NCBI RefSeq assembly: GCF_900066015.1
Contig: NZ_LN890655.1
Location: 2,520,726-2,584,725 of the forward strand
Origin: Candidatus Promineifilum breve
GTDB lineage: Bacteria > Chloroflexota > Anaerolineae > Promineifilales > Promineifilaceae
Length of the DNA stretch: 64,000 bases
Reading direction: 5' to 3'
The notes beneath the pieces were generated by a model that was not told the origin of the DNA, did not search any database, and saw only the letters and a list, made by a program, of their open reading frames with translations. Positions 1 to 64,000 of this stretch are shown piece after piece (within the stretch, counting starts at the first letter, position 1; the number at the start of each line of letters is the position of its first letter). A program made the position numbers and the translations under genes.

Positions 1-2
1 TC

Positions 3-1148
3 CTGGCCCGCCTGTTTCGCGGCCTGGCGGCGCGCGGCATCCGGCTGACGCTGATCGCGCCCCAGCCCCCCGATAGCGCGTGGCGGGCCATCCCCAACGT
101 GGAGGTCAGGGTTATCCCGCGCTGGGACGGTTCCGCCCCGCGACGATTGTGGCAGTTGGGCGGGCGTTTGGGCGACGCGGCGCTACAGGCGGGCGAGACG
201 CGCCGTCTGGTGGCCGCGGCACGGTCGGCCCCCGGCGACGGCCGCCCGCTGGAACGGCTCTACGCCTGGCTGCCGTTCAGTGGCGGCGAGTGGGACGTGG
301 TTTACTTTCCCTGGAATACGGCGGCCATCGCCTATTGGCCGCTGCTGGACGGGCGGCCGTCGGTCATCAGTTGTCGCGGGGCGCAGATCAATATCGCCCC
401 GCTCAACCCGGAGCGGGCGACGTTGCGCGATGGCCTGAAAATGACGTTCGCCAAGGCGACGGCCGTCCATTGCGTCTCCGAGGCCATCCGCCGCGAGGCG
501 GCGCAGTACGGGCTGGACGAGGCCAGGGCCGTCGTCATCCGCCCCGCCGTTGACCCCGACGTTTTCCGGCCGGGCGGCGCGGAACGAGCCAACGGTACTC
601 CTCTGCGGGTCATCTCCACCGGCAGCGTCATCTGGCGCAAGGGGTACGAGTACGCCCTGTCGGCCGTGCGCGAACTTGTCGAGCGCGGCGTGGCCGTGCG
701 CTACGACATCATCGGCGACGGCGAGGAGCAGCAGCGCCTGCTCTATACGATTGACGATCTGGGGCTGGGCGACGTCGTCCATTGGCACGGCCGCCTCCGC
801 CCGGACGAGGTGCTGGCCCGGCTACAGGCGGCCGACGTGTTCCTGCTGACCAGTCTAAGCGAGGGCATCTCCAACGCCGTGCTGGAAGGCATGGCCTGCG
901 GGCTGCCGGTCGTGACGACCGATGTGGGCGGCATGGCCGAGGCGGTCACTGACGGCGTGGAAGGGTTCCTCGTGCCGCCGCGCGACCCGGCGGCCACCGC
1001 CGGCGCGCTCTACCGGCTGTGGGCGCAGCCTGAATTGCGCCGGACGATGGGCGCGGCCGGCCGCCGCCGTGTGCAGCGCGATTTCGCCCTGGACGATCAG
1101 ATTGACGCCTTCGCCGGGCTACTGCGCCGCGCGGGAGGGGGCCAATGA
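3..1148 (+). CDS. GT4-family glycosyltransferase (5' partial)
   Basis: The reading frame is open to the left edge, so the true start lies outside the window; GTG 99 is only an internal start candidate. 381 residues are visible. The C-terminal half is a GT-B nucleotide-sugar binding domain: a G-S-V-I-W-R-K-G-Y segment opens it, and E-G-I-S-N-A-V-L-E gives the EX7E motif of GT4 retaining enzymes, followed by G-L-P-V-V-T-T-D-V-G-G. It should transfer a sugar from a nucleotide donor to a lipid-linked glycan on the cytoplasmic side of the membrane. The next gene starts inside its stop codon (ATGA), so the two are translationally coupled. Acceptor and donor cannot be deduced. Confidence 0.9.
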   Translation: MARLFRGLAARGIRLTLIAPQPPDSAWRAIPNVEVRVIPRWDGSAPRRLWQLGGRLGDAALQAGETRRLVAAARSAPGDGRPLERLYAWLPFSGGEWDVVYFPWNTAAIAYWPLLDGRPSVISCRGAQINIAPLNPERATLRDGLKMTFAKATAVHCVSEAIRREAAQYGLDEARAVVIRPAVDPDVFRPGGAERANGTPLRVISTGSVIWRKGYEYALSAVRELVERGVAVRYDIIGDGEEQQRLLYTIDDLGLGDVVHWHGRLRPDEVLARLQAADVFLLTSLSEGISNAVLEGMACGLPVVTTDVGGMAEAVTDGVEGFLVPPRDPAATAGALYRLWAQPELRRTMGAAGRRRVQRDFALDDQIDAFAGLLRRAGGGQ

Positions 1149-2356
1149 GACTCATCCTGGTCGTCCCCCACTTCCCCAAGCTGTCGGAGACGTTCATCGT
1201 CAACAAGTTTGTCGGCCTGGTTGATGCCGGCTGGGACGTACACGTGGTCTGCGCCGACGAAGGGGCATGGGCCGACTTCCCGCAATTGGCCGCCCGGCCG
1301 GAACTGCGGCGGCGCGTCCATCGCCAATGGCCCCACGCCCCGGCCTGGCGGGCGGCACTGCTGTTTTTGCCGGCGCTGCTGCTGACCTTGCTGCGTGCCC
1401 CGCGGGCCACGCTGCGCTACCGGCGCGTCGTCGGATTCGGCCGGGCGGCGGTCAAGCGTTTCTATATGGACGCCGTATTGATCGCGCTGCGGCCCGACAT
1501 TCTGCACTATGAGTTTGGCGCGCCGGCCGTGGGCCAGACCTATTTGAAGCGTGCCCTGGCCTGCCACCTCAGCGTCAGCTTTCGCGGCTACGATCTGAAC
1601 TACGCCGGTCTGGCTGACCCGCATTACTATGATGCCCTGTGGCGGGAGGTTGACGCCGTTCACGTGCTGGGCGGCGACCTGTGGCGGCGAGCCTTGCGGC
1701 GCGGCTGCCCGGCCAACAAGCCCCACGCCCTCATCCCCCCGGCGATTGATAGCCAACTCTTTCGGCCGTCCGCCGCCGCCGCCGCCGATATCGACGCCCA
1801 CCCGTTGCGCGTTCTCAGCGTCGGCCGTCTGGAATGGAAAAAGGGGTATGAGTATGGGCTGGAAGCGGTGCGCCGGCTGGTCGGCGGCGGTGTGCCGGTC
1901 GTCTATCGCATCGTCGGCGAGGGCGGCTATGGCGAGGCGCTCCATTTCGCCCGCCGCCAGATGGGGCTGGATGATTTCGTGACCTTCGTCGGGCGGCAGT
2001 CGCCGGCCGAGGTGGTGGGCCATATGCGCTGGGCCGACGTCTTCCTGCACCCGTCGGTGTCGGAGGGTTTTTGTAATGCCGCCCTGGAGGCCCAGGCCAT
2101 GCAACTGCCGGTCGTCGCCACGGACGCCGACGGCCTGCCGGAAAACGTCGCCGACGGCCACACCGGCTTCATCGTGCCGCGCCGCGACTCGGCGGCGCTG
2201 GCCGGGCGTCTGGCTGTGCTGGCCGCCGACCCGGCCCTGCGCCGGGCGATGGGTCGGGCGGGGCGCGAGCGGGTGGAAACTTGTTTCTCCCTGCCGCGCC
2301 AGATCGCGGCCTTCGACTGTTTTTATCGGGAAATGGTGAGCGACCATGCGCGTTGA
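1145..2356 (+). CDS. GT4-family glycosyltransferase
   Basis: 403 residues. The N-terminus reads L-I-L-V-V-P-H-F-P-K-L-S-E-T-F-I, the form seen in GT4 enzymes of the colanic-acid/exopolysaccharide type. The C-terminal domain carries S-V-G-R-L-E-W-K-K-G-Y and the EX7E motif E-G-F-C-N-A-A-L-E, followed by L-P-V-V-A-T-D-A-D-G. It overlaps the previous stop by 4 nt and the next start by 11 nt, so it lies inside one polycistronic unit. The predicted role is addition of a sugar to the lipid-linked repeat unit. Donor specificity is unknown. Confidence 0.92.
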   Translation: MRLILVVPHFPKLSETFIVNKFVGLVDAGWDVHVVCADEGAWADFPQLAARPELRRRVHRQWPHAPAWRAALLFLPALLLTLLRAPRATLRYRRVVGFGRAAVKRFYMDAVLIALRPDILHYEFGAPAVGQTYLKRALACHLSVSFRGYDLNYAGLADPHYYDALWREVDAVHVLGGDLWRRALRRGCPANKPHALIPPAIDSQLFRPSAAAAADIDAHPLRVLSVGRLEWKKGYEYGLEAVRRLVGGGVPVVYRIVGEGGYGEALHFARRQMGLDDFVTFVGRQSPAEVVGHMRWADVFLHPSVSEGFCNAALEAQAMQLPVVATDADGLPENVADGHTGFIVPRRDSAALAGRLAVLAADPALRRAMGRAGRERVETCFSLPRQIAAFDCFYREMVSDHAR

Positions 2357-3995
2357 CCTGATCTGGCTGCAAACCACCCCAGCCGCGCCGCCGCTCTGGG
2401 CGCTGGGGGCCACGCGCTGCGCCGGCGACCGGCCCGCCGAACTGGCCGCGGCCGTCGCCGCCCGCCCGCCCGGCGCGGATTTCGTCCTGTTCTGGGACGC
2501 CGCCCTCGGCGCGCCCGACGCGCTGACCGTGGCCGCGCTGGCCGGGCAGGCGCGGGCCGACGTGTGGCACGCGGGGTTGGCTCTGGGCATGGGCGGGCTG
2601 CCGCGGCTGATCGATTTTGTCGATCCGGCCTGGCGGCTCAACCGCGACCCCGATCCGGCCGTGGCGGCCACGTCCTGGCGGCTATCGTTGCGGGCCTGCC
2701 TGGTGCGGGCAGCCGTCCTCGACCGGCTGGGCGGCCCCGACCCGCACTTCACCGGCGCGGCCGGCGCGGCGCTGGAGTTGGGCCATCGCTGGAGCCGGGG
2801 CGGGGCGCTGCTGCGCCATGCGCCCGAACTGCTGCCGGCGCTTCAGCCCTCGGCCGCGCCCGCCATCCCCCTGGACGACGAGATCCGCTTCCTGCGCCTG
2901 CGCTTCGGGCGGATGTGGACGGCCTGGGGCTGCTGGCGACATTGGCGGCGCGGCGCGGCGCTGGGCCGGACGTGGCGCGCCTATCGCCGGCCGCAACCGC
3001 CGGGCATTCAACCGCCGGCCGCGCCGCTCCACGCCTTGGAACCGCCGGAAGCGCCCGCCGCCGCTTGGCCGACCGTGACAATCCTGATCCCCACGTTGGA
3101 TCGCTACCCCCATCTGTTCAACCTGCTGGATCAGTTGCGGCGGCAGACCGCGCCGCCGCTGGAGATCATCGTCGTCGACCAGACCGCGCCCGGCGACTAC
3201 GATCCCACCTGGCCGGCGCGCTTTGCCGACCTGCCGCTACGGGTCATCCGCCGCGAACAGCCGGGGCAATGCTCCTCGCGCAACGCCGGTCTGCTGGCGG
3301 CGCGGGGCGAGACGGTGCTGTTTCTGGATGACGACGACGAGGTGACGCCCGACCTCATCGCCCACCACCTGGCTTTCCTGGGCCGGTTCGACGTGGATGC
3401 GTCGTGTGGCGTGGCCGAGGAAGCCGGCGCGGGGCTGCTGCCGCCGGAATTCGGTCTCATCCGCGACAGCGACGTCTTCCCGACCAACAACACGCTGCTG
3501 CGTGTCGCGGCGCTGGCCGGGTCTGGTCTGTTCGATCTGGCCTATGAGCGCGGCGAGCGGGCCGACCACGATCTGGGCATGCGCCTCTATCTGTCGGGGG
3601 CGGCGCTGGCGCTCAACCCGGCGGCATCGGTGCTCCATCTCCACGCCCCGCGCGGCGGCTTGCGCCAACACCGGGCCAGAGTGACCACCCGCGCCGCCAG
3701 CCGGGCCTCGTTGCTGAAGCGCACTATCCTGTCGCCGACCGAAGCGTACCTGTGGTATCGCTATTTCAATGAGACGCAGGTGGCTGAGGCGATGCTGATC
3801 CGCACCGTCGGCACGGTGCGCGGCGGCGGCTCCGGTGTGCGCCGCCTGGCGCGCGCCGTTCTGATGGGTATCTTGTTGCCGGACACCTGGCGGCGCAACC
3901 GGGCCAGCCTGGCGCGGGGCAAGGCGTTGCTGGGTGAATATCCGGCCATTCCGGACTACAATCCGGCGAAGATTGAGGAGTTATGGCCCACATGA
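2346..3995 (+). CDS. GT2-family glycosyltransferase with long N-terminal extension
   Basis: 549 residues. Residues 1 to about 240 match no domain I recognise; they are Ala/Arg-rich, with an F-V-L-F-W-D-A-A stretch that could be a degenerate GT-A fold. From about residue 243 a canonical GT2 domain begins (V-T-I-L-I-P-T-L-D-R), with I-I-V-V-D-Q and a run of four Asp near residue 328 acting as the metal/nucleotide-binding DXD. The C-terminus is basic (M-G-I-L-L-P-D-T-W-R-R-N-R). Starts overlap both neighbours. It is probably an inverting transferase for the repeat unit, and the extension may be a second, decayed GT-A domain. Confidence 0.85.
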   Translation: MRVDLIWLQTTPAAPPLWALGATRCAGDRPAELAAAVAARPPGADFVLFWDAALGAPDALTVAALAGQARADVWHAGLALGMGGLPRLIDFVDPAWRLNRDPDPAVAATSWRLSLRACLVRAAVLDRLGGPDPHFTGAAGAALELGHRWSRGGALLRHAPELLPALQPSAAPAIPLDDEIRFLRLRFGRMWTAWGCWRHWRRGAALGRTWRAYRRPQPPGIQPPAAPLHALEPPEAPAAAWPTVTILIPTLDRYPHLFNLLDQLRRQTAPPLEIIVVDQTAPGDYDPTWPARFADLPLRVIRREQPGQCSSRNAGLLAARGETVLFLDDDDEVTPDLIAHHLAFLGRFDVDASCGVAEEAGAGLLPPEFGLIRDSDVFPTNNTLLRVAALAGSGLFDLAYERGERADHDLGMRLYLSGAALALNPAASVLHLHAPRGGLRQHRARVTTRAASRASLLKRTILSPTEAYLWYRYFNETQVAEAMLIRTVGTVRGGGSGVRRLARAVLMGILLPDTWRRNRASLARGKALLGEYPAIPDYNPAKIEELWPT

Positions 3996-5449
3996 GATTA
4001 TCATCCGATTCTCCCAAAACAGCGCTGGGCGGACACCCGAGGGGGTTGACCGGCAATCCGGCCCGCGATCTGGCGAACTCGTTCAACGTGCGGGTGGTCC
4101 TGTTCCTGGCGCTCCATGCGCCGCTGGCGCTGGCGATGGACGCGTCCCCCTGGTTCGCCACGGCCCACGGGGTGCTGGCCTTGCTCTTCGGTTTGCGGGC
4201 GGCGCTGCTGGGGCGCACGTCGCAGGTCATCTACGCCGTGGCCTATATCGCCTCGGCCGAAGTGCTATGGCGTATGTCGCGCGCTAATCTGCTCTGGGAG
4301 TACGCCAAATATGCCGTTGTGGCGATCGTCTTCGTGGCTCTCGTCGCCGAATGGGGGCGTCGGACGGAGGTGCTGCGGCTGCGCTCAGTGTGGCCGGCGC
4401 TGCTGCTGGTGGCCCTCATCCCGGCTATCGTCATCACCATCCTGCAAGTCGGCCCGGCCGAGGCCATCGACCCGATCAGCTTCAACCTGTCGAGCTATTT
4501 GGCTCTTAGCGCGCTGGGCTTCTATCTATGGGCGCGGCCGATTGACCGCGATACGACCCTGCGCCTCCTGTTGGCGATCATGGCCCCCATCGTGGGTATC
4601 ACCTTTCTGGCGGTCTACTTCACACTGACCGATCTCGATAGCCTGATCTTCCTGGGCGCGGCCAACTGGGTCACCAGCGGCAACTACGGCCCCAATCAGG
4701 TCTCCAATATGATGGGCCTCGGCGCGCTGACTGGGGTGATGCTGCTGATCCTGATCCCGCGCTCGTTGGGGGCGCGCGCTTTCATCCTGCTGCTGACGCT
4801 GGGGATGCTGGGGCAGGGCGTGCTCACCTTTTCGCGGGGCGGTATCTATAGCTTTGTGCTGGCGCTGGCGGCCTTCGGCTTCCACCTGATGAATACGCCG
4901 CGCGCCCGCAGCCGCTTCCTAATCCTATTCGGCCTGTTTGGCGGCCTGTTCCTGGTGGGCATCTACCCCTTTCTGGACGACTTCACCGGCGGGTCGCTCT
5001 CGCAGCGGTTCAGCGACCTGGACACGACCGGCCGCCTGGAGGTGGCACAGGCCGATTTGGAGGCATTTCGCGAAAACGTGATTGTGGGCACGGGCGTCGG
5101 CGAATCGACCGCGTATCATCAGCGCTATCTGGGCTATTCCGTCGCCACTCATACCGAATTTACCCGCCTGCTGGCCGAGCACGGCCTGTTCGGCATTGTG
5201 GCGACGGCCATTCTTATCTTCATGCTGGCGAAGCGCTATGTGGGCAACCAGCCCGGCCTGGGCCGCGGCCTGACGGCCGCCCTGGCCGTGTGGGCCACCA
5301 GTATCATGTTTCATAGCGCCATGCGCCTGGCCGTCATCCCGCTGGCTATCGCGTTGGGCCTGGCGCTGTGGCAGTTACAACGCCCGCCCCGGCGCGCCGC
5401 GGCCGAGAAGCCGGCGGCGAAGCCCGCCGGCGCCTCGGTTAATCGCTAG
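3983..5449 (+). CDS. O-antigen ligase/polymerase-like (Wzy_C) membrane protein
   Basis: 488 residues, almost wholly hydrophobic, with roughly 10-12 membrane segments. The block L-T-F-S-R-G-G-I-Y, followed by a larger periplasmic loop and G-V-G-E-S, is the arrangement of the O-antigen ligase / Wzy_C family (WaaL, Wzy, PglL). These enzymes act on undecaprenyl-linked glycans outside the membrane. A second start, ATG 3992, is equally possible; ATG 3983 overlaps the previous gene by 13 nt. Whether it polymerises repeats or ligates the finished chain cannot be decided from sequence. A second family member lies at 25242. Confidence 0.8.
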   Translation: MAHMRLSSDSPKTALGGHPRGLTGNPARDLANSFNVRVVLFLALHAPLALAMDASPWFATAHGVLALLFGLRAALLGRTSQVIYAVAYIASAEVLWRMSRANLLWEYAKYAVVAIVFVALVAEWGRRTEVLRLRSVWPALLLVALIPAIVITILQVGPAEAIDPISFNLSSYLALSALGFYLWARPIDRDTTLRLLLAIMAPIVGITFLAVYFTLTDLDSLIFLGAANWVTSGNYGPNQVSNMMGLGALTGVMLLILIPRSLGARAFILLLTLGMLGQGVLTFSRGGIYSFVLALAAFGFHLMNTPRARSRFLILFGLFGGLFLVGIYPFLDDFTGGSLSQRFSDLDTTGRLEVAQADLEAFRENVIVGTGVGESTAYHQRYLGYSVATHTEFTRLLAEHGLFGIVATAILIFMLAKRYVGNQPGLGRGLTAALAVWATSIMFHSAMRLAVIPLAIALGLALWQLQRPPRRAAAEKPAAKPAGASVNR

Positions 5450-5458
5450 GAAAAGATC

Positions 5459-6628
5459 ATGGGAATCGACGGGCCGCGCCTCATCCTCCTGAGTAGTGAA
5501 TTTCCGCCGGGGCCGGGCGGTATCGGCACCCATGCCTTCCAACTGGCCCGCCAACTGACGCGCCTGGGCTGGGACGTGGGCGTCCTGTCGCCGCAAGCCT
5601 ATGCCACGGCCGAGGCGGTGGCGGCCTTCAACCGGCGGCAGCCTTTCGCCATCACGCCTCTGCCGGAGCGCGAGGCCGGCGCGGGCTGGTGGGCCGCGCG
5701 GGCGCGTCTGATCCGCGCCGCCATTGGCCGGGAGCGGCCGGCGCTACTGGTCGCCTCCGGCCAGCGGGCGCTGTGGACGGCGGCGGCTATCCGTGCCGTG
5801 TATCGCCTGCCCTGGGTGGCGGTGGGCCACGGCAGCGAATTTCTGGATGCCTCGCGCCTGGCCGGGGCCTTGACGCGGCGGGCCATTGACGGGGCGGCGG
5901 CTGTCGTGGCCGTCAGCGACTACACCGCCGGTCTCATCCGCGCCGCGTCCCGCCCCCGGCGGCTGGTGGTCATCCCCAACGCCGCCGACGGCGCGCGCTT
6001 TCGTCCCGGGCTGGATAGTAGCGAACTGCGCCGCCGCTGGAATCTGGGCGACGCGCGGGTGTTGCTGACCGTGGGGCAGGTGGGCGAGCGCAAGGCCCAG
6101 GACGTGGTCATTCGCGCCCTGCCGCGCATTCTGGCGACGCGACCCGATACGGTCTACGTGATGGTCGGATTGCCCCGCCTCCAGGCCGCGTATGGGGCGT
6201 TGGCCGCCGAATTGGGCGTGGCCGACCGGGTGCGCTTCGTCGGGCTGCTGCCCGATGAGGAGCTGCCGGCGGCCTATAATCTGGCCGACGCCTTCGTGCT
6301 GGTCAGCCGGCGGGCGGCCGACGGCGACGTGGAGGGCTACGGCATTGTGGTGCAGGAGGCGGCGCTGTGCGGCGTGCCGGCCGTCGTCAGCCAGGGCTGC
6401 GGCCTGACGGAGGCCATCAGCGAGGGCCAGACCGGCCTGAGCGTGCCGCCCGACGACCCGGCGGCCACGGCCGCCGCCGTGCTGGCCCTGCTGGACGAAC
6501 CGACCCGGCAAGCGATGGGCCGCCGGGCGCGCGAGGCCGCCCGCTCGGCCACCTGGTCGGAGCGTGTCGTGGCCTACGACGCGCTATTGCGCGGCCTGTT
6601 ACCGGCCGTGCCCGAACCGGCCCGCTAA
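5459..6628 (+). CDS. GT4-family glycosyltransferase
   Basis: 389 residues. The N-terminal donor-side loop E-F-P-P-G-P-G-G-I-G-T-H-A is the glycine-rich motif of PimB/GT4 enzymes. The C-terminal domain has L-L-T-V-G-Q-V-G-E-R-K-A-Q-D and the EX7E motif E-G-Y-G-I-V-V-Q-E, followed by G-V-P-A-V-V-S. The start ATG 5459 lies 9 nt after the preceding stop, with GGAAAAG just upstream as a weak ribosome site. It belongs to the polysaccharide operon; the sugar is not predictable. Confidence 0.92.
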   Translation: MGIDGPRLILLSSEFPPGPGGIGTHAFQLARQLTRLGWDVGVLSPQAYATAEAVAAFNRRQPFAITPLPEREAGAGWWAARARLIRAAIGRERPALLVASGQRALWTAAAIRAVYRLPWVAVGHGSEFLDASRLAGALTRRAIDGAAAVVAVSDYTAGLIRAASRPRRLVVIPNAADGARFRPGLDSSELRRRWNLGDARVLLTVGQVGERKAQDVVIRALPRILATRPDTVYVMVGLPRLQAAYGALAAELGVADRVRFVGLLPDEELPAAYNLADAFVLVSRRAADGDVEGYGIVVQEAALCGVPAVVSQGCGLTEAISEGQTGLSVPPDDPAATAAAVLALLDEPTRQAMGRRAREAARSATWSERVVAYDALLRGLLPAVPEPAR

Positions 6629-6649
6629 GATCACTGCTGCGAGAGAACC

Positions 6650-7894
6650 ATGCGCCTGCTTATCGTATCCCACACTCCCCACTACCGGCGCGACGGCCAG
6701 CCCGTCGGCTGGGGGCCGACCGTGCGCGAACTGGACTATCTGGCCGAACTGTTCGACGAGGTGACCCACGTGGCCGTGGCCTATGACGAACCGGCCCCGG
6801 CCAGCGCCCTGGCTTATGGCGCGCCTAACGTGCGTTTCCGGCCCGTGCCCCCGGCCGGCGGCGATTCGCTGCGGGCCAAGGCGGGCATCCTGGCCGCCTA
6901 TCCGGCCTATGCGCGGGTCATCGGCGACGAACTGCGCCGGGCCGACGCCGTCCACGTGCGTTGCCCGGCCAACATCAGCCTGCTGGCCCTGGCCCAATTG
7001 CGCCGGGCCAAGCAGCCGCCCTATCGCTGGGTCAAGTACGCCGGCAACTGGCAGCCGGAGCCGGAGGCGGGCGAGCCGTGGTTCTACGGCTTGCAGCGCC
7101 GCTGGCTGGCCGACAACCGGCATCGCGGCGTGGTGACGGTCAACGGCCAATGGCCGGGCCAGCCGCCCTACGTGCACTCGTTCTACAACCCGTGCCTGAC
7201 CGAGGACGAAGCGGCCGAAGGCAGCCGCGCCGCCGCCGCCAAGCGTCTGGGCCGGCCGCTGGAATTGCTTTTCGTCGGCGCGCTCAATGAGGGTAAGGGG
7301 GTGGGGCGGGTCTTGCGCGTGGCGTTGGCCCTGCAGAAGCAGGGTATGGCCTGCCGCCTGCGCCTGCTGGGCGATGGGCCGGATCGGCCGGGCTACGAGG
7401 CATGGGCGCGGGCCAATGGTCTGCGCGACGTTCATTTCATGGGCTGGACGCCGCGGGCCGAGCTATCGACCCACTACGCCGCCGCCCACTTCATTTTGCT
7501 GCCGTCGCGCACCGAGGGCTGGCCCAAGGTCTTGAGCGAGGCAATGGCTTTCGGCGTAGTGCCCGTGGCCGCGGCCGTCTCCAGCATCCCCCAAATCCTG
7601 GCCGCCGCCGGCGCGGGGGTGGCCCTGCCCCCCGACGACATCGACGGCATGGCCGCGGCCATCATGCGCTACGCCGCCGAGCCGGATGTCTGGTCGGCCG
7701 CCGCCCGCGCCGGGGTCGAGGCGGCGCGACAATTCACCTATCGCCATTACCAGCAGGCCGTGGCCGCGCTCCTGGCCGAGGCGTGGGGCGTGACTTTGCC
7801 GGTTCCGCCGCGCGCGACCCCGCCCGCGCCGGCCCCCAGCCAGCCTAGCGGCCTGAACGGACACGTTTCGCGCAATGGACACCATTCTCTCTGA
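6650..7894 (+). CDS. GT4-family glycosyltransferase
   Basis: 414 residues. The N-terminus L-L-I-V-S-H-T-P-H-Y-R-R-D-G resembles GT4 enzymes. The core L-L-F-V-G-A-L-N-E-G-K-G-V and the EX7E motif E-G-W-P-K-V-L-S-E lie in the C-terminal half. A Pro/Ala-rich, Asn/His-ending tail of about 30 residues is dispensable-looking. AGAGAACC precedes ATG 6650. The 3' end overlaps the next start by 20 nt, indicating tight coupling in the operon. Confidence 0.9.
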   Translation: MRLLIVSHTPHYRRDGQPVGWGPTVRELDYLAELFDEVTHVAVAYDEPAPASALAYGAPNVRFRPVPPAGGDSLRAKAGILAAYPAYARVIGDELRRADAVHVRCPANISLLALAQLRRAKQPPYRWVKYAGNWQPEPEAGEPWFYGLQRRWLADNRHRGVVTVNGQWPGQPPYVHSFYNPCLTEDEAAEGSRAAAAKRLGRPLELLFVGALNEGKGVGRVLRVALALQKQGMACRLRLLGDGPDRPGYEAWARANGLRDVHFMGWTPRAELSTHYAAAHFILLPSRTEGWPKVLSEAMAFGVVPVAAAVSSIPQILAAAGAGVALPPDDIDGMAAAIMRYAAEPDVWSAAARAGVEAARQFTYRHYQQAVAALLAEAWGVTLPVPPRATPPAPAPSQPSGLNGHVSRNGHHSL

Positions 7895-8972
7895 AACCAC
7901 TTCCCAACCGGTGGCCGTGGGACGCGCCGCCTTGCCCCGCCTGTGCTTCGTCGGGCCGATGCTGGGGGTCAATCCCGGCTGGGTGACGACGCAGGGCGAG
8001 ATAGTGGCCGGGCTGCTGGCCGGCGAGGGCTATCCGGTGCGCTCGACCTCGTCGATCCCGGCTCGCCTGCCGCGCCTGGCCGATACGTTGCGCTCGCTCG
8101 TGGCCTGGCGCGGCCAGATCGACCTGGTCATCCATCAGGTGTTCAGCGGCCCGGCTTTCGTCATCGCCGATACGGCCAGCGCGCTGTGTCGCCTGTTGGG
8201 TCTCAGACAGATTTTTGTGCTCCACGGCGGGGCGCTGCCGGAGTTCGCCGCCGCCCGGCCGGGCTGGGTGCGGCGAGTCATGGGCCGCGCGGCGGCCATC
8301 GTCGCCCCGTCCGAGTATCTGGCCCACACCTTCAGCGTCTATCCCGAACTGGCGGCGCGGATGCGCGTCATCCCCAATATTCTCGCCATCGAGGATTACC
8401 CCTATCGCCACCGGCCGGCCGTTGCGCCGCGGCTGCTGTGGATGCGCACGTTCCACGACTGGTATCACCCGGAGATGGCGATCGAGGTGCTATCGTTGCT
8501 GCGTCAGACCTATCCGGCGGCGACGCTGACGATGGGCGGTCAGGAGAAAGGATTGGGGCCGGCGGTGCGCGAACTGGCCCAGCGGCGCGGCCTGGCCGAG
8601 GCCGTGCGCTTTCCCGGCTTTCTGGGGCCGGACGATAAGCGGCGCGAGTTCGCCGCCCACGACATCTATCTGAATACCAACCGGGTCGATAACATGCCGG
8701 TCAGCGTGCTGGAAGCGGCGGCGTTCGGCCTGCCGGTCGTGGCGACGGCCGTCGGCGGCGTACCCTTTCTGCTGCGCCACGGCGAAACCGGCCTGCTCGT
8801 GCCCGACGGCGACGCGGCGGCCATGAGCGCCGCCGTGCGCCGCCTGATCGAAGAGCCGGGCCTGGCCGCGTGCCTGTCGGCCAACGGCCGGCGGCTGGCC
8901 GAAAGTTGCGCCTGGCAGCCGGTGAAAGCGCGGTGGCAAACCCTGTTCACGGAGGTGCTCGACCATGCCTGA
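7875..8972 (+). CDS. GT4-family glycosyltransferase with Asp in place of the first Glu of EX7E
   Basis: 365 residues. The order of blocks is GT4-like: L-C-F-V-G-P-M-L-G near the N-terminus, then F-P-G-F-L-G-P-D and V-D-N-M-P-V-S-V-L-E-A-A-A-F-G-L-P-V-V. The usual EX7E is D-X7-E here, with Asp replacing the first Glu. This occurs in some active family members but may shift donor handling. It overlaps the previous gene by 20 nt and the next by 8 nt. Role: another transferase of the glycan assembly line. Confidence 0.88.
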   Translation: MDTILSETTSQPVAVGRAALPRLCFVGPMLGVNPGWVTTQGEIVAGLLAGEGYPVRSTSSIPARLPRLADTLRSLVAWRGQIDLVIHQVFSGPAFVIADTASALCRLLGLRQIFVLHGGALPEFAAARPGWVRRVMGRAAAIVAPSEYLAHTFSVYPELAARMRVIPNILAIEDYPYRHRPAVAPRLLWMRTFHDWYHPEMAIEVLSLLRQTYPAATLTMGGQEKGLGPAVRELAQRRGLAEAVRFPGFLGPDDKRREFAAHDIYLNTNRVDNMPVSVLEAAAFGLPVVATAVGGVPFLLRHGETGLLVPDGDAAAMSAAVRRLIEEPGLAACLSANGRRLAESCAWQPVKARWQTLFTEVLDHA

Positions 8973-10371
8973 TTGGTTGAAGGTCTATCATCAATTGCCC
9001 TATCCGGTGAAAGTGCTGGCGGCCAGCGCCCGCGGCCGGTATCTCAGTCGCTGGCGCTATGGCCCGGCCACCGAATCGCTGGTGGCCGACTATCTGGCCC
9101 GCGAACAGTGGAGCCGGGCGCAGTGGGACGCCTGGCGCGACGAGCGGCTGGCCTTCGTCTTGCGGCGGGCGGCCGAGTCCGTGCCCTACTATCGCGCGCA
9201 ATGGGCGCGCCGCCGCGCCGCCGGCGACCGCTCCTCGCCGGAACTTCTGAGCAACTGGCCGGTGCTGACCAAGGAAGAACTGCGCGCTCAACCGACGGCA
9301 TTCGTGGCCGACGATTGTGACCCGCAGACGATGTTCTATGAGCACACCAGCGGCACGACCGGCAAGCCGCTGCACATCTGGCTGACGAAGGAGACGGTCG
9401 GGGCGTGGTTCGCGCTGTTCGAGGCCCGCGCCCGCGTCTGGCATGGCATCGGCCGCGATGACCGCTGGGGCATCCTCGGCGGCCAGCTCGTGGCCCCGGT
9501 GGTGCGCGATCGGCCGCCGTTCTGGGTGTGGAACATGGCCCAGAACCAGCTCTACCTCTCGTCCTACCATCTGGCCCCGGCCCACATCGCCGCCTATCTG
9601 GACGCCATCCGCCGCCACGAAGTGCGCTACCTGCTGGGCTACCCGTCGGCCCTCTATCAGTTGGCGCGCGAGGCGCTGGCCCAGGGGCTGGACACGCCGC
9701 GCCTGAAGGTGGTGCTGGGCAACGCCGAGCCGCTGCTCGACCACCAGCGCCAAACCATCGCCGCGGCCTTCGGCTGCCCGGTGCGCGATACCTACGGCAT
9801 GGCCGAGATCGCCGCCGCCGCCTCGGAATGCGAGCAGGGGCGGCTGCACCTGTGGCCGGAGGCGGGCCACGTCGAAATCCTGAATGATCTGGCCGACGAC
9901 CCGCTGCCCGCCGGAGAGACGGGACGGCTGATCGCCACCGGCCTGCTGAACGCCGACATGCCCCTCATCCGCTACGAAACCGGCGACCGGGCGGCGCTCG
10001 ACGATGGGCAGTGCGCCTGTGGCCGGACGCTGCCGCTGCTGCGCGCCATCGAGGGCCGGGCCGACGACGTGGTCTACACCCGCGACGGCCGGGCCATCGG
10101 CCGCCTCGATCCGGTCTTCAAGGCCGACCTGCCCATCCGCGAGGCGCAGATCATCCAGGAAGATTGGGGTGTGCTGCGCGTGCTCTATGCGCCGACCGAG
10201 CGGTACACCGCGGCCGACGGTGAGATGCTGATTGGCCGCATCCACGACCGCGTGGGCGACGACATGACCGTCATCCTGGAGGCGGTCGAGGCCATCCCCC
10301 GCGCGGCCAACGGCAAATTCCGGGCGGTCATCTCGCGCGTGGGCCGGCCGGAACTGGAGGCAACGCCATGA
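8965..10371 (+). CDS. PaaK/CapK-type adenylate-forming enzyme
   Basis: 468 residues of the phenylacetate-CoA ligase / coenzyme F390 synthetase branch of the ANL superfamily. The phosphate-binding loop T-S-G-T-T-G-K-P-L lies near residue 130; the adenine-binding D-T-Y-G-M-A-E block and L-I-R-Y-E-T-G-D follow. The C-terminal AMP-ligase cap ends with A-A-N-G-K-F-R, which holds the expected Lys. Members in capsule loci (CapK type) have no established substrate; activation of an acyl group for decorating the polymer is my inference. It overlaps both neighbours (8 nt and 4 nt). Confidence 0.85.
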   Translation: MPDWLKVYHQLPYPVKVLAASARGRYLSRWRYGPATESLVADYLAREQWSRAQWDAWRDERLAFVLRRAAESVPYYRAQWARRRAAGDRSSPELLSNWPVLTKEELRAQPTAFVADDCDPQTMFYEHTSGTTGKPLHIWLTKETVGAWFALFEARARVWHGIGRDDRWGILGGQLVAPVVRDRPPFWVWNMAQNQLYLSSYHLAPAHIAAYLDAIRRHEVRYLLGYPSALYQLAREALAQGLDTPRLKVVLGNAEPLLDHQRQTIAAAFGCPVRDTYGMAEIAAAASECEQGRLHLWPEAGHVEILNDLADDPLPAGETGRLIATGLLNADMPLIRYETGDRAALDDGQCACGRTLPLLRAIEGRADDVVYTRDGRAIGRLDPVFKADLPIREAQIIQEDWGVLRVLYAPTERYTAADGEMLIGRIHDRVGDDMTVILEAVEAIPRAANGKFRAVISRVGRPELEATP

Positions 10372-11654
10372 GAGACGCGATCCTCAAACGTGACTGGCTG
10401 CTCGTGTTGGGCCTGTTTGTAATGACGCTGCTGGTTTCGGCCGCGTTCTGGGCCGTGCTACCGGGCGAATACCGCGAAAACCAGAGTTCCGACTACCTGC
10501 TCAACTATGAGCCGGTGGCGCGGGCCATCGCCGCCGGGCAGGGCATCACGCAGGACGGGGCCATCGCCATGCGCTACCCGCCGGGCTTCGCCATTGTGCT
10601 GGCCGGAACATTCCGCCTGGGCGACGCGCTGGGCGTGGGCGACGCGGCGATGCTGGTCGCGTTGCGGCTGCTGTGCGCCGGGCTGTCGGTGGTGCTGGTC
10701 TACGGGCTGGCGCGGCTGGTGTGGTCGCCGGGGTTGGCGCTGCTGCCGGCGCTGGCCTGGATGACCTATCCGTTCTTCCTGTGGTTGACCAAGCAGCCCA
10801 ACAGCGAAGTGCCCTTCATCCCGGTGCTCTATGCCGGGATCTATCTGTTCTGGCGGGCGGCGCTGCGGGGCTATCGCGGGCCGCGGGCTTGGGCGCATTA
10901 CCTGGGGGCGGGGGCGCTGCTGGGCGCGGCCATGCTGATCCGCCCGGCGGCCATCGGGTTGAGCCTCGTGGCGGCCATCATCCTGATGGCCGTGGTCATC
11001 GCGCCTGTTCGCTCGCGCCTCGCCTACGCCGCTTTGGTCATTCTGGGCAGCATCCTGGTCATATTGCCCTGGGAAGCGGCCGTCTACGCCGAGACGGGCG
11101 AGATCATCCCCCTCAGCAGCGGCGGGGCGATGACCATCCACGACGGCCTGACCTTCCTGGCCGTGCCCAAGGAGTACCGCCGCGAGGTGGCCGTGCCCGC
11201 CGACGTGGCCGACCTGATGTGGACGATCCACGAGCGCCGCGACGAAACGGCGACGACCGGCGGCGTGCTGCGGGTCATCGCCGAAGAAGCGCGCGCCGCG
11301 CCATCGGCCTTCGCCAAGCTGATGGGCATCAAGGTCGTGCGTAGCTGGTACGGCATCGACAGCCGCATCCTGGAAATGCCGACGATTGCGCTGCAACTGG
11401 TCTATCTGGCCCTCATCGGTTGGGGCAGTGTTTACACCTGGCGGGCGGGCGGGGCGCTGCGGCGGCTGACGGCCGGCAACTGGCTCATCGTGCTCTATTT
11501 CTGGGGCATGACCCTGTTGGTCGTGCCCCTGTTGCGCTACATGGCCCCGGTCATGGGCCTGTTGCTCATTGCCCTGCCCGGCGTCTACCTGTCGCTGGTG
11601 GCCCGCCGCGCCCGGCCCGCGCCGGCCACCCGCGCCGTCTCGCCCGATTACTGA
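10368..11654 (+). CDS. GT39/ArnT-like integral membrane glycosyltransferase
   Basis: 428 residues with about ten hydrophobic helices. After the first helix the loop E-Y-R-E-N-Q-S-S-D-Y places an acidic residue where GT-C enzymes (GT39, ArnT, PMT) carry their catalytic Asp/Glu. The segment A-M-R-Y-P-P-G-F resembles the second GT-C motif. Such enzymes use polyprenyl-phosphate sugars outside the membrane, here probably to add a side-branch sugar to the growing polysaccharide. It starts inside the stop of the upstream ligase gene (ATGA). Function is at family level only. Confidence 0.75.
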   Translation: MRDAILKRDWLLVLGLFVMTLLVSAAFWAVLPGEYRENQSSDYLLNYEPVARAIAAGQGITQDGAIAMRYPPGFAIVLAGTFRLGDALGVGDAAMLVALRLLCAGLSVVLVYGLARLVWSPGLALLPALAWMTYPFFLWLTKQPNSEVPFIPVLYAGIYLFWRAALRGYRGPRAWAHYLGAGALLGAAMLIRPAAIGLSLVAAIILMAVVIAPVRSRLAYAALVILGSILVILPWEAAVYAETGEIIPLSSGGAMTIHDGLTFLAVPKEYRREVAVPADVADLMWTIHERRDETATTGGVLRVIAEEARAAPSAFAKLMGIKVVRSWYGIDSRILEMPTIALQLVYLALIGWGSVYTWRAGGALRRLTAGNWLIVLYFWGMTLLVVPLLRYMAPVMGLLLIALPGVYLSLVARRARPAPATRAVSPDY

Positions 11655-11706
11655 TCCCTCACAGGGCCTTCACGCCCCTTATACGTCCGGTGCCCGCTAC
11701 CTAATG

Positions 11707-11712
11707 TACACT
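11707..11712 (+). promoter_or_regulatory. -10-like TACACT directly upstream of a GT2 gene
   Basis: TACACT ends 6 nt before ATG 11719, in the only intergenic gap in this part of the operon. There is no ribosome-binding site, so a promoter here would give a leaderless or nearly leaderless mRNA. No good -35 is visible at normal spacing. The same geometry, with a better -10, occurs at 27273 and 30028. Confidence 0.3.
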
Positions 11713-11718
11713 AGAAGT

Positions 11719-12777
11719 ATGGAAAACCTGCCCCCGGTAACGGTTATCATGCCCGTGCGTAACGAGGCGGCCTACATTGAACGCAGCCTCGGTGCCGTGC
11801 TGGCTCAGGATTACCCGTCCGACTGTCTGGAAATCCTCGTCGTCGATGGCCTGTCGGCCGACGGCACACGCGAGTACGTCCGCGCCCAGCAGGCCGCGCA
11901 TCCCCGTTTGCGCCTGCTCGATAACCCGGCGGGCATCGTGCCGCCCGGCCTGAATATAGGTATCGCCCAGGCTACGGGCGACATCATCGTGCGCGTCGAT
12001 GGTCATTGCGAGATCGCGCCCGATTACGTGCGCCAATGCGTGCGCCACTTACTGGAAGATGACGTGGAGGCCGTCGGCGGCCCCATCGAGACCATCGGCG
12101 AGACGGACGAAGCGCAGGCCATCGCCCTGGCGATGAGTTCATGGTTTGGCGTGGGCGGCTCGGCCTTTCGCACGGTCAAGGATCGGCCGCTGCTGGTGGA
12201 GACGGTCGCCTTCCCGGCCTACGCGCGCCAGACGTTGCAACGCCTGGGGCCGTTCGACGAAGAGATGGTGCGCAATCAGGACGACGAATACAACTATCGC
12301 CTGAGCAAGGGCGGCGGGCGCATTCTGCTGTCGCCCGACGTGCGCTCGCGCTACTACAGCCGGGGCACGTTACGCTCGCTGTGGCGACAATATTACCAGT
12401 ATGGCTTCTGGAAGGTGCGGGTGATGCAGAAGCACCCGCGCCAGATGCGCGCCCGGCAGTTCGCGCCGCCGGCGTTCGTCGCCGCGCTGCTCGGCTCGGC
12501 CGCGGTGGGGCTGGTGTGGCGGCCGTTCCGTTGGCTGCTGGGGCTGATTGTGGCCCTCTACGCACTGGCCGACGTGGCGGCGTCGTTGTCGCTGGGCCGC
12601 GCCCACGGTCGGGAATATATCCCGCGTCTCTTGATCATCCATCCCATCCTGCACCTGAGCTATGGCTGGGGCTTTCTCGTCGGGCTGGCGCGGGCCGGCT
12701 TTCGCTTTGTCGCCGCCCTGGCGGGCCGGGCCGGGAACAGGGATTCCAAGCCGTCCATTAACCATCATGTCAGGTAA
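11719..12777 (+). CDS. GT2-family glycosyltransferase, ExoA-like
   Basis: 352 residues. The GT-A domain begins at once (V-T-V-I-M-P-V-R-N-E-A) and carries I-L-V-V-D-G-L-S-A-D-G-T and the V-D-G-H-C block, the DXD equivalent in succinoglycan ExoA-type enzymes. E-M-V-R-N-Q-D-D-E-Y-N is the acceptor/base region (ED-type motif). The last ~100 residues have two or three membrane helices. I chose ATG 11719 because the domain follows directly and a -10-like box sits just upstream; ATG 11704 in the same frame would add five residues. It probably initiates or extends the repeat unit at the membrane. Confidence 0.88.
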   Translation: MENLPPVTVIMPVRNEAAYIERSLGAVLAQDYPSDCLEILVVDGLSADGTREYVRAQQAAHPRLRLLDNPAGIVPPGLNIGIAQATGDIIVRVDGHCEIAPDYVRQCVRHLLEDDVEAVGGPIETIGETDEAQAIALAMSSWFGVGGSAFRTVKDRPLLVETVAFPAYARQTLQRLGPFDEEMVRNQDDEYNYRLSKGGGRILLSPDVRSRYYSRGTLRSLWRQYYQYGFWKVRVMQKHPRQMRARQFAPPAFVAALLGSAAVGLVWRPFRWLLGLIVALYALADVAASLSLGRAHGREYIPRLLIIHPILHLSYGWGFLVGLARAGFRFVAALAGRAGNRDSKPSINHHVR

Positions 12778-13960
12778 CTGTTATTTCATCGGCGTCAGTT
12801 GGGGCGATACCGCGGTGGCCGATCATTTCCGGGCGCTCGGCCGCGGTCTGGCCGCGCGCGGCCATCAGGTGGTGTTTCTCATCGACGGCCGGCGAACGCA
12901 GGATGAGGATCACCACTCGAACCCGGCCGTCTACACCTGGCCGTCGCGGCGGCCCACCCGCCCGCGTGACTTCATCTTTCTGCGTAGTCTCATCCACCGC
13001 TACCGGCCCGATTGCCTCATCGCCAATTTTGGCGCGGTCAATACGATGATCCTCGTCGGTCGCGCCCTGGGGGTTCCGGTGCGAGTGCCCTGGCACCATA
13101 CTGCCAGCGACAGTGACCAACTCGACATCGACGCCGGCCTGTCGCCGCGCATGTTGCGCTTTCTGCGGTGGCGCAAGCGGGTCGTCCTGACGCAGGCCAG
13201 CCACGTGGTGGGTATCTCGGCGGCCACGGCCGGTGATTTACGCGATGTATTTGGCGTGCCGGCCGAGCAAACCTCCATCTGGCCCCTGCTGCTGGCCGAT
13301 CCATCGGCGGGTATCCAAACGGCCGGCGCAACGCGCGACGAATGGCATATCCTCTGTCCGGGAAGAGTGATGTGGCTGAAGGGTCAGGACGTCCTGATCA
13401 ACGCCTTGCCGTCTCTGGTGGAGCGCTTCCCGCGATTGCGCGTCAGCTTCATCGGTTCCGGCCCCCAACTGGAGGCATTCGCCACGTTGGCGCGGGAACG
13501 GGGGTTGGGCGACGGGGCGTCGGGCGACGGGGCGTCGGGCGGGCGCTGCACGTTCATCGGTCACGTGAGGCATGGCGAAGTGCTGCAACGCATGGCGGAG
13601 GTCGCGCTGGTCGTCGTGCCCAGCCGGGCGGAGGCGCTGGGACTGGTGAACATCGAATCATTGGCCGTCGGCACGCCCGTCGTCGCCTCGCGCGTCGGCG
13701 GCATCGGCGACGCCGTGCGCGACGGCATAGACGGCCTGCTGGTGCCGCCCAATGATCCGGCGGCGCTGGCCGAGGCCATCGGCCGGCTACTAGAGGATTC
13801 GGCCATGCGGCAGCGAATGGGCCACGCCGCCCGACAGGGGTTTCTGGAGCGCTTCGAACTCCAGGCCAACATCGGCCGGCAAGTGGAGTGGTACGAGCAA
13901 CTGGTCGCCGCACCGACGGCCCGGACGCGCGGCCACTCATACGAGGGAATTACCATATGA
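12767..13960 (+). CDS. GT4-family glycosyltransferase
   Basis: 397 residues from ATG 12767, which overlaps the previous stop by 11 nt; an upstream in-frame start would run far into the GT2 gene. The C-terminal domain has C-P-G-R-V-M-W-L-K-G-Q-D and the EX7E motif E-A-L-G-L-V-N-I-E, followed by G-T-P-V-V-A-S-R-V-G-G. A perfect 15-bp tandem duplication around 13509-13542 encodes a Gly/Asp/Ala/Ser loop repeated twice, probably a slippage product in a surface loop. The stop overlaps the next start (ATGA). Confidence 0.9.
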   Translation: MSGNCYFIGVSWGDTAVADHFRALGRGLAARGHQVVFLIDGRRTQDEDHHSNPAVYTWPSRRPTRPRDFIFLRSLIHRYRPDCLIANFGAVNTMILVGRALGVPVRVPWHHTASDSDQLDIDAGLSPRMLRFLRWRKRVVLTQASHVVGISAATAGDLRDVFGVPAEQTSIWPLLLADPSAGIQTAGATRDEWHILCPGRVMWLKGQDVLINALPSLVERFPRLRVSFIGSGPQLEAFATLARERGLGDGASGDGASGGRCTFIGHVRHGEVLQRMAEVALVVVPSRAEALGLVNIESLAVGTPVVASRVGGIGDAVRDGIDGLLVPPNDPAALAEAIGRLLEDSAMRQRMGHAARQGFLERFELQANIGRQVEWYEQLVAAPTARTRGHSYEGITI

Positions 13961-15885
13961 AACAATTACGTCCGGCAAACAATCGCCCCGGCGTGTCACG
14001 GCGGCGGTTCCTGCAAGGCGCGAGCGCGGCCGCGGCCGGGCTGGCCGTCAGGCTGTCGCCCGTTCTGGCCTTCGGTTCGGCCGAGATGATGAGGCTGGCC
14101 CGGGCGCAGTCGGCCATTGACGTGACCGCCGCGCCCTATGGCGCGCGCGGCGACGGTATCGCCAACGACCGCGCCGCGTTCCAGGCGGCCATCGAGGCGG
14201 CCATCGCGCAACGCCTGCCGCTTTGGGTTCCGGCCCCGGCAGCTTTCTATCGCATCGAAATGGACGGTCCCAACCGGCAGTTGGACGTCAACGGCGACGT
14301 GACCATCGTCGGCGAGGGCCGCACAAACACGTTGTTGCGCTTTAGCATTCCCGCGCCAATCGTCGGTCAGAATTATTCGGCATTCTACGTCCACAACGGC
14401 AGCAATTTCCAGATCGCCGATTTGCGTCTGGAGGAAGATGCCCATGCGGTGGAGTATGAGTTCCAGGCCCTGAACTACGAAAGCGGTTCCGACGATCACC
14501 AATGCCTGATCGAATCGGTTGACGTCGACGGCTTCACCAACGTGGTCTTTTCGTCCTCGTCGGGCACGGGCGACAGCCTGGGGGAACTTTTTCTGGCGAT
14601 CCGCGGCTGCGATTTCAAGCCCTTCACCCGCTACTGTGTGGCGCTGTGGACGGTCGAGTACGGCCACAAGCGGCTGCACGTCTATGACAGCCATTTCCAC
14701 GACAATGCTGACTCGCACCTGATCTATTGCCATCCGCAGAACTCCGTCCACATCGAGAACACGCGCTTTGACGGCGCGACCTCGTGGGCGATTCACTTTC
14801 AGGGATCGGCCGTGGCCGGCAATCCCGAATACCAGCGCATCATCGGCTGCTGGTTCGGCTCGCGCAATAGCCGGGGCATCATCACCCAGGATCGGGCCGA
14901 CGTGGTGACGCAGGTCGAGGTGCGCAACTGCGTTTTCGAGGGGCGGCCGGCGATACAGATTCGCTCCGACATCGTCATTGACGGCTGTTACTTCACTGCG
15001 CCGAATGACATCGCTCGCGTCCAGCCGTTTATCGGCGCCTATAGCAATCCGCCATGGCGAGCCGTTATCCGCAACTGTATCTTTGCTCCCAAAGGCAACT
15101 CATTGCCGCAAATCGATTTTCGTAACGAAGATTTAGACGTGACCATTGAGAATTGCCAGTTCTATCATCAAGGGTCGGGCGTTATCATGAGTTTGGGCGT
15201 TGGCGCGGCCAACCGCTATACGGTGCGCGATTGCGTTTTCTATAACCGGCCCGATAACGCCTCGCAAGGCATCTCCATTGAGATCGATAATGGCCAGGCG
15301 CTCATCGATCATTGCCGCTTTTTCGGCCGGGCCATCGGCGACCGCGGTCTCATCGTCTGCGCGTCCAACGACCTGGGGCCGTCGGCCGAGGCGTTCCTGC
15401 AAATAGACAATTGCACCTTCCAGAACGTCAGCGGCGGCAGCCTGTTCCATGCCTACCAGCCGACGGCCAACAGTTGGAGCGGCAAGATCGCCGGCGTGAA
15501 CAACCGCATCACCCGTCTCGAGAGCGGCAAGCCGTTGCTGACCACCGACCCGGCGACAGCCGTCGTCTTTGGCCGCCTCGCGCCGGTGGTTGCGCCCGCC
15601 CCGCTGGCCCTCATCGCCGCGCCGACGCTGCTGGTCGAGAGCAATTACGACAGCTACGAAGTGCAAGGCTCGGCCGATGTCAGCAACATCCACTGGTGGA
15701 CGGCCGACGGCCTGTCGAACGCGCTCTTCAGTGGGGCGATCACCCTGACCGCCGCCGGGGCGTTGGCCCTGGTCAGCGGCGGCAATCTGCGGCTGGCCGG
15801 CGGCGCGGCGCGGCGCGACGTGGCCGCCGGTAGCTCCGTGCGGCTGACCTACGATTCAAGCCAGGGTTTCTGGAGCGAGGGCTAA
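13957..15885 (+). CDS. Tat-exported right-handed beta-helix (pectate-lyase-like) protein
   Basis: 642 residues. ATG 13957 gives a twin-arginine signal S-R-R-R-F-L-Q-G followed by an Ala-rich hydrophobic core, so the protein is probably exported folded. Residues ~45-90 (Y-G-A-R-G-D-G-I-A-N-D-R-A-A-F-Q) match the start of the pectate lyase 3 / glycosyl hydrolase 28 beta-helix superfamily. Many imperfect coils of the I-x-N-C-x-F form follow. The C-terminal ~80 residues look like a capping domain. In a polysaccharide operon it may be a lyase, hydrolase or epimerase acting on the exported polymer; no catalytic residues can be assigned with confidence. Confidence 0.8.
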   Translation: MKQLRPANNRPGVSRRRFLQGASAAAAGLAVRLSPVLAFGSAEMMRLARAQSAIDVTAAPYGARGDGIANDRAAFQAAIEAAIAQRLPLWVPAPAAFYRIEMDGPNRQLDVNGDVTIVGEGRTNTLLRFSIPAPIVGQNYSAFYVHNGSNFQIADLRLEEDAHAVEYEFQALNYESGSDDHQCLIESVDVDGFTNVVFSSSSGTGDSLGELFLAIRGCDFKPFTRYCVALWTVEYGHKRLHVYDSHFHDNADSHLIYCHPQNSVHIENTRFDGATSWAIHFQGSAVAGNPEYQRIIGCWFGSRNSRGIITQDRADVVTQVEVRNCVFEGRPAIQIRSDIVIDGCYFTAPNDIARVQPFIGAYSNPPWRAVIRNCIFAPKGNSLPQIDFRNEDLDVTIENCQFYHQGSGVIMSLGVGAANRYTVRDCVFYNRPDNASQGISIEIDNGQALIDHCRFFGRAIGDRGLIVCASNDLGPSAEAFLQIDNCTFQNVSGGSLFHAYQPTANSWSGKIAGVNNRITRLESGKPLLTTDPATAVVFGRLAPVVAPAPLALIAAPTLLVESNYDSYEVQGSADVSNIHWWTADGLSNALFSGAITLTAAGALALVSGGNLRLAGGAARRDVAAGSSVRLTYDSSQGFWSEG

Positions 15886-16601
15886 TGAACGACCGGGGAT
15901 CGGCCGCGACGCGCGAGACCGAACGCATCCGCGCGGCCTATGACGGGCGGGTGGCCCGCCAGACGGCGGCCGGTCTCTATTCGCCGGCCAACGCCGCCCA
16001 TCTGTTCGCCATCCAGGGCCGGCAGCGCGCCCTGCTGCGGCGGCTGCGCGACGAAGGGCTGTGGCCGCTGGCCGATAAGGACATCCTGGAGCTGGGCTGC
16101 GGCAGCGGCAACGTCTTGCTGGAACTGCTGGGCTACGAGGCCACGCCGGGCCGCCTGCATGGGGTCGATCTGCTGGCCGAGCGCGCCGCCGCCGCCCACG
16201 CCCGCCTGCCCCATCTGGCGCTGAGCGCCGCTTCCGGCGCGCGCCTGCCCTATGCCGACCACTCTTTCGATCTCGTCCTACAATTCACGGTGTTTTCATC
16301 GATTTTAGATCGAACCATCTGTTATACTGTCGCTAACGAGATTAGTCGTGTAGTGCGACCCGGTGGCGCAATCCTGTGGTACGACTTTTGGATTAACCCG
16401 GTCAACAAGCAAACAAGAGGCATTGGCCCGCGCGAGGTACAAGGTTACTTCCCAGGATGCCGGTTCACTTTTGATCGCATCACCTTAGCTCCACCGCTGG
16501 CGCGCCGCCTCGTGCCGTTATCCTGGTCGGGAGCGTTGCTCCTGGAAAATTTACGCTTCCTTAATACGCATTATCTGGCGATTATCCGACCGATCAAATA
16601 A
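15885..16601 (+). CDS. SAM-dependent class I methyltransferase
   Basis: 238 residues. Motif I is I-L-E-L-G-C-G-S-G-N-V (residues ~66-76), followed by G-V-D-L-L and the motif-II-like H-S-F-D-L-V-L-Q-F. It probably methylates a sugar or chain terminus of the polysaccharide. The stop of the upstream gene overlaps the start (TAATG). From about 16275 to the stop the DNA is visibly AT-richer and its codon choice less GC-biased than in the first half, a possible recombination joint within the gene. Confidence 0.85.
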   Translation: MNDRGSAATRETERIRAAYDGRVARQTAAGLYSPANAAHLFAIQGRQRALLRRLRDEGLWPLADKDILELGCGSGNVLLELLGYEATPGRLHGVDLLAERAAAAHARLPHLALSAASGARLPYADHSFDLVLQFTVFSSILDRTICYTVANEISRVVRPGGAILWYDFWINPVNKQTRGIGPREVQGYFPGCRFTFDRITLAPPLARRLVPLSWSGALLLENLRFLNTHYLAIIRPIK

Positions 16602-16604
16602 GCC

Positions 16605-18311
16605 ATGAACGAGAGCATTGCCCCACAGCAGCAGAGAGCCGACGTAAAACTCCAGGCAGGATTGGGGGATATATGGCGCGTGGTCGATAGCGCGGCGCGC
16701 CGCACGCTGGACATCCTCATCGCCGGTCTGGGCATTCTGGTTTTGTTGCCGGTGCTGCTGTTGCTGGCCTTGCTCATCAAGCGCGACTCGCCCGGCCCCG
16801 TCTTCTATTGGGGTCAGCGTGTGGGCCGCGGCGGGCGGCCGTTCGGCATCCTCAAGTTCCGCACCATGTACGAGACGACCGCCAGCTACAACGGCCCGCG
16901 CGTCACCGGCCAGGGCGACCCGCGCATCACGCCGCTGGGCCAATGGCTGCGCGACACCAAGATCAACGAACTGCCCCAACTGTGGAACGTCCTGAAGGGG
17001 GACATGAGTCTGGTGGGGCCGCGGCCCGAAGACCAGGATTTCGTGGCCCACTGGCCGGCCGATGTGCGCCAGGTGCTGCTCTCCGTCCGCCCCGGCATCA
17101 CCAGCCCGGCCTCCATCCTCTACCGCGACGAGGAAAGCATGTTGCAGGCCGGCAACGTCGTCGATCAATACCTCAAGGTCATCCTGCCCAGCAAGCTGCG
17201 CCTCGATTTGCTCTACGTTCACCATCGCTCCTTTCTGACCGACCTGGACGTGATGTTCTGGACGCTGCTGGCCCTGTTGCCGCAGTTGAAGGCGCGCCGT
17301 GTGCCGGAGCACCTGCTGTTCTGGGGGCCGCTGGCCCGCTTCATCAGCCGCTACTTCTCCTGGTTCGTCCTCGATAGCCTGATCGCCTTCGCCGCCGTCG
17401 CCATCACCGGCGTCCTGTGGCGCAGCAATGGGCCGCTGGAACTGGGCTGGGGCACGGCCACGGGCGTGGCCCTGGCGATTGCCCTCATCTTCAGTATGGT
17501 CAACGCCCTGCTGGGCATCGGCCGCGTGGTCTGGTCGCGGGCCGATTTCAACGACGCCTTCGCCCTGGCCGTCTCATCGGGCCTGACCACGGGCATTCTG
17601 CTCGTCGCCAACGTCATCTGGGAGCCGCGAACGGTGGTCGTGCCCTATTTGGGCCACCATTTGCTGCCGTCGGGCCTGATCATGGTCAGCGGCGTGCTGG
17701 CTTTCGCCGGCTTTGTGACCCTGCGCTACCGGATGCGCATCATCACCGGCCTATCGGCGCATTGGATCACGCTGCGTGGCGGGACCTCGGCCGTGGGCGA
17801 GCGCGTGCTCATCGTCGGTGCGGGCGAGGTCAGCCAACTGGCCGTCTATCTGCTGCGCAAGGCCGAGTTGGGGCAGGTCTATTCCATCATCGGCATGGTC
17901 GACGACGCGCCACGCAAGCAGGGGGCGCGCATCGGCGGCGTCCGCGTGCTGGGCCGCACCGACGAAATCCCGCACCTGGTCAGCCTCCACGACGTGGGCC
18001 TGATCATCTATGCCATCGAGAACATCCGCCGGCCGCAACGCGAGCGCATCCTGCAACTGTGCCGCGCCGCCGGGGTGCAGACGGTCGTCCTGCCCGACGT
18101 GCTGGAGACCTTGCGGAGCCAGTTGTCGCTGGAAGTGTCGGCCGCCCCGGCCGAATGCCCGGCGGCTGGAGATTCGAGCGAGGCCCGGCTGGATAACTGG
18201 CTGGTCGAGCTGGATCAACTGATGCAGGCCGAAGCCTGGGACGCGGCGCATGCCCAAATCCAGGCCATGCAGCGCCAGATTGTCGTGCAGGAGCAGGCCG
18301 GCCGCTTCTAG
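16605..18311 (+). CDS. Polyprenyl-phosphate sugar phosphotransferase fused to a membrane/Rossmann module
   Basis: 568 residues. Residues ~25-215 form a monotopic bacterial sugar transferase (WcaJ/PglC family): a re-entrant hydrophobic helix, K-F-R-T-M, then N-E-L-P-Q-L-W-N-V-L-K-G-D-M-S and V-G-P-R-P-E. Such enzymes load the first sugar phosphate onto undecaprenyl phosphate. The catalytic Asp-Glu dyad of the family reads Asn121-Glu122 here. Residues ~235-375 contain four membrane helices. Residues ~395-510 form a Rossmann CoA_binding_3 domain (L-I-V-G-A-G-E-V-S). The usual order is membrane helices, Rossmann, then transferase; here it is reversed, and the second half resembles the N-terminal half of PglF/CapD dehydratases. 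It sits just upstream of the SDR gene. Confidence 0.88.
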   Translation: MNESIAPQQQRADVKLQAGLGDIWRVVDSAARRTLDILIAGLGILVLLPVLLLLALLIKRDSPGPVFYWGQRVGRGGRPFGILKFRTMYETTASYNGPRVTGQGDPRITPLGQWLRDTKINELPQLWNVLKGDMSLVGPRPEDQDFVAHWPADVRQVLLSVRPGITSPASILYRDEESMLQAGNVVDQYLKVILPSKLRLDLLYVHHRSFLTDLDVMFWTLLALLPQLKARRVPEHLLFWGPLARFISRYFSWFVLDSLIAFAAVAITGVLWRSNGPLELGWGTATGVALAIALIFSMVNALLGIGRVVWSRADFNDAFALAVSSGLTTGILLVANVIWEPRTVVVPYLGHHLLPSGLIMVSGVLAFAGFVTLRYRMRIITGLSAHWITLRGGTSAVGERVLIVGAGEVSQLAVYLLRKAELGQVYSIIGMVDDAPRKQGARIGGVRVLGRTDEIPHLVSLHDVGLIIYAIENIRRPQRERILQLCRAAGVQTVVLPDVLETLRSQLSLEVSAAPAECPAAGDSSEARLDNWLVELDQLMQAEAWDAAHAQIQAMQRQIVVQEQAGRF

Positions 18312-18396
18312 GCGCCGGTCGGGTCGTTCGTCGACCGGGCGGCGCGGGCCGGCTCGGCGCCATGTGAACAGATTAGTTAGGAGTACAGCAACCGAG

Positions 18397-19389
18397 ATGA
18401 GTGAATGGAATGGCCGGCGCGTGCTGGTAACCGGCGCGGGTGGTTTCATCGGCAGCCAATTGACCGAAGCGCTGGCGCGCGGCGGGGCCAACGTGCGCGC
18501 CTTCGTGCGCTACAATTCGCGCGGCGACAGTGGCCTGCTGCGCCAGTTGCCGCCGGAGATCGCCCGCGAACTCGACGTGGTGGCCGGCGACCTGCGCGAC
18601 CCGGCGGCGGTGGCCGGGGCCGTGGCTGGGGTGGAGATCGTCTTCCACCTGGGGGCGATTATCTCCATTCCCTACTCCTATAAGCACCCCTACGAGACGG
18701 CCGAGACGAATTTCATGGGCACGCTCAACGTGCTGGAAGCCTGCCGCGCCCAGGGTGTGGCCCGGCTGGTGCATACGTCCACCAGCGAGGTCTACGGCAC
18801 GGCCCAGTTCACGCCCATGGACGAAAGCCACCCGCTGCAAGGGCAATCGCCCTACTCGGCCAGCAAGATCGGCGCCGACAAGCTGGTGGAGAGCTACTAC
18901 CGCGCCTTCAACCTGCCGGCGGTCACCGTGCGGCCGTTCAATACCTACGGCCCGCGCCAATCGGCCCGCGCCGTCATTCCCACCATCATCACCCAGGCCC
19001 TGACTGGCGATTGCATCCGCCTGGGCAATCTGACGGCGCGGCGCGATTTCACCTACGTGGGCGACACCGTGAGCGGCTTCCTGCGGGCGGCCGTCGCGCC
19101 TGATGTGGCGGGCCAGGAAGTGAATCTGGGCACGGGCCAGGACATCGCCATCGGCGAGCTGGCCGAGCGCATCATCGCCCGCGTCGGCCGGCCGGTGACC
19201 ATCGCCGCCGAATCGGAGCGGCTGCGGCCGGAGAAATCGGAGGTCATGCGTCTGTTGTCGGATAACGGGCTGGCCCGGCGCGCGCTGGGCTGGGAGCCGC
19301 TCTACTCGCTGGACGAGGGGCTGGGCGAGACCATCGCCTGGATCGCCGGCCACCTCGACTTCTATCGCGTCGGACGGTACGAGATCTAG
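18397..19389 (+). CDS. NAD-dependent nucleotide-sugar epimerase/4,6-dehydratase (extended SDR)
   Basis: 330 residues. The NAD-binding motif is G-A-G-G-F-I-G near the N-terminus, and the catalytic triad is visible as T-S-T-S-E-V-Y-G with Y-S-A-S-K (Y-X3-K). V-R-A-F-V-R-Y-N-S after the first beta-alpha unit resembles the LegB-type UDP-N-acetylglucosamine 4,6-dehydratases, which is a suggestion only. ATG 18397 has AGGAG 13 nt upstream; further in-frame starts run into the previous gene. With the nucleotidyltransferase and DegT aminotransferase that follow, it fits a pathway to a 4-amino-deoxysugar. Confidence 0.87.
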   Translation: MSEWNGRRVLVTGAGGFIGSQLTEALARGGANVRAFVRYNSRGDSGLLRQLPPEIARELDVVAGDLRDPAAVAGAVAGVEIVFHLGAIISIPYSYKHPYETAETNFMGTLNVLEACRAQGVARLVHTSTSEVYGTAQFTPMDESHPLQGQSPYSASKIGADKLVESYYRAFNLPAVTVRPFNTYGPRQSARAVIPTIITQALTGDCIRLGNLTARRDFTYVGDTVSGFLRAAVAPDVAGQEVNLGTGQDIAIGELAERIIARVGRPVTIAAESERLRPEKSEVMRLLSDNGLARRALGWEPLYSLDEGLGETIAWIAGHLDFYRVGRYEI

Positions 19390-19419
19390 GCCGCCGGGTG
19401 GCGCGCGGGAGATGGTAGT

Positions 19420-20184
19420 ATGAAAGCAGTTATTTTGGCCGGAGGTAAGGGCGCTCGACTCAGACCCTATACCACGATATTGCCCAAGCCGCTGATGCCC
19501 ATCGGCGACATGCCTATCCTGGAGATTTTGCTACGGCAGATGAAGCGGGCCGGCATCGACGAAGCGGTGTTGACCGTCGGCCATCTGGCCGAACTGCTGC
19601 GCCTCTTCTTCCGCGACGGCGAGCGGTTGGGGTTGCGCATCACCTATAGCTACGAGGACGCGCCACTGGGCACGGCCGGGCCGCTGTCGCTGGTGGAGGG
19701 GCTGAGCCAGACGTTCCTGGTCGCCAACGGCGACGTGCTGACGACGCTGCCGCTGGCGAACCTGTTGGCCCACCACCGCCTGAGCGGCGCGGCGGCCACC
19801 ATCGCCATGCACCGCCGCCAGGTCCACATCGATCTGGGCGTCATCCAGCAAAACGACAAAGGCCATGTCACCGGCTACATCGAAAAGCCGACCTACGATT
19901 TCATGGTCAGCATGGGCATCTACGTCTTCGAGCCGCGCGTGCTGTCGTTCATCCCGCGCAACGAGTACCTTGATTTCCCCGACCTGGTGCAGCGGCTCAT
20001 CGACGCCGGCGAGGTCGTGTCCGGCTTCCCGTTCGAGGGCTATTGGCAAGACCTGGGGCGGCCGGACGACTACGAGCGGGCCATCGAGGATTTCGACCGG
20101 ATGCGGGCCGAATTCCTGCCGCCGGAAGCGCCGCTCATCTATTCGCCCAACGGCGCGACGCGGGCCAGGGCGGCGGCGCGATGA
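19420..20184 (+). CDS. Sugar-phosphate nucleotidyltransferase
   Basis: 254 residues. The N-terminus holds the signature L-A-G-G-K-G-A-R-L-R-P-Y-T and the Lys of L-P-K-P-L-M-P-I-G-D; V-A-N-G-D-V-L is the metal-binding Asp block. It makes an NDP-sugar from NTP and a sugar 1-phosphate. There is no C-terminal acyltransferase-type beta-helix or CBS domain, so it is a stand-alone core enzyme. The stop overlaps the next start (ATGA), tying it to the aminotransferase. The sugar and nucleotide cannot be named. Confidence 0.87.
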   Translation: MKAVILAGGKGARLRPYTTILPKPLMPIGDMPILEILLRQMKRAGIDEAVLTVGHLAELLRLFFRDGERLGLRITYSYEDAPLGTAGPLSLVEGLSQTFLVANGDVLTTLPLANLLAHHRLSGAAATIAMHRRQVHIDLGVIQQNDKGHVTGYIEKPTYDFMVSMGIYVFEPRVLSFIPRNEYLDFPDLVQRLIDAGEVVSGFPFEGYWQDLGRPDDYERAIEDFDRMRAEFLPPEAPLIYSPNGATRARAAAR

Positions 20185-21395
20185 CCACCGAACAGGCGAC
20201 TACGCCCTGGCGCATCCCGCTGGCCGACGTCGATCTGGGCGCCGAGGAAGAGGCGGCTGTGCTGGCCGTGCTGCGGCGGCGCTGGCTGTCGATGGGCGAG
20301 GTGACGGCGGCCTTCGAGGCCGACTTCGCCGCGCTGACCGGCGCGCGCTATGCCCTGGCCGTCACCAACTGCACCGCCGCGCTCCATCTGGCCGGGCTGG
20401 CGCTGGGCTGGGGGCCGGGCGATGAGGTCATCGTGCCCTCGCTGACGTTCGTGGCCACGGCCAACGCCGTCCGCTACACCGGGGCCACGCCCGTCTTCGC
20501 CGACATCACGGCACTCGACGACTTCAGCCTGTCGGCGGCCGATGCCGCGGCGCGCATCACGCCGCGCACGCGAGCCATCATCGTCGTCCACTACGGCGGC
20601 CACGCCGCCGACATGGGCGCACTTCTGGCCCTGGCCGAGCGCCACGGGCTGGACGTGGTTGAAGACGTGGCCCACGCGCCGGGAGCCACGCTCGACGGCC
20701 GGGCGCTGGGCGCGTGGGGCCGCATCGGCTGCTTCAGCTTCTTCGCCAACAAAAACATGACCACCGGCGAGGGCGGGATGATCACCACCGATGACGACGA
20801 CGTGGCCGCCCGCTTGCGGCTGCTGCGCTCCCACGGCATGACCAGCCTGACCTGGGATCGCCATCGCGGCCACGCCTTTAGCTACGACGTGGTGGCCCCC
20901 GGCTACAACTATCGCCTCGACGAGCTGCGCGCCGCCATCGGCCGCGTCCAGTTGCAGAAGCTGCCGGAGGCCAACCGGCGGCGGCGGGCGCTCGATGCCC
21001 TCTATCGTGAATTATTGCCGGCCGCGGCCCCGGCGCTGGGCGTGCCCTATCAACAGTCGCGCGGCATCCCGGCCGGCCATCTGCGGCCGGTGCTGCTGCC
21101 CGTCGGAGCCGATCGGGCGCGGTTCATGGGCGAGATGAAGGCCCGCGGTATCCAGACCAGCATCCATTACCCGCCGGTGCACCGCTTCAGCTATTACCGC
21201 GAGCAGGGCAACGCGACGCCCTTGCCGCTGACCGAGGCGGTGGGCGCGCGGGTGGTGACCTTGCCGCTCTATCCGGGTCTCAGCCCGGCCGACGTGGAGA
21301 GCGTGGTATCGGCCGCGGCCGAGGCGCTGGCCGCCGCGACGGGGATGGAAATGGAAATGCGGCCGTTAGTCGAATCGTCAGCCGCATATGATTAA
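20181..21395 (+). CDS. DegT/DnrJ/EryC1 PLP-dependent sugar aminotransferase
   Basis: 404 residues from ATG 20181. Family blocks are in order: T-N-C-T-A-A-L-H-L near residue 70, D-V-V-E-D-V-A-H-A, and F-F-A-N-K-N-M-T-T-G-E-G-G-M, whose Lys should form the PLP aldimine. The C-terminal Y-P-P-V-H-R-F-S is typical of the family. It converts a keto-sugar nucleotide to an amino sugar, probably the product of the SDR at 18397. An overlapping start with the nucleotidyltransferase supports one pathway. Confidence 0.9.
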   Translation: MTTEQATTPWRIPLADVDLGAEEEAAVLAVLRRRWLSMGEVTAAFEADFAALTGARYALAVTNCTAALHLAGLALGWGPGDEVIVPSLTFVATANAVRYTGATPVFADITALDDFSLSAADAAARITPRTRAIIVVHYGGHAADMGALLALAERHGLDVVEDVAHAPGATLDGRALGAWGRIGCFSFFANKNMTTGEGGMITTDDDDVAARLRLLRSHGMTSLTWDRHRGHAFSYDVVAPGYNYRLDELRAAIGRVQLQKLPEANRRRRALDALYRELLPAAAPALGVPYQQSRGIPAGHLRPVLLPVGADRARFMGEMKARGIQTSIHYPPVHRFSYYREQGNATPLPLTEAVGARVVTLPLYPGLSPADVESVVSAAAEALAAATGMEMEMRPLVESSAAYD

Positions 21396-21498
21396 ATGGA
21401 ATTCGACTTGAGACGGGTATTGGTAGCGACAAAATCGTAACGGAATCATTTGACCTGCCGGCCGACGGCCAGGTCCCATGTGGAGTAAGGGTACTGAA

Positions 21499-23436
21499 AT
21501 GGAACTCAAGTTAATCGGACAGATGTTGCGGCGGTGGTCGTGGCTGCTGGTCATCGGCGGTCTGATCGGCGGCGGCATCGGCTATGCCATCTCGCTCTAT
21601 CAGACATTGGAATACGAGGCCCGCACCAAGGTCCTGGTCATGGAGCCGCTGGGCAACGGCGTCACCAACGCCACCGACCTGAACGACAAGGAACTGGCCG
21701 AGACGTATATGGAGCTGCTGGTGACGCAGCCCATCCTTGAATCCGTCGGCCAGAAGGCGGGCCGCCCCGTGCGCGCGCAACAGATTAGCACGATGCGCGT
21801 GCGTGATACCGGCCTGCTGGAGGTGACGGTGCGCGACACCGACCCGCAGCAGGCGGCGCTCGTCGCCAATGTGCTGGTCGAGGTGCTCATCGAGTATAAC
21901 GAGGCCCTCCAGCTATCGCGCTTCGCCTCCTCCGAGCAAAGTCTCGAATTGCAGGTGGGCGAGATCGAAAGCGAACTGTCCCAGTTGGAGAGCGACATTG
22001 AGCAGCGCTCGGAGCAGGACATCGAAACCCAGCGCCTGGCAATCGAACAGCAGAAGCTGGAGCTGGAGCAGCAGATCTTCGCCCTGCAAGGCGAGATCGC
22101 CCGGCTGGAGCAGGACGTTGACGACCTGACCCCCGACGCGCTGCCCAACCAGTTGCCGCCGCCGCTGACGCTGGACCAACGCAACCAACTCAACGAGAAG
22201 CGCACCCAGTTGGCCCAAAAGCAGTTCCAATTGGGGCTGGCCGAGGAAACGTACTTCCGGCTGGTCTTGCCCGAAGATCCGTTGACGGCTGGGAATCCCA
22301 CGGTCGATAGCATCCAGAATCTGGAAGAAGCCAATCTCGAACTTTATCGCCAACTCTATTCGAGCCTGCAAAGCAACTACGAGGCGGTTCGTCTGGCCCG
22401 CCTGCAAAACACGCCCAACGTCGTCCAGGTGGAACGGGCTGTCCCGCCCACCCAACCCATCCAGGCCGGGCCGCTGCGCAACATCATCCTCGGCGCGGTC
22501 ATCGGCTTGCTGCTGACCGGCACCATCGCCTTCATGCTGGAGTACATGGACGACACGCTCAAGACCCCGCAGGACGTCACCAACGTGCTGGGCCTGCCGG
22601 TAGTGGGCTACGTCGTCAACGAGTCGAGCATGGACAAGCAGGAGGGCACGCCCTACGTGTCGGCCCACCCGCGCTCGCCGATGGCCGAGACGTTCCGCAC
22701 CCTGCGCACCAACCTGGAGTTCGCCAGCGTCGATAAATCGCTCAAGACGATCCTCATCACCAGCCCCGGCGCGGGCGAGGGCAAGACGACGGTCGCCACC
22801 AATCTGGCGGCGGTCATGGCCCAGGCCAACAAGCGGGTTATCCTGCTGGAAGGCGACCTGCGCCGGCCGCGCGTCCACAAGGCGCTGGGCATGACCAACC
22901 AGGTCGGCCTGAGCGACGTCTTCCGCGGCCAGATGGACATCCGCGACGTGGCCCGCTATTCCAAGGTCAAGGACCTGGCGGTCATCACCAGCGGCAGCCT
23001 GCCGCCCAACCCGGCCGAATTGCTCGGCTCGGCGCGGATGGTGCAAATCCTGGCCCGCCTGGTGGAATCGGCCTCGGTGGTCATCATCGATAGCCCGCCG
23101 TTCGTCGTGGCCGACTCGACGGTGCTGGCGGCCAAGGTCGATGGCGTGCTGCTGGTCATCCAGCCGGGCAAGACCCATGCCGAGGCGGCGCGCACCATGC
23201 TGGCCCAACTCGACCGGGCCGGGGCCCACGTCGTCGGCGTCGTCCTGAACCGCGTCTCGCGCAAGACGAGCAACTACTACGGCTATTACCGTTACGAAAA
23301 CGACCCCATCTACACGGTCGAGAACAGCGCGACGGAAGACGGCGACAGCAACGGCCGGCGCAAGGGGCTGGCGTCGATGTTCAACGGCAACGGCAAAAAT
23401 GTGAACGGCAAGATCAGCGAGGAAATCGCCTCCTGA
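21499..23436 (+). CDS. Wzz-type chain-length determinant fused to a BY-kinase
   Basis: 645 residues. A Wzz domain comes first: a membrane helix near residue 20, a periplasmic coiled coil rich in Glu/Gln (~150-215), and a second helix near residues 335-360. The cytoplasmic half is a bacterial tyrosine kinase: Walker A G-A-G-E-G-K-T-T (Lys about 429), Walker A' L-L-E-G-D-L-R-R-P-R, Walker B V-V-I-I-D-S-P-P. The C-terminus is Tyr-rich (N-Y-Y-G-Y-Y-R-Y), the usual autophosphorylation cluster. It regulates chain length and the Wzy/export machinery. ATG 21499 is preferred over ATG 21478 because AAGGG lies at proper spacing. Confidence 0.93.
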   Translation: MELKLIGQMLRRWSWLLVIGGLIGGGIGYAISLYQTLEYEARTKVLVMEPLGNGVTNATDLNDKELAETYMELLVTQPILESVGQKAGRPVRAQQISTMRVRDTGLLEVTVRDTDPQQAALVANVLVEVLIEYNEALQLSRFASSEQSLELQVGEIESELSQLESDIEQRSEQDIETQRLAIEQQKLELEQQIFALQGEIARLEQDVDDLTPDALPNQLPPPLTLDQRNQLNEKRTQLAQKQFQLGLAEETYFRLVLPEDPLTAGNPTVDSIQNLEEANLELYRQLYSSLQSNYEAVRLARLQNTPNVVQVERAVPPTQPIQAGPLRNIILGAVIGLLLTGTIAFMLEYMDDTLKTPQDVTNVLGLPVVGYVVNESSMDKQEGTPYVSAHPRSPMAETFRTLRTNLEFASVDKSLKTILITSPGAGEGKTTVATNLAAVMAQANKRVILLEGDLRRPRVHKALGMTNQVGLSDVFRGQMDIRDVARYSKVKDLAVITSGSLPPNPAELLGSARMVQILARLVESASVVIIDSPPFVVADSTVLAAKVDGVLLVIQPGKTHAEAARTMLAQLDRAGAHVVGVVLNRVSRKTSNYYGYYRYENDPIYTVENSATEDGDSNGRRKGLASMFNGNGKNVNGKISEEIAS

Positions 23437-23624
23437 TCGACCCGGTGGGGCGGAGTTCACGGCTAATTCACGACCTCTTCACCGCTTTTCCATTAGAGCC
23501 ATCGGGGGCGGCTGGTATGATTCGGCAACGGAGCATACCGGCCGTTCCCCGGCTACGTTCTGCTTAGCAACCGGACGATCATCGCGGCGTATTGGAACAA
23601 ATCTAGTAACGGAAGTAAACCGAC

Positions 23625-25121
23625 ATGCAACAGAGCCAAACCTACCGGCCCCCGCTGCCTCGCCAATCCCAGGCAACCGGCGCGTCGAGCGCGCCCGACC
23701 GTTGCCCCTATCTGGGCATCGCGGCCGATCCGGGTACGTCGCTCGAATTCCCCTCCGACGCCCACCAGTGCCACAGTACGCGCCTGCAAGTGCCCATCAG
23801 CACCATCCATCAGGAAAACTATTGCCTCTCGCCCCATTACGAGGCTTGCCCCGTCTATCGCCAGCACCCGCCGGCCGCCGCGAACGACGCGCTGCTGCCG
23901 CTGTCGGCCGTGGCCGTGGCCGTGGCCCCGACAGCCGTGGCCCCGGTAGCCGTGGCGGCATCGGCCGTGGCCCCGGTAGCCGTGGCGGCAAAAGCCGTAG
24001 CAGCGCCGACAGTCACGGCGGTTGAGGCCCAACCCTCGCCCTGGGTTCCGGTTTCGGCTCCGGCCATGACCGCGCCTGCGGCGGTGGGCAGCGCGGCACT
24101 GGGCAGCGCCCCGGCCCTGCCCGCCCCGGCTCTGCCGCCGCCATCCCGTTCGGCCCTGGACTGGAATCAACCGGCCCATCCCGACTTCGCCGCCGACATC
24201 GCCGCCGAGACGGCCCGCCGCCGCACACGCCGCGTCGATGGGCGGCCGGTGGTGATCGGCCTGCTGTTGCTGTTGCTCATCCCGCTGGTCTGGTGGCTGT
24301 GGACGACTGTGCGGCCCGGCGCGCGCGGCGCGGCCGATCCAATCGGTGGGTCTGTGGTCACATTGCCCACGCTCGCCGCCACGGCCCAGGTTCCGCCCAC
24401 CGCTAACGCCGCCATCGCCGCGGCGGCCTCGCCCACACTGGCCGCCGAGGCCGCCGCCGGCCAACCCGAAGCCACGGCCACCGAACGGCCGGCGGCCACG
24501 GCCACGGCCACCGACCTGGAGAATATCGCCGCCACGGCCACGGCCCTCTTCGCCGCGGCCACCCCGGCCACGGCGTGCGTCGCCCCCGCCTGGTGGGTGG
24601 CCTACACCATCGAGGCCGGCGACACGCTGGAAAGCCTGGCCGCGGCGCGGGGCGTGTTGCCCGAGGAACTGATCGTCGCCAACTGCCTGGCCGGGCCGGA
24701 GCTGCCGGCCGGCCTGGTCATCGCCCTGCCGCCGGTGGGGATCATCATCGCCCTGCCGGGCCAGGCCACGGCCACGACGACGCGGCCCGCGGTCACGCCC
24801 ACGCGCCGCGTGCCGGCCCTGCCCACCGCGCCGATCTTCTTCCTGCCCACGCCGACCTTCCCGGTGGTCATTATCCTGCCGACGCCGTTGCCGATCTTCG
24901 CGCCGACCGACGAGCCGGCCACCCAGCCGACGCGCCAGCCGACACGGCCGCCGGTGCAGCCGACAGCGACAACCAGTGTCGTGTTGACCGCTACCGTGCC
25001 GCCTATCATCACAACTACAGCTACCGTGCCTCCGCCCACCACGGCGACACCTACCCAAACGCCACCACCTTTTGGCACTCAAACGCTACCGACCTTCACA
25101 CCAACCCCTTCATCTCCGTAG
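23625..25121 (+). CDS. LysM-domain membrane-anchored envelope protein with Cys-rich cytoplasmic N-terminus
   Basis: 498 residues. Residues ~27-85 carry C-P-Y-L-G, H-Q-C-H, Y-C-L and C-P-V-Y, a Cys/His set that looks metal-binding. A low-complexity Ala/Val/Pro tract follows (about 23910-24010, built of GCCGTGGC-like repeats). One membrane helix lies near residues 207-225. Outside, after a Thr/Ala-rich linker, is a LysM-like domain (Y-T-I-E-A-G-D-T-L, residues ~327-370), then a Pro/Thr-rich tail of about 120 residues. It probably binds peptidoglycan or a related glycan. Its place beside the BY-kinase suggests a link to polymer export or attachment. Confidence 0.75.
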   Translation: MQQSQTYRPPLPRQSQATGASSAPDRCPYLGIAADPGTSLEFPSDAHQCHSTRLQVPISTIHQENYCLSPHYEACPVYRQHPPAAANDALLPLSAVAVAVAPTAVAPVAVAASAVAPVAVAAKAVAAPTVTAVEAQPSPWVPVSAPAMTAPAAVGSAALGSAPALPAPALPPPSRSALDWNQPAHPDFAADIAAETARRRTRRVDGRPVVIGLLLLLLIPLVWWLWTTVRPGARGAADPIGGSVVTLPTLAATAQVPPTANAAIAAAASPTLAAEAAAGQPEATATERPAATATATDLENIAATATALFAAATPATACVAPAWWVAYTIEAGDTLESLAAARGVLPEELIVANCLAGPELPAGLVIALPPVGIIIALPGQATATTTRPAVTPTRRVPALPTAPIFFLPTPTFPVVIILPTPLPIFAPTDEPATQPTRQPTRPPVQPTATTSVVLTATVPPIITTTATVPPPTTATPTQTPPPFGTQTLPTFTPTPSSP

Positions 25122-25156
25122 CAAGATGAGATCGATTGTTAAGAGTGTCTTATGTG

Positions 25157-25184
25157 TTGACAGTAGAATGTCGCGGGCTATTCC
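25157..25184 (+). promoter_or_regulatory. Candidate sigma70 promoter
   Basis: TTGACA at 25157-25162 and TATTCC at 25179-25184 are spaced 16 bp, in the 120-nt AT-richer gap before the second O-antigen-ligase-like gene. The -35 is perfect but the -10 is weak. It would make the gene at 25242 its own transcription unit. Confidence 0.35.
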
Positions 25185-25241
25185 GTAACTTAGCGGTGCG
25201 GTTGATACACCACCTGGCACCCTTTCATTGCAGGCACATTT

Positions 25242-27230
25242 ATGGACAAGCCATTGGTCGGTCATCAGGAGTATAGGGCATCTGCGACTTCACCGGCGCG
25301 GATCGACGTATTGGTTTTAGCCCTGACGGCGCTGCCGCTGCTGGCCGCCGGCTTCTTCCCGCGGCCGGTCAGTGGAGCGGCGCTGCTCTTGTTGCTGGCG
25401 CCCTTTATCGTCCGCCTGATGTTTGGCCGGCCGCTGGCCCGGCCGTCGGCGGCCAATTTGCCGGTGGCGCTGCTGGCTTTTGTTTTCCTGCCGCTGGCTT
25501 TTCTGATGAGTCCCGCGCCATGGGTAACGGCCTGGCCGCGGCTGACCACATTGGCCTGGTCGATTGCCCTGTTCTTCGTCGTCGCCAACTGGCCGCAGCC
25601 GGGGCCACCGGCCGGCTTGCGCACCCGCATCGGCCGGCCGACGCGGGTCTACCTGGGCCTGGGGCTGGCCGTGGCCGTTGCCGGCGCGTTGGGCATGCGC
25701 AGCGTCGATAAGCTGTTCTCGCTGCCGGCCACCGGCATCCTGGCCGACAGCCTGGGCTGGGAAAACGGGCTGCCGACGAACGAGATCGCCGGCGTCCTGA
25801 CGTTGTTTATCCCCTTTGCGGCGGCGCTGGCCTTCGGCTGCCTGCTGACGGGGCGACGGCGGCCGGCGCTCATCTTGCTGTTGCTGACACTGGTCATGGC
25901 CGTGACGCTGGTACTCAGCCAGTCGCGCACCGGGCTGGCGGCCACGGCCATCGGCGTAGGGCTGGCCCTGGCCGTCTCCGGAGCCATCGGCCGCAAGTGG
26001 CTGGCCGGTGGGCTGGTCGCCGCCGGGCTGGGCGTGCTGTTGGTCGCCCTGACGCCGCTGGCCGACTGGTTCGTCTTCGCCGGGGCCAATTCGTGGAACA
26101 GCGTGCTTGGCCCGCGGCTGGGCATCTGGGGGCAGGCGGCCGACGCCATCCGCGACCATCCGCTGTGGGGCATGGGGCTGGGCGAATTCGGCGGGCTGGT
26201 GCGCGCGGTCTATCCGCTGGTCGCCCCGGCCGAGGGGCCGCTGCTGGAAGATGCCCACAATCTCTATATGCAGACGGCGCTCGATTTCGGTGTGGCCGGG
26301 CTGCTGGTCTTCCTGTGCGCGGCGGTCATCGTGTTCATCTCCGCCATCCGCCTGGTGCGCGACCGGCCGCCGCGCACGTTGGGCCGCCTGTGGGCCGCCG
26401 GGCTGCTGGGGGCGCTGCTGGCCCATGCCCTCTATAGCCTGACCGACGCCGTGGCCCTGGGCACATTGGCCGGCGTGCCGTTGTGGTTCCTGTTTGGGCT
26501 GGTGATGAGCGCCACCGGGCGGCGGCTGCGGCTGGCCTGGTCGAACCCGGCGCGCATCGTTTTCGCCGGGGGTCTATTGCTGGCGATCATCCTGTCGGCC
26601 ATGAGCCTGCGCGTCAATCGCGCCGGGCAACTGGCGGCCCACGCCCTGCTCAATCCGGCGGCCGACGTGGGCGCTGCCGCTGCCGAAGTCGGGGGGCTGG
26701 CCGCCGATGAGTGCCGGGCGTACTGGTTCGAGGGCTTGCTGCGCGACGCGACCGGCGACGTCGCCGGCCGGTCGGCGGCCTGGGGTTCGCTGCTGGAATG
26801 CACCGGCGACTATCTGGCCTATATGCCCGCGCTGGCCGCCGGCGACGCGGAACTGGCGGCGCGGGCCGTGACCGCCTGGCCGGGCGAGGCCGCCGGCTAC
26901 TTCTGGCTGGCCGCCGTCGTGGCCGCCGAGTCGCCCGAATCGGCCATCGACCTCTACCGCCAAGGGCTGGCGCTGGCCCCCGATGACGGGCGGCGCTGGC
27001 TGGCGCTGGGCGAACTGCTCCGGGCGAGCGATCCAACCGCCGCCGAAGAGGCCTACCTGCAAGCCTGCCGCCACGGCGACCCCGGGGCCAACGGCTGCCT
27101 GGGCGCCGGTTGGCTGGCCGAGCAGCGCGGCGACCTGTTGCGGGCGATTGAGATTTACCGCCTCTCCAACTGGGAGGGCGCGCGCCGGGAGGCCGACGCG
27201 CTGGAACAACAACTAAACGGCCAACCCTGA
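25242..27230 (+). CDS. O-antigen ligase/polymerase-like protein with TPR-like C-terminal domain
   Basis: 662 residues. Residues ~20-450 contain about a dozen membrane helices. The block L-V-L-S-Q-S-R-T-G-L and the later H-N-L-Y-M-Q are the conserved Arg and His regions of the Wzy_C/WaaL superfamily. The last ~180 residues are soluble and helical (L-Y-R-Q-G-L-A-L-A-P-D-D) and look like TPR repeats, a combination found in many ligases of this family. It is the second such protein in the locus (see 3983), so one may polymerise and the other ligate. Confidence 0.82.
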   Translation: MDKPLVGHQEYRASATSPARIDVLVLALTALPLLAAGFFPRPVSGAALLLLLAPFIVRLMFGRPLARPSAANLPVALLAFVFLPLAFLMSPAPWVTAWPRLTTLAWSIALFFVVANWPQPGPPAGLRTRIGRPTRVYLGLGLAVAVAGALGMRSVDKLFSLPATGILADSLGWENGLPTNEIAGVLTLFIPFAAALAFGCLLTGRRRPALILLLLTLVMAVTLVLSQSRTGLAATAIGVGLALAVSGAIGRKWLAGGLVAAGLGVLLVALTPLADWFVFAGANSWNSVLGPRLGIWGQAADAIRDHPLWGMGLGEFGGLVRAVYPLVAPAEGPLLEDAHNLYMQTALDFGVAGLLVFLCAAVIVFISAIRLVRDRPPRTLGRLWAAGLLGALLAHALYSLTDAVALGTLAGVPLWFLFGLVMSATGRRLRLAWSNPARIVFAGGLLLAIILSAMSLRVNRAGQLAAHALLNPAADVGAAAAEVGGLAADECRAYWFEGLLRDATGDVAGRSAAWGSLLECTGDYLAYMPALAAGDAELAARAVTAWPGEAAGYFWLAAVVAAESPESAIDLYRQGLALAPDDGRRWLALGELLRASDPTAAEEAYLQACRHGDPGANGCLGAGWLAEQRGDLLRAIEIYRLSNWEGARREADALEQQLNGQP

Positions 27231-27238
27231 CCGCCCCC

Positions 27239-27271
27239 GACCTCAGAGGTTTGCCGTAAACCTCTGAGGTC
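27239..27271. terminator. 14-bp perfect inverted repeat, probable terminator
   Basis: Arms 27239-27252 (gacctcagaggttt) and 27258-27271 pair perfectly around a 5-nt loop. It lies between the end of the polysaccharide locus and the ABC-F gene. There is no long T tract, and the -10 of the next gene starts 2 nt later. It could be a terminator or a copy of a dispersed palindrome. Confidence 0.5.
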
Positions 27272-27272
27272 T

Positions 27273-27278
27273 TATAAT
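27273..27278 (+). promoter_or_regulatory. -10 box TATAAT for a leaderless ABC-F transcript
   Basis: A perfect TATAAT ends 8 nt before ATG 27287, with no ribosome site in between. Transcription would begin at or next to the start codon. The same spacing and the same CCCTC before ATG occur at 30028. Confidence 0.5.
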
Positions 27279-27286
27279 CCGCCCTC

Positions 27287-29344
<2,058 letters not shown>

Positions 29345-29895
29345 CATCGCCACGGGCAAATCGGCGGTCATGCGGCTGGCCGCCGAGCGTGGCGCGCTGA
29401 CCATCGACGCCGACCGCGTGGTGCACGAACTGCTGGACGGCGACCCGGCCATCCAGGCCGCCGTGGCCGAGGCGTTCGGGCCGGAGGTGCGGCGGGCCGA
29501 CGGCCGCATCGACCGCGCCGTGCTGGGCGGCCTCGTCTTTGGCGACGCGGAACGCCTGCGCCAACTGGAAGCGTTGCTGCACCCGGCGGTGCGGGCGGAG
29601 ATCGGCCGGCGGGTGGCCGCGGCCGGCGACCGGGTGGTGATGATCGAGGCCATCAAGCTGCTGGAAGGGCCATTGGCCGCCGCCTGCGACGCCATCTGGG
29701 TGACGGCCTGCGCCCCAGCGACGCAGATGGCTCGGCTGCGCGTCTGCCGGGGGATGGACGAGGCCGCGGCGCTGGCCCGCGTGGCGGCCCAGGCCCCGCA
29801 AGAAGAGAAGATCGCCCGCGCCAACGTGGTCATCCGCACCGACGGCCTGCTGCGCGAGACGGAAGCGCAGTTTGACGCCGCGTGGCGGCAAATTT

Positions 29896-29971
29896 AGGTT
29901 CTAGGTTCTAGGTGCTAGGTTCTAGGGAAGAGCGCTCTTCCCTAGAACCTAGCACCTAGAACCTAAAACCT
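29896..29971. repeat. 76-bp near-perfect palindrome made of TTCTAGG-type heptamers
   Basis: Arms 29896-29933 and 29934-29971 are reverse complements over 38 bp with one mismatch and no loop; the centre is AGCGCT. Each arm is a run of degenerate heptamers (TTCTAGG, TGCTAGG). The first bases overlap the coaE stop codon. RNA from either strand would fold into a long hairpin, so it may terminate transcription from both sides. A related heptamer run lies at 55301. Confidence 0.85.
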
Positions 29972-30027
29972 CTCCTTAGCGTTTGCCGAAAGCGCTGTTT
30001 GCTCTGGGCAATCGGCGCGGAACTCGC

Positions 30028-30033
30028 TATAGT
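30028..30033 (+). promoter_or_regulatory. -10 box TATAGT for a leaderless transcript
   Basis: TATAGT ends 8 nt before ATG 30042, the same distance as TATAAT before the ABC-F gene. Both are followed by CCCTC-ATG. No ribosome site is present. Confidence 0.45.
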
Positions 30034-30041
30034 TAGCCCTC

Positions 30042-30296
30042 ATGCAAGCGATTAAACAGTGGATTCTTCGCCATCCGAATTTGTCGGCCTGGATCGCCCT
30101 CGCCGTGGGCATGAACGCCATCCTGCTGTTCGAGGCCCGCGACGTGGGGCTGCTGCCGCTGCAATGGTTCTGGCTGCTGCTCATCACCACGCTGGTGGCG
30201 GGAGCCTGCATCTGGATCGTCAGTTGGGGCGAGGACGACGAAACGGCCGACCCGGTGACGGAGATGCCGTCGGACGATCCGGTTGAGCGCACCTGA
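30042..30296 (+). CDS. Small two-helix membrane protein
   Basis: 84 residues. Two hydrophobic helices (residues ~16-32 and ~38-60) are followed by an acidic C-terminal tail (E-D-D-E-T-A-D-P). I do not recognise the family. It lies 16 nt upstream of the M50 protease gene and probably shares its transcript. The start ATG 30042 has a -10 box close upstream instead of a ribosome site. Confidence 0.65.
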   Translation: MQAIKQWILRHPNLSAWIALAVGMNAILLFEARDVGLLPLQWFWLLLITTLVAGACIWIVSWGEDDETADPVTEMPSDDPVERT

Positions 30297-30312
30297 GCCG
30301 GGCCGAACGACG

Positions 30313-31437
30313 ATGGCTGAATTCCAACCGGCGCCGCCAGAGACCTACGCCCACATCGACGCGCTGCGGCGCGAGATCGCCGATCTCTTCATCGTCTTCG
30401 ACACCACCCTCGATTATCCGGAAAAAGGGTATTTGCGCTTTCGCGGCCGTTTCCTGCGCCCGCCGGCCGAAAGCTTCGACACCTTGCGCCGCCGCTTCGA
30501 GGCCCACGGCTACACGCCGTCGGTGACCGAGGAGGGCGAGACGGTATCGCTGATCGCCCTGCCCGTCGTCTTCACTCCTACCAATTCGCGCTGGGTCATC
30601 AATCTCGTCCTCTACATCGCCACCATCCTGTCCACCCTGTTCGTGGGCGCGGTCTACGAGACGGGCGACCTGGCCTTTGCCCTGCGCCATTTGTGGCTGG
30701 GCTTTCCGTTCTCGTTCGGCGTGCTGCTCATCCTGACCGCCCACGAGTTCGGCCACTACTTCGCCGCCCGCCACCACCGCGTGCCGGTGACGCTGCCCTA
30801 CTTCATCCCCATGCCCATCTCGCTCTTCGGCACGTTTGGCGCGTTCATCCGCCTGCAAGGGCCGATGAACAACCGGCGGGCGTTGTTCGACATCGGCGCG
30901 GCCGGGCCGCTGGCCGGGCTGGTGTTCGCCGTGCCCATTTTGCTCTACGGGCTGGCGACGTCGGACATCGGCCCCATCCCGCCCAACTCCAGTTTCGAGG
31001 GCAACTCGCTGCTCTATCTGCTGGCCAAGCTGACCGTGTTCGGCCGGATATTACCCGGCGGCGGCATCGACGTCTTTATGAACCAGGCCGCGCTGGCCGG
31101 CTGGGTGGGCTTGTTCGTCACCGGGCTAAACCTGCTGCCGGTGGGCCAGCTTGACGGCGGCCACGTGGCCTACGCCCTGTTCGGCAAGCGGGCGCGCTGG
31201 TTCTACTGGCCGGTCATCCTGGGGCTGGGGGCCATCACCCTCTACTCCTATCTGCGGGGCATCTTCGTGCCCACGTGGTTGCTGTGGATGTTCCTGATCG
31301 GCTTCCTGGGGCGCGTCCACGCCCGGCCGCTGGAAGACGTGACCGAACTCGACCCGCGGCGGCGGGCGCTGGCCTTTTTCACGCTGGCGGTGTTCTTTCT
31401 GGTATTCGTGCCGCTGCCCTTTGCCGGGGCGGGCTAG
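30313..31437 (+). CDS. M50 (site-2 type) intramembrane zinc metalloprotease
   Basis: 374 residues. An N-terminal soluble domain of ~90 residues precedes about seven membrane helices. H-E-F-G-H at residues 144-148 is the zinc-binding catalytic motif, and L-D-G-G-H, with the Asp near residue 281, supplies the third ligand, as in site-2 protease/RseP. There is no PDZ domain, so this is the FtsH-independent plant EGY / bacterial short type. It probably cleaves a membrane substrate within the bilayer; the substrate is unknown. Confidence 0.9.
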   Translation: MAEFQPAPPETYAHIDALRREIADLFIVFDTTLDYPEKGYLRFRGRFLRPPAESFDTLRRRFEAHGYTPSVTEEGETVSLIALPVVFTPTNSRWVINLVLYIATILSTLFVGAVYETGDLAFALRHLWLGFPFSFGVLLILTAHEFGHYFAARHHRVPVTLPYFIPMPISLFGTFGAFIRLQGPMNNRRALFDIGAAGPLAGLVFAVPILLYGLATSDIGPIPPNSSFEGNSLLYLLAKLTVFGRILPGGGIDVFMNQAALAGWVGLFVTGLNLLPVGQLDGGHVAYALFGKRARWFYWPVILGLGAITLYSYLRGIFVPTWLLWMFLIGFLGRVHARPLEDVTELDPRRRALAFFTLAVFFLVFVPLPFAGAG

Positions 31438-31462
31438 GGTTGGCAGACGGCGACAAAGCCGA

Positions 31463-31468
31463 TATAAT
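31463..31468 (+). promoter_or_regulatory. -10 box TATAAT of the tRNA gene
   Basis: A perfect TATAAT lies 13 nt before the tRNA 5' end, the spacing expected for a short tRNA leader. Confidence 0.5.
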
Positions 31469-31481
31469 TCACGGTCAGATC

Positions 31482-31553
31482 GGCGCTATAGCTCAGTGGT
31501 AGAGCGGGGGACTCATAAGCCCTAGGTCGATGGTTCAAATCCATCTGGCGCCA
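31482..31553 (+). tRNA. tRNA with CAT anticodon (probably elongator Met)
   Basis: 72 nt fold as a full cloverleaf: acceptor GGCGCTA with TGGCGCC, D-arm GCTC/GAGC, anticodon loop CTCATAA, T-arm GATGG-TTCAAAT-CCATC, discriminator A. CCA is not encoded. A CAT anticodon can be elongator Met, initiator Met or lysidine-modified Ile. The first acceptor pair G-C excludes a typical bacterial initiator; Met is the likeliest. It marks the left edge of the accessory region. Confidence 0.9.
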
Positions 31554-31593
31554 CTGATTAGATGTGTAGTGGTTTGTCCTATTCGTATGGGAA

Positions 31594-31667
31594 GTCCGTC
31601 AACTGAATAGCCGTTACCGGTGTAGCCGGCATGGGCCGGCCGATGGGTTCGACTCCCGTCGACGGAT
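31594..31667 (+). other. tRNA-like remnant: acceptor and T-arm without a clear D-arm
   Basis: 31595-31600 pairs with 31661-31666 (TCCGTC/GACGGA). Next to it, 31642-31647 and 31655-31660 form a T-stem around the near-consensus loop TTCGACT. The total of about 73 nt fits a tRNA. The middle has no recognisable D-arm; instead there is a perfect GCCGGC-ATGG-GCCGGC hairpin at 31625-31640. It may be a decayed or phage-derived tRNA, or a former attachment site. CCA is absent. Confidence 0.35.
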
Positions 31668-31814
31668 TGGCCGCCTGCGGTTGAATGCTTGGCTCTCGCT
31701 TCGTATTCGGCTGTAAAGGTGCGTCATTTAGGCAGGGGCGTTTGGTTTGCGGCTGGGCGCTCCTGCCGTATTTCTCTTATCAAGTCGGCGTCGTCGGCCG
31801 CCGAGGCCGCGGGG

Positions 31815-32024
31815 TCATTCGGACCGGTCGTTGCGCAAATGTTTATCAGCTAAGTCCTGCTCCGTCTCGACCTTTTCGACATGCTTTTCCATCGCATATT
31901 CGACTTCGGCGCTGAAGTTTCGCTTGCTGACTCCCATAGCACGACGAATCCGGTGGTAGAGGCTGCTAGGCAAGGTGATGGTTGTTCGCACCTTACCTTC
32001 CTCTTCCTGGACAGACGTTTTCAT
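31815..32024 (-). CDS. Ribbon-helix-helix (CopG/Arc-like) DNA-binding protein
   Basis: 69 residues. V-R-T-T-I-T-L-P-S-S-L-Y followed by two helices (H-R-I-R-R-A-M-G, N-F-S-A-E-V-E-Y-A-M-E) is the RHH fold of Arc/MetJ/CopG antitoxins. GGAGG lies ahead of the ATG. It has its own promoter and no partner toxin beside it, so it is an orphan antitoxin or an autonomous repressor, perhaps of the divergent gene at 32241. Confidence 0.75.
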   Translation of the reverse strand: MKTSVQEEEGKVRTTITLPSSLYHRIRRAMGVSKRNFSAEVEYAMEKHVEKVETEQDLADKHLRNDRSE

Positions 32025-32054
32025 CCGGTTACCTCCCAGTCACTACCTTATGAT

Positions 32055-32083
32055 AGTGTATGCTCAAGGTCATCATTAGTCAA
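32055..32083 (-). promoter_or_regulatory. Sigma70-type promoter of the RHH gene
   Basis: On the minus strand TTGACT (32078-32083) and TACACT (32055-32060) are spaced exactly 17 bp. The start codon is at 32024. Confidence 0.6.
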
Positions 32084-32120
32084 GTGTCTGGGAGATCAGA
32101 AGTTCCAGTCCATTAGTATA

Positions 32121-32148
32121 TTCCAGAATCGAACGGTTGTGCTATACT
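32121..32148 (+). promoter_or_regulatory. Candidate promoter of the secreted Excalibur-type gene
   Basis: TTCCAG (32121-32126) and TATACT (32143-32148) are 16 bp apart, about 90 nt before the start codon and divergent to the RHH promoter. The -35 is weak. Confidence 0.4.
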
Positions 32149-32240
32149 GGTTTTGGTTCTCTGTTCTTTCGGTTTTGCGGCGGACGGCTGGGTGATACAA
32201 GTCACCTGGCCGTTTGCGTTTTCTAGGTCAGGAGGTGGGC

Positions 32241-32885
32241 ATGGCAGCAGGTAGAGGTGGGAGATGGTTCGTGGTGGGATTGATGATTGTGCTGCTTGGT
32301 GGCGGCCGGTTGATCTGGGCGATGAGTCAGGAGGGGGTGGGGGCGTTTTTGCCGGTGGTGATGGGGGAGCGGGAGGGGCCGCCGGCGGCAACGGCGACGG
32401 CCACTGTGACGCCGACCGCGACGGGGACGCCGACTTTGACGCAGTCGCCGACAGGGACGCTTACGATGACGGCGACGCCAACCAAGACCGCTACGGTAAC
32501 TGGGACGCCTACGATGACGGCGACGGCAACCAGGACGGCTACTGCAACTGGGACACCCACAGTGACGGCGACGGTGACTCGGACGGCGACGAGCACGGCA
32601 ACACCGACAAGGACGGCGACGCCGACGAAGACGCCGAAACCGACTAATACACCGCGGCCGACGGCTACGCCGACGCAGGGAGCGCCGGGGGGCTGCACGG
32701 TCTGCTCACATGATGCCTATAACTGTAGCGACTTCCAGGAGCAGGAGGAGGCGCAGGCGTGCTTCGACTATTGTATGGAGCAGGTTGGGTATGATGTGCA
32801 TAATCTGGATGGGAATGAGAATGGGATCGCGTGTGAGTCGTTGTCGTTGCCGCCGTTTGGGGGGTGGGTTTTGAGGTGGCCGTAG
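32241..32885 (+). CDS. Secreted or membrane-anchored protein with Thr/Pro stalk and Excalibur-like Ca-binding domain
   Basis: 214 residues from ATG 32241, which has GGAGG 4 nt upstream; an in-frame start 27 nt earlier has none. An N-terminal hydrophobic helix (~9-28) acts as signal or anchor. Residues ~48-145 are an uninterrupted Thr/Ala/Pro repeat (T-A-T-A-T-V-T-P type), a mucin-like stalk. The C-terminal ~60 residues have paired Cys and [10 protein letters not shown], the DxDxDGxxC calcium loop of Excalibur domains. It is probably displayed outside the cell. Function is unknown. Confidence 0.75.
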
Positions 32886-32918
32886 GATCAGGAGTCAGGG
32901 ATATGGAGAAGGCTGAGG

Positions 32919-32954
32919 CATCAACGGGGTAAGCTTCAGCTTACCCCGTTGATG
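32919..32954. terminator. 16-bp perfect hairpin after the Excalibur-type gene
   Basis: Arms 32919-32934 and 32939-32954 pair perfectly around TTCA. There is no T run after it, so it may be a terminator that works with a factor, or a dispersed palindrome. Confidence 0.5.
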
Positions 32955-33136
32955 GTTGGCTGTCAAAGGCTGCTCGTCCTATGGTTGGTTGGGACATAGG
33001 GATTGGGGGATTGATTAGCGTCCATAAATGGTTTATGATGATTGCGTATTTAGAGACAAAAATCGGCTTCATGCCGTGTGGATAGAAATGTCCCTATATC
33101 TCTAAATACCTTATCTAGCTATAGCGGTTTCAATTT

Positions 33137-33159
33137 GCCCAACTCGATTGGGCTTTTTT
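33137..33159 (+). terminator. Intrinsic terminator
   Basis: GCCCAA (33137-33142) pairs with TTGGGC (33148-33153) around a 5-nt loop and is followed by six T. No obvious + strand gene ends just before it; the nearest is the Excalibur-type gene 250 nt upstream. Confidence 0.65.
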
Positions 33160-33242
33160 GTTTGTAGTAGACCCCATAGCCATTTAGGCGCTGATCGTCT
33201 GTGCTAAGGGACACTTTCCCCAGCTTTTGTGCTCTCGAGTGG

Positions 33243-33292
33243 CCACTTGTTTTGAAGACTAGGGCGTTCGTCCTGGTCTTCAAAATATAGTG
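33243..33292. repeat. Long hairpin downstream of the RelE-like module (copy 1)
   Basis: TTTTGAAGAC (33250-33259) pairs with GTCTTCAAAA (33276-33285); the pairing continues inward through AGG/CCT and outward through CCACT/AGTGG. It lies about 40 nt beyond the stop of the minus-strand toxin gene. The 3' arm ends in A on both strands, so it is not a standard intrinsic terminator. A diverged copy lies at 34771. Confidence 0.7.
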
Positions 33293-33331
33293 GAGAGTCC
33301 AACGGATTGAGGGCGAGGAGGGAGGGGTTGC

Positions 33332-33685
33332 CTATCCCTCATTTTCTCGAATTATTTGTTTTATTTGGGCGGTGCTAATGTCGGGTTGATCTGACTTGGA
33401 ATAGAGTGTCAGTAGAATGACCGTTTGAAAGTCCTTGACGTAGTAAATCAGACGATAACCGGACCGCTTTCCTTTTTCCGAGCTGCTATTCTTGATCCTG
33501 ACTTTGTAGACTTGGTGGCCAACGTCGGGTATGCGATCCCCTGTAAAGTGGCCGGTCTGTAGTTCGTCGATTATGGGCTGGACATCAGCTTTTATCTTGC
33601 TGTTTTTCTTGACGAGGTGCTTTAGGCATTTTCGGAACTCGTCAGAGAAGAGAATCGAGATTGGGAGCCAGTCACGCTGTTGCAT
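33332..33685 (-). CDS. RelE-type toxin
   Basis: 117 residues. The C-terminal half K-V-R-I-K-N-S-S-S-E-K-G-K-R-S-G-Y-R-L, then I-Y-Y-V and L-T-L-Y-S-K-S-D-Q, is the pattern of RelE/ParE-superfamily toxins. They cut mRNA on the ribosome or poison gyrase; the K-G-K-x-x-G-Y-R form points to the RelE side. Its start lies inside the upstream gene (14-nt overlap), so the large protein at 33672 is the probable antitoxin. Confidence 0.75.
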   Translation of the reverse strand: MQQRDWLPISILFSDEFRKCLKHLVKKNSKIKADVQPIIDELQTGHFTGDRIPDVGHQVYKVRIKNSSSEKGKRSGYRLIYYVKDFQTVILLTLYSKSDQPDISTAQIKQIIRENEG

Positions 33686-34580
33686 CGATGTCGTCCCATA
33701 AGTCGGCTATGGGGCGAAGCTTGCCAGCTCGAACTTCTTCCCAGCTGCGACGAAAGCTTGCCAATGTATCGTTCTGTTCGATGTATTCGTCTAAGGCTGC
33801 TGACAGATCTAGGGGTGGATGGCCGGGTTCATCGAGAACGATGATGCGCTTGATGTGCAGGGAGCTGATCTCATCTGTGACAGGGTCGATGGTGGCTATG
33901 CCAATGGCGTTGACAAGACGACGGACGGCGCTGTTAACCTCATCAATTGTGTCTTCATCAAAGGTGCAGGAGACGTATTGGTCATCGGTCTGGTAAAGAT
34001 GACAGCGATATCTCTCGCGGCCGAAATTGACCATGAGTAGATGACCGGTGACGGCGGCAATTTTCTCTTCAGGCTCAATGATGTTTTGTTTGACAGTTGA
34101 ATAGGTATGGCTGTCGTAGACCCCGGATACTTCATGCGATTTGGTTCTAACGGCAAGATCGATTGAGTCAACGCCATGAGATAATAACTTGCCGAACTCC
34201 TGAAGGACGACGAGCACGCCCTGGTCGTAGCCTTCCGGCAACGTCTCATTCTGACCGGCTCGTAACAAGTCCAATCCAGCTACCAGCTTTAAAGCCGACC
34301 TGGAGGCAAGATCGTAATAGTCCTCGAACAGGACGGAGGGGCGAATGAAGCCCAACGTCATTTCGAAGCTGCCGTGCTTTGTATCGAGCAGCCGGAGCTT
34401 GGTGTCGGCAAGGACTTCGTTGAATTTGCGACGGGCCCCCTGCTCTTTCTCGAGCGAGTAAGCCATTCGGTCGATGGCTTTTTGGAGCGCATCGCCAAAT
34501 TGGACGAGGCGCCGCCATTCGACGCCTCCTTGTTCGACTGCCGGACCGTTCAGGCTGGCGTTAATTATCACGTCAGTCAT
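33672..34580 (-). CDS. Large putative antitoxin or sensor partner of the RelE-like toxin
   Basis: 302 residues, about three to four times a usual RelE antitoxin. I do not recognise the N-terminal ~265 residues: an alpha-helical first half (E-K-E-Q-G-A-R-R-K-F-N-E) is followed by a beta-rich middle (Y-R-C-H-L-Y-Q-T-D-D-Q-Y). The last ~25 residues (S-W-E-E-V-R-A-G-K-L-R-P) resemble the C-terminal toxin-wrapping tail of small RelE antitoxins. Overlap with the toxin start and antitoxin-first order support this role. It may be a sensor domain fused to a neutralising tail. Catalytic motifs are not visible. Confidence 0.6.
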   Translation of the reverse strand: MTDVIINASLNGPAVEQGGVEWRRLVQFGDALQKAIDRMAYSLEKEQGARRKFNEVLADTKLRLLDTKHGSFEMTLGFIRPSVLFEDYYDLASRSALKLVAGLDLLRAGQNETLPEGYDQGVLVVLQEFGKLLSHGVDSIDLAVRTKSHEVSGVYDSHTYSTVKQNIIEPEEKIAAVTGHLLMVNFGRERYRCHLYQTDDQYVSCTFDEDTIDEVNSAVRRLVNAIGIATIDPVTDEISSLHIKRIIVLDEPGHPPLDLSAALDEYIEQNDTLASFRRSWEEVRAGKLRPIADLWDDIDATA

Positions 34581-34710
34581 AGGGATGCACCAGGCCCAAG
34601 TAATGAAACGAATTAGATTTGCGAACCCTCGGAAATCAGAACGGGGATCGGCATTGCCGAGACCCCAGCCTCTCGCGTCGGTTATGCAGGGTTACGAACA
34701 GAATGGTAGA

Positions 34711-34742
34711 AGTATACAGCAAAGTCGGCCGATCGGGGCAAA
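34711..34742 (-). promoter_or_regulatory. Shared TA-module promoter/operator, copy 1
   Basis: On the minus strand a TATACT -10 lies at 34711-34716 and TTGCC at about 34737-34741. The palindrome CCGATCGG (34729-34736) sits between them. It lies ~130 nt before the start of the 302-residue protein. A second copy with the same internal spacing precedes the other module (36326). The -35/-10 spacing of 19-20 bp is long, suggesting regulation. Confidence 0.6.
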
Positions 34743-34770
34743 TTTGCATGGATTGTTGGTGCGCAAACGG

Positions 34771-34816
34771 TCACTCGTTTTGAAGACGAGGGCCGTTGGC
34801 CCCGGTCATCAAAAAA
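34771..34816. repeat. Hairpin downstream of the MazF-like module (copy 2)
   Basis: TTTTGAAGAC (34778-34787) and a right arm to 34814 form an imperfect stem with a GC-rich inner part (AGGGCC/GGCCCC). Its sequence and its position, ~35 nt past a toxin stop, match the hairpin at 33243. Confidence 0.6.
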
Positions 34817-34850
34817 TGGAGGAGCTGCCAGCGACGCGGGCGGTCAACGA

Positions 34851-35213
34851 TTATGAGTCGGTGAAGAGGGCGGCGAAAAGAGGGAGTAGTTGGTCGAATG
34901 TGCCGCGGGGCAGGGAGCCGAGGCGTTTGACGATGCGCTGGTGGTCGACAGCAAAGAGAAGGCCGCAGCGGATGATAGATTCGTGGAGTAAGCCTGCGTC
35001 CTGATAGTCGCGGCCGCGTAAAAGGAAGTCATCCGCATCCCGGCTAAGGTGAATTGCCGAGGTGATAGGACTGAGCAAGCACTTATTTTTGCTCCGGTTG
35101 TACCAGTTGGCGGAGACGATCAGCGCCGGCCGCTGTTTGCCCTCGGCGCTATCGGTGAAAGGATAGTAAGCGAGAACGACGTCGCCCTGCTTATAAGTTG
35201 TCGTAGTCGGCAT
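34851..35213 (-). CDS. MazF/PemK-family toxin
   Basis: 120 residues. K-Q-G-D-V-V-L-A-Y-Y-P-F-T-D followed by K-Q-R-P-A-L-I-V-S is the PemK/MazF SH3-like barrel with its conserved Arg; C-L-L-S-P-I-T-S is the next strand with the Ser/Thr site. Family members are sequence-specific mRNA interferases. The start overlaps the antitoxin gene by 23 nt. It is the last gene of the second module. Confidence 0.85.
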   Translation of the reverse strand: MPTTTTYKQGDVVLAYYPFTDSAEGKQRPALIVSANWYNRSKNKCLLSPITSAIHLSRDADDFLLRGRDYQDAGLLHESIIRCGLLFAVDHQRIVKRLGSLPRGTFDQLLPLFAALFTDS

Positions 35214-35514
35214 CGAGGTCGTTGTCCCAGAAGTCGAATGTGCTCTCTGCTATCGCCAGCCAGTCTGATAGAAGTTGGCGCTCCTCTTCTTGGGCGATGG
35301 ATTGGAAAAGCGCCGGTAGGGAAGTGGGGAGGACGTTGGCCGAGGCCTGACTGGCTGAGGTGGATGTGACCGACTGGGCGAGGTAGAGTTGCCATTCGCT
35401 GCCGATGTAGGCGGAACGGTAGTGGGTGAGAGGGGCCTGAATCCACTTCTCGAAACGGTCGGTCGGGTTTGGGTTCGTCTTGGGTTGGTTAGTCTGTAAG
35501 GTCGTGGTTGTCAT
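35191..35514 (-). CDS. Antitoxin of the MazF-like toxin
   Basis: 107 residues from ATG 35514, which has GGAGG about 9 nt upstream; the longer frame begins 30 nt earlier without support. The N-terminus is Thr/Asn-rich and disordered; the C-terminus (F-W-D-N-D-L-D-A-D-Y-D-N-L) is the acidic MazF-binding tail. It overlaps the toxin start by 23 nt and the preceding gene by 26 nt. No DNA-binding domain is obvious, so the operon may be controlled by another protein. Confidence 0.75.
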   Translation of the reverse strand: MTTTTLQTNQPKTNPNPTDRFEKWIQAPLTHYRSAYIGSEWQLYLAQSVTSTSASQASANVLPTSLPALFQSIAQEEERQLLSDWLAIAESTFDFWDNDLDADYDNL

Positions 35515-36208
35515 CTGGATTTTCCTCCCAATCCATGAATGCACCTACTTTCTTTTCGACGTAGTCATCTACTAAGTGTAGGCGACGAGTCGCATCAGGA
35601 AGGGCGTGCGGGTTGGAACTAAAGTCCCACTTGAAGCTGGTTTCGACATAGAGTTTGGGGGCGTCAGTTAGCAGAGATTCTATTTTAACCTCGACGAGAC
35701 ACGGTTCCTCATTTGGCTCGACCAGGGGGACGACGAAGCGTAAGCCGCCGCCCAGAACGGGGCCGCCAAGAGTGGCGAGGGAGTCGGCTGTTTGGTGCAA
35801 GCGGTTTTCCCAGAGCTGTCGAAAGGCATGGTCAGCGTCGGTTTCGTAGAGAAATCGCAGGGTGACGTCGCAGGCGAGTAATTGTTTGGGATCAGGCTGA
35901 ATTGCTTGGTCGTAGGCTTGCAGAATAGCCTCGGCGGTTTGACTGAAGATATCGATGCTGCCGGTGCCTTGGGCCGCTAGAATGAGCAGCTGGCCGACGT
36001 TGGGGGCGAGGGAAATGATGCGGGCCTCATAGGGAAATGGCTCGCGACTACCGACGAGAATGCCATCATCGGCCGATCGAGACTCGGATACGTCGACGCC
36101 GTGCTCGATGAGCGCGGTCTGAAAGACCGGCCCGGTGCGCTTGCTGAGGGGCGGCTGAGGAACAAAGATGAAGTTGATCCCGGCGTGGATCAGAAGGCCG
36201 TCTTTCAT
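35489..36208 (-). CDS. Unrecognised protein leading the MazF-like module
   Basis: 239 residues. I recognise no family. The N-terminus G-L-L-I-H-A-G-I-N-F-I-F-V-P and the centre (L-G-G-G-L-R-F-V-V-P) suggest beta strands; there are no membrane helices. It resembles the large leader of the other module only in size and position, not clearly in sequence. It overlaps the antitoxin start by 26 nt, so it is co-translated with the pair. It may be a third TA component or a sensor. Confidence 0.65.
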   Translation of the reverse strand: MKDGLLIHAGINFIFVPQPPLSKRTGPVFQTALIEHGVDVSESRSADDGILVGSREPFPYEARIISLAPNVGQLLILAAQGTGSIDIFSQTAEAILQAYDQAIQPDPKQLLACDVTLRFLYETDADHAFRQLWENRLHQTADSLATLGGPVLGGGLRFVVPLVEPNEEPCLVEVKIESLLTDAPKLYVETSFKWDFSSNPHALPDATRRLHLVDDYVEKKVGAFMDWEENPDDNHDLTD

Positions 36209-36325
36209 TGTTGATAGTCTTGGGCCGAACGCGTCAGGCGGTTATCTAGATTGGCTGTTTGTCTTGTGTCGCAGACGATGAGGGAGGATTCGAGACCCTC
36301 CAAGCTTTCTATTAGCGTACTGCTT

Positions 36326-36356
36326 AGTATACAGCATGATGGGCCGATCGGCGCAA
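36326..36356 (-). promoter_or_regulatory. Shared TA-module promoter/operator, copy 2
   Basis: The -10 TATACT (36326-36331, minus strand) and the palindrome CCGATCGG (36344-36351) have exactly the same 18-nt offset as in copy 1, and the bases between and beyond are largely conserved. It lies ~118 nt before the start codon at 36208. Confidence 0.6.
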
Positions 36357-36387
36357 GTAATTCACAATATGTTGACGTGATGAGAAG

Positions 36388-36414
36388 GAGGCCACCAGAG
36401 GGAATGGTGGCCTC
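36388..36414. terminator. 10-bp hairpin, probable terminator
   Basis: GAGGCCACCA (36388-36397) pairs with TGGTGGCCTC (36405-36414) around 7 nt. On the + side TCCGTTTT follows. It lies ~135 nt beyond the stop of the minus-strand lipoprotein gene, which it may terminate. Confidence 0.5.
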
Positions 36415-36548
36415 TCCGTTTTGTAGCTCCTGACAGGCAACCGTTTCAGCCGCCCACGCCTCGTGCGTGCTCGACCGCCGAACGCAGCCGAGGTCAGGGG
36501 AGATATTTGGTAGTATATCCAGGGCACTTGCCGACAGCAATCGTGGAT

Positions 36549-37388
36549 TTAGTCAGTCTCGGTGCCGCGGGCGGCGAGGAGATAGCGGCCGCATTGGGCT
36601 TCGTCGCCGAGGAGGTCAACACTGAAGGGGAGCTGGGCACCGGCTTCGACGCTTTCCTGGTCGGTGTAGGAGTCGCGGGCGGTGGTGGGGGTTAGGGCGT
36701 CGTCAAAGCAGATGACGGCGACGTTGATGAGATCGAGAGCGGCGGTGTTGGAGTTGAGCAGGGTGCCGACGACGTTGCCGCCAACGAGGTTGTGCTCGAT
36801 GACTTCAAGATTGCGACGGATGAAGATGGTGCCGGGATCGGGTTCGCCGGTGACGAGATATTCGATGGTGGCGCCATCGAGGGGGGTGTCTTCGAAGAGG
36901 ATGCGGCCGAAAGCGATGCCGCCGGGGGGGACGAGGGCGGGAACGATGTCGCGGCCGGGGCCGGTGCCAAGGACGCTGCCGGCGGCGTCGCGGGCGGTGG
37001 CGGAGATTTCGAGGTTGTAGACGGGGGCGTCGGTGTTGTTGCGGATGACGACGGGGATGACGCCGAAGTCGCTGGGTGGGCCGGCGGCGATGACGACGAG
37101 GCCAGGGTCGCCGGCGGGGAGGTCGTCGGGGATGATGTTGCTGCCGGCGATGTAGGCGGTGGGGTCGATTTCGGCGGTGGGTGGGGGCGGTGACGTGGGG
37201 GGTGGGGGGGCGGTGACGACGGTTTCGACGAGGCGGGTTACTTCGACTTCGGTCTCGACGAGACGGGTCACTTCAACTTCCACCAGGCGGGTGACTTCGA
37301 CCCGGCCGGTTTGGCCGTCGGCCGTTGGTTGGCCGCCGCAGGCGGCGAGCAGGATGAGGGTTAGGACGAGAAGAAGTTTTGGTCTCAT
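36549..37388 (-). CDS. Lipoprotein with V-E-V-T-R-L-V-E repeat spacer
   Basis: 279 residues. The signal peptide ends in the lipobox L-A-A-C (Cys about 17), so it is a lipoprotein. Residues ~28-60 repeat V-E-V-T-R-L-V-E/T units, then a Pro/Thr linker; this spacer is common in Chloroflexota lipoproteins to my knowledge. The rest is a beta-rich domain of the FxLyD type (V-V-I-R-N-N-T-D-A-P-V-Y-N). AGGAG precedes ATG 37388. Function is unknown; it is a host-type gene at the prophage border. Confidence 0.8.
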   Translation of the reverse strand: MRPKLLLVLTLILLAACGGQPTADGQTGRVEVTRLVEVEVTRLVETEVEVTRLVETVVTAPPPPTSPPPPTAEIDPTAYIAGSNIIPDDLPAGDPGLVVIAAGPPSDFGVIPVVIRNNTDAPVYNLEISATARDAAGSVLGTGPGRDIVPALVPPGGIAFGRILFEDTPLDGATIEYLVTGEPDPGTIFIRRNLEVIEHNLVGGNVVGTLLNSNTAALDLINVAVICFDDALTPTTARDSYTDQESVEAGAQLPFSVDLLGDEAQCGRYLLAARGTETD

Positions 37389-37442
37389 GGGGGGCTCCTG
37401 ATTTGGGTTGTGGGCGGATGGGGATCCGCGAGTTAAATGAAA

Positions 37443-37463
37443 CGGCCGCTGGAAGGGCGGCCG
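37443..37463 (-). terminator. Terminator of the leftward prophage gene
   Basis: CGGCCGC (37443-37449) pairs with GCGGCCG (37457-37463). On the minus strand it is followed by TTTCATTT. It sits 11 nt past the stop at 37474. Confidence 0.6.
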
Positions 37464-37473
37464 GGATTAACGG

Positions 37474-37749
37474 TTATTCGGCCGCTGGTTCGGCCGGTAT
37501 TTGGCTGGTGTAGGTGGCCTCGCCGGTGGGTGTGATACCCAGGACTTTGAAGGCGAGCTTGACGCCGCCGGGATCGCGGTTGTAGGTGGCGGCGAGGGCG
37601 GTCAACAGATCGCGCACGGACGGCTCGCCGTGGTAGGTTCCGTGGCGAGCGATAACGAAGCCAAGACTGTCGGCTAGGTCGAATAGGGAATCTCGCGTTT
37701 CTGTCGTCAGTTTCGGCCGATAATCCTTGATCTGTTCTTTCGTGGTCAC
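37474..37749 (-). CDS. Small protein transcribed leftward from the divergent phage promoter
   Basis: 91 residues from GTG 37749, which has GGAGG 4 nt upstream; the longer frame from 37794 would run through the operators. The sequence T-R-D-S-L-F-D-L-A-D-S-L-G-F and S-V-R-D-L-L-T-A-L-A-A-T-Y is helical and could hold a helix-turn-helix, but I recognise no family. Its position suggests a repressor-like regulator of the rightward genes. That is inference. Confidence 0.6.
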   Translation of the reverse strand: MTTKEQIKDYRPKLTTETRDSLFDLADSLGFVIARHGTYHGEPSVRDLLTALAATYNRDPGGVKLAFKVLGITPTGEATYTSQIPAEPAAE

Positions 37750-37758
37750 GTCGCCTCC

Positions 37759-37840
37759 GTGTACATAGTAGCACACCAGAATTGGCGATGTCAATATTGA
37801 GCATTGACATCTGTGTACACAGACGTTATACTATGTACAC
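37759..37840. promoter_or_regulatory. Mirror-symmetric divergent promoter/operator of the prophage
   Basis: Rightward: TTGACA (37804-37809), 17 bp, TATACT (37827-37832). Leftward: TTGACA (37789-37794), 18 bp, TACTAT (37765-37770). The -10 regions are the two arms of a perfect 12-bp inverted repeat (37759-37770, 37829-37840). The -35s lie in a second perfect repeat (37787-37795, 37803-37811). CTGTGTACACAG (37811-37822) is a perfect palindrome in the rightward spacer. A dimeric regulator could block both promoters. Confidence 0.8.
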
Positions 37841-37853
37841 TGAAACAAAGAGA

Positions 37854-37888
37854 GCTACCCGCTAAGTTTACGAGGCCGAACGGGTAGC
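37854..37888 (+). promoter_or_regulatory. 5' leader hairpin
   Basis: GCTACCCG (37854-37861) pairs with CGGGTAGC (37881-37888) in the leader of the rightward transcript, about 30 nt before the start codon. Its role is unknown. Confidence 0.4.
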
Positions 37889-37920
37889 CCAGCAACCAAC
37901 ACCCATGACAGGAGTTGATC

Positions 37921-38220
37921 ATGTCTACTATATCTGAATCCCCCTGCCCTATCAAAAAGAATCCAGACTGGAACAACCAGGTGAAGATCGGCAGCGGCCG
38001 ATGGGACACGGGCGCGTGGCACCGGGCTATCGACGTGGCGGTGAAGCTGTTTGAGGCTGGAGCCTGGGACGGCAAGGGTCTCATTGTTGTCCACGACGCA
38101 TATGGGACGCACGGCAAGATGCCTTCTTTCGTGGAGAAAGGGGGTAGCTTTGTGGCTGACCTGGTGCTGGGCACGGACTATGAGTTGGCCAGTGATTCGA
38201 TGTATCGGCGGGAGGGGTAG
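37921..38220 (+). CDS. Small conserved-looking phage protein, first rightward gene
   Basis: 99 residues. AGGAG stands 6 nt before ATG 37921. No family is recognised; W-N-N-Q-V-K-I-G-S-G-R-W-D-T and G-L-I-V-V-H-D-A-Y-G-T-H-G suggest a compact alpha/beta fold with conserved aromatic and His residues. It is the promoter-proximal gene and may be an early regulator or anti-host factor. Confidence 0.65.
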   Translation: MSTISESPCPIKKNPDWNNQVKIGSGRWDTGAWHRAIDVAVKLFEAGAWDGKGLIVVHDAYGTHGKMPSFVEKGGSFVADLVLGTDYELASDSMYRREG

Positions 38221-38222
38221 CC

Positions 38223-39113
38223 ATGAGCGTTATCAATCCCTTGGACGTGGTGGAGGTTCGTGTGAACTGGGAGCGCGTGGCGGGTTCGCCGTGGGCGGGC
38301 TGCCGGTTGGTGAGTCGGGTGAAGGCGGCCGACGGGGAGGTGTGTGAGCTGCCGAGCCGGGAGGCGCTGGGGCTTCTGGCGGCGCTGCGGGCGGCCGGGG
38401 CGCGGCTGGTGGAGTCGGTGGAGGGGTGGGGCAGGGTCGTTCGAGTGACGAGCGACGAGCGACGAGCGACGAGTGAAGAAGGGCGGGAGCTACGAACGAC
38501 GAACGACGAGCGACGAGCAACGAATGGAGAGGCCGGCGGGACGCCGGCGATCCAGTCTGACCCAGTTCGGCCGCGGCCGGGGTCGGTGGCGGAGGCGATT
38601 GAGGAGATGGTGGCGCTGGGGAAGAAGAATCGGCCGGCGCTGGCTGGTCGGCTGGATTCGGCCGCGGAGTTGGTTCGGGATGGGTTGGTGGCGGTGGATG
38701 ATGATTCGGCGCGGATTGGGCCTTACGTTATCAGCACCGAGGCCTGCACTTGCCCGGATTTCCGGCATCGCAAGGGGTGGTGTAAGCATCGGCTGGCGGC
38801 GAGGATGGCGCGGCATTTGGTGGCGAATGGGTTTGCGTTGCCGCGGGCGGCCGAGCCGGAGAAGTGCCCACAGGTTCGGCCGAAGGATTTGGCGCTGATC
38901 GCCAGCGGCCAGGTCATCGAGGAGGCGCAGCGGCGGGAGAGGCTCTACCGGGCGAGTAGCCAGGGGGCGCGGGACGCGGTGCTGCGACAACTGGGGAATG
39001 GGGCGAAGACGCTGCCGGCTGATCTGGCGCGGCGGGCGGGAATCGGCGGACAGGAGTCCGCACGAATGACGAATGACGAGCGACGAATGACGAGTGAAGA
39101 TGGAGGACAGTGA
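38223..39113 (+). CDS. SWIM zinc-finger protein with heptamer-repeat insertions
   Basis: 296 residues. C175-T-C-P ... C186-K-H (C-X-C-X8-C-X-H) is a SWIM finger, used for nucleic-acid or protein binding. Two stretches are encoded by GACGAGY heptamers (about 38443-38525 and 39058-39100) and read S-D-E-R-R-A-T-S; the second fills the C-terminus. Next to the first lies a GCCGGCG palindrome encoding G-G-T-P-A-I-Q. The core without them would be ~230 residues. GGAGGGG precedes the ATG. Confidence 0.75.
   Translation: MSVINPLDVVEVRVNWERVAGSPWAGCRLVSRVKAADGEVCELPSREALGLLAALRAAGARLVESVEGWGRVVRVTSDERRATSEEGRELRTTNDERRATNGEAGGTPAIQSDPVRPRPGSVAEAIEEMVALGKKNRPALAGRLDSAAELVRDGLVAVDDDSARIGPYVISTEACTCPDFRHRKGWCKHRLAARMARHLVANGFALPRAAEPEKCPQVRPKDLALIASGQVIEEAQRRERLYRASSQGARDAVLRQLGNGAKTLPADLARRAGIGGQESARMTNDERRMTSEDGGQ
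38443..38525 (+). repeat. GACGAGY heptamer array inside the SWIM gene
   Basis: Two runs of GACGAGC/GACGAGT/GACGAAC units, separated by about 17 nt, translate in frame. The same heptamer family recurs at 39058-39100 and 51748-51787. Confidence 0.8.
38531..38555 (+). repeat. GCCGGCGnGACGCCGGCG palindromic repeat, copy 1
   Basis: GGCCGGCGGGACGCCGGCG followed by ATCCAG. It forms a GC-rich hairpin and reads A-G-G-T-P-A-I-Q in frame. Related copies are at 51281, 51826, 52855 and 55331. Confidence 0.8.
39058..39100 (+). repeat. GACGAAT/GACGAGC heptamer array at a gene end
   Basis: The run of degenerate heptamers encodes the C-terminus of the SWIM protein and stops just before the ribosome site of the next gene. 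Confidence 0.75.
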
Positions 39114-39460
39114 TGAACGAGATGACGATGATGGAGATGCCGGGGGTGGTGACAGTGCTGGAGGTTGAGCAGGCCTTCGACACGTTGTTGGAGGTGATGG
39201 CACGGGAATGTGACTCGGGGACGTACCAGACGGCGTTGTTTGTGAAGGTGGATGTGATGGACATCCTGGCCGGTACGTGGCGGGATAAGGCGGCCGAGGA
39301 GCGGGCGCCGGCGGCGGTGGACGGCGTGGACAGCGTGGACGCGCGGCGTTGCCCGGCTTGTAACCAGACGCTCAGGGATATTGGGGATTCGATGTTTGCC
39401 TGCCCGAGCTGTTTCGAGACGTTCGGGGATGAGGCGGTGGAGGCGGCGTTGCCGTTTTAG
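39113..39460 (+). CDS. Zinc-ribbon protein
   Basis: 115 residues. The C-terminal C-P-A-C ... C-P-S-C pair spaced by 14 residues is a classical zinc ribbon. The N-terminal part is helical with no known domain. GGAGG lies ahead of ATG 39113, which overlaps the previous stop. It is probably an early phage DNA-binding or regulatory protein. Confidence 0.65.
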   Translation: MNEMTMMEMPGVVTVLEVEQAFDTLLEVMARECDSGTYQTALFVKVDVMDILAGTWRDKAAEERAPAAVDGVDSVDARRCPACNQTLRDIGDSMFACPSCFETFGDEAVEAALPF

Positions 39461-39470
39461 GGAGGGGATG

Positions 39471-39575
39471 ATGTCGATTACCGAGATTGGTTGGGGCGTG
39501 GCGATTTGTCTGATCATGATTGCGTGCGCGGTGTGGCAGTTGGGGACCGCGAAGGATGGTGAGGAAGATGAATGA
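39471..39575 (+). CDS. 34-residue single-pass membrane peptide
   Basis: GGAGGGG (39461-39467) precedes ATG 39468 and ATG 39471; the second has better spacing. The peptide has one hydrophobic helix (I-G-W-G-V-A-I-C-L-I-M-I-A) and an acidic tail. It overlaps the next start by 8 nt. Size, helix and ribosome site support a real small gene; its function is unknown. Confidence 0.55.
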   Translation: MSITEIGWGVAICLIMIACAVWQLGTAKDGEEDE

Positions 39576-40419
39576 GCAGCTTGATCGAATTGAAAAGATG
39601 TTGCAAGTGCAGTTGAAGAGTGCCGGGCATATCTGGTGGATCGGGGGATTCGTCTATGGGCAGACCTCGAACGACGATGTGTTCGTGATCCTTTATCCGG
39701 CGGCCGAGAATTTGAAGGAGAAGGTGGTCAGGGTTTATGACCGCGACCTGAAGAAGCTGCCGGCGTTCATTGCGGTGGACATCGACGGGGGGGATACGGA
39801 AGCCAACCCGTCGAAGGAACAGGCGCGGAAGAAGGGCATCTATCACGAGTGTCCAGCGTTTGAAATCTGTACGTTCGATGGCAGGGACACGCAGATGGGG
39901 AAGGAGCGGCGGTTTGGGGAGGTGTTGCGGCTGTCGAAGGCGGCGCGGGAGGCGCTGAGTGGAGCAGGGGGGAAGGGAGCGGGGGAGAAAGGGAGCAGGG
40001 GAGCAGGGGAGATGCGGCCGGAGGGGGGCCAGGGCCAGCAGCAGGCGCGCGCCCCGCAGCGGCCGACTCCGCCGCCGCCACCCGATGAGCCGGCGGACGA
40101 CGGGCCGGGGATGATGGGGTTGCCGAATTATCGGAAGCTGGCGCTGGAGGCGACGACGGCCGAGGCGTTTGATTACGCGGCGTTCATGTTGCTGCGAAAC
40201 GGGTTGTATACGGAGGTGGAGCGGATTACGACGGTGCGGCAGGCCATTGCGATGGGGTGGAAGCCGTCGGCGAAGTCGAACGCGGCGATGCTGGCGGCGC
40301 TGGAGGTGTATCGGGAGAAGAGGAGCGAGGCGGAGGGCAGAGGGGAGGCGAAGACGCCGGCCAGTCAGTTCGCCAAGCAGGAAGCTATGAGCGCCTATAA
40401 TGAGGCGATTAAGGGATAG
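39568..40419 (+). CDS. Unrecognised phage protein with repeat-derived linker
   Basis: 283 residues from ATG 39568. An N-terminal alpha/beta part (residues 1-130) and a helical C-terminal part (~185-283) are joined by a linker encoded by AGGGAGCAGGGG-type repeats (about 39960-40015) and a Pro run. The family is unknown. It sits before the nuclease and terminase genes, so a DNA-metabolism role is possible but not shown. Confidence 0.6.
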   Translation: MNEQLDRIEKMLQVQLKSAGHIWWIGGFVYGQTSNDDVFVILYPAAENLKEKVVRVYDRDLKKLPAFIAVDIDGGDTEANPSKEQARKKGIYHECPAFEICTFDGRDTQMGKERRFGEVLRLSKAAREALSGAGGKGAGEKGSRGAGEMRPEGGQGQQQARAPQRPTPPPPPDEPADDGPGMMGLPNYRKLALEATTAEAFDYAAFMLLRNGLYTEVERITTVRQAIAMGWKPSAKSNAAMLAALEVYREKRSEAEGRGEAKTPASQFAKQEAMSAYNEAIKG

Positions 40420-40462
40420 AGAATGCGCTCGGCTGGAAGATCGGCCGGTGGAGAGTCGGTTA

Positions 40463-40855
40463 ATGAAGCGGATGGGTGTTATTTACGAATACCACTTGGA
40501 CGCGCCGTTGGACGAGAATCATCCGACGAAGCCAGGGCACTATTTGGGGTTTTGCGAATTCGGCCGATTGGCCGAGCGTGACCGGATTCACCACAAGGGC
40601 CAACGCTGGGAGCACATGTTTGACGGTAAACTGAAGCACACCGGCGCGGCGCGATTCCTGGCCGTGGCCGTGGAGAGGAATATCGGGTTTCAGTTGGTGA
40701 GGGCTTGGCGCGGAACACGGGATGACGAGCGGCGGCTGAAGAAGTGGAAGAATGGGCGAGCGCTGTGTCCGATCTGCAATTCCAGACCGAAGGCGGTTGA
40801 GTTTATGGATGAGATCGGGTTGGATATGGCGCTGGCTGAGAAGAGACGACGATAG
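40463..40855 (+). CDS. GIY-YIG-like endonuclease
   Basis: 130 residues from ATG 40463, with GGAGAG 7 nt upstream. V-I-Y-E-Y-H and G-H-Y-L-G-F are the diverged GIY and YIG strands; R-A-W-R-G-T, then E-R-R-L-K-K-W-K-N-G-R, give the catalytic helix with a Glu/Arg pair. A C-P-I-C ending is common in this phage/plasmid subgroup. It may nick or cut phage or host DNA. Confidence 0.75.
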   Translation: MKRMGVIYEYHLDAPLDENHPTKPGHYLGFCEFGRLAERDRIHHKGQRWEHMFDGKLKHTGAARFLAVAVERNIGFQLVRAWRGTRDDERRLKKWKNGRALCPICNSRPKAVEFMDEIGLDMALAEKRRR

Positions 40856-40895
40856 TGTAAAATTAGGCCAATTGTTCTAAATTGATTGGAGAAGA

Positions 40896-41450
40896 ATGAT
40901 GGACATTGAGAGTGGGTTGGAAAAGTACGCGGCGGTTCAGGGGTTCAAGTGTCCGGCGGAGTTTTGGCCGGCGCTGGGGTATGAGGGTGAGGCGCGGTAC
41001 GTGGCGATCTGGTGGGAGCGGGGAGGGGATGAGGCGGCGTGGAGCGATGGTCGGTTGTCGGTCGTGGGGGCGGGATGGGCGGCTTACCTGGAGTTGATTC
41101 GCGCTAATTTTGAGGTGGGCTGGGCGGCCGGGTGGCTAGTGAGGGAAGGCCGGTTAGGTTCGAGTGATGATGAGGCAACGCACCGGCTTGTGATCGACCG
41201 GGAGAAGGAGTGTGCGTGGTTTGTGCCCTTCGAGGAGGCTAGGGAGGTCTTGCAAACGCAGTGGTCGATGCGGGAGTTGGCTCCGCTACCCGGCGATAGC
41301 ATGGCGGAGTGGCTGGCGATGGTGCGGTGGGAGTTGGCACAGGGGGGGACAACGTCATTGAACGACATCGGGCAGAGGATAAAGGAGGAGCAGCGGCGAT
41401 ACGAGGTGTTCGTGGCGGCGCTAGAGAGGCGAAAGGGTGAGAGTAGATAA
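40896..41450 (+). CDS. Unrecognised phage protein
   Basis: 184 residues. GGAGAAG lies before ATG 40896. Trp-rich (Y-V-A-I-W-W-E-R, A-A-Y-L-E-L-I-R), with helical ends; no domain recognised. It is followed by a hairpin that probably ends the early transcript. Confidence 0.6.
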   Translation: MMDIESGLEKYAAVQGFKCPAEFWPALGYEGEARYVAIWWERGGDEAAWSDGRLSVVGAGWAAYLELIRANFEVGWAAGWLVREGRLGSSDDEATHRLVIDREKECAWFVPFEEAREVLQTQWSMRELAPLPGDSMAEWLAMVRWELAQGGTTSLNDIGQRIKEEQRRYEVFVAALERRKGESR

Positions 41451-41467
41451 ACCAACCTTTCTGAAGG

Positions 41468-41495
41468 AACAAGTGTGCAACATAGCACACTTGTT
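41468..41495 (+). terminator. 11-bp hairpin, probable terminator or attenuator
   Basis: AACAAGTGTGC (41468-41478) pairs with GCACACTTGTT (41485-41495) around 6 nt. A second short palindrome GTTTCAT-T-ATGAAAC overlaps its 3' end and contains the start codon of the next gene (ATG 41501), so folding could also control that start. Confidence 0.6.
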
Positions 41496-41500
41496 TCATT

Positions 41501-41905
41501 ATGAAACATCGTTTACACTGGGATTGGGGTTGGTCTGATCCGAGTTTCTTGGGTACGGTGGCCGCGACGTTGACCTTGCAGGGAAGCGTCGCGGCCATCG
41601 GGGGATTGATGAGTATGAGCAGCTTTTTGGTGAGGGCGTTGGCGGTTTATGCGCTGGCGGTGGCGTTGACGCAGAAGGAAGGGCCGGGCGGGGTGTTCGG
41701 CCGGGCGCGGGCGGGGGTCATCCGGGAGTTCGGGGAAGAGAGTAGCGTGGCGGCCGGGGTGCAGTGTCCGGTGTGCGCGTCGTTCTGGTTGGCGTGGGTG
41801 GTGTCGCTGTTACCGGAGTGGGCGGCGCGGGGGTTGGCGCTGGCGGGGGTGACGGTGGTGGTGGAGCGGCTGGCGCAGGGGCAGAAGTTGGAGATCGTGT
41901 TGTAG
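41501..41905 (+). CDS. Phage membrane protein, DUF1360-like
   Basis: 134 residues. A-V-A-L-T-Q-K-E-G-P-G-G-V-F and C-P-V-C-A-S-F-W-L-A match the DUF1360-type small phage membrane proteins, with two or three hydrophobic helices. ATG 41501 lies within a palindrome; ATG 41612 would still keep the core domain. Function unknown. Confidence 0.6.
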   Translation: MKHRLHWDWGWSDPSFLGTVAATLTLQGSVAAIGGLMSMSSFLVRALAVYALAVALTQKEGPGGVFGRARAGVIREFGEESSVAAGVQCPVCASFWLAWVVSLLPEWAARGLALAGVTVVVERLAQGQKLEIVL

Positions 41906-41918
41906 GAGGGTGGACGCT

Positions 41919-42125
41919 GTGGACGATGTGGACGTTGGTATCGAACCGGGGACGTATTCGTTGGAGGAGGCGGCGGGGTTGGGCGTGTATGACCCGTTAA
42001 GCGGCCACGTGGTCGGCCAGGAGGGGTTGGTGATCTTCAAGGCGTGCAGCGGGACGTGTGGGTGCGTGAAGGGGGAGCAGACGTGTGTGATTTTCGTGAG
42101 GAGGAAGAGGATTGAGAGTGAGTAG
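41919..42125 (+). CDS. Small Cys-containing phage protein
   Basis: 68 residues from GTG 41919, placed 8 nt after AGGAGGG; GTG 41910 would overlap the ribosome site. The middle has C-S-G-T-C-G-C and a later Cys, perhaps a metal site. The family is unknown. Its end overlaps the HTH gene. Confidence 0.5.
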   Translation: MDDVDVGIEPGTYSLEEAAGLGVYDPLSGHVVGQEGLVIFKACSGTCGCVKGEQTCVIFVRRKRIESE

Positions 42126-42390
42126 CTCACCAAGATTACATCCGACGGCGGCGGCGGTGTACCGGTTCATTATCCGGTTCAAGCGGCAGACGGGCGGGGA
42201 TAGCCCGACAAGACGGGAGATCATGGCCGGGGTGGGGATTCCCAGTACGTCGTTGGTGCAGCATCATTTGATGTCGCTGGAAGCGGCGGGGTTGATCACG
42301 CGGCCGTCGCGGGGGGACGCGCGGCGGATTGGGGTGCCGGGGGCGGAATGGCGGTTCAACGAGGCGGCCGTCAGTGAAAGTGAGCGATAG
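42112..42390 (+). CDS. LexA-type winged-helix DNA-binding protein
   Basis: 92 residues. V-Y-R-F-I-I-R-F, then G-D-S-P-T-R-R-E-I and H-H-L-M-S-L-E-A-A-G-L-I, is the DNA-binding domain of LexA without the peptidase domain. It may regulate the late genes. TTG 42112 is 7 nt after AGGAGG; GTG 42118 is an alternative. Confidence 0.75.
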   Translation: MRVSSSPRLHPTAAAVYRFIIRFKRQTGGDSPTRREIMAGVGIPSTSLVQHHLMSLEAAGLITRPSRGDARRIGVPGAEWRFNEAAVSESER

Positions 42391-42392
42391 CA

Positions 42393-42920
42393 GTGAGCAG
42401 TACGGGCAAGTTCAACGGTAATCGCGCGGAGGTCAAGGCGCACCGGCAGTTGTCTGTTGCGCGAGAACTGGTGCGCGGCAAGTCGCAGCGGGAGATTCGT
42501 GACGCGCTTGCGAAGGCGGAGAACGTGAACCCGAACACGGCGCGGCCGTGGTCTCTGGGTATCATCCAACGGGATTGCAAGGAACTGGAAACGCAATGGA
42601 AGGTGGCGGCGTCGACCGATATTGCTGAGGCGAAGGGGCGTCAATGGGCTGAGATTCAGGAGGCCAGGCGTGTTGCCTGGGAGCAGGGTGACATCAACCA
42701 GGTTCGGCAATTGATCAAGTTGGAGATGGAACTGCTGGGGACGGAAGCGCCGAAGAAACAGGAGGTTCGGGCGACGGTTGCGTCGTCGGGCGAGTTTGAT
42801 GGTATGAGTGATGATGAGCTACAGCGAGAGCTTGAAACCCTCACCCGGAGTACGACCGCGCTATTCGGACGCCATCGAGCGAGCGCGGCGGATTCTGCGG
42901 GAGCGGATTCAGAGGGCTAA
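42393..42920 (+). CDS. Putative terminase small subunit
   Basis: 175 residues from GTG 42393. An HTH-like segment (S-Q-R-E-I-R-D-A-L) is followed by helices and an acidic region, and it directly precedes the large subunit. These are features of phage TerS proteins that recognise packaging sites. There is no sequence signature beyond that. It overlaps the large-subunit gene by ~110 nt, so its last ~35 residues share DNA with the TerL N-terminus. Confidence 0.6.
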   Translation: MSSTGKFNGNRAEVKAHRQLSVARELVRGKSQREIRDALAKAENVNPNTARPWSLGIIQRDCKELETQWKVAASTDIAEAKGRQWAEIQEARRVAWEQGDINQVRQLIKLEMELLGTEAPKKQEVRATVASSGEFDGMSDDELQRELETLTRSTTALFGRHRASAADSAGADSEG

Positions 42921-43695
42921 GGCGCGGCGGGTGATCACTCCCGATATAGTGGCCGACTTCGCCAAGCTGCACATGCGGACGGCTGACGGTCGGGCGATTG
43001 CGCCGGCGGGGCATCATGCGCTCTGGCTGCATTTGATTTGCGATCCAGCTATCAAGCGGCTGTTGATCGTGGGAACCCCGGAGAGCGCGAAAACGACCTG
43101 GGCGTTGGCCTACGCGGCGTGTCATGTTGGATTTTTCCCGGAGCAGCCGCTCATTATCGCGGCCGTCAGTGGGCCGGTGGCGGAGACGCGGAGTATCGCA
43201 TTGAGGAACCTCGTCGAGTCGGATGAGTTTGCCCAAACGTTTCCCACCGTGCGGCCGGCGGCGGGGATGTTGTGGACAACGGCGAAATGGAGTGTGGCCG
43301 AGGAGGGGCGACCGCACGCGGGGCGCTTACACCCAACTGTCAGCGCTTATGGCACGGGCGGTAGCGTGACGGGCAGCCGGGCACAGCTGTTGATCGCCGA
43401 TGACATTCTGGACTATGACAACACGCGGACGCAGCATCAGAGGAACGTGGTGGATACTTGGTTTCACACGTCGCTGCTGCCGCGACTTATGGCGCAGACG
43501 GGCCGGGCGATTGTTATCGGGAACACCTATCATCACTCGGACACTATCGCCCTGCTCCGGCGCAGTGAAGGGTGGGTGAGCTGTCACATTCCCTTATTGT
43601 CAGAGAGCGAGGAAGTCGTTGCCTCGATTACCTACCCCTCGGATTTCACGGGACGGCCGATTGGTGTGTCGGTGGCAGGGGCGTTGCCAACATGA
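42811..43695 (+). CDS. Terminase large subunit, ATPase half (gene split by an insertion)
   Basis: 294 residues. Walker A-like G-T-P-E-S-A-K-T-T near residue 88 and Walker B L-L-I-A-D-D-I-L-D near residue 195 define the packaging ATPase. The frame ends at TGA 43693-43695, just inside a foreign insertion; the nuclease half continues at 44448. Joining at codon ACT (43690-43691 plus 44456) restores a continuous A-L-P-T-Y-R-Y-V-V-H-R. The start is uncertain: GTG 42808, ATG 42811 or ATG 42814. Confidence 0.85.
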   Translation: MMSYSESLKPSPGVRPRYSDAIERARRILRERIQRAKARRVITPDIVADFAKLHMRTADGRAIAPAGHHALWLHLICDPAIKRLLIVGTPESAKTTWALAYAACHVGFFPEQPLIIAAVSGPVAETRSIALRNLVESDEFAQTFPTVRPAAGMLWTTAKWSVAEEGRPHAGRLHPTVSAYGTGGSVTGSRAQLLIADDILDYDNTRTQHQRNVVDTWFHTSLLPRLMAQTGRAIVIGNTYHHSDTIALLRRSEGWVSCHIPLLSESEEVVASITYPSDFTGRPIGVSVAGALPT

Positions 43696-43700
43696 TCGCA

Positions 43701-44351
43701 TTAGCGGCGCGATGGTCTAAGCGGTTCGGTCAAGGCGCGGTCGACCGTCCAGCCGGACTTGAGGCGATAGAGGATGACTTCCTCGGACAGCCTTGTTATC
43801 GCCGCCCACTCGGACACGGTGCGGGTCTGGCCTTTATAGGTGATGGGACGATTCGTGCGGCGGTTGTTGCCTTGCTCAACTCGCGTGGCCCAGCGGCAGT
43901 TGCCCGGTTCGTAGTCGCCGTCGTTGTCGATGCGGTCGAGCGAATGTTCACTACTCGGCCGTGGCCCCATGTCGCTATAGAACGCCTCGAAGGAGTTGCG
44001 CCAGCGCCGGCAAACCTTGATGCCACGGCCGCCGTAGTTGGGATATTGCGCGTTTGTCGGAGTGTGGCAGCGGCGGTTCATGGCTTTCCAGGCGTCGTGT
44101 TCCGGGGTGCGACTCCGCCCGTGCTTAAGGAAGGTCATGTTCTCGGAGCGGCGGCAACCGCAACTGAGGGAGTGGCCGTTGGTCAAGGCAGAGCCTTGCA
44201 CAATGCCTTCGCGGCCGCAGTCGCAGCGGCAGAGCCAAGTGGATTTGCCGGATACTGCACCAGTGTAGCCGAGGATAGTCCAGCGACCGAAGCGCCGGCC
44301 GGTGAGGTTGTTCTTCACAGACTTGGGAACGGGTATAATCTTCGCAGTCAT
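43701..44351 (-). CDS. HNH-type homing endonuclease with zinc ribbon and NUMOD-like tail
   Basis: 216 residues. The N-terminal C-R-C-D-C-G ... S-C-G-C is the zinc-ribbon half of this phage endonuclease family. The core L-D-R-I-D-N-D-G-D-Y-E-P followed by N-C-R-W-A-T and Q-G-N-N-R-R is its nuclease motif. The C-terminus (V-S-E-W-A-A-I-T-R-L-S and Y-R-L-K-S-G-W) is a helix-turn-helix of NUMOD type. GGAGG lies 7 nt before the ATG. It should cut an uninterrupted terminase gene and drive copying of the insertion. Confidence 0.85.
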   Translation of the reverse strand: MTAKIIPVPKSVKNNLTGRRFGRWTILGYTGAVSGKSTWLCRCDCGREGIVQGSALTNGHSLSCGCRRSENMTFLKHGRSRTPEHDAWKAMNRRCHTPTNAQYPNYGGRGIKVCRRWRNSFEAFYSDMGPRPSSEHSLDRIDNDGDYEPGNCRWATRVEQGNNRRTNRPITYKGQTRTVSEWAAITRLSEEVILYRLKSGWTVDRALTEPLRPSRR

Positions 44352-44379
44352 GTTCGTACCTCCAGTACGAATGTGATGA

Positions 44380-44416
44380 GGGGACTGTCAGGCGTTTGCA
44401 GCGCTTGCCAGTCCCC
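44380..44416. repeat. Hairpin at the right part of the insertion
   Basis: GGGGACTG (44380-44387) pairs with CAGTCCCC (44409-44416); an inner GGCG/CGCT-rich segment can pair further. It lies upstream of the endonuclease gene on the minus strand and could insulate it from terminase transcription or be part of a folded intron. Confidence 0.5.
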
Positions 44417-44447
44417 ATTATTGTATCACAGCTAGAACTTAAGTTCC

Positions 44448-45206
44448 ATGCAAACTTACCGCTATGTTGTGCATCGAAATGGGCCGGCGCTTTGGCCGGA
44501 GAACAAGCCGTTGTCTGAGGTGCTAAAGTTGCGCTCTACGACGCCGGAATTGGTATGGGAGGCGGTTTACCAGGGGAATCCGACACCGGCCGGCGGATAT
44601 ACCTTCCGGCGGGAGTTCTGGACAGACGGGAACCGGTTCTCGTCTGATGGCCGGGAGTTGCGGGGGCAGATTGTGGGGAGGGTGCAGAGTTGGGACACGG
44701 CGGAAGAGGTGAAGGATACCAGCGCGTGGACGGTGTGTGTGACGGGCGAGATTCTCAACGACTATCGGTTAGCCATCCGTCACGTATATCGGGCGAGGCT
44801 GACGTTCGACGCGCTGCCGGGTCAGATCGAGAGTCTGGCGCGGCTGCACAATGAGGACAGTCTGCTACGCGGAGTGGTCATCGAAGACAAGTCGAGTGGG
44901 AAGAGCGCGCAACAGACGTTGCGAGTTACCGCCCCGGAGTGGCTGCGCGAGTTGATCTCGCCCTATCAGCCGACGGGCAGCAAGGAGGCGCGGGCGGGGG
45001 CGGCGGCGGTGTGGTGTCGAAACGGGATGGTGATGTTGCCATATCCAGGGCCAGATGTGCCGTGGTTACTTGACTTCGAGGACGAGCTCTACAGTTTTCC
45101 GCAGTCGGCTTTCGCCGATCAGGCGGATGCGTTTTCTCAACTTGTATTGTTCTGTGAGCATTATCTGGCGGCCGGGTGGCGGGCGCGAGGAGGTGGAGAA
45201 GGGTGA
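44448..45206 (+). CDS. Terminase large subunit, nuclease half
   Basis: 252 residues. R-N-G-P-A-L-W-P-E is the linker found in intact large subunits. S-W-D-T-A followed by V-V-I-E-D-K and a late F-A-D-Q-A-D-A-F carry the acidic residues of the RNase H-like headful/site nuclease. ATG 44448 lies inside the insertion, 8 nt before the proposed joint, without a clear ribosome site. The end overlaps the portal start (GTGA). Confidence 0.85.
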   Translation: MQTYRYVVHRNGPALWPENKPLSEVLKLRSTTPELVWEAVYQGNPTPAGGYTFRREFWTDGNRFSSDGRELRGQIVGRVQSWDTAEEVKDTSAWTVCVTGEILNDYRLAIRHVYRARLTFDALPGQIESLARLHNEDSLLRGVVIEDKSSGKSAQQTLRVTAPEWLRELISPYQPTGSKEARAGAAAVWCRNGMVMLPYPGPDVPWLLDFEDELYSFPQSAFADQADAFSQLVLFCEHYLAAGWRARGGGEG

Positions 45207-46819
45207 TCATTGAGAATCAGGTAGGTTGGAGAGGGCGGGTGTGGGGATGGGCGAGCGATAATCTGCGACGATATGGCGGTTTGGGGGAGGCCGCGGTAGC
45301 TGCTCAGCCGGCAGAGAGCGGGGAGATTGGCGAGCAACAGGCGGCCGAGTATGGCATCCGCTGGGCTTATGCCAGGAACAAGGGGTTGTACCGGCAGTTG
45401 AAGGCGTGGGGGCAGGTGGAACACGCCATGAAGACGGCGTGGAACCCGGTGCCGGCGGTGGTGCGGTTTTACACGGAGAACGTGCTGTTCGGCGCGCTGG
45501 ACGTGGCGCCGGAGCAGCGGTCGACGGCCGATGGCGCGGAGTCGAGCGAGCAGGAGACGGATGCGCTGGTGGGGGCGATCGGCCGGGTGCATGAGTGGTC
45601 GAACTTTGTGATGCTGAAGCAGGAGTTGGTAAAGGCGGCGGCGGTATATGGGGATGTGTTGATTAAGGTGGCCGAGCGGACCTCCCTCCCCCCAGTCCCC
45701 TCCCAAGGGGAGGGGGAGCGGGCGACGAGCGTTTATTTGCAGCAGTTGCCGCTGGGCAGCATTCGCTATTGCCGGGCGGATGAGCGGGGCATCGTGCAGG
45801 AGGTGCGGATCGACACGCCGCGGCTGACGTCAATCTTCGGCACGGCGGAGCGCGAGCACGTACTGGTGGAGATTTGGCGTAAAAGTTGGGATGGGGGTGA
45901 GGGTGGGGTGCGCTTCTATGAGGTGGAAGGCCGGCAGAACGTGGCGGATCAGGAATTGCCCGTGGCCGTTGGCGCGCAAACATTCGGCGAGCTGGGGTAT
46001 GACTTCGTGCCGGTGGTGTGGGCGCGGTGCGAAACGCCGTGGTGGGAGCAGACTGACCAGATCGACTATTACAATCTGCTGGCGCGGAAGTCGTACCGGC
46101 TGAACGTGCCGCTGGGGGTGGTGAGAGCGAACGCGACGGACAGCGAGGGGCGGCCGATGCCGGCACCGCAGGTGGATAGGAGCCGATTGCCGGCGACTTA
46201 CGAAGAGGTGGGGGATGGGGCGGCGGCGATCATGCGGTTGCCGGGGCGGACGGAGTTTGACTGGTCGAGCGGGCCGATCGACTTCGAGGCGCTGCAGCGC
46301 GACATGAGTGAGGTGCGCGAGGCGGTGGAGTTGTCGTTGCCGGAGTATCGAGTGGCCAAGATCGACGCGCGGTCGGCGATTGCGGCGAACACGCTGGAAA
46401 TGTTGCTGAAGCAGGCGACGCAGCGGGTGCTGGACGTGCGCGGGTCGTTGGAGCGGGCGCTGGTGCGGGCGCAGATGATGGCGCTGACGCTGGGGCAGGC
46501 GGCGAAACTGGAGGGGTTCGCGGCGGCCGACATCGGGACGTATGAGACGGGGGACTTTGGGCATGTGTTTGTGGAGCGGGCGGTGTTTGAGCCGGCGCTG
46601 CAAACGAAGGTGGCGGCGCTGAAGGAGCTGGCGGCGGCGCAGATTCCGACGAAGCTGGCGATGCAGATCGTGGAGTTCGCGCAGTCGGTTATTGACGCCT
46701 ATGACGACGCGGCGGCCGAGCAGGCGGGGCGAGAGCGGGCGACGCTGGCGGCGGCGCTGGTGCGGGCGCGGCAGGAAGTTGATAGTGGGGCGGCCGATAA
46801 TGGGACGACACGGCCATAG
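45203..46819 (+). CDS. Portal protein
   Basis: 538 residues from GTG 45203, preceded by GGAGGTGGAG. Length, position after the terminase and the long helical C-terminus (~370-450) fit the dodecameric portal of tailed phages. A CCCTCCC..GGGAGGG palindrome at 45681-45719 adds a Pro/Ser/Gly-rich loop (P-P-V-P-S-Q-G-E-G-E-R). Family assignment rests on context and overall pattern. Confidence 0.8.
   Translation: MIIENQVGWRGRVWGWASDNLRRYGGLGEAAVAAQPAESGEIGEQQAAEYGIRWAYARNKGLYRQLKAWGQVEHAMKTAWNPVPAVVRFYTENVLFGALDVAPEQRSTADGAESSEQETDALVGAIGRVHEWSNFVMLKQELVKAAAVYGDVLIKVAERTSLPPVPSQGEGERATSVYLQQLPLGSIRYCRADERGIVQEVRIDTPRLTSIFGTAEREHVLVEIWRKSWDGGEGGVRFYEVEGRQNVADQELPVAVGAQTFGELGYDFVPVVWARCETPWWEQTDQIDYYNLLARKSYRLNVPLGVVRANATDSEGRPMPAPQVDRSRLPATYEEVGDGAAAIMRLPGRTEFDWSSGPIDFEALQRDMSEVREAVELSLPEYRVAKIDARSAIAANTLEMLLKQATQRVLDVRGSLERALVRAQMMALTLGQAAKLEGFAAADIGTYETGDFGHVFVERAVFEPALQTKVAALKELAAAQIPTKLAMQIVEFAQSVIDAYDDAAAEQAGRERATLAAALVRARQEVDSGAADNGTTRP
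45681..45719. repeat. CCCTCCCC/GGGGAGGG palindromic repeat inside the portal gene
   Basis: A left CCTCCC-rich part pairs with AAGGGGAGGGGG. It is translated in frame. The same family lies at 47167, 51432, 51472 and 53028. Confidence 0.75.
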
Positions 46820-46901
46820 TAGGGAGTGACGAGTAGAGTATGTTCGCGTAATACGTACAAAGGGAGTAGCCAATTTGGCTACCCCTAAGGAGATTTATCA
46901 T

Positions 46902-47213
46902 ATGACGAGTGATCGAGAGTTTTTAGAGCAATTGCGGGAACGGCAGTTGGCGCAGATTGAGCGGATGGACGCGGCGAAGCGGACGTATTGGCGCGCGCCA
47001 TTGATCGTGGCGGTGATGGCGTGGGCGTTGCTGCTGGCGGTGACGTTTCTGACGGCCGTGGGGGTGGTGGCGCTGTGGAGCGGGGCGCACGTGTTCAGTT
47101 CGGCGGTGTTTTTGATCATCGGCGTGATGGCGGGGGTGATGGGGGCGCAGACGCGGTCGGAGCGGAGGCCCTCTCCCCAGCCCTCTCCCAGGGGGAGAGG
47201 GGGCAGGCAGTAG
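46902..47213 (+). CDS. Small two-helix membrane protein with repeat-derived tail
   Basis: 103 residues from ATG 46902, with AAGGAG 9 nt upstream. A charged N-terminal helix (E-Q-L-R-E-R-Q-L-A) is followed by two membrane helices (~32-55, ~65-85). The last ~17 residues are encoded by a CCCTCTCCC palindrome, so the original end has been replaced. It is present in the head module but of unknown role. A GTAGCC/GGCTAC hairpin (46866-46882) lies in its leader. Confidence 0.6.
   Translation: MTSDREFLEQLRERQLAQIERMDAAKRTYWRAPLIVAVMAWALLLAVTFLTAVGVVALWSGAHVFSSAVFLIIGVMAGVMGAQTRSERRPSPQPSPRGRGGRQ
47167..47203. repeat. CCCTCTCCC palindromic repeat at a gene end
   Basis: CCCTCTCCC is repeated and followed by AGGGGGAGAGGG. 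It forms the 3' end of the small membrane protein gene. Confidence 0.75.
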
Positions 47214-48200
47214 ATGGCGGACGCGCTATCGGCTGTGGCGGTGGCGGCCGAGTTTCGGGAGGAGTTGGGGCGGCTGGACGAGGCGGCCGTGCGGGCGATG
47301 CTGGACGCCTGGCGCGGGGTGGACGCGCGGCTGGTGGAGGAGATGGAGCGGTTCGCAGCGCGGCTGGCGGGGCAGGAGTTGACGGCCGGGCAGGTGATGC
47401 GGATGGAACGGTTTCAGGCGCTCTACGCGCAGGTCGAACGCGAGTTGAGGGCGCTGGAGGGCGTGGCTACGGGAACGCTGGGGGCCGGGGCGGAACAGGC
47501 GGCCATGCTGGGGGTGCAACAGGGGTTGGATTCGCTGGCGGCGCTGGGGCTGACGGGAACATTTAACCGACTGCCGGCGGCAGCGGTGCAGAATGTGGTG
47601 GCGCTGGCGCGGGCGGGACGGCCGTTGGCGGCGCTGCTGGAGCCGATGTATGGGCTGGCTTCGGCGGGGATTATCCGCGAATTGGTGAGTGGGCTGGCGT
47701 TGGGGTTGGGGCCGAGGGAGGTCGCGCGGCGGATGGCGGCCGACGGATTGACGGATGGATTGAACCACCTGTTGTTGGTGACGCGCGACCAGTATAACCG
47801 CGCCCACCGGCTGGCGGCGCTGGAGACGTATCGGCGGAGTGGGGTGGTGACGGGGTACGTGAGAAGGTGCGCCCGGCAGGCGGGCAGGACGTGCGTGGCG
47901 TGCATCGCGCTGGATGGGCTGACGTATCGCCTGGAGGCGGAATTTGAGGAGCATCCTCAGGGACGCTGTACGCTCATTCCACTGGTAAACGGCATTAACT
48001 ACGATGGGCTGGGCAGCGGCCGGTTGTGGTTTGAGGGGTTGGGCGAGGAGGAGCAGATCGAGACGATGGGGCGCGGGCGGTGGGAAGCGTGGCAAGACGG
48101 CCGCTTGACGTGGGATAATATGGTGAGGCGCGTGACGAATCCGGTGTGGGGAACGAGCGTGACGCCGGCGCGGATACCGGCGCGAACGGCAACAAGGTGA
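47214..48200 (+). CDS. Minor head protein (Mu F / SPP1 gp7-like)
   Basis: 328 residues. The C-terminal block C-V-A-C-I-A-L-D-G followed by H-P-Q-G-R-C-T-L is the signature of phage head morphogenesis proteins of the Mu gpF type (C-x2-C, then H-x2-C). The rest is a long helical region. It probably sits at the portal and helps head assembly or DNA ejection. Confidence 0.8.
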   Translation: MADALSAVAVAAEFREELGRLDEAAVRAMLDAWRGVDARLVEEMERFAARLAGQELTAGQVMRMERFQALYAQVERELRALEGVATGTLGAGAEQAAMLGVQQGLDSLAALGLTGTFNRLPAAAVQNVVALARAGRPLAALLEPMYGLASAGIIRELVSGLALGLGPREVARRMAADGLTDGLNHLLLVTRDQYNRAHRLAALETYRRSGVVTGYVRRCARQAGRTCVACIALDGLTYRLEAEFEEHPQGRCTLIPLVNGINYDGLGSGRLWFEGLGEEEQIETMGRGRWEAWQDGRLTWDNMVRRVTNPVWGTSVTPARIPARTATR

Positions 48201-48207
48201 GGACGGG

Positions 48208-48525
48208 ATGGCGACGAGGATTACGATTACTCTAGAGGACGCTGAAGCGAAAGCGTTGGCGGTCCTGGCTCAAAGGGAAAGACGACATCCGCGAGAGCAA
48301 GCGGCGATGATGATTCGGCGCGAGTTGGAGCGGCGCGGGTTGCTGGCGGAGTTGTCGGGCCAGGATTCGCCGGTAGACAGTGAGCGGGATGTCGTGGTTG
48401 TGGGCCATATGCCGATTGAGGACGAGGCTGATGTGCTGGCTCGCGTCTACGCGCTGATTCTCTCCTGGCCGACGGCCGAGGAGAAGGCGGGCGGGGAGTC
48501 GGCACGAGCGATAGATGACGTGTGA
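48208..48525 (+). CDS. Small RHH-like protein in the head operon
   Basis: 105 residues. R-I-T-I-T-L-E-D-A-E-A-K-A-L followed by a basic helix (P-R-E-Q-A-A-M-M-I-R-R-E-L) looks like a ribbon-helix-helix fold. The acidic C-terminus is of unknown role. GAGGACGGG lies before the ATG. The stop overlaps the next start. Confidence 0.55.
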   Translation: MATRITITLEDAEAKALAVLAQRERRHPREQAAMMIRRELERRGLLAELSGQDSPVDSERDVVVVGHMPIEDEADVLARVYALILSWPTAEEKAGGESARAIDDV

Positions 48526-48692
48526 TGAACGACCGGGAACGGCAGTTTTGGATTTCAGTGCGGCAGGCGTTGTTGCTGGTGGTGGCGGCGATTGAGACGC
48601 GCTATAAGCTGGAGAGCGCGGTGATCACGAACGCGCAGCGGAAACAACTGCGGCAATTGCAACGAGCACAGGCGGTTGACATAGAACAATAG
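48525..48692 (+). CDS. 55-residue helical protein
   Basis: ATG 48525 overlaps the stop of the preceding gene (GTGATG). The 55-residue product (M-N-D-R-E-R-Q-F-W ... A-V-D-I-E-Q) is an amphipathic helix with a hydrophobic middle. Coupled position and coding-type composition support it; the function is unknown. A strong terminator follows. Confidence 0.5.
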   Translation: MNDRERQFWISVRQALLLVVAAIETRYKLESAVITNAQRKQLRQLQRAQAVDIEQ

Positions 48693-48743
48693 AGCGAATA
48701 TACTACGCCTAACTGAATACGAATTCGGCGAACTCGCCTACGA

Positions 48744-48780
48744 GCGGCCGTCATCCATCGAGGATGACCGGCCGCTTTTT
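48744..48780 (+). terminator. Strong intrinsic terminator in the head operon
   Basis: GCGGCCGTCATCC (48744-48756) pairs with 48762-48775 (one bulge) around a 5-nt loop and runs into TTTTT. It separates packaging/portal genes from scaffold/capsid genes. Confidence 0.8.
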
Positions 48781-48832
48781 CGTTTTCTCCCCCACGTCGA
48801 CGGACGGCATAAACGGTTTCACGGAGATAGAG

Positions 48833-49453
48833 ATGTTCATCTATAGAAATGCAGGCGGCGCGGCCGGCGGCGGCGCGTCACAACAGCAACCTCCAACGCC
48901 ACCGGCCCCGACCGGAGAGGGCGAGCAACCCCCTGCACCACAGGGCGGCACGCCGGCGCAGTTCACGGCCGAGCAGCAGGCAGTGGTCGACCGGATCATT
49001 GCAGATCGACTGGAGCGAGCCAAGCAGGGTTGGCAGGCTGACCAGGCGGCGAAGGCGGCGGCGGATTCGGACGCGGCCGAGGCGAAGCGATTGGCGGATG
49101 AGAAGAAGTTTGAGGAGTTGGCGCGGAGGCGCGAGGCCGAGGCGGCGGACCTACGGGCCGAGATGGCCCAGATGAAGCGGGACCAGTTGCGGCGCGACGT
49201 GGCCCAGGCCGCGGGTATTCCGCAGTTGTGGCAGAGGTTGCAGGGCGAGACGGCGGATGAACTGGCCGAAGATGCGAAGGCGCTGGCGGTGATGATGCAG
49301 CCGAGCGGCGGGCAGGGACAGCCGCGCAGCGCGACGAAGCCGACGCCGGGAGCGCAGACGGCCGGGGCGGACGATTTCGTGAAGCAGGCGATTGAGAGAC
49401 AGAACAAGCGGGCGACGGAGAACGATCCGTTCGCGGCGATGATGAAGAGGTAG
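48833..49453 (+). CDS. Capsid scaffolding protein
   Basis: 206 residues. A Gln/Pro/Gly-rich start, a long charged coiled coil (~75-130, E-A-K-R-L-A-D-E-K-K-F-E-E-L) and a short C-terminal basic stretch are typical of phage scaffolds, and the gene stands just before the capsid genes. GGAG at 48823 supports ATG 48833; the upstream in-frame ATG runs into the terminator. Confidence 0.75.
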   Translation: MFIYRNAGGAAGGGASQQQPPTPPAPTGEGEQPPAPQGGTPAQFTAEQQAVVDRIIADRLERAKQGWQADQAAKAAADSDAAEAKRLADEKKFEELARRREAEAADLRAEMAQMKRDQLRRDVAQAAGIPQLWQRLQGETADELAEDAKALAVMMQPSGGQGQPRSATKPTPGAQTAGADDFVKQAIERQNKRATENDPFAAMMKR

Positions 49454-49484
49454 GAATCAAGATCGGGGCGAGGCGAGGTGAAAT

Positions 49485-49925
49485 ATGCCGACGACGAGTA
49501 GTTATCGATTGAGCCGGGCGCAGTGGTTGGTGGATTGGGAGAATGCGCCGCGCGACCTGGGGGCGCAGATTGACTGGGCTTCGGTCGATCCGGCGCGGGT
49601 GGACGCAAACGGCAAGAAGTACATACCGGATGGGGCGATCATGGCGCGGATCGTGTCGAACGGGAAGTTGATCCCGCGGCGCGACGTGGCGGCGCGCGGG
49701 AACGCGCTGGGCACGGAAGTGGCGGTGGGGATTCTCATCGGGCAGGCGAATGAGGGCGATCGGAGCGACGCGCTGACGGGCTACGGGTTGCTGCTGGGCG
49801 GGGTGGTCTACAACAACCTGCTGTATGACTTCGGGCAGGCCAACCTGGCGACCTGGAAAACGGAATTGGAGACGAACGGGCTGACGTTCGTCTATCTGAC
49901 GCATCAGAACACGGCCGCGGCTTAA
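49485..49925 (+). CDS. Putative head decoration/structural protein
   Basis: 146 residues between scaffold and major capsid protein, the usual place of a decoration protein. Beta-rich (K-Y-I-P-D-G-A-I-M-A-R-I, G-L-L-L-G-G-V-V-Y). No signature; called from position. Confidence 0.55.
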   Translation: MPTTSSYRLSRAQWLVDWENAPRDLGAQIDWASVDPARVDANGKKYIPDGAIMARIVSNGKLIPRRDVAARGNALGTEVAVGILIGQANEGDRSDALTGYGLLLGGVVYNNLLYDFGQANLATWKTELETNGLTFVYLTHQNTAAA

Positions 49926-49938
49926 GGGGGTAGTCATC

Positions 49939-51063
49939 ATGGATTTGGATTTCACACAAGTGATCGCCGACCTGGGCGGACGGCTGGGGTTCTTCGAGAT
50001 CGCGCGGCAGACGCGGGCGCCGGCGAGTTATCTGTTTAACCGGTTTCTGCCGGAGCAGGTGCGGCCGACTTACGATGTGTCGGCGGGGTCGATGCGCATC
50101 ACGCCGACGATGGCCGGGTTGAGCGGCATGGACTCGCGCTATGCTCAAGTGGGAGCGATTGACGCGCGGACGTTTATGGAGCGGACGGCGAAGCTGACGG
50201 CGTCGGTGCCACTGACGGAGAACGCGCTGCGGGAGATTTATGCTTTCAGCCAGGCGTTGAGCGGCCAGGGCGGCGACGTGCGTGGGTGGCTGCGGGGCGA
50301 GATCGAGGCCATTTTCAACAACGTGGTGATGCAGGCGCAGCTGGACACGATGGAGTGGCTGCGGGGGCAGGCGTTGAGCGAAGGGACGGGCATCAACTGG
50401 CGGTATGACAACGTGTCGCTGACGGTCAACTATGGGATTCCGGTCGGGAATATTTTGACCGTGCGCACCATCGCCTCCAACAATGCCTACGGCGGTTCGA
50501 CCTCCAAGTTCTGGGAAGACGTGCGGGCGGCGCAACGGCTGCTGAATTATCGCGTGACCGCCTTTATCGCTCACCCGGACACGATTGACGCGATCATCCA
50601 TAACACGGTCAACACGGCGCGGGTGATCGGGCAGGATGTGAACGGCGGTTGGTTCGATATTCAGCGCTTTACGGGGACGACGGAGCAACCGAGTGGCGAC
50701 GCGCGGGATACTTTGCGGCTGTGGGCCTATGGCCTCGAGGGCGAGGTGATCGACCCGGCCAACCCGACGCAGACGAAGAAAGTGCCTTTCCTGGAGCCGG
50801 GCAAGCTGATCGCGATCGGCCAGGCGGGGCGGGGCGGCTACGTGGTGGGGATGGGCGCCCAGGAAGACCCGCTGGACAACCGGCCGGTGGGGTATACGCA
50901 CATTGGGCCGACGGTGGAAGGGGCGAATGTGCCCGGTCGCTGGGGGCGGATGTACGTGCCGCAAGAGAGACCGTGGGAGCTGCACGGCGAGAGCGTGACG
51001 AACGGGCTGCCGGTGATCGAGGATCCGTCGAAGGTGGTGATCGCGACGACGGAACTGGCCTAA
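49939..51063 (+). CDS. Major capsid protein (gpE-like)
   Basis: 374 residues. Order and size, and elements such as R-F-L-P-E-Q-V-R-P-T-Y near the N-terminus and F-I-A-H-P-D-T-I-D-A-I in the middle, fit the HK97-fold major capsid proteins of the phage lambda gpE type. No N-terminal delta-domain protease partner is visible; the scaffold is separate. Confidence 0.8.
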   Translation: MDLDFTQVIADLGGRLGFFEIARQTRAPASYLFNRFLPEQVRPTYDVSAGSMRITPTMAGLSGMDSRYAQVGAIDARTFMERTAKLTASVPLTENALREIYAFSQALSGQGGDVRGWLRGEIEAIFNNVVMQAQLDTMEWLRGQALSEGTGINWRYDNVSLTVNYGIPVGNILTVRTIASNNAYGGSTSKFWEDVRAAQRLLNYRVTAFIAHPDTIDAIIHNTVNTARVIGQDVNGGWFDIQRFTGTTEQPSGDARDTLRLWAYGLEGEVIDPANPTQTKKVPFLEPGKLIAIGQAGRGGYVVGMGAQEDPLDNRPVGYTHIGPTVEGANVPGRWGRMYVPQERPWELHGESVTNGLPVIEDPSKVVIATTELA

Positions 51064-51073
51064 CGGGGACGCC

Positions 51074-51346
51074 ATGAGTGAACCGATGTACGAAGTGACA
51101 GAAACGAGTGACCTGGCGGGCATCGCTGAAGCTTTTCCCAATGCGAGGAAGGTGACGGTTGATGTGGCGAACAAGACGCTCTTTGTGTTCAGCGGCCGTG
51201 GCAATCGGGCGACCAGGGTTAGCGGCGTGGAGTTCGATAGGCTGGTGAAGACGTTGCCGGCGGCCGGCGAGGGCGGCCAAGATGCCGGCGAGACGCCGGC
51301 GAGCCAGGGCGCGGCGAAGAGCAAGCGCGGGAAGGCGGCCGAGTAG
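51074..51346 (+). CDS. Small head protein with repeat-derived tail
   Basis: 90 residues; the first ~65 are a compact alpha/beta domain (V-T-V-D-V-A-N-K-T-L-F-V-F). The last ~25 come partly from the GCCGGCG palindrome (A-G-E-T-P-A-S-Q) followed by a Lys-rich end. Function is not known. Confidence 0.55.
   Translation: MSEPMYEVTETSDLAGIAEAFPNARKVTVDVANKTLFVFSGRGNRATRVSGVEFDRLVKTLPAAGEGGQDAGETPASQGAAKSKRGKAAE
51281..51307 (+). repeat. GCCGGCGAGACGCCGGCG palindromic repeat, copy 2
   Basis: Located at the 3' end of the gene at 51074 and translated in frame as A-G-E-T-P-A-S-Q. Confidence 0.8.
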
Positions 51347-51431
51347 CGGTAGGCGTGTGGTGTTTTCCTCCTTCCGAGTTCGGGCGGGTTGCGGGGCGAA
51401 GGACGCGCCCTGCCCGACCGGGAAGGGGAAG

Positions 51432-51507
51432 AACCCTCTCCCCAGCCCTCTCCCATGGGGAGAGGGAGAAGAACCCTCTCCCCGGGCCTCTCCCATAGGG
51501 AGAGGGA
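51432..51507. repeat. Tandem pair of CCCTCTCCC palindromes
   Basis: Copies at 51432-51467 and 51472-51507 lie in a gene gap and could form two adjacent hairpins on RNA. Confidence 0.8.
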
Positions 51508-51526
51508 GCAGGAGCAAGAGGTGGAT

Positions 51527-51865
51527 ATGAGTATTGCGTTGATGCAGCAACGACGGGAATTGAACAAGCGGAAGCTGGCGGCGCTGGCGTTTTTGGCGCG
51601 GGCGGCCGAGTTGGAAGGGTGGCCGGAGCGGCTGGAGGGATTGGCGAAGCAGCCGGCGGCGCTGGCGAATGAGGGGATGATGCGGTCGCTGGTGCATGAG
51701 GTGGTGCAGGTGGTGGCTACGGAAGGGACGTTGCCGAAGGCGGCGGGGTCACGAGCGACGAGTGACGAGCGACGAGCGACGAGTAAAGAGCCGGCAGCGG
51801 CGCGTTCACAGACCGACAAGGAAGTAGCCGGCGAGACGCCGGCGATCCAGACAGGTAAGGCATGA
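51527..51865 (+). CDS. Small helical head protein with repeat-derived tail
   Basis: 112 residues from ATG 51527 (AGAGG 5 nt upstream). Residues 1-70 are helical. Residues ~73-112 come from GACGAGY heptamers (S-D-E-R-R-A-T-S) and a GCCGGCG palindrome (A-G-E-T-P-A-I-Q). So about a third of this protein is repeat-encoded. The stop overlaps the next start. Confidence 0.6.
   Translation: MSIALMQQRRELNKRKLAALAFLARAAELEGWPERLEGLAKQPAALANEGMMRSLVHEVVQVVATEGTLPKAAGSRATSDERRATSKEPAAARSQTDKEVAGETPAIQTGKA
51748..51787 (+). repeat. GACGAGY heptamer array
   Basis: About five units (GACGAGC, GACGAGT), in frame, inside the gene at 51527. Same family as 38443. Confidence 0.8.
51826..51850 (+). repeat. GCCGGCGAGACGCCGGCG palindromic repeat, copy 3
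   Basis: It ends the gene at 51527 in frame and reads A-G-E-T-P-A-I-Q. Confidence 0.8.
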
Positions 51866-52284
51866 CGGCGCTGGAGGATATGCTGGACATTTTGGCGGCG
51901 CGGCACGCGGCTATTGTGGCGGCGTATGACCTAGGGACGCAGCCGGCGCAGCAGGAGGCGATCGGCCGCGAGGCGCTGGAGCGGTTGGGACTTTCCCCGG
52001 CGGCGGCGGCGCTGGATGGGACGCAGGGGCCTTCGGCGCGGCTGGCGCTGGACGTGGCAGTCTGGGCGTGGGTGGAGAAGCAGGCGGCGCTGCTGTTTGA
52101 CTTTTCGGCCGACGGCGGGAGCTATAAGCGAAGCCAATTGGCGGAGAGCGCGACGCGGATGCGGCGGCTGGCGGAGGACCGGGCGGCGGCGGCCGGGTTG
52201 GTGGGGTTTGGCTGGCCGGCGGTGGAGATGGGGTGTCTGGCGCTGGAGGATTGCGGGGACGAGGTGGGTTATGCCGGTATTTAG
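51862..52284 (+). CDS. Putative head-tail connector protein
   Basis: 140 residues. Mostly helical (L-A-L-D-V-A-V-W-A-W-V-E-K-Q), in the usual place of the first connector (gp6/gp15-like) after the capsid gene. No direct signature. It overlaps both neighbours. Confidence 0.5.
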   Translation: MTALEDMLDILAARHAAIVAAYDLGTQPAQQEAIGREALERLGLSPAAAALDGTQGPSARLALDVAVWAWVEKQAALLFDFSADGGSYKRSQLAESATRMRRLAEDRAAAAGLVGFGWPAVEMGCLALEDCGDEVGYAGI

Positions 52285-52660
52285 CCCGGCGGAGTATCAG
52301 GCGATGCAGCGGACGCAGGAGTCGTCGATGGATCACGAGGCGATGTTCTTGCGCTATGACCCGGAAACGGATTCATGCAGCGGGCAACAGGTGCATGGGA
52401 CGGAGGCGGGCGTGCGGGTGCGCTGCGGTCTGAAGCAGGCGGAGCGGGAGCCGGGGAAGATGGAGAACAGCGACGGGGGGACGATTAGCCCCTACGTGCT
52501 GCGGCTGCCGCGATGGATGGAGGCGGAAACGCGGCCGATGAGCCGGTTCGTGGTGGATCGGGCGCACGGGCAGGCGCTGGCCCGGCCGCTGACGCTGGAG
52601 CAGGTCGGGGAGGCGGCCGTGGGGCCGTCGGGCGTGGTGGTGAGGGCACGACAGGTATGA
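52271..52660 (+). CDS. Putative head-tail joining protein
   Basis: 129 residues from ATG 52271, overlapping the previous gene by 14 nt. The middle and end are beta-rich (I-S-P-Y-V-L-R-L-P, R-P-L-T-L-E-Q-V). Position between connector and gp10-like protein suggests a stopper or joining protein; family unknown. Confidence 0.5.
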   Translation: MPVFSPAEYQAMQRTQESSMDHEAMFLRYDPETDSCSGQQVHGTEAGVRVRCGLKQAEREPGKMENSDGGTISPYVLRLPRWMEAETRPMSRFVVDRAHGQALARPLTLEQVGEAAVGPSGVVVRARQV

Positions 52661-53025
52661 CGAGCCGGGCCAACACAAGCGAGGTGAGCGCGGCGCTGAA
52701 GCGGCTGATCGACGCGGCGAGCGGGGAGCAGCTGGGTAAGGCGCTGATGGCCGGTGGGCTGGTGCTGGAGGCGAAGGCCAAGGGCAACATCATCCGGTAT
52801 GACTTTATTGACACGGGAGCGACGTTGAACAGTACGCAGGCGCGAGAGGCGGGGGCCGGCGGGACGCCGGCGATCCAGGTGGGGCCGACGACGGAGTATG
52901 CGATCTTTGGCGAGTTTGGCATTGGGCAGCCGGCGAAGCCGTTTATGAGGGAGGCGTTTGACGAGGGTAAGGGCGCGGCCGTGGGGGTGGTGGCGGCCGA
53001 GTTGAAGAAGCAGGTTGGGGGATGA
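52657..53025 (+). CDS. HK97 gp10-like tail completion protein with repeat insertion
   Basis: 122 residues from ATG 52657 (ATGA overlap). The pattern L-E-A-K-A-K-G-N-I, then G-A-T-L-N-S-T, then E-Y-A-I-F-G-E-F-G and P-F-M-R-E-A-F is that of gp10-family proteins. A GCCGGCG palindrome (52855-52878) inserts G-G-T-P-A-I-Q in the loop between the strands. Confidence 0.7.
   Translation: MTSRANTSEVSAALKRLIDAASGEQLGKALMAGGLVLEAKAKGNIIRYDFIDTGATLNSTQAREAGAGGTPAIQVGPTTEYAIFGEFGIGQPAKPFMREAFDEGKGAAVGVVAAELKKQVGG
52855..52878 (+). repeat. GCCGGCGGGACGCCGGCG palindromic repeat, copy 4
   Basis: It lies in the middle of the gp10-like gene, in frame, and splits a domain rather than extending an end. Confidence 0.8.
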
Positions 53026-53027
53026 AG

Positions 53028-53062
53028 ACCCTCTCCCTAACCCTCTCCCAAGGGGAGAGGGA
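53028..53062. repeat. CCCTCTCCC palindrome between tail genes
   Basis: ACCCTCTCCC is repeated and followed by AAGGGGAGAGGG; it fills most of the 55-nt gap between two tail genes. Confidence 0.8.
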
Positions 53063-53080
53063 CAAGAGGTCTAGAGAATT

Positions 53081-53500
53081 ATGAGCGGGGTCGTGGAGTT
53101 GGCGTTCAGGCAGGAGTTGGTGAGGCGGTTCTACCCGGAGTTGGGAGAGCGCATCTACGACAGCGCGCATCCGGCGGACGTGGCGCTGCCATTGGCGATG
53201 TACCGGCGGATTGGGGCCGGCGTGCGGCCGGTGGTGTATGGCGGCACGGAGAATTGGTTGCAGGCGCGGATTCAGTTGACGCTGAAGGGCGAGAGTTACA
53301 GGGAGATCAAGCGTCTGCAAAAGCGGATTGAGAGGTTCTTCGCGTCGTTCAGCGACCGGGTGATGGGGCGCGTGGGCGACGAAGAGTGTTGTCCGGTGAG
53401 GGTGCATTTCGTGGAAGTGATCACCATGCCGGATTTCCGGGAGCCGACGAGCCGGGCACGGCTGGCGATCTCGGACTATATCGTTCGGTATGAAGAGTAG
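53081..53500 (+). CDS. Putative tail terminator protein
   Basis: 139 residues. Position after the gp10-like protein, size and alternating helix/strand pattern fit tail terminators (lambda gpU / DUF3168-like). No firm motif; R-R-F-Y-P-E-L-G-E-R-I and L-A-I-S-D-Y-I-V-R-Y-E are the clearest blocks. Confidence 0.5.
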   Translation: MSGVVELAFRQELVRRFYPELGERIYDSAHPADVALPLAMYRRIGAGVRPVVYGGTENWLQARIQLTLKGESYREIKRLQKRIERFFASFSDRVMGRVGDEECCPVRVHFVEVITMPDFREPTSRARLAISDYIVRYEE

Positions 53501-53531
53501 GTTATTAGAAACCGTAGGAGGTTAGAGAGAA

Positions 53532-53879
53532 ATGGCACGTGGGATTATTCCTTTGAACACGCCGGCGGCGGCTCGCACCTGTGTGGAGCCGGTGGATAAG
53601 GCGGCGACGGCGACGGAGTTCGACAAGTATCTGAGCAACGGGAACGAGTTTCTGGTGGCGACCAACGGGCATACGGCGGCGATCAATGTGATCGTGCGCC
53701 ACCCGGATGAGCCGAATTGCATCGCGTTCACCTGCGTGGTGCCGCCCAGCGAGGAGCGCATTCTGCCGAAGTTCGGGCCGGAGTGGCGACAGGCTGACGG
53801 CTACATTTACGTGGACGCCAGCGCCGTGACGAACCTGTCTTATCGCCTGTACAGCTGCGACCCGACGCCGAGCTACTAG
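53532..53879 (+). CDS. Unrecognised virion-type protein
   Basis: 115 residues, beta-rich (F-L-V-A-T-N-G-H-T-A-A-I-N-V-I-V). GGAGG lies ahead of the ATG. Between the putative tail terminator and the tail tube gene; possibly a tail or decoration protein. Confidence 0.55.
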   Translation: MARGIIPLNTPAAARTCVEPVDKAATATEFDKYLSNGNEFLVATNGHTAAINVIVRHPDEPNCIAFTCVVPPSEERILPKFGPEWRQADGYIYVDASAVTNLSYRLYSCDPTPSY

Positions 53880-53931
53880 GCCGGCGGGGATGAGGTCGAT
53901 CAGGATTTAGACGACTACCAGGAGGTAGACG

Positions 53932-54393
53932 ATGGCAGATTATAACGAGTTGTGCGGGCCGCAGGGCGAGAGCGTCGTCAGCGGTAATCAGAAGATTCTC
54001 GTGGTGCGCGAGGTGGGGTTTTGCGGCAGCGGCCGATGGGAGGCAGTGGGGCACGTGCAGGCCTTCACGCCGCCGAGCCGGACGAAGCGGACGCAGACCT
54101 ACACGGAGTATGGCACGGATGAGGTCGAACTGACGATTCGCTCCGGGATCGACGAGGGTGAACTCAGCGCGACGGTCACGCTCTATAAGAGCGACGAGAT
54201 GATCTTCCAACTGGAGAAGGACTTCGATACGGACGTGACCTGGAATTATGCCTACGTCATCGGCGGGCAGTATGCCTATCCGTTCCAGGGGTACGTCTCG
54301 GGTTGGCAGTGGACGCACGACGTCAACGCGCCGGTGGCGGCGCAGGTGACGTGGGACATCGAGCGGAAGCTGCCGAAGTTCCAGTTCGTGTAA
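53932..54393 (+). CDS. Major tail (tube) protein
   Basis: 153 residues. Beta-rich, with T-Y-T-E-Y-G-T-D-E-V-E-L-T-I and V-T-L-Y-K-S-D-E, just upstream of the frameshifting chaperone pair and tape measure gene, the fixed place of the tube protein in siphoviruses. GGAGG precedes the ATG. Confidence 0.7.
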   Translation: MADYNELCGPQGESVVSGNQKILVVREVGFCGSGRWEAVGHVQAFTPPSRTKRTQTYTEYGTDEVELTIRSGIDEGELSATVTLYKSDEMIFQLEKDFDTDVTWNYAYVIGGQYAYPFQGYVSGWQWTHDVNAPVAAQVTWDIERKLPKFQFV

Positions 54394-54491
54394 GAGAAGA
54401 GAATCCACAGATTTCGCAGATTTCGCAGATTTTTGAAGAGAGGAATGTGCGAAATCTAGGCGTCTGGTGGGATTGAGGAGTTGGGAGGTTT

Positions 54492-54974
54492 ATGGACGAG
54501 TCACGGTATGAGGATGAGCTGCCGGCCGAGCCGAAGCCGCTGAAGCTGGCGGATGTATTTCGACGGGCGAAGCTGCGGACGCGGTTCGTGGATTTGGGCC
54601 ACCTGGACGGCTGGGAGCCGGGCGAGGGGGTCTGGGTGCGGGAATTGACGGCCGGGGAGCGCTCGAAGGCGCGGGCGGCGATGGGCGAGTATCGGAAGAC
54701 GGACGGCGGCGACATGGTGGTCGACCTGGGCAAGATGGACCCGGAAGGGGACGCGAAGCTGGTGTGGTGGGCGACGATGGAGAGCGACGTCGATGGGCAG
54801 CCGATCCCGGATTCGCAGATGTTCGAGGCGCGGAAGCTGCGCGACCTGGGGTACGGGAAGCCGGTGGAGGCGATCCAGAATATGGGCGCGGGGTTCGTGG
54901 ACGCCGTGGTGAAGGTGATTCGGGAGATCAGCGGCCTGGGCGAGGACGCCAAGGATAAGGAAAAAAAAGAGTAG
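54492..54974 (+). CDS. Tail assembly chaperone, short form (gpG-like)
   Basis: 160 residues. It lies between tube and tape measure genes. The 3' end carries an A8 run (54961-54968) directly before the TAG stop. Family known: gpG/gpGT of lambda, which bind the tape measure protein during tail assembly. The sequence itself is not conserved enough to name beyond context. Confidence 0.75.
   Translation: MDESRYEDELPAEPKPLKLADVFRRAKLRTRFVDLGHLDGWEPGEGVWVRELTAGERSKARAAMGEYRKTDGGDMVVDLGKMDPEGDAKLVWWATMESDVDGQPIPDSQMFEARKLRDLGYGKPVEAIQNMGAGFVDAVVKVIREISGLGEDAKDKEKKE
54961..54968 (+). promoter_or_regulatory. -1 ribosomal frameshift site (A8)
   Basis: In the zero frame the bases read GAA-AAA-AAA-GAG-TAG. 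The heptamer A-AAA-AAA lets both tRNAs slip back one base. The -1 frame then continues AGA-GTA-GGG to a stop at 55295. Confidence 0.8.
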
Positions 54975-55297
54975 GGTCTGATCCCGATCTGGTATTGAAA
55001 TGTGAACTCGCTTACCACTGGCGGCTGACGCTGGCTGAAGTCGACTCCACATTTAGCGGGAGCGAGATTGCGACGTGGGAAGCGGTGCGCGATCTCGCTC
55101 CTTTTGGTTTACGTGGGGAGTGGGTGAGGAGCGCGGCGTTGCAGGCGCTGGTGGCGAACGTCAATCGGGACGCGAAGCGGCGGCCGCAGCCGTACACGCT
55201 GAACGATTTTTTGCCGGAGTGGCTGCGGTATGGGGCGGCGGAAGATGGGAGTTCGGTGGACGCGATGATGGCGTATTTGAATACGACGTGGGAATAG
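54968..55297 (+). CDS. Tail assembly chaperone extension read after -1 frameshift (gpT-like)
   Basis: After the slip, 109 residues are added (R-V-G-S-D-P-D-L-V-L ... N-T-T-W-E), giving a ~268-residue long form. Taken alone the frame's first start would be TTG 54995, with no ribosome site. Lambda and many siphoviruses need a defined ratio of short to long form. The stop TAG touches a heptamer repeat. Confidence 0.78.
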   Translation, partial: RVGSDPDLVLKCELAYHWRLTLAEVDSTFSGSEIATWEAVRDLAPFGLRGEWVRSAALQALVANVNRDAKRRPQPYTLNDFLPEWLRYGAAEDGSSVDAMMAYLNTTWE

Positions 55298-55300
55298 GTG

Positions 55301-55328
55301 TTAGGGGCTAGGGAATAGGGATTAGGGA
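55301..55328 (+). repeat. Heptamer array (nTAGGGA)
   Basis: Four contiguous heptamers TTAGGGG-CTAGGGA-ATAGGGA-TTAGGGA follow the chaperone stop codon, as TTCTAGG heptamers follow the coaE stop. Confidence 0.75.
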
Positions 55329-55330
55329 AG

Positions 55331-55356
55331 AGGCCGGCGAGACGCCGGAGAGCCAA
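55331..55356 (+). repeat. GCCGGCGAGACGCCGG palindromic repeat, copy 5
   Basis: An intergenic copy just before the tape measure start (GTG 55365), slightly diverged at the end (CCGGAGAGCC). Confidence 0.7.
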
Positions 55357-55364
55357 GAGAAACC

Positions 55365-58300
55365 GTGGAGATCGCGAAGCTATACATTACGTTGGCGGCG
55401 GACGCCAGCAGCTACCAGGGGACGTTGCAGCAGGTCGACCGGGATACGATGAGCTGGGCCAGCGGGCTGGCGGATCGGATGGCGAAGACGCTGGGGACGG
55501 CCATTCTGGCGGCAGTGGCGGCGATGACGATTGCCATCGGCGGGTTCTTCGTGTCGGCGGTGGACAAGGCGGCCGATCTGGAAGCGCAGATGGATACGGT
55601 GGCGGCGTTGCTGGGGGCGACGGCCGAGGAGGCGGAGAAGCTGCGGCAGGCGACCCTTGATTTAGCCCTTGATCCACAACTGAAAGTGAGCGCGACCGAG
55701 GCGGCGCAGGCGATTGAAATGCTGGCTCAGAATGGGTTGAGCGTGGAGGAGATTCTGGGCGGGGCGGCGCGGGCGACGGTGCTGCTGGCGAACGCGACGG
55801 GGGCGGATTTCACTACGGCGGCGCGGATCGCGACGGATGCCATGTCGCTATGGGGGATGGAGGCCAGTGACCTAGAGCAGGTGGCTAACGGCGTGACGGC
55901 CGTGCTGGTGCAGTCGAAGTTTGAGGTGAACGACTACGCGCTGGCGCTGGCGCAGGCGGGTGGCGTGGCGGCAGCGGTGGGGGTGTCGTTCCAGGATTTT
56001 AACGCGACGCTGGTGGCGATTGCGCCGTATTTCGCGTCCGGTTCCGACGCGGGCACATCGTTCAAGACGATGCTGCAACGGCTCATTCCGTCGACCAACA
56101 CGGCTAAGGATGCGATGGCGGCGCTGGGGCTGATTACGGAAGAGGGGGCGAACGCATTCTTTAACGCGGACGGGTCGATGAAGGATATGGCCGAGGTGGC
56201 GGGTATCCTCCACGGCGCGCTGTCGGGACTGACTGAGCAGCAGCGGTTGCAGGCGCTCTCCACGATTTTCGGCACGGACGCGATGCGGGCGGCGGCGGCG
56301 ATGAGCCAGTTCACCGAGGAGGAGTTCCGGAACCTGATGGCGGTGATGGCGAATACGAGCGCGGCCGAAATTGCGGCGCAGCGGATGGAGAACTTCAGCG
56401 GGGCGATGGAGATTTTCAAGGGGGTCGTGGAGGGGTTGCAGTTGATGTTGGGCAACGTGCTGCTGCCCATTTTGACGGAGTTGGCGCTGTCGGCTTCGAA
56501 GCTCTTGTCGGCTTGGGGGCCACCGGTGATCGCGGTGTTCCAGAGTTTCACCGACAACCTGAGTGAGGGGATGTCGGTCATTGATGCGTTCATCGAGGCG
56601 ATCTGGGACATCGCGCCGGAGCCGGTGTTGAACGGGCTGGTGGCGTTGAGGGATCACATTTTGCCGGTGGTGGAGCGGATCGCGGAGGCCATCGCTTCGT
56701 TTGTGTCGTGGAAGGACGCGCTGCTGGCGTTTGGGTTGGTGGCGGCGTGGGCGGTGGGATCGGTGCTGTTGCCGATGCTGGCACCGATTGCGGGGATTGT
56801 GGCGGCGGTGGCGGGGTTGGCGTTGGCAATTGCGGCGGTGCGGACGGCGTGGGAGAGGGATTTCCTGGGGATTCGGACGGCGGTGGAAGGGGTGGTGGAA
56901 ACGATCGGCCGTTTCGTGGAAGCCTTCCGGGATTCGTTTCAGGATTCGGGTGACGTGATCGGGGCGCTGGTGGTGGCGTTTCAGAATTTGGTAGGGCCGA
57001 CGACTGAAGCGGGGCAAGCGTTCCTGGAGATCGGCGACAAAGTGCGGGAGATCATCGGTGTGGTGCAGGGTGTGTTCCAGCCGACGATTGACCGGATCAA
57101 GGAGGCGATTGGCGGGCTGGGGGATAGCCTGGCCCCGGTGGGCGAGAAGCTGGTCGGGCTGAAGGATACATTTTGGGGCTTGCTGCAGGCGCTGGCACCG
57201 GTAGGGGCGGCCATCGCGGCCGTCGTGGGGATTATTGCCAAGTTCCTCGGTGAGGTGCTGGCTGGGGTTATCAAGAACGCCGGAACGATCATCGGTGGCC
57301 TGGTGACGGCCGTGACCGGGGTGGTGGACGGGGTGACGAACGCGGTTCATACGCTGGTGAGCAGCGTGCAGGCCATCCTCCAGGGTGACTGGGCCGGGGC
57401 GTGGGAAGCCGCTAAGGGCTTCGTCGCCGGCTGGATTGACGCGACCCGGACGCAGTTGGAAGGGCTGGTACAGATAGTTGATGGCGTGTTGGGGGCTGTC
57501 TGGGATGCGGTAGTCAACACATTCAACGACTTGACCGGCGCGGCCCTGCCCAGCTGGGAGCAGTTCAAGCAGGCGGCGGGAGAGGCGTTCCAAGGAGTGG
57601 TCGACCGCATTCGGGAAGTGCTGGGCACGCTCCGCGAGGCGGTGCAGCCGATCATCGATTTCTTCGCGCCGACCATCGAGCGGATCGTGGATGCGTTTAG
57701 CGGTCTGGGAGACAGCCTCGCGCCGGTGGGCGAGAAGCTGGCGGGGCTGAAGGAGGCCTTTTTACGGCTAGGCGAAGCTCTTCAGCCGGTATTCAGCGTG
57801 CTGCAAACTATCGCCTCGTTCATCGGCGGCGTGTTTTTGGGAACAATCAGCAAGATAGGAGAAGTGCTGGCCGGCGTGGGTGCGGTGATAGGCGCGGCCG
57901 TGGCCGTCATCGCTAAGTTCCTAGGTGAAGTCCTAGCTGGGATCATCAACAACGCGGGCACTATCATCGGCGGGTTGGTGACGGCCGTGACTGGGGTGGT
58001 GCAAGGCATCACCAGTTCGGTACAGGCCATCGTCGATTTCGTTCGTGCTGTCCTGCAGGGGGATTGGGCGGCGGCGTGGGCGGCGGCGGCGAGTTATGTG
58101 TCGGGGATGGTCTCGGCAGTCGGGACAATTCTAGGCGGCTTGCTTCAAGTCATTGACGGCATCTTCGGGGCGATCTGGGACGCGGTCGTCAACACCATCA
58201 ATGATATTGCCGGTTCCTCGCTGGCATCTTGGGATCAATTTAAGGCCGGGGTCATCCAGAAGTTCACAGAGATCAAAGAGAGCATCACCTCGAAGGTTGA

Positions 58301-61300
58301 AGAATGGAAGAGCGCCTTTCTGACATTTCTCGACAACGTGCGGTCGCTGGATATTGGGGAGTCGATCAAGACCTTCATCACCGAAGGACTGGAGAACATC
58401 GTCGAGGCCATCCGGGATCAGGTGGCGGAATGGGTGGATGCGTTCACGGGGTTCGTGGACGACGTGCAGTCGGCCGACATCGGCCAGAGCATCGTCGATT
58501 ACATTCTGGAGGGGCTGGAAACATTCATTGACAACGTTGGCGAGACCCTGTCGGACTGGTACAGCGCGTTCGTCGATTGGGTGAGCGACATCGACTGGTA
58601 TCAGGTCGGCTACAACATCGTCGATTTCATTATCCAGGCGCTGGTCATTTTCCCGCAGGAAGTGGCGGCGACGCTGGCGGAGTGGGGGCAGGCGTTTTGG
58701 GATTGGGCGGAGAGCACGGCGGCCGACCTATGGGACGCGGGCGTCCAACTGGTGGAGAACATCATCGAGGGGCTGCGAGAGTTTCCCGGCCTGGCCTGGG
58801 ACGCGCTGAGCGAATGGGCGTCAGTGTTCTGGGATTGGGCCTCAGACACCGCGAGCGAATTGTGGGACGCGGGCGTGGAACTAGTGCGGAACATCGTGGA
58901 GGGATTGGAGGAGTTCCCCAGCGAGGCCGAGAGCGCGGTGAACAATTGGGCGCAGGTATTTTGGGACTGGGCCACGGCCACAGCGGCCGAGTTGTGGAAT
59001 GCCGGCGTGCAGATCGTGCAGAACATCGTCGAGGGATTAAAGGAATTTCCAGCGAAGGCGCAGGAAACGTTGGCGACGTGGATTACAGCCTTCGCGCAGT
59101 GGGTGGGCGGCAGCATCGCGCAACTGGTGATTATCGGCACGGCAATAGTGACACATATTGTCACCGGGTTGAAAGAGTTCTGGGTCAAGGCGGTTGTGGC
59201 AGTGTCCGGTTGGTTCCTGAGCATCAGTACGTTCGTGGCCACGAAGATCGCCTCTTTGATCGCGCTGGGCCAGTCGATTGTCCAGGGCATTATCCAGGGC
59301 ATCCAGAGTATGGCGCAGGCGGTTATCGATGCGGCCGGCTCGGTCATTCAAGGCGGCGTGGACGCGATTCGCGCCGCGCTTGGCAATCCGCATTCCCCAG
59401 CCCCCGCGCTTATTCCCCTGGGTAGTAGTATCAGCGAAGGCGTCGCCGCCGGCATTGTCCAGGGCGCGGGGGACATCATTGGAGCGATCCAGCAGGTGGC
59501 GAGCGCGGCGGAACTGGAGGGCGTGAAGGCGTTCGGCGAGGCGATGACGGCCATCGCGGAGGCTATCGGGGCGGCGCTGAGCGCGGCGCTGGATATCGGC
59601 TCGTTCGGCGGAACGGGCGAAGGGTTCGGGGCGGCGCTGGAAGCGATGGCAACCATGATGGCGGCCATTGTGACGGCCGTGGCCGAGGCGAATACGCTCA
59701 GCGTCGAGGCACTGGAGGAGCTGGGGAAATTCGTCGATGTGGCGGGCGAAATCAATGATCTGCTGGTGCAGACGGCCGACGTGACGAGCTACCTGGCCGG
59801 ATGGCGCGCGCCGGTGCTGGAGCCGGTCGTGGCGAGCATCGAAGCCCTGGCGTTCTACCTGAATCTGATCACCACAGCCCTGGCAAATGCCAATGTTTTC
59901 GGGCTGGGCACGCTGGAGGTGTTGGGCAAGTTCGTTGAAGTCGTGGGGGACATCGTGGAAATGATTGCCCCGGCAATCGACGCGTTGAACGTGCTGGGGA
60001 GGACGACGTTCCCGGATTGGGAGGCCTTCGCGCATCGGGTGGACGCGCTGGCGCCGCGACTGCAACGGCTGGTGATTGCCCTGGCGAATGCCAATATTTA
60101 CGGGCTGGGGGCGCTGGAGATTCTCGACAAATTCATCGAAGTAGTGGGAGAGATCGTGGAGGTCGTCGCCCCACTTATCGTGATGTTGAGCGCGCTGGGG
60201 AAGGCCACGTTCCCGGAGTGGGAAGCTTTCGTGGTGCGGGTGGACGCGCTGGCGCCGCGGCTGCAACGGCTGGTGATCGCTCTGGCGAATGCCAATATTT
60301 ACGGGCTGAGCACGCTGGAGGTGTTGGGCAAGTTCATTGAAGTCGTCGGGGACATCGTGGAGATGATCGCCCCGGCAATCGACGCGTTGAACATACTCGG
60401 CAATGCCACGTTCCCGGATTGGGAGGCCTTCGCGCATCGGGTCGATGCACTGGCCCCGCGGCTGCAACGGCTGGTAATAGCCCTGGCGAATGCCAATATT
60501 TACGGGCTGGGGGTTCTGGAAATTCTCGACAAGTTCATCGACGTGGTGGGGGAGATCGTGGACGTCATCGTCCCCCTTGTCGAGATGCTAAACGTGTTGG
60601 GTAACGTCACGTTCCCGGATTGGATTAGCTTCGCGCATCGAGTGGACGCGCTGGCGCCGCGACTGCAACGGCTGGTGATTGCTCTGGCGAATGCCAATAT
60701 TTACGGGCTGGGGGCGCTGGAGGTGTTGGGCAAGTTCGTTGAAGTCGTGGGTGACATTGTGGAGATGATCGCCCCGGCAATCGACTTGTTAAACATGCTG
60801 GGGAACGCCACGTTCCCGGATTGGATTAGCTTCGCGCATCGGGTGGACGCGCTGGCCCCTCGACTGCAACGGCTGGTGATTGCCCTGGCGAATGCCAATG
60901 TATTCGGGCTGGATGCGCTGGAGGTACTGAGTAAATTCGTCGAGGTCGTTGGGGAGATCATCGAAATGGTCGAGCCGGCCATCGAGGCGTTGAACGTGCT
61001 GGGCAACGCCTCGTTCCCGGATTGGGCCACCTTCGCGGCGTCGGCGGATCTGCTGGCGGCGCAATTGCAGGCGCTCGTCGGTGCGTTCGAGGCAGCGAAT
61101 CAGTGGAGCGCGGAGGCTCTGGCAGAGTTGGGAGCGTTTGTGGACGTGGTGGGCGACATCGTTGACCTGGTAGGCGACGCTATCGAGGCCTTGCTGGCTA
61201 TCGCGGCCTACAACGGGCAACTAAGCCAGGGCCAACTCGCGGCGTTTACGAGCCAACTGGTGGCGGTAGTCGCGGCGATGGCGACGGCGATGGCGCAGGC

Positions 61301-63800
61301 GGCGGCGCAGGCGGGGGAGTTGATCGAGCAGGCGGCCGACTTCGCGGAGAGCGCCGAGGCGATCCTGGACGTGGTGGAGCCGGGGATTGAGGCACTGACG
61401 GCGCTGGCCGAGTACGTAGGGGCGTCGGGGGCGGTGGTGGCGGTGTGGAGATTCGCGACCGATTTGATGATGGTTGTGGGGGCGCTGGGCATAGCGCTCG
61501 CGGCGGCTTCGGTGGAGATGGGCGCGGCGGCGGCACAGGCGGCCGAGTTTGCGGGGCACGCTGAGGACATTCTGGATGTGGTGGAGCCGGGGCTTGAGGC
61601 GCTGGCGGCGCTGGCCGAGTACGTAGGGGCGTCGGGGGCGGTGGTGGCGGTGTGGTTGTTTGCGGCTGATCTGGTGGTGATCGTGCAGTCGCTGGGGGCG
61701 GCGTTTGCGGCGGCTTCGGTGGAGATGGGCGCGGCGGCGGCACAGGCGGCCGAGTTCGCGGCGAATGCCGAGGATATCGTCAACGTGGTGGAGCCGGGGG
61801 TCGAGGCGCTGGCGGCGCTGGCGACTTACGTCTCGACGGCGGGATTGGCGGGGGCGGTGCAGACGTTCGCGGCCGATCTGGTGACGGTCATCGTGACGCT
61901 GGTGGATGCCTTGCAGCAGGCGGGGTTGCTGGCGAACCAGGCGGTGACCGAGGCGGGGGAGATGGCCGAGGCGATGGAGGACATCGTATCGGTGGTGGCG
62001 CCGGCGGTGGAAGCGGTGGTGACGCTGGTGGGGTATACGACGGTCGGTGGATTGAAGACGAACGTGCAGCAGTTCGCGGCCGATCTGGTGTTGGTGATAC
62101 AGACGCTGGTGGATGGGTTGGCCCAGGCCGGGCTGCTGGCCAGTCAGGCCGTCACCGAGGCCGGCGAGATGGCGAAGCACATCCAAGACATTCTGAAGGT
62201 CGTGGAGCCGGCGCTGCACAAGGATAACGGGGCGATCACGCTTATCGCCAAGTACGTGAGCGATGGGGCGCTGATCCAGAAGACGCAGCAGTTCACCGAC
62301 GACCTTATTGCCGTGACGCAAATCCTGGTAGATGGGCTGACGACGTCGGCGCTGGCGGCGGGCGTGGCGCTGGTCAAGGCCGGCGAGATGGCAAAGAGCA
62401 TGAAGGACCTGTTCGACGCTCTGAAGCCGGCGATGGATTCCATCGGCAGCATCGCTGAATATACCAGCGCGGCGGGGTTGGAGCAGAAGGCGCAGCAGTT
62501 CACAGATGACCTGATCGCGGTGGCAACAGTGCTGGTGACGGGGTTGACGGCGGCGGCCGACCAACTGGGGGCGGAGGCGGTGTCGGCGGCCCACTCCTTC
62601 GCGCAGACGGTGAGTTTGCTGGTCAGTCGCATTCAGGCGGTAGTTTCCAGCCTGAGCACGATGGGGGAGATCGACACGCCGAACATCGAGCCGATCCTGA
62701 CCTATATTGTGACGTCGGCGGATCAGATTACAGAGGCGTTCGCGGCGGCGGGGGACATCGGGCAGGCGGTGGCTTACGCGGAGGCGTTCCGGGCGAATCT
62801 GGCGCAGCTGGTGGGGGAAGTGCAGGCGGCGGTGGCGAGCCTAAACGCGCTGGCGGGGACGGGGACGACGGGCAGCATTGGGGCGGCGCTGGCGAATATC
62901 GCGGCGTCGTTGGAGAACATGGAAGGGGAGTTTGCAGGAGCGGGCGATGCGCTGGCCCAGGCGTTGATCGCGGCGATGGCCGGTGGTATCAGCGCGGGCC
63001 AGGGGACAGTTTTGCAGGCGCTGGATGGGGTGCTGACGGCGGCCAACAACGCGGGACTGGCGGCGGCGAGGGAGTTCGACAACGTGGGCGCGGCCATCGA
63101 CGACGCGATGGCCGATGGAATTCTGGCCGGGCAAAACCAGGTCGTGGGGGCGGTGACGCAGGTGGTCAACGCGGCGATTGCGGCCGGGTTCAATGAGGCC
63201 AAGAAGGCGGCGAGCATCGGGCAGGAGTTGATCCGGGCGGCGCTGGCGGAGATCAATGCCGGGCGCGGACAAATGGACGCGTCGGGAGAGTCGGCGGGCG
63301 GGGCGCTGATCGACGGGATGGCGCGGGCGATTCTGAATGGGAAGTCGCGGTTGGTGAATGCGATTAAGGATGCTGTCCAAGCGGCGGTGGCGGCGGCCGA
63401 GGCGGCGCTGGGGATCGCGTCGCCGTCGCGGGTGGCGTTTGAGTTGTTTGATAACTTTATGAAGTCGGCGGAGATACCGCTGGGCGACCCACAGGGGCTG
63501 GTGGGGGCGATCGGCCGATCGACGCGGGCGATGGTGGATGAGGCGGCGCGGATGATGAGCCAGGCGGCGGGGTTGTTCACGGCCCCGGTAGGGGCGTCGC
63601 CGGCAGTCATCAGTGGGGCGCAGCCGGCACGATTGACGCAGCCGGCATTGGCGGCGGCTCCCAGTCCGGCGGGGCGGCCGATGGGGCAGCCGGCACCGGT
63701 TTACAATTTCTACGGTAACTGGGTGGTCGAGGGCGTGGAGGACGGGCAAGGGCTGCTGGAGCAGCTGGCGGCCATCGCGGCGGGGGCGCGACGGCAATGA
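55365..63800 (+). CDS. Tape measure protein
   Basis: 2811 residues from GTG 55365. Residues ~50-370 are a TP901-type core (E-A-Q-M-D-T-V-A-A-L-L-G, S-F-K-T-M-L-Q-R-L-I). Several hydrophobic segments follow (~410-650). Repeats: a ~200-residue unit occurs twice (about 57040-57560 and 57800-58240); ~49-residue W-D-W-A units lie around 58680-59060; five perfect-length 67-residue units span residues ~1549-1883; and ~64-residue A-A-Q-A-A-E-F units span ~61300-62530. The C-terminal end has the G-x-A-S-P-S-R motif seen in tape measures (A-S-P-S-R-V-A). It sets tail length and is ejected with DNA. Confidence 0.93.
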   Translation: MEIAKLYITLAADASSYQGTLQQVDRDTMSWASGLADRMAKTLGTAILAAVAAMTIAIGGFFVSAVDKAADLEAQMDTVAALLGATAEEAEKLRQATLDLALDPQLKVSATEAAQAIEMLAQNGLSVEEILGGAARATVLLANATGADFTTAARIATDAMSLWGMEASDLEQVANGVTAVLVQSKFEVNDYALALAQAGGVAAAVGVSFQDFNATLVAIAPYFASGSDAGTSFKTMLQRLIPSTNTAKDAMAALGLITEEGANAFFNADGSMKDMAEVAGILHGALSGLTEQQRLQALSTIFGTDAMRAAAAMSQFTEEEFRNLMAVMANTSAAEIAAQRMENFSGAMEIFKGVVEGLQLMLGNVLLPILTELALSASKLLSAWGPPVIAVFQSFTDNLSEGMSVIDAFIEAIWDIAPEPVLNGLVALRDHILPVVERIAEAIASFVSWKDALLAFGLVAAWAVGSVLLPMLAPIAGIVAAVAGLALAIAAVRTAWERDFLGIRTAVEGVVETIGRFVEAFRDSFQDSGDVIGALVVAFQNLVGPTTEAGQAFLEIGDKVREIIGVVQGVFQPTIDRIKEAIGGLGDSLAPVGEKLVGLKDTFWGLLQALAPVGAAIAAVVGIIAKFLGEVLAGVIKNAGTIIGGLVTAVTGVVDGVTNAVHTLVSSVQAILQGDWAGAWEAAKGFVAGWIDATRTQLEGLVQIVDGVLGAVWDAVVNTFNDLTGAALPSWEQFKQAAGEAFQGVVDRIREVLGTLREAVQPIIDFFAPTIERIVDAFSGLGDSLAPVGEKLAGLKEAFLRLGEALQPVFSVLQTIASFIGGVFLGTISKIGEVLAGVGAVIGAAVAVIAKFLGEVLAGIINNAGTIIGGLVTAVTGVVQGITSSVQAIVDFVRAVLQGDWAAAWAAAASYVSGMVSAVGTILGGLLQVIDGIFGAIWDAVVNTINDIAGSSLASWDQFKAGVIQKFTEIKESITSKVEEWKSAFLTFLDNVRSLDIGESIKTFITEGLENIVEAIRDQVAEWVDAFTGFVDDVQSADIGQSIVDYILEGLETFIDNVGETLSDWYSAFVDWVSDIDWYQVGYNIVDFIIQALVIFPQEVAATLAEWGQAFWDWAESTAADLWDAGVQLVENIIEGLREFPGLAWDALSEWASVFWDWASDTASELWDAGVELVRNIVEGLEEFPSEAESAVNNWAQVFWDWATATAAELWNAGVQIVQNIVEGLKEFPAKAQETLATWITAFAQWVGGSIAQLVIIGTAIVTHIVTGLKEFWVKAVVAVSGWFLSISTFVATKIASLIALGQSIVQGIIQGIQSMAQAVIDAAGSVIQGGVDAIRAALGNPHSPAPALIPLGSSISEGVAAGIVQGAGDIIGAIQQVASAAELEGVKAFGEAMTAIAEAIGAALSAALDIGSFGGTGEGFGAALEAMATMMAAIVTAVAEANTLSVEALEELGKFVDVAGEINDLLVQTADVTSYLAGWRAPVLEPVVASIEALAFYLNLITTALANANVFGLGTLEVLGKFVEVVGDIVEMIAPAIDALNVLGRTTFPDWEAFAHRVDALAPRLQRLVIALANANIYGLGALEILDKFIEVVGEIVEVVAPLIVMLSALGKATFPEWEAFVVRVDALAPRLQRLVIALANANIYGLSTLEVLGKFIEVVGDIVEMIAPAIDALNILGNATFPDWEAFAHRVDALAPRLQRLVIALANANIYGLGVLEILDKFIDVVGEIVDVIVPLVEMLNVLGNVTFPDWISFAHRVDALAPRLQRLVIALANANIYGLGALEVLGKFVEVVGDIVEMIAPAIDLLNMLGNATFPDWISFAHRVDALAPRLQRLVIALANANVFGLDALEVLSKFVEVVGEIIEMVEPAIEALNVLGNASFPDWATFAASADLLAAQLQALVGAFEAANQWSAEALAELGAFVDVVGDIVDLVGDAIEALLAIAAYNGQLSQGQLAAFTSQLVAVVAAMATAMAQAAAQAGELIEQAADFAESAEAILDVVEPGIEALTALAEYVGASGAVVAVWRFATDLMMVVGALGIALAAASVEMGAAAAQAAEFAGHAEDILDVVEPGLEALAALAEYVGASGAVVAVWLFAADLVVIVQSLGAAFAAASVEMGAAAAQAAEFAANAEDIVNVVEPGVEALAALATYVSTAGLAGAVQTFAADLVTVIVTLVDALQQAGLLANQAVTEAGEMAEAMEDIVSVVAPAVEAVVTLVGYTTVGGLKTNVQQFAADLVLVIQTLVDGLAQAGLLASQAVTEAGEMAKHIQDILKVVEPALHKDNGAITLIAKYVSDGALIQKTQQFTDDLIAVTQILVDGLTTSALAAGVALVKAGEMAKSMKDLFDALKPAMDSIGSIAEYTSAAGLEQKAQQFTDDLIAVATVLVTGLTAAADQLGAEAVSAAHSFAQTVSLLVSRIQAVVSSLSTMGEIDTPNIEPILTYIVTSADQITEAFAAAGDIGQAVAYAEAFRANLAQLVGEVQAAVASLNALAGTGTTGSIGAALANIAASLENMEGEFAGAGDALAQALIAAMAGGISAGQGTVLQALDGVLTAANNAGLAAAREFDNVGAAIDDAMADGILAGQNQVVGAVTQVVNAAIAAGFNEAKKAASIGQELIRAALAEINAGRGQMDASGESAGGALIDGMARAILNGKSRLVNAIKDAVQAAVAAAEAALGIASPSRVAFELFDNFMKSAEIPLGDPQGLVGAIGRSTRAMVDEAARMMSQAAGLFTAPVGASPAVISGAQPARLTQPALAAAPSPAGRPMGQPAPVYNFYGNWVVEGVEDGQGLLEQLAAIAAGARRQ
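60009..61013 (+). repeat. Five 201-bp tandem repeats in the tape measure gene
   Basis: The marker TTCCCGGA-TTGG/GTGG recurs at 60009, 60210, 60411, 60612, 60813 and 61014, always 201 bp apart. Each unit encodes 67 residues; flanking partial units lie on both sides. Divergence between units is modest, so the array is fairly young or homogenised. Confidence 0.92.
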
Positions 63801-64000
63801 TCCCGGTGAGCTACAACGGGAACGGCATCAACGACGGCGTGGAGTATCAGGCGTGGTTCCTCACGCCGGTGAAGAGCCTGCCGAAGCTGACGGCCAATAA
63901 GGCGCAGCGGCATGGGGCGCATCCGCGGATTGGCGGCATCAGCCGGGAAGGGGTGGCGTTGCAGCTTCTCGTGCGGGCGCTGGCGGGCAGCCGGGATTGG
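63797..64000 (+). CDS. Tail protein downstream of the tape measure (3' partial)
   Basis: 68 residues are visible before the window ends. ATG 63797 overlaps the tape measure stop (ATGA). By position it should be the distal tail (Dit) or tail-tip protein. The visible part (G-V-E-Y-Q-A-W-F-L-T-P) is too short to name. Confidence 0.65.
   Translation, partial: MIPVSYNGNGINDGVEYQAWFLTPVKSLPKLTANKAQRHGAHPRIGGISREGVALQLLVRALAGSRDW

What the first reader, a model, noticed from the sequence alone, without database searches (positions are those of the whole stretch)
42811..45206. Terminase large-subunit gene split by a homing-endonuclease insertion that supplies its own stop and start
Seen: the ATPase half ends in TGA 2 nt into the insertion; the nuclease half restarts at ATG 44448, 8 nt before the right joint; AAC flanks both sides. 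Removing 764 bp restores a smooth reading P-T-Y-R-Y-V-V-H. The endonuclease is on the opposite strand with its own ribosome site. Known: endonuclease genes often sit in conserved phage genes, usually inside introns or inteins. Inference: either an intron-less homing element that made a two-polypeptide terminase, or a group I intron with other joints (for example after GGT near 43665 and after ATG 44450).
Basis: partly seen in the sequence, partly recalled or inferred. Interest (0 to 1): 0.66.

Follow-up and report, generated by a model that had tools for sequence, protein, structure and literature searches.

The report
Endonuclease gene inside a two-gene terminase
In this prophage of a Chloroflexota bacterium the DNA-packaging motor protein is already encoded as two separate genes, as in at least 15 related phages, and a selfish endonuclease gene has slipped into the gap between them instead of cutting one gene in two.

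Summary
In detail: a TerL ATPase gene (42811-43695, +), an HNH endonuclease gene on the opposite strand (43701-44351) and a TerL nuclease gene (44448-45206, +). The main interpretation does not. The nearest relatives without the endonuclease (L001/L002 at 75% and L003 at 67% identity in the nuclease half) have the same two terminase genes, lying 2 nt apart or overlapping by 4 nt. In a survey of 21 related rows all have two genes, split at the same linker, and group together on both halves' trees. In the 13 rows without an insert the genes are always out of frame, with mixed offsets, so neither splicing, an intein nor a conserved frameshift joins them. The split therefore came first. The HNH gene is a later insertion into the seam, found only in the window and its sister prophage in Promineifilum (L102). 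Rfam finds no intron there. Both halves model as complete TerL domains with catalytic residues conserved, so a motor built from two polypeptides is the likely mode. Other relatives carry different cargo in the same seam. Two-gene TerL is already described for Arthrobacter cluster AY phages, and free-standing homing endonucleases for T4-like phages, so this is a new variant of known kinds.

The parts
42393..42920 (+). probable terminase small subunit gene; its last ~110 nt overlap the start of the ATPase gene in another frame
   Evidence: Position just upstream of TerL, and a long overlap conserved in relatives. No convincing Pfam or PHROG match, so the assignment is by position and inference.
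42811..43695 (+). TerL ATPase gene (294 aa): Walker-A-like PESAKTT, Walker B LLIADD
   Evidence: phrog_38 E=6e-33 over profile 272-477; AF2 pLDDT 90.2; Foldseek PDB matches to TerL ATPase domains (PhiV-1, P74-26, T4 gp17)
43696..44447 (.). 752-nt segment between the terminase stop and start codons; present here and in sister prophage L102, absent in L001 and L003
43701..44351 (-). HNH endonuclease gene (216 aa), opposite strand to the packaging operon
   Evidence: phrog_374 E=8e-71, phrog_3377 E=7e-60; Cys pairs and the YEPGNCRW motif conserved in 82 rows; dN/dS about 0.1 against L102
44353..44371 (-). inverted repeat TTCGTAC-TGGAG-GTACGAA around the HNH Shine-Dalgarno (GGAGGT = 44358-44363); kept in L102 by a G-U pair
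   Evidence: not more stable than shuffles (z about -1 or weaker), so only suggestive
44380..44416 (.). strong hairpin in the leader of the HNH gene, between HNH and nuclease genes
   Evidence: -33 kcal/mol for 44370-44447, z=-4.35, 0 of 200 shuffles; conserved in L102; only copy in the genome; not a T-tailed terminator
44448..45206 (+). TerL nuclease gene (252 aa), RNase H-like; D83, E146 and D224/D227 invariant
   Evidence: phrog_38 E=8e-32 over profile 483-705; Terminase_6C; A3 alignment; AF2 pLDDT 85.5, Foldseek to TerL nucleases of D6E, HCMV, HSV, E217, G20c
45203..46819 (+). probable portal protein gene, next in the operon (listed ORF starts at GTG 45176)
   Evidence: 71% identical to the corresponding gene of L001, 67-68% to L102; no convincing Pfam or PHROG match of its own; assignment by position

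Best explanation
The phage belongs to a lineage whose large terminase was already encoded by two consecutive, probably translationally coupled genes, one for the ATPase motor and one for the RNase H-like nuclease. A free-standing HNH homing endonuclease gene later entered the seam between them, on the opposite strand, in the common ancestor of this prophage and its sister in another Promineifilum species. It splits no gene and leaves no intron: both terminase genes keep their own stop and start. Shown: the two-gene state in uninserted relatives, the nested position of the insertion, and purifying selection on HNH. Inferred: that the two proteins assemble in trans into a working motor, and that the HNH protein cuts the empty seam or a flanking terminase gene of rival phages so that repair copies the gene in.
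For: Uninserted relatives L001 (gap 2 nt) and L003 (ATGA overlap) have the same two genes. HMM survey: 21 of 21 close rows have separate ATPase and nuclease ORFs, 13 with genes adjacent or overlapping. All 13 are out of frame, 8 with offset +2 and 5 with +1. Split rows form one side of a branch in both trees (nuclease 92/89, ATPase 86/95), with window+L102 beside L001 and L003. HNH occurs in 2 of 21 rows and once in the genome. HNH dS 0.45 is close to that of its flanks (0.46-0.51) and dN/dS is 0.10, so it is an old resident under selection. Each half models as a full TerL domain with catalytic residues conserved. No intron model matches.
Against: No RNA, protein or phage-production data; the prophage could be defective, although its head and tail genes look intact, including a 2811-aa tape measure. 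No empty allele closer than 75% identity was found, so the exact insertion ends and the cleavage site are unknown. Homing activity was not tested. The number of relatives is modest and some rows are near-copies.
Confidence: 0.88

Rival explanations
1. One reading: the HNH insertion itself broke an intact terL and supplied the new stop and start (genes-in-pieces, like Aeh1 nrdA with mobE).
For: Both terminase halves abut the insertion; HEGs frequently lie beside terminase genes (PMC10448857).
Against: Uninserted relatives are already split at the same point; the split clade is older and wider than the insertion.
Confidence: 0.03
2. A much older endonuclease or other insertion made the original split at the base of the clade and was then lost; the present HNH is a re-invasion of the same seam.
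For: The seam is a repeated insertion point: inserts in 8 of 21 rows against 3 of 21 at the nuclease/portal junction and 0 of 19 at the small-subunit/ATPase junction.
Against: No remnant seen in the 13 uninserted seams; simple fission at a domain linker needs no insertion.
Confidence: 0.15
3. A group I or II intron (or intein) with the HNH on the opposite strand; the halves are joined by splicing.
For: Removing 764 nt gives a smooth-looking junction on paper. A spliced terminase is known in ICP1 (PMC10448857).
Against: No Rfam intron match at gathering score or E<=10. Uninserted relatives have no joined frame to restore. The HNH is antisense, so no intein reading exists.
Confidence: 0.02
4. 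The HNH protein is a working part of the packaging machine (like HK97 gp74) and not a selfish gene.
For: It sits inside the packaging operon and is under purifying selection. The HK97 HNH acts with the terminase at cos (discussed in PMC10448857).
Against: Absent from 19 of 21 relatives with the same terminase; opposite strand to the operon.
Confidence: 0.08

Closest known systems
Two-gene large terminase of Arthrobacter cluster AY phages (BillyTP, BlueShadow; PMC11920828, PMC12820723)
   Same: ATPase and nuclease domains in two consecutive genes (overlapping in BillyTP), between small terminase and portal.
   Different: No detectable sequence homology of either half, so the split is probably independent; BillyTP has no insertion in the seam.
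Free-standing HNH/GIY-YIG homing endonucleases of T4-like phages (mob, seg genes; PMC2988022)
   Same: Intron-less endonuclease gene in an intergenic site between essential genes. segD is likewise opposite in strand to its neighbours.
   Different: Different HNH subfamily (phrog_374/3377); homing not demonstrated here.
Aeh1 mobE in nrdA (genes-in-pieces)
   Same: An HNH gene embedded in an essential phage enzyme that is then made as two polypeptides (from general knowledge; the mobE/nrdA papers are cited in PMC2988022).
   Different: There the insertion itself split the gene; here the split is older than the insertion.
HEGs near terminase genes (PMC10448857)
   Same: Terminase neighbourhoods are frequent HEG sites (35% of T5orf172 and 14% of IPA-HNH neighbourhoods).
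   Different: ICP1's terminase is rejoined by splicing; no sign of that here.

Membership tests
Free-standing HNH homing endonuclease | HNH nuclease domain with conserved motif | tested here: met
   phrog_374 E=8e-71; R140, Y147, E148, P149, G150, N151, C152, R153, W154 each at least 98% conserved in 82 rows
Free-standing HNH homing endonuclease | Present in some and absent in other otherwise colinear relatives | tested here: met
   in window and L102, absent in L001 and L003 and 17 other rows
Free-standing HNH homing endonuclease | Not inside an intron or intein | tested here: met
Free-standing HNH homing endonuclease | Cleaves the empty allele and is copied into it | not testable with these tools
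   needs protein and phage crosses
Genes-in-pieces made by a homing endonuclease (Aeh1 nrdA type) | Relatives without the endonuclease have the gene intact | tested here: not met
   all 13 uninserted close relatives have two genes
Group I/II intron | Recognisable intron RNA core | tested here: not met
   no Rfam intron match, E<=10, permissive filters
Two-gene TerL | Complete ATPase and nuclease domains in two consecutive genes | tested here: met
Two-gene TerL of cluster AY phages | Sequence homology to AY halves | tested here: not met
   best E about 0.06-0.2 with HMMER --max
HNH packaging cofactor (HK97 gp74 type) | Conserved with the terminase across relatives | tested here: not met
   2 of 21 rows

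The most novel reading that the evidence does not exclude
In this lineage the packaging motor is a standing partnership of two separate proteins working in trans, an ATPase and an exchangeable nuclease, and the junction between their genes is a repeated landing site for cargo (homing endonuclease, methyltransferase, membrane protein) because an insertion there breaks nothing.
Probability: 0.45. Interest if true: 0.55.

Novelty: new variant of a known kind. Interest (0 to 1): 0.38.

Why it matters
TerL is normally one polypeptide whose two domains must cooperate. A whole lineage that makes them as separate proteins would allow direct tests of whether the covalent link matters for packaging and genome cutting. 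It also explains how an endonuclease gene can sit 'inside' an essential gene without harm: the seam was open beforehand. And it warns that two-fragment terminases next to an HNH gene should not be read as interrupted genes without checking uninserted relatives.

Tried and rejected
Intron: Rfam at gathering score and E<=10, nothing relevant. Programmed frameshift: rejected, offsets are mixed. AAC target duplication: not conserved in L102. Recent homing with co-conversion: the terminase genes of window and L102 are 90-92% identical while the portal is 68%, but synonymous divergence is similar (0.45-0.51 against 0.59), so no recent conversion tract is claimed. RBS-sequestering hairpin: an inverted repeat surrounds the HNH SD, but it does not beat shuffles and the SD is about half paired, below the mean of the HNH loci. 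Other copies of HNH or of the leader hairpin in the genome: none. A closer empty allele: not found in viral or genome contigs. In the phage collection the best hits are about 30% identical, annotated as terminase large subunit. HNH against solved structures: none. A literature search for 'split terminase' found nothing.

Full report
What is there. The window holds a prophage head module. An ORF at 42811-43695 and an ORF at 44448-45206, both on the + strand, match consecutive parts of the same terminase large-subunit profile (phrog_38 positions 272-477 and 483-705), so they are the ATPase and nuclease halves of TerL. Between them, on the - strand, lies a 216-aa HNH endonuclease gene at 43701-44351 (phrog_374) with its own GGAGGT ribosome site.

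What it is not. The closest relatives of the nuclease half in viral contigs are L001 (=L002, 75%) and L003 (67%). Both lack the HNH gene, and both already have two genes: in L001 the ATPase ends with TAG at 3996-3998 and the nuclease starts at ATG 4001; in L003 they overlap as ATGA. HMMs of each half, run over the fetched loci, found 21 rows with separate ORFs, 13 of them with the genes adjacent or overlapping. In those 13 the two frames always differ, by +2 in eight and by +1 in five. No splicing, intein or conserved frameshift can therefore be what normally makes one protein. Farther relatives (L004-L006, L098-L100, L114-L117, L120, L140) are single ORFs of about 480-545 aa. The split was there first, and the HNH insertion did not make it.

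History. On trees of each half the split rows make one side of a branch (nuclease 92/89, ATPase 86/95). The window pairs with L102, a prophage in 'Promineifilum sp.' MAG contig JAIBAS010000046.1, which has the same insertion with a 92% identical HNH. L001 and L003 sit just outside. One gain of HNH in the ancestor of window and L102 is the simplest reading. HNH has diverged in step with its flanks (dS 0.45 against 0.51 and 0.46) under purifying selection (dN/dS about 0.10), so it has been resident a long time and kept functional. There is one copy in the genome.

The seam as an insertion point. Eight of 21 rows carry inserts between the halves: HNH (window, L102); a putative membrane protein gene plus two small genes in two prophages of one genome of the same family (L096, L097); a 0.5-kb insert with a DUF6527 protein (L126, L127); about 1.5 kb with a DNA methyltransferase on the - strand (L135, phrog_757); and 2.9 kb with a large unknown ORF (L132). 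As a rough control, gaps over 300 nt occur in 3 of 21 at the nuclease/portal junction and in none of 19 at the small-subunit/ATPase junction. The rows are not independent, so this is suggestive only.

How it likely works. Both halves model as complete domains: ATPase pLDDT 90 with PDB matches to phage TerL ATPases, nuclease pLDDT 85 with matches to TerL nucleases of phages and herpesviruses. The Walker-type motif ESAKTT and the nuclease acidic residues are invariant across the split rows. The most likely mode is two proteins, made from coupled genes, that assemble at the portal as a motor in trans (inference). The HNH gene interrupts that coupling; here the nuclease has to start on its own ATG. 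The HNH is most likely a homing endonuclease that cuts rival phages lacking it (inference from family; homing not tested). A strong hairpin at 44380-44416 (z=-4.35 for 44370-44447, conserved in L102, unique in the genome) lies between the divergent starts; it may insulate the two transcription units (speculation).

Modularity. The nearest fused relatives of the nuclease half, L112 and L113 (49-50%), carry an ATPase of another family (phrog_2 / Terminase_6N) that the ATPase HMM of the split clade does not hit. So the nuclease domain has been swapped between ATPases at least once. That fits a loosely bound partner, but the direction is unresolved.

Compared with what is known. Two-gene TerL is reported for most Arthrobacter cluster AY phages (PMC11920828, PMC12820723); the halves of the one examined, BillyTP, show no detectable homology to these. 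Free-standing endonucleases between essential genes, even on the opposite strand (T4 segD), are known (PMC2988022), and terminase neighbourhoods are common sites (PMC10448857). The combination, a two-gene TerL lineage with an endonuclease in its seam, I did not find described in the papers searched. It is a new variant of known kinds, and the 'gene split by a homing endonuclease' headline should be dropped.

Noticed in passing
window 42811-42920; also L001 3087-3220, L003 1496-1611, L102 2316-2422: The upstream (probable small terminase) gene and the ATPase gene overlap by about 110-135 nt in different frames, and a long overlap is seen across most of the split-terminase clade.
   Followed up: partly
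L112 1000-2307, L113 1557-2825: Chimeric single-ORF terminases: a phrog_2/Terminase_6N ATPase fused to a nuclease of this clade (49-50% identical), i.e. a TerL domain swap.
   Followed up: partly
L096 5408-5920 (-) and L097 1076-1717 (+): Two prophages of one genome share the seam layout and two small genes, but carry different putative membrane proteins as first cargo gene. L096's has a weak PADLOC hit to a DRT-associated membrane protein.
   Followed up: no
L135 4894-5541 (-): A DNA methyltransferase gene sits antisense in the same terminase seam (phrog_757).
   Followed up: no
window 44380-44416: A very stable hairpin in the leader between HNH and the nuclease start, conserved in L102, single copy in the genome, no T-tail.
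   Followed up: partly
window 55365-63800: A 2811-aa tail tape measure protein with internal repeats of a 'VEVVGDIVEMI..LAPRLQRLVIALANANIYGL' unit.
   Followed up: no
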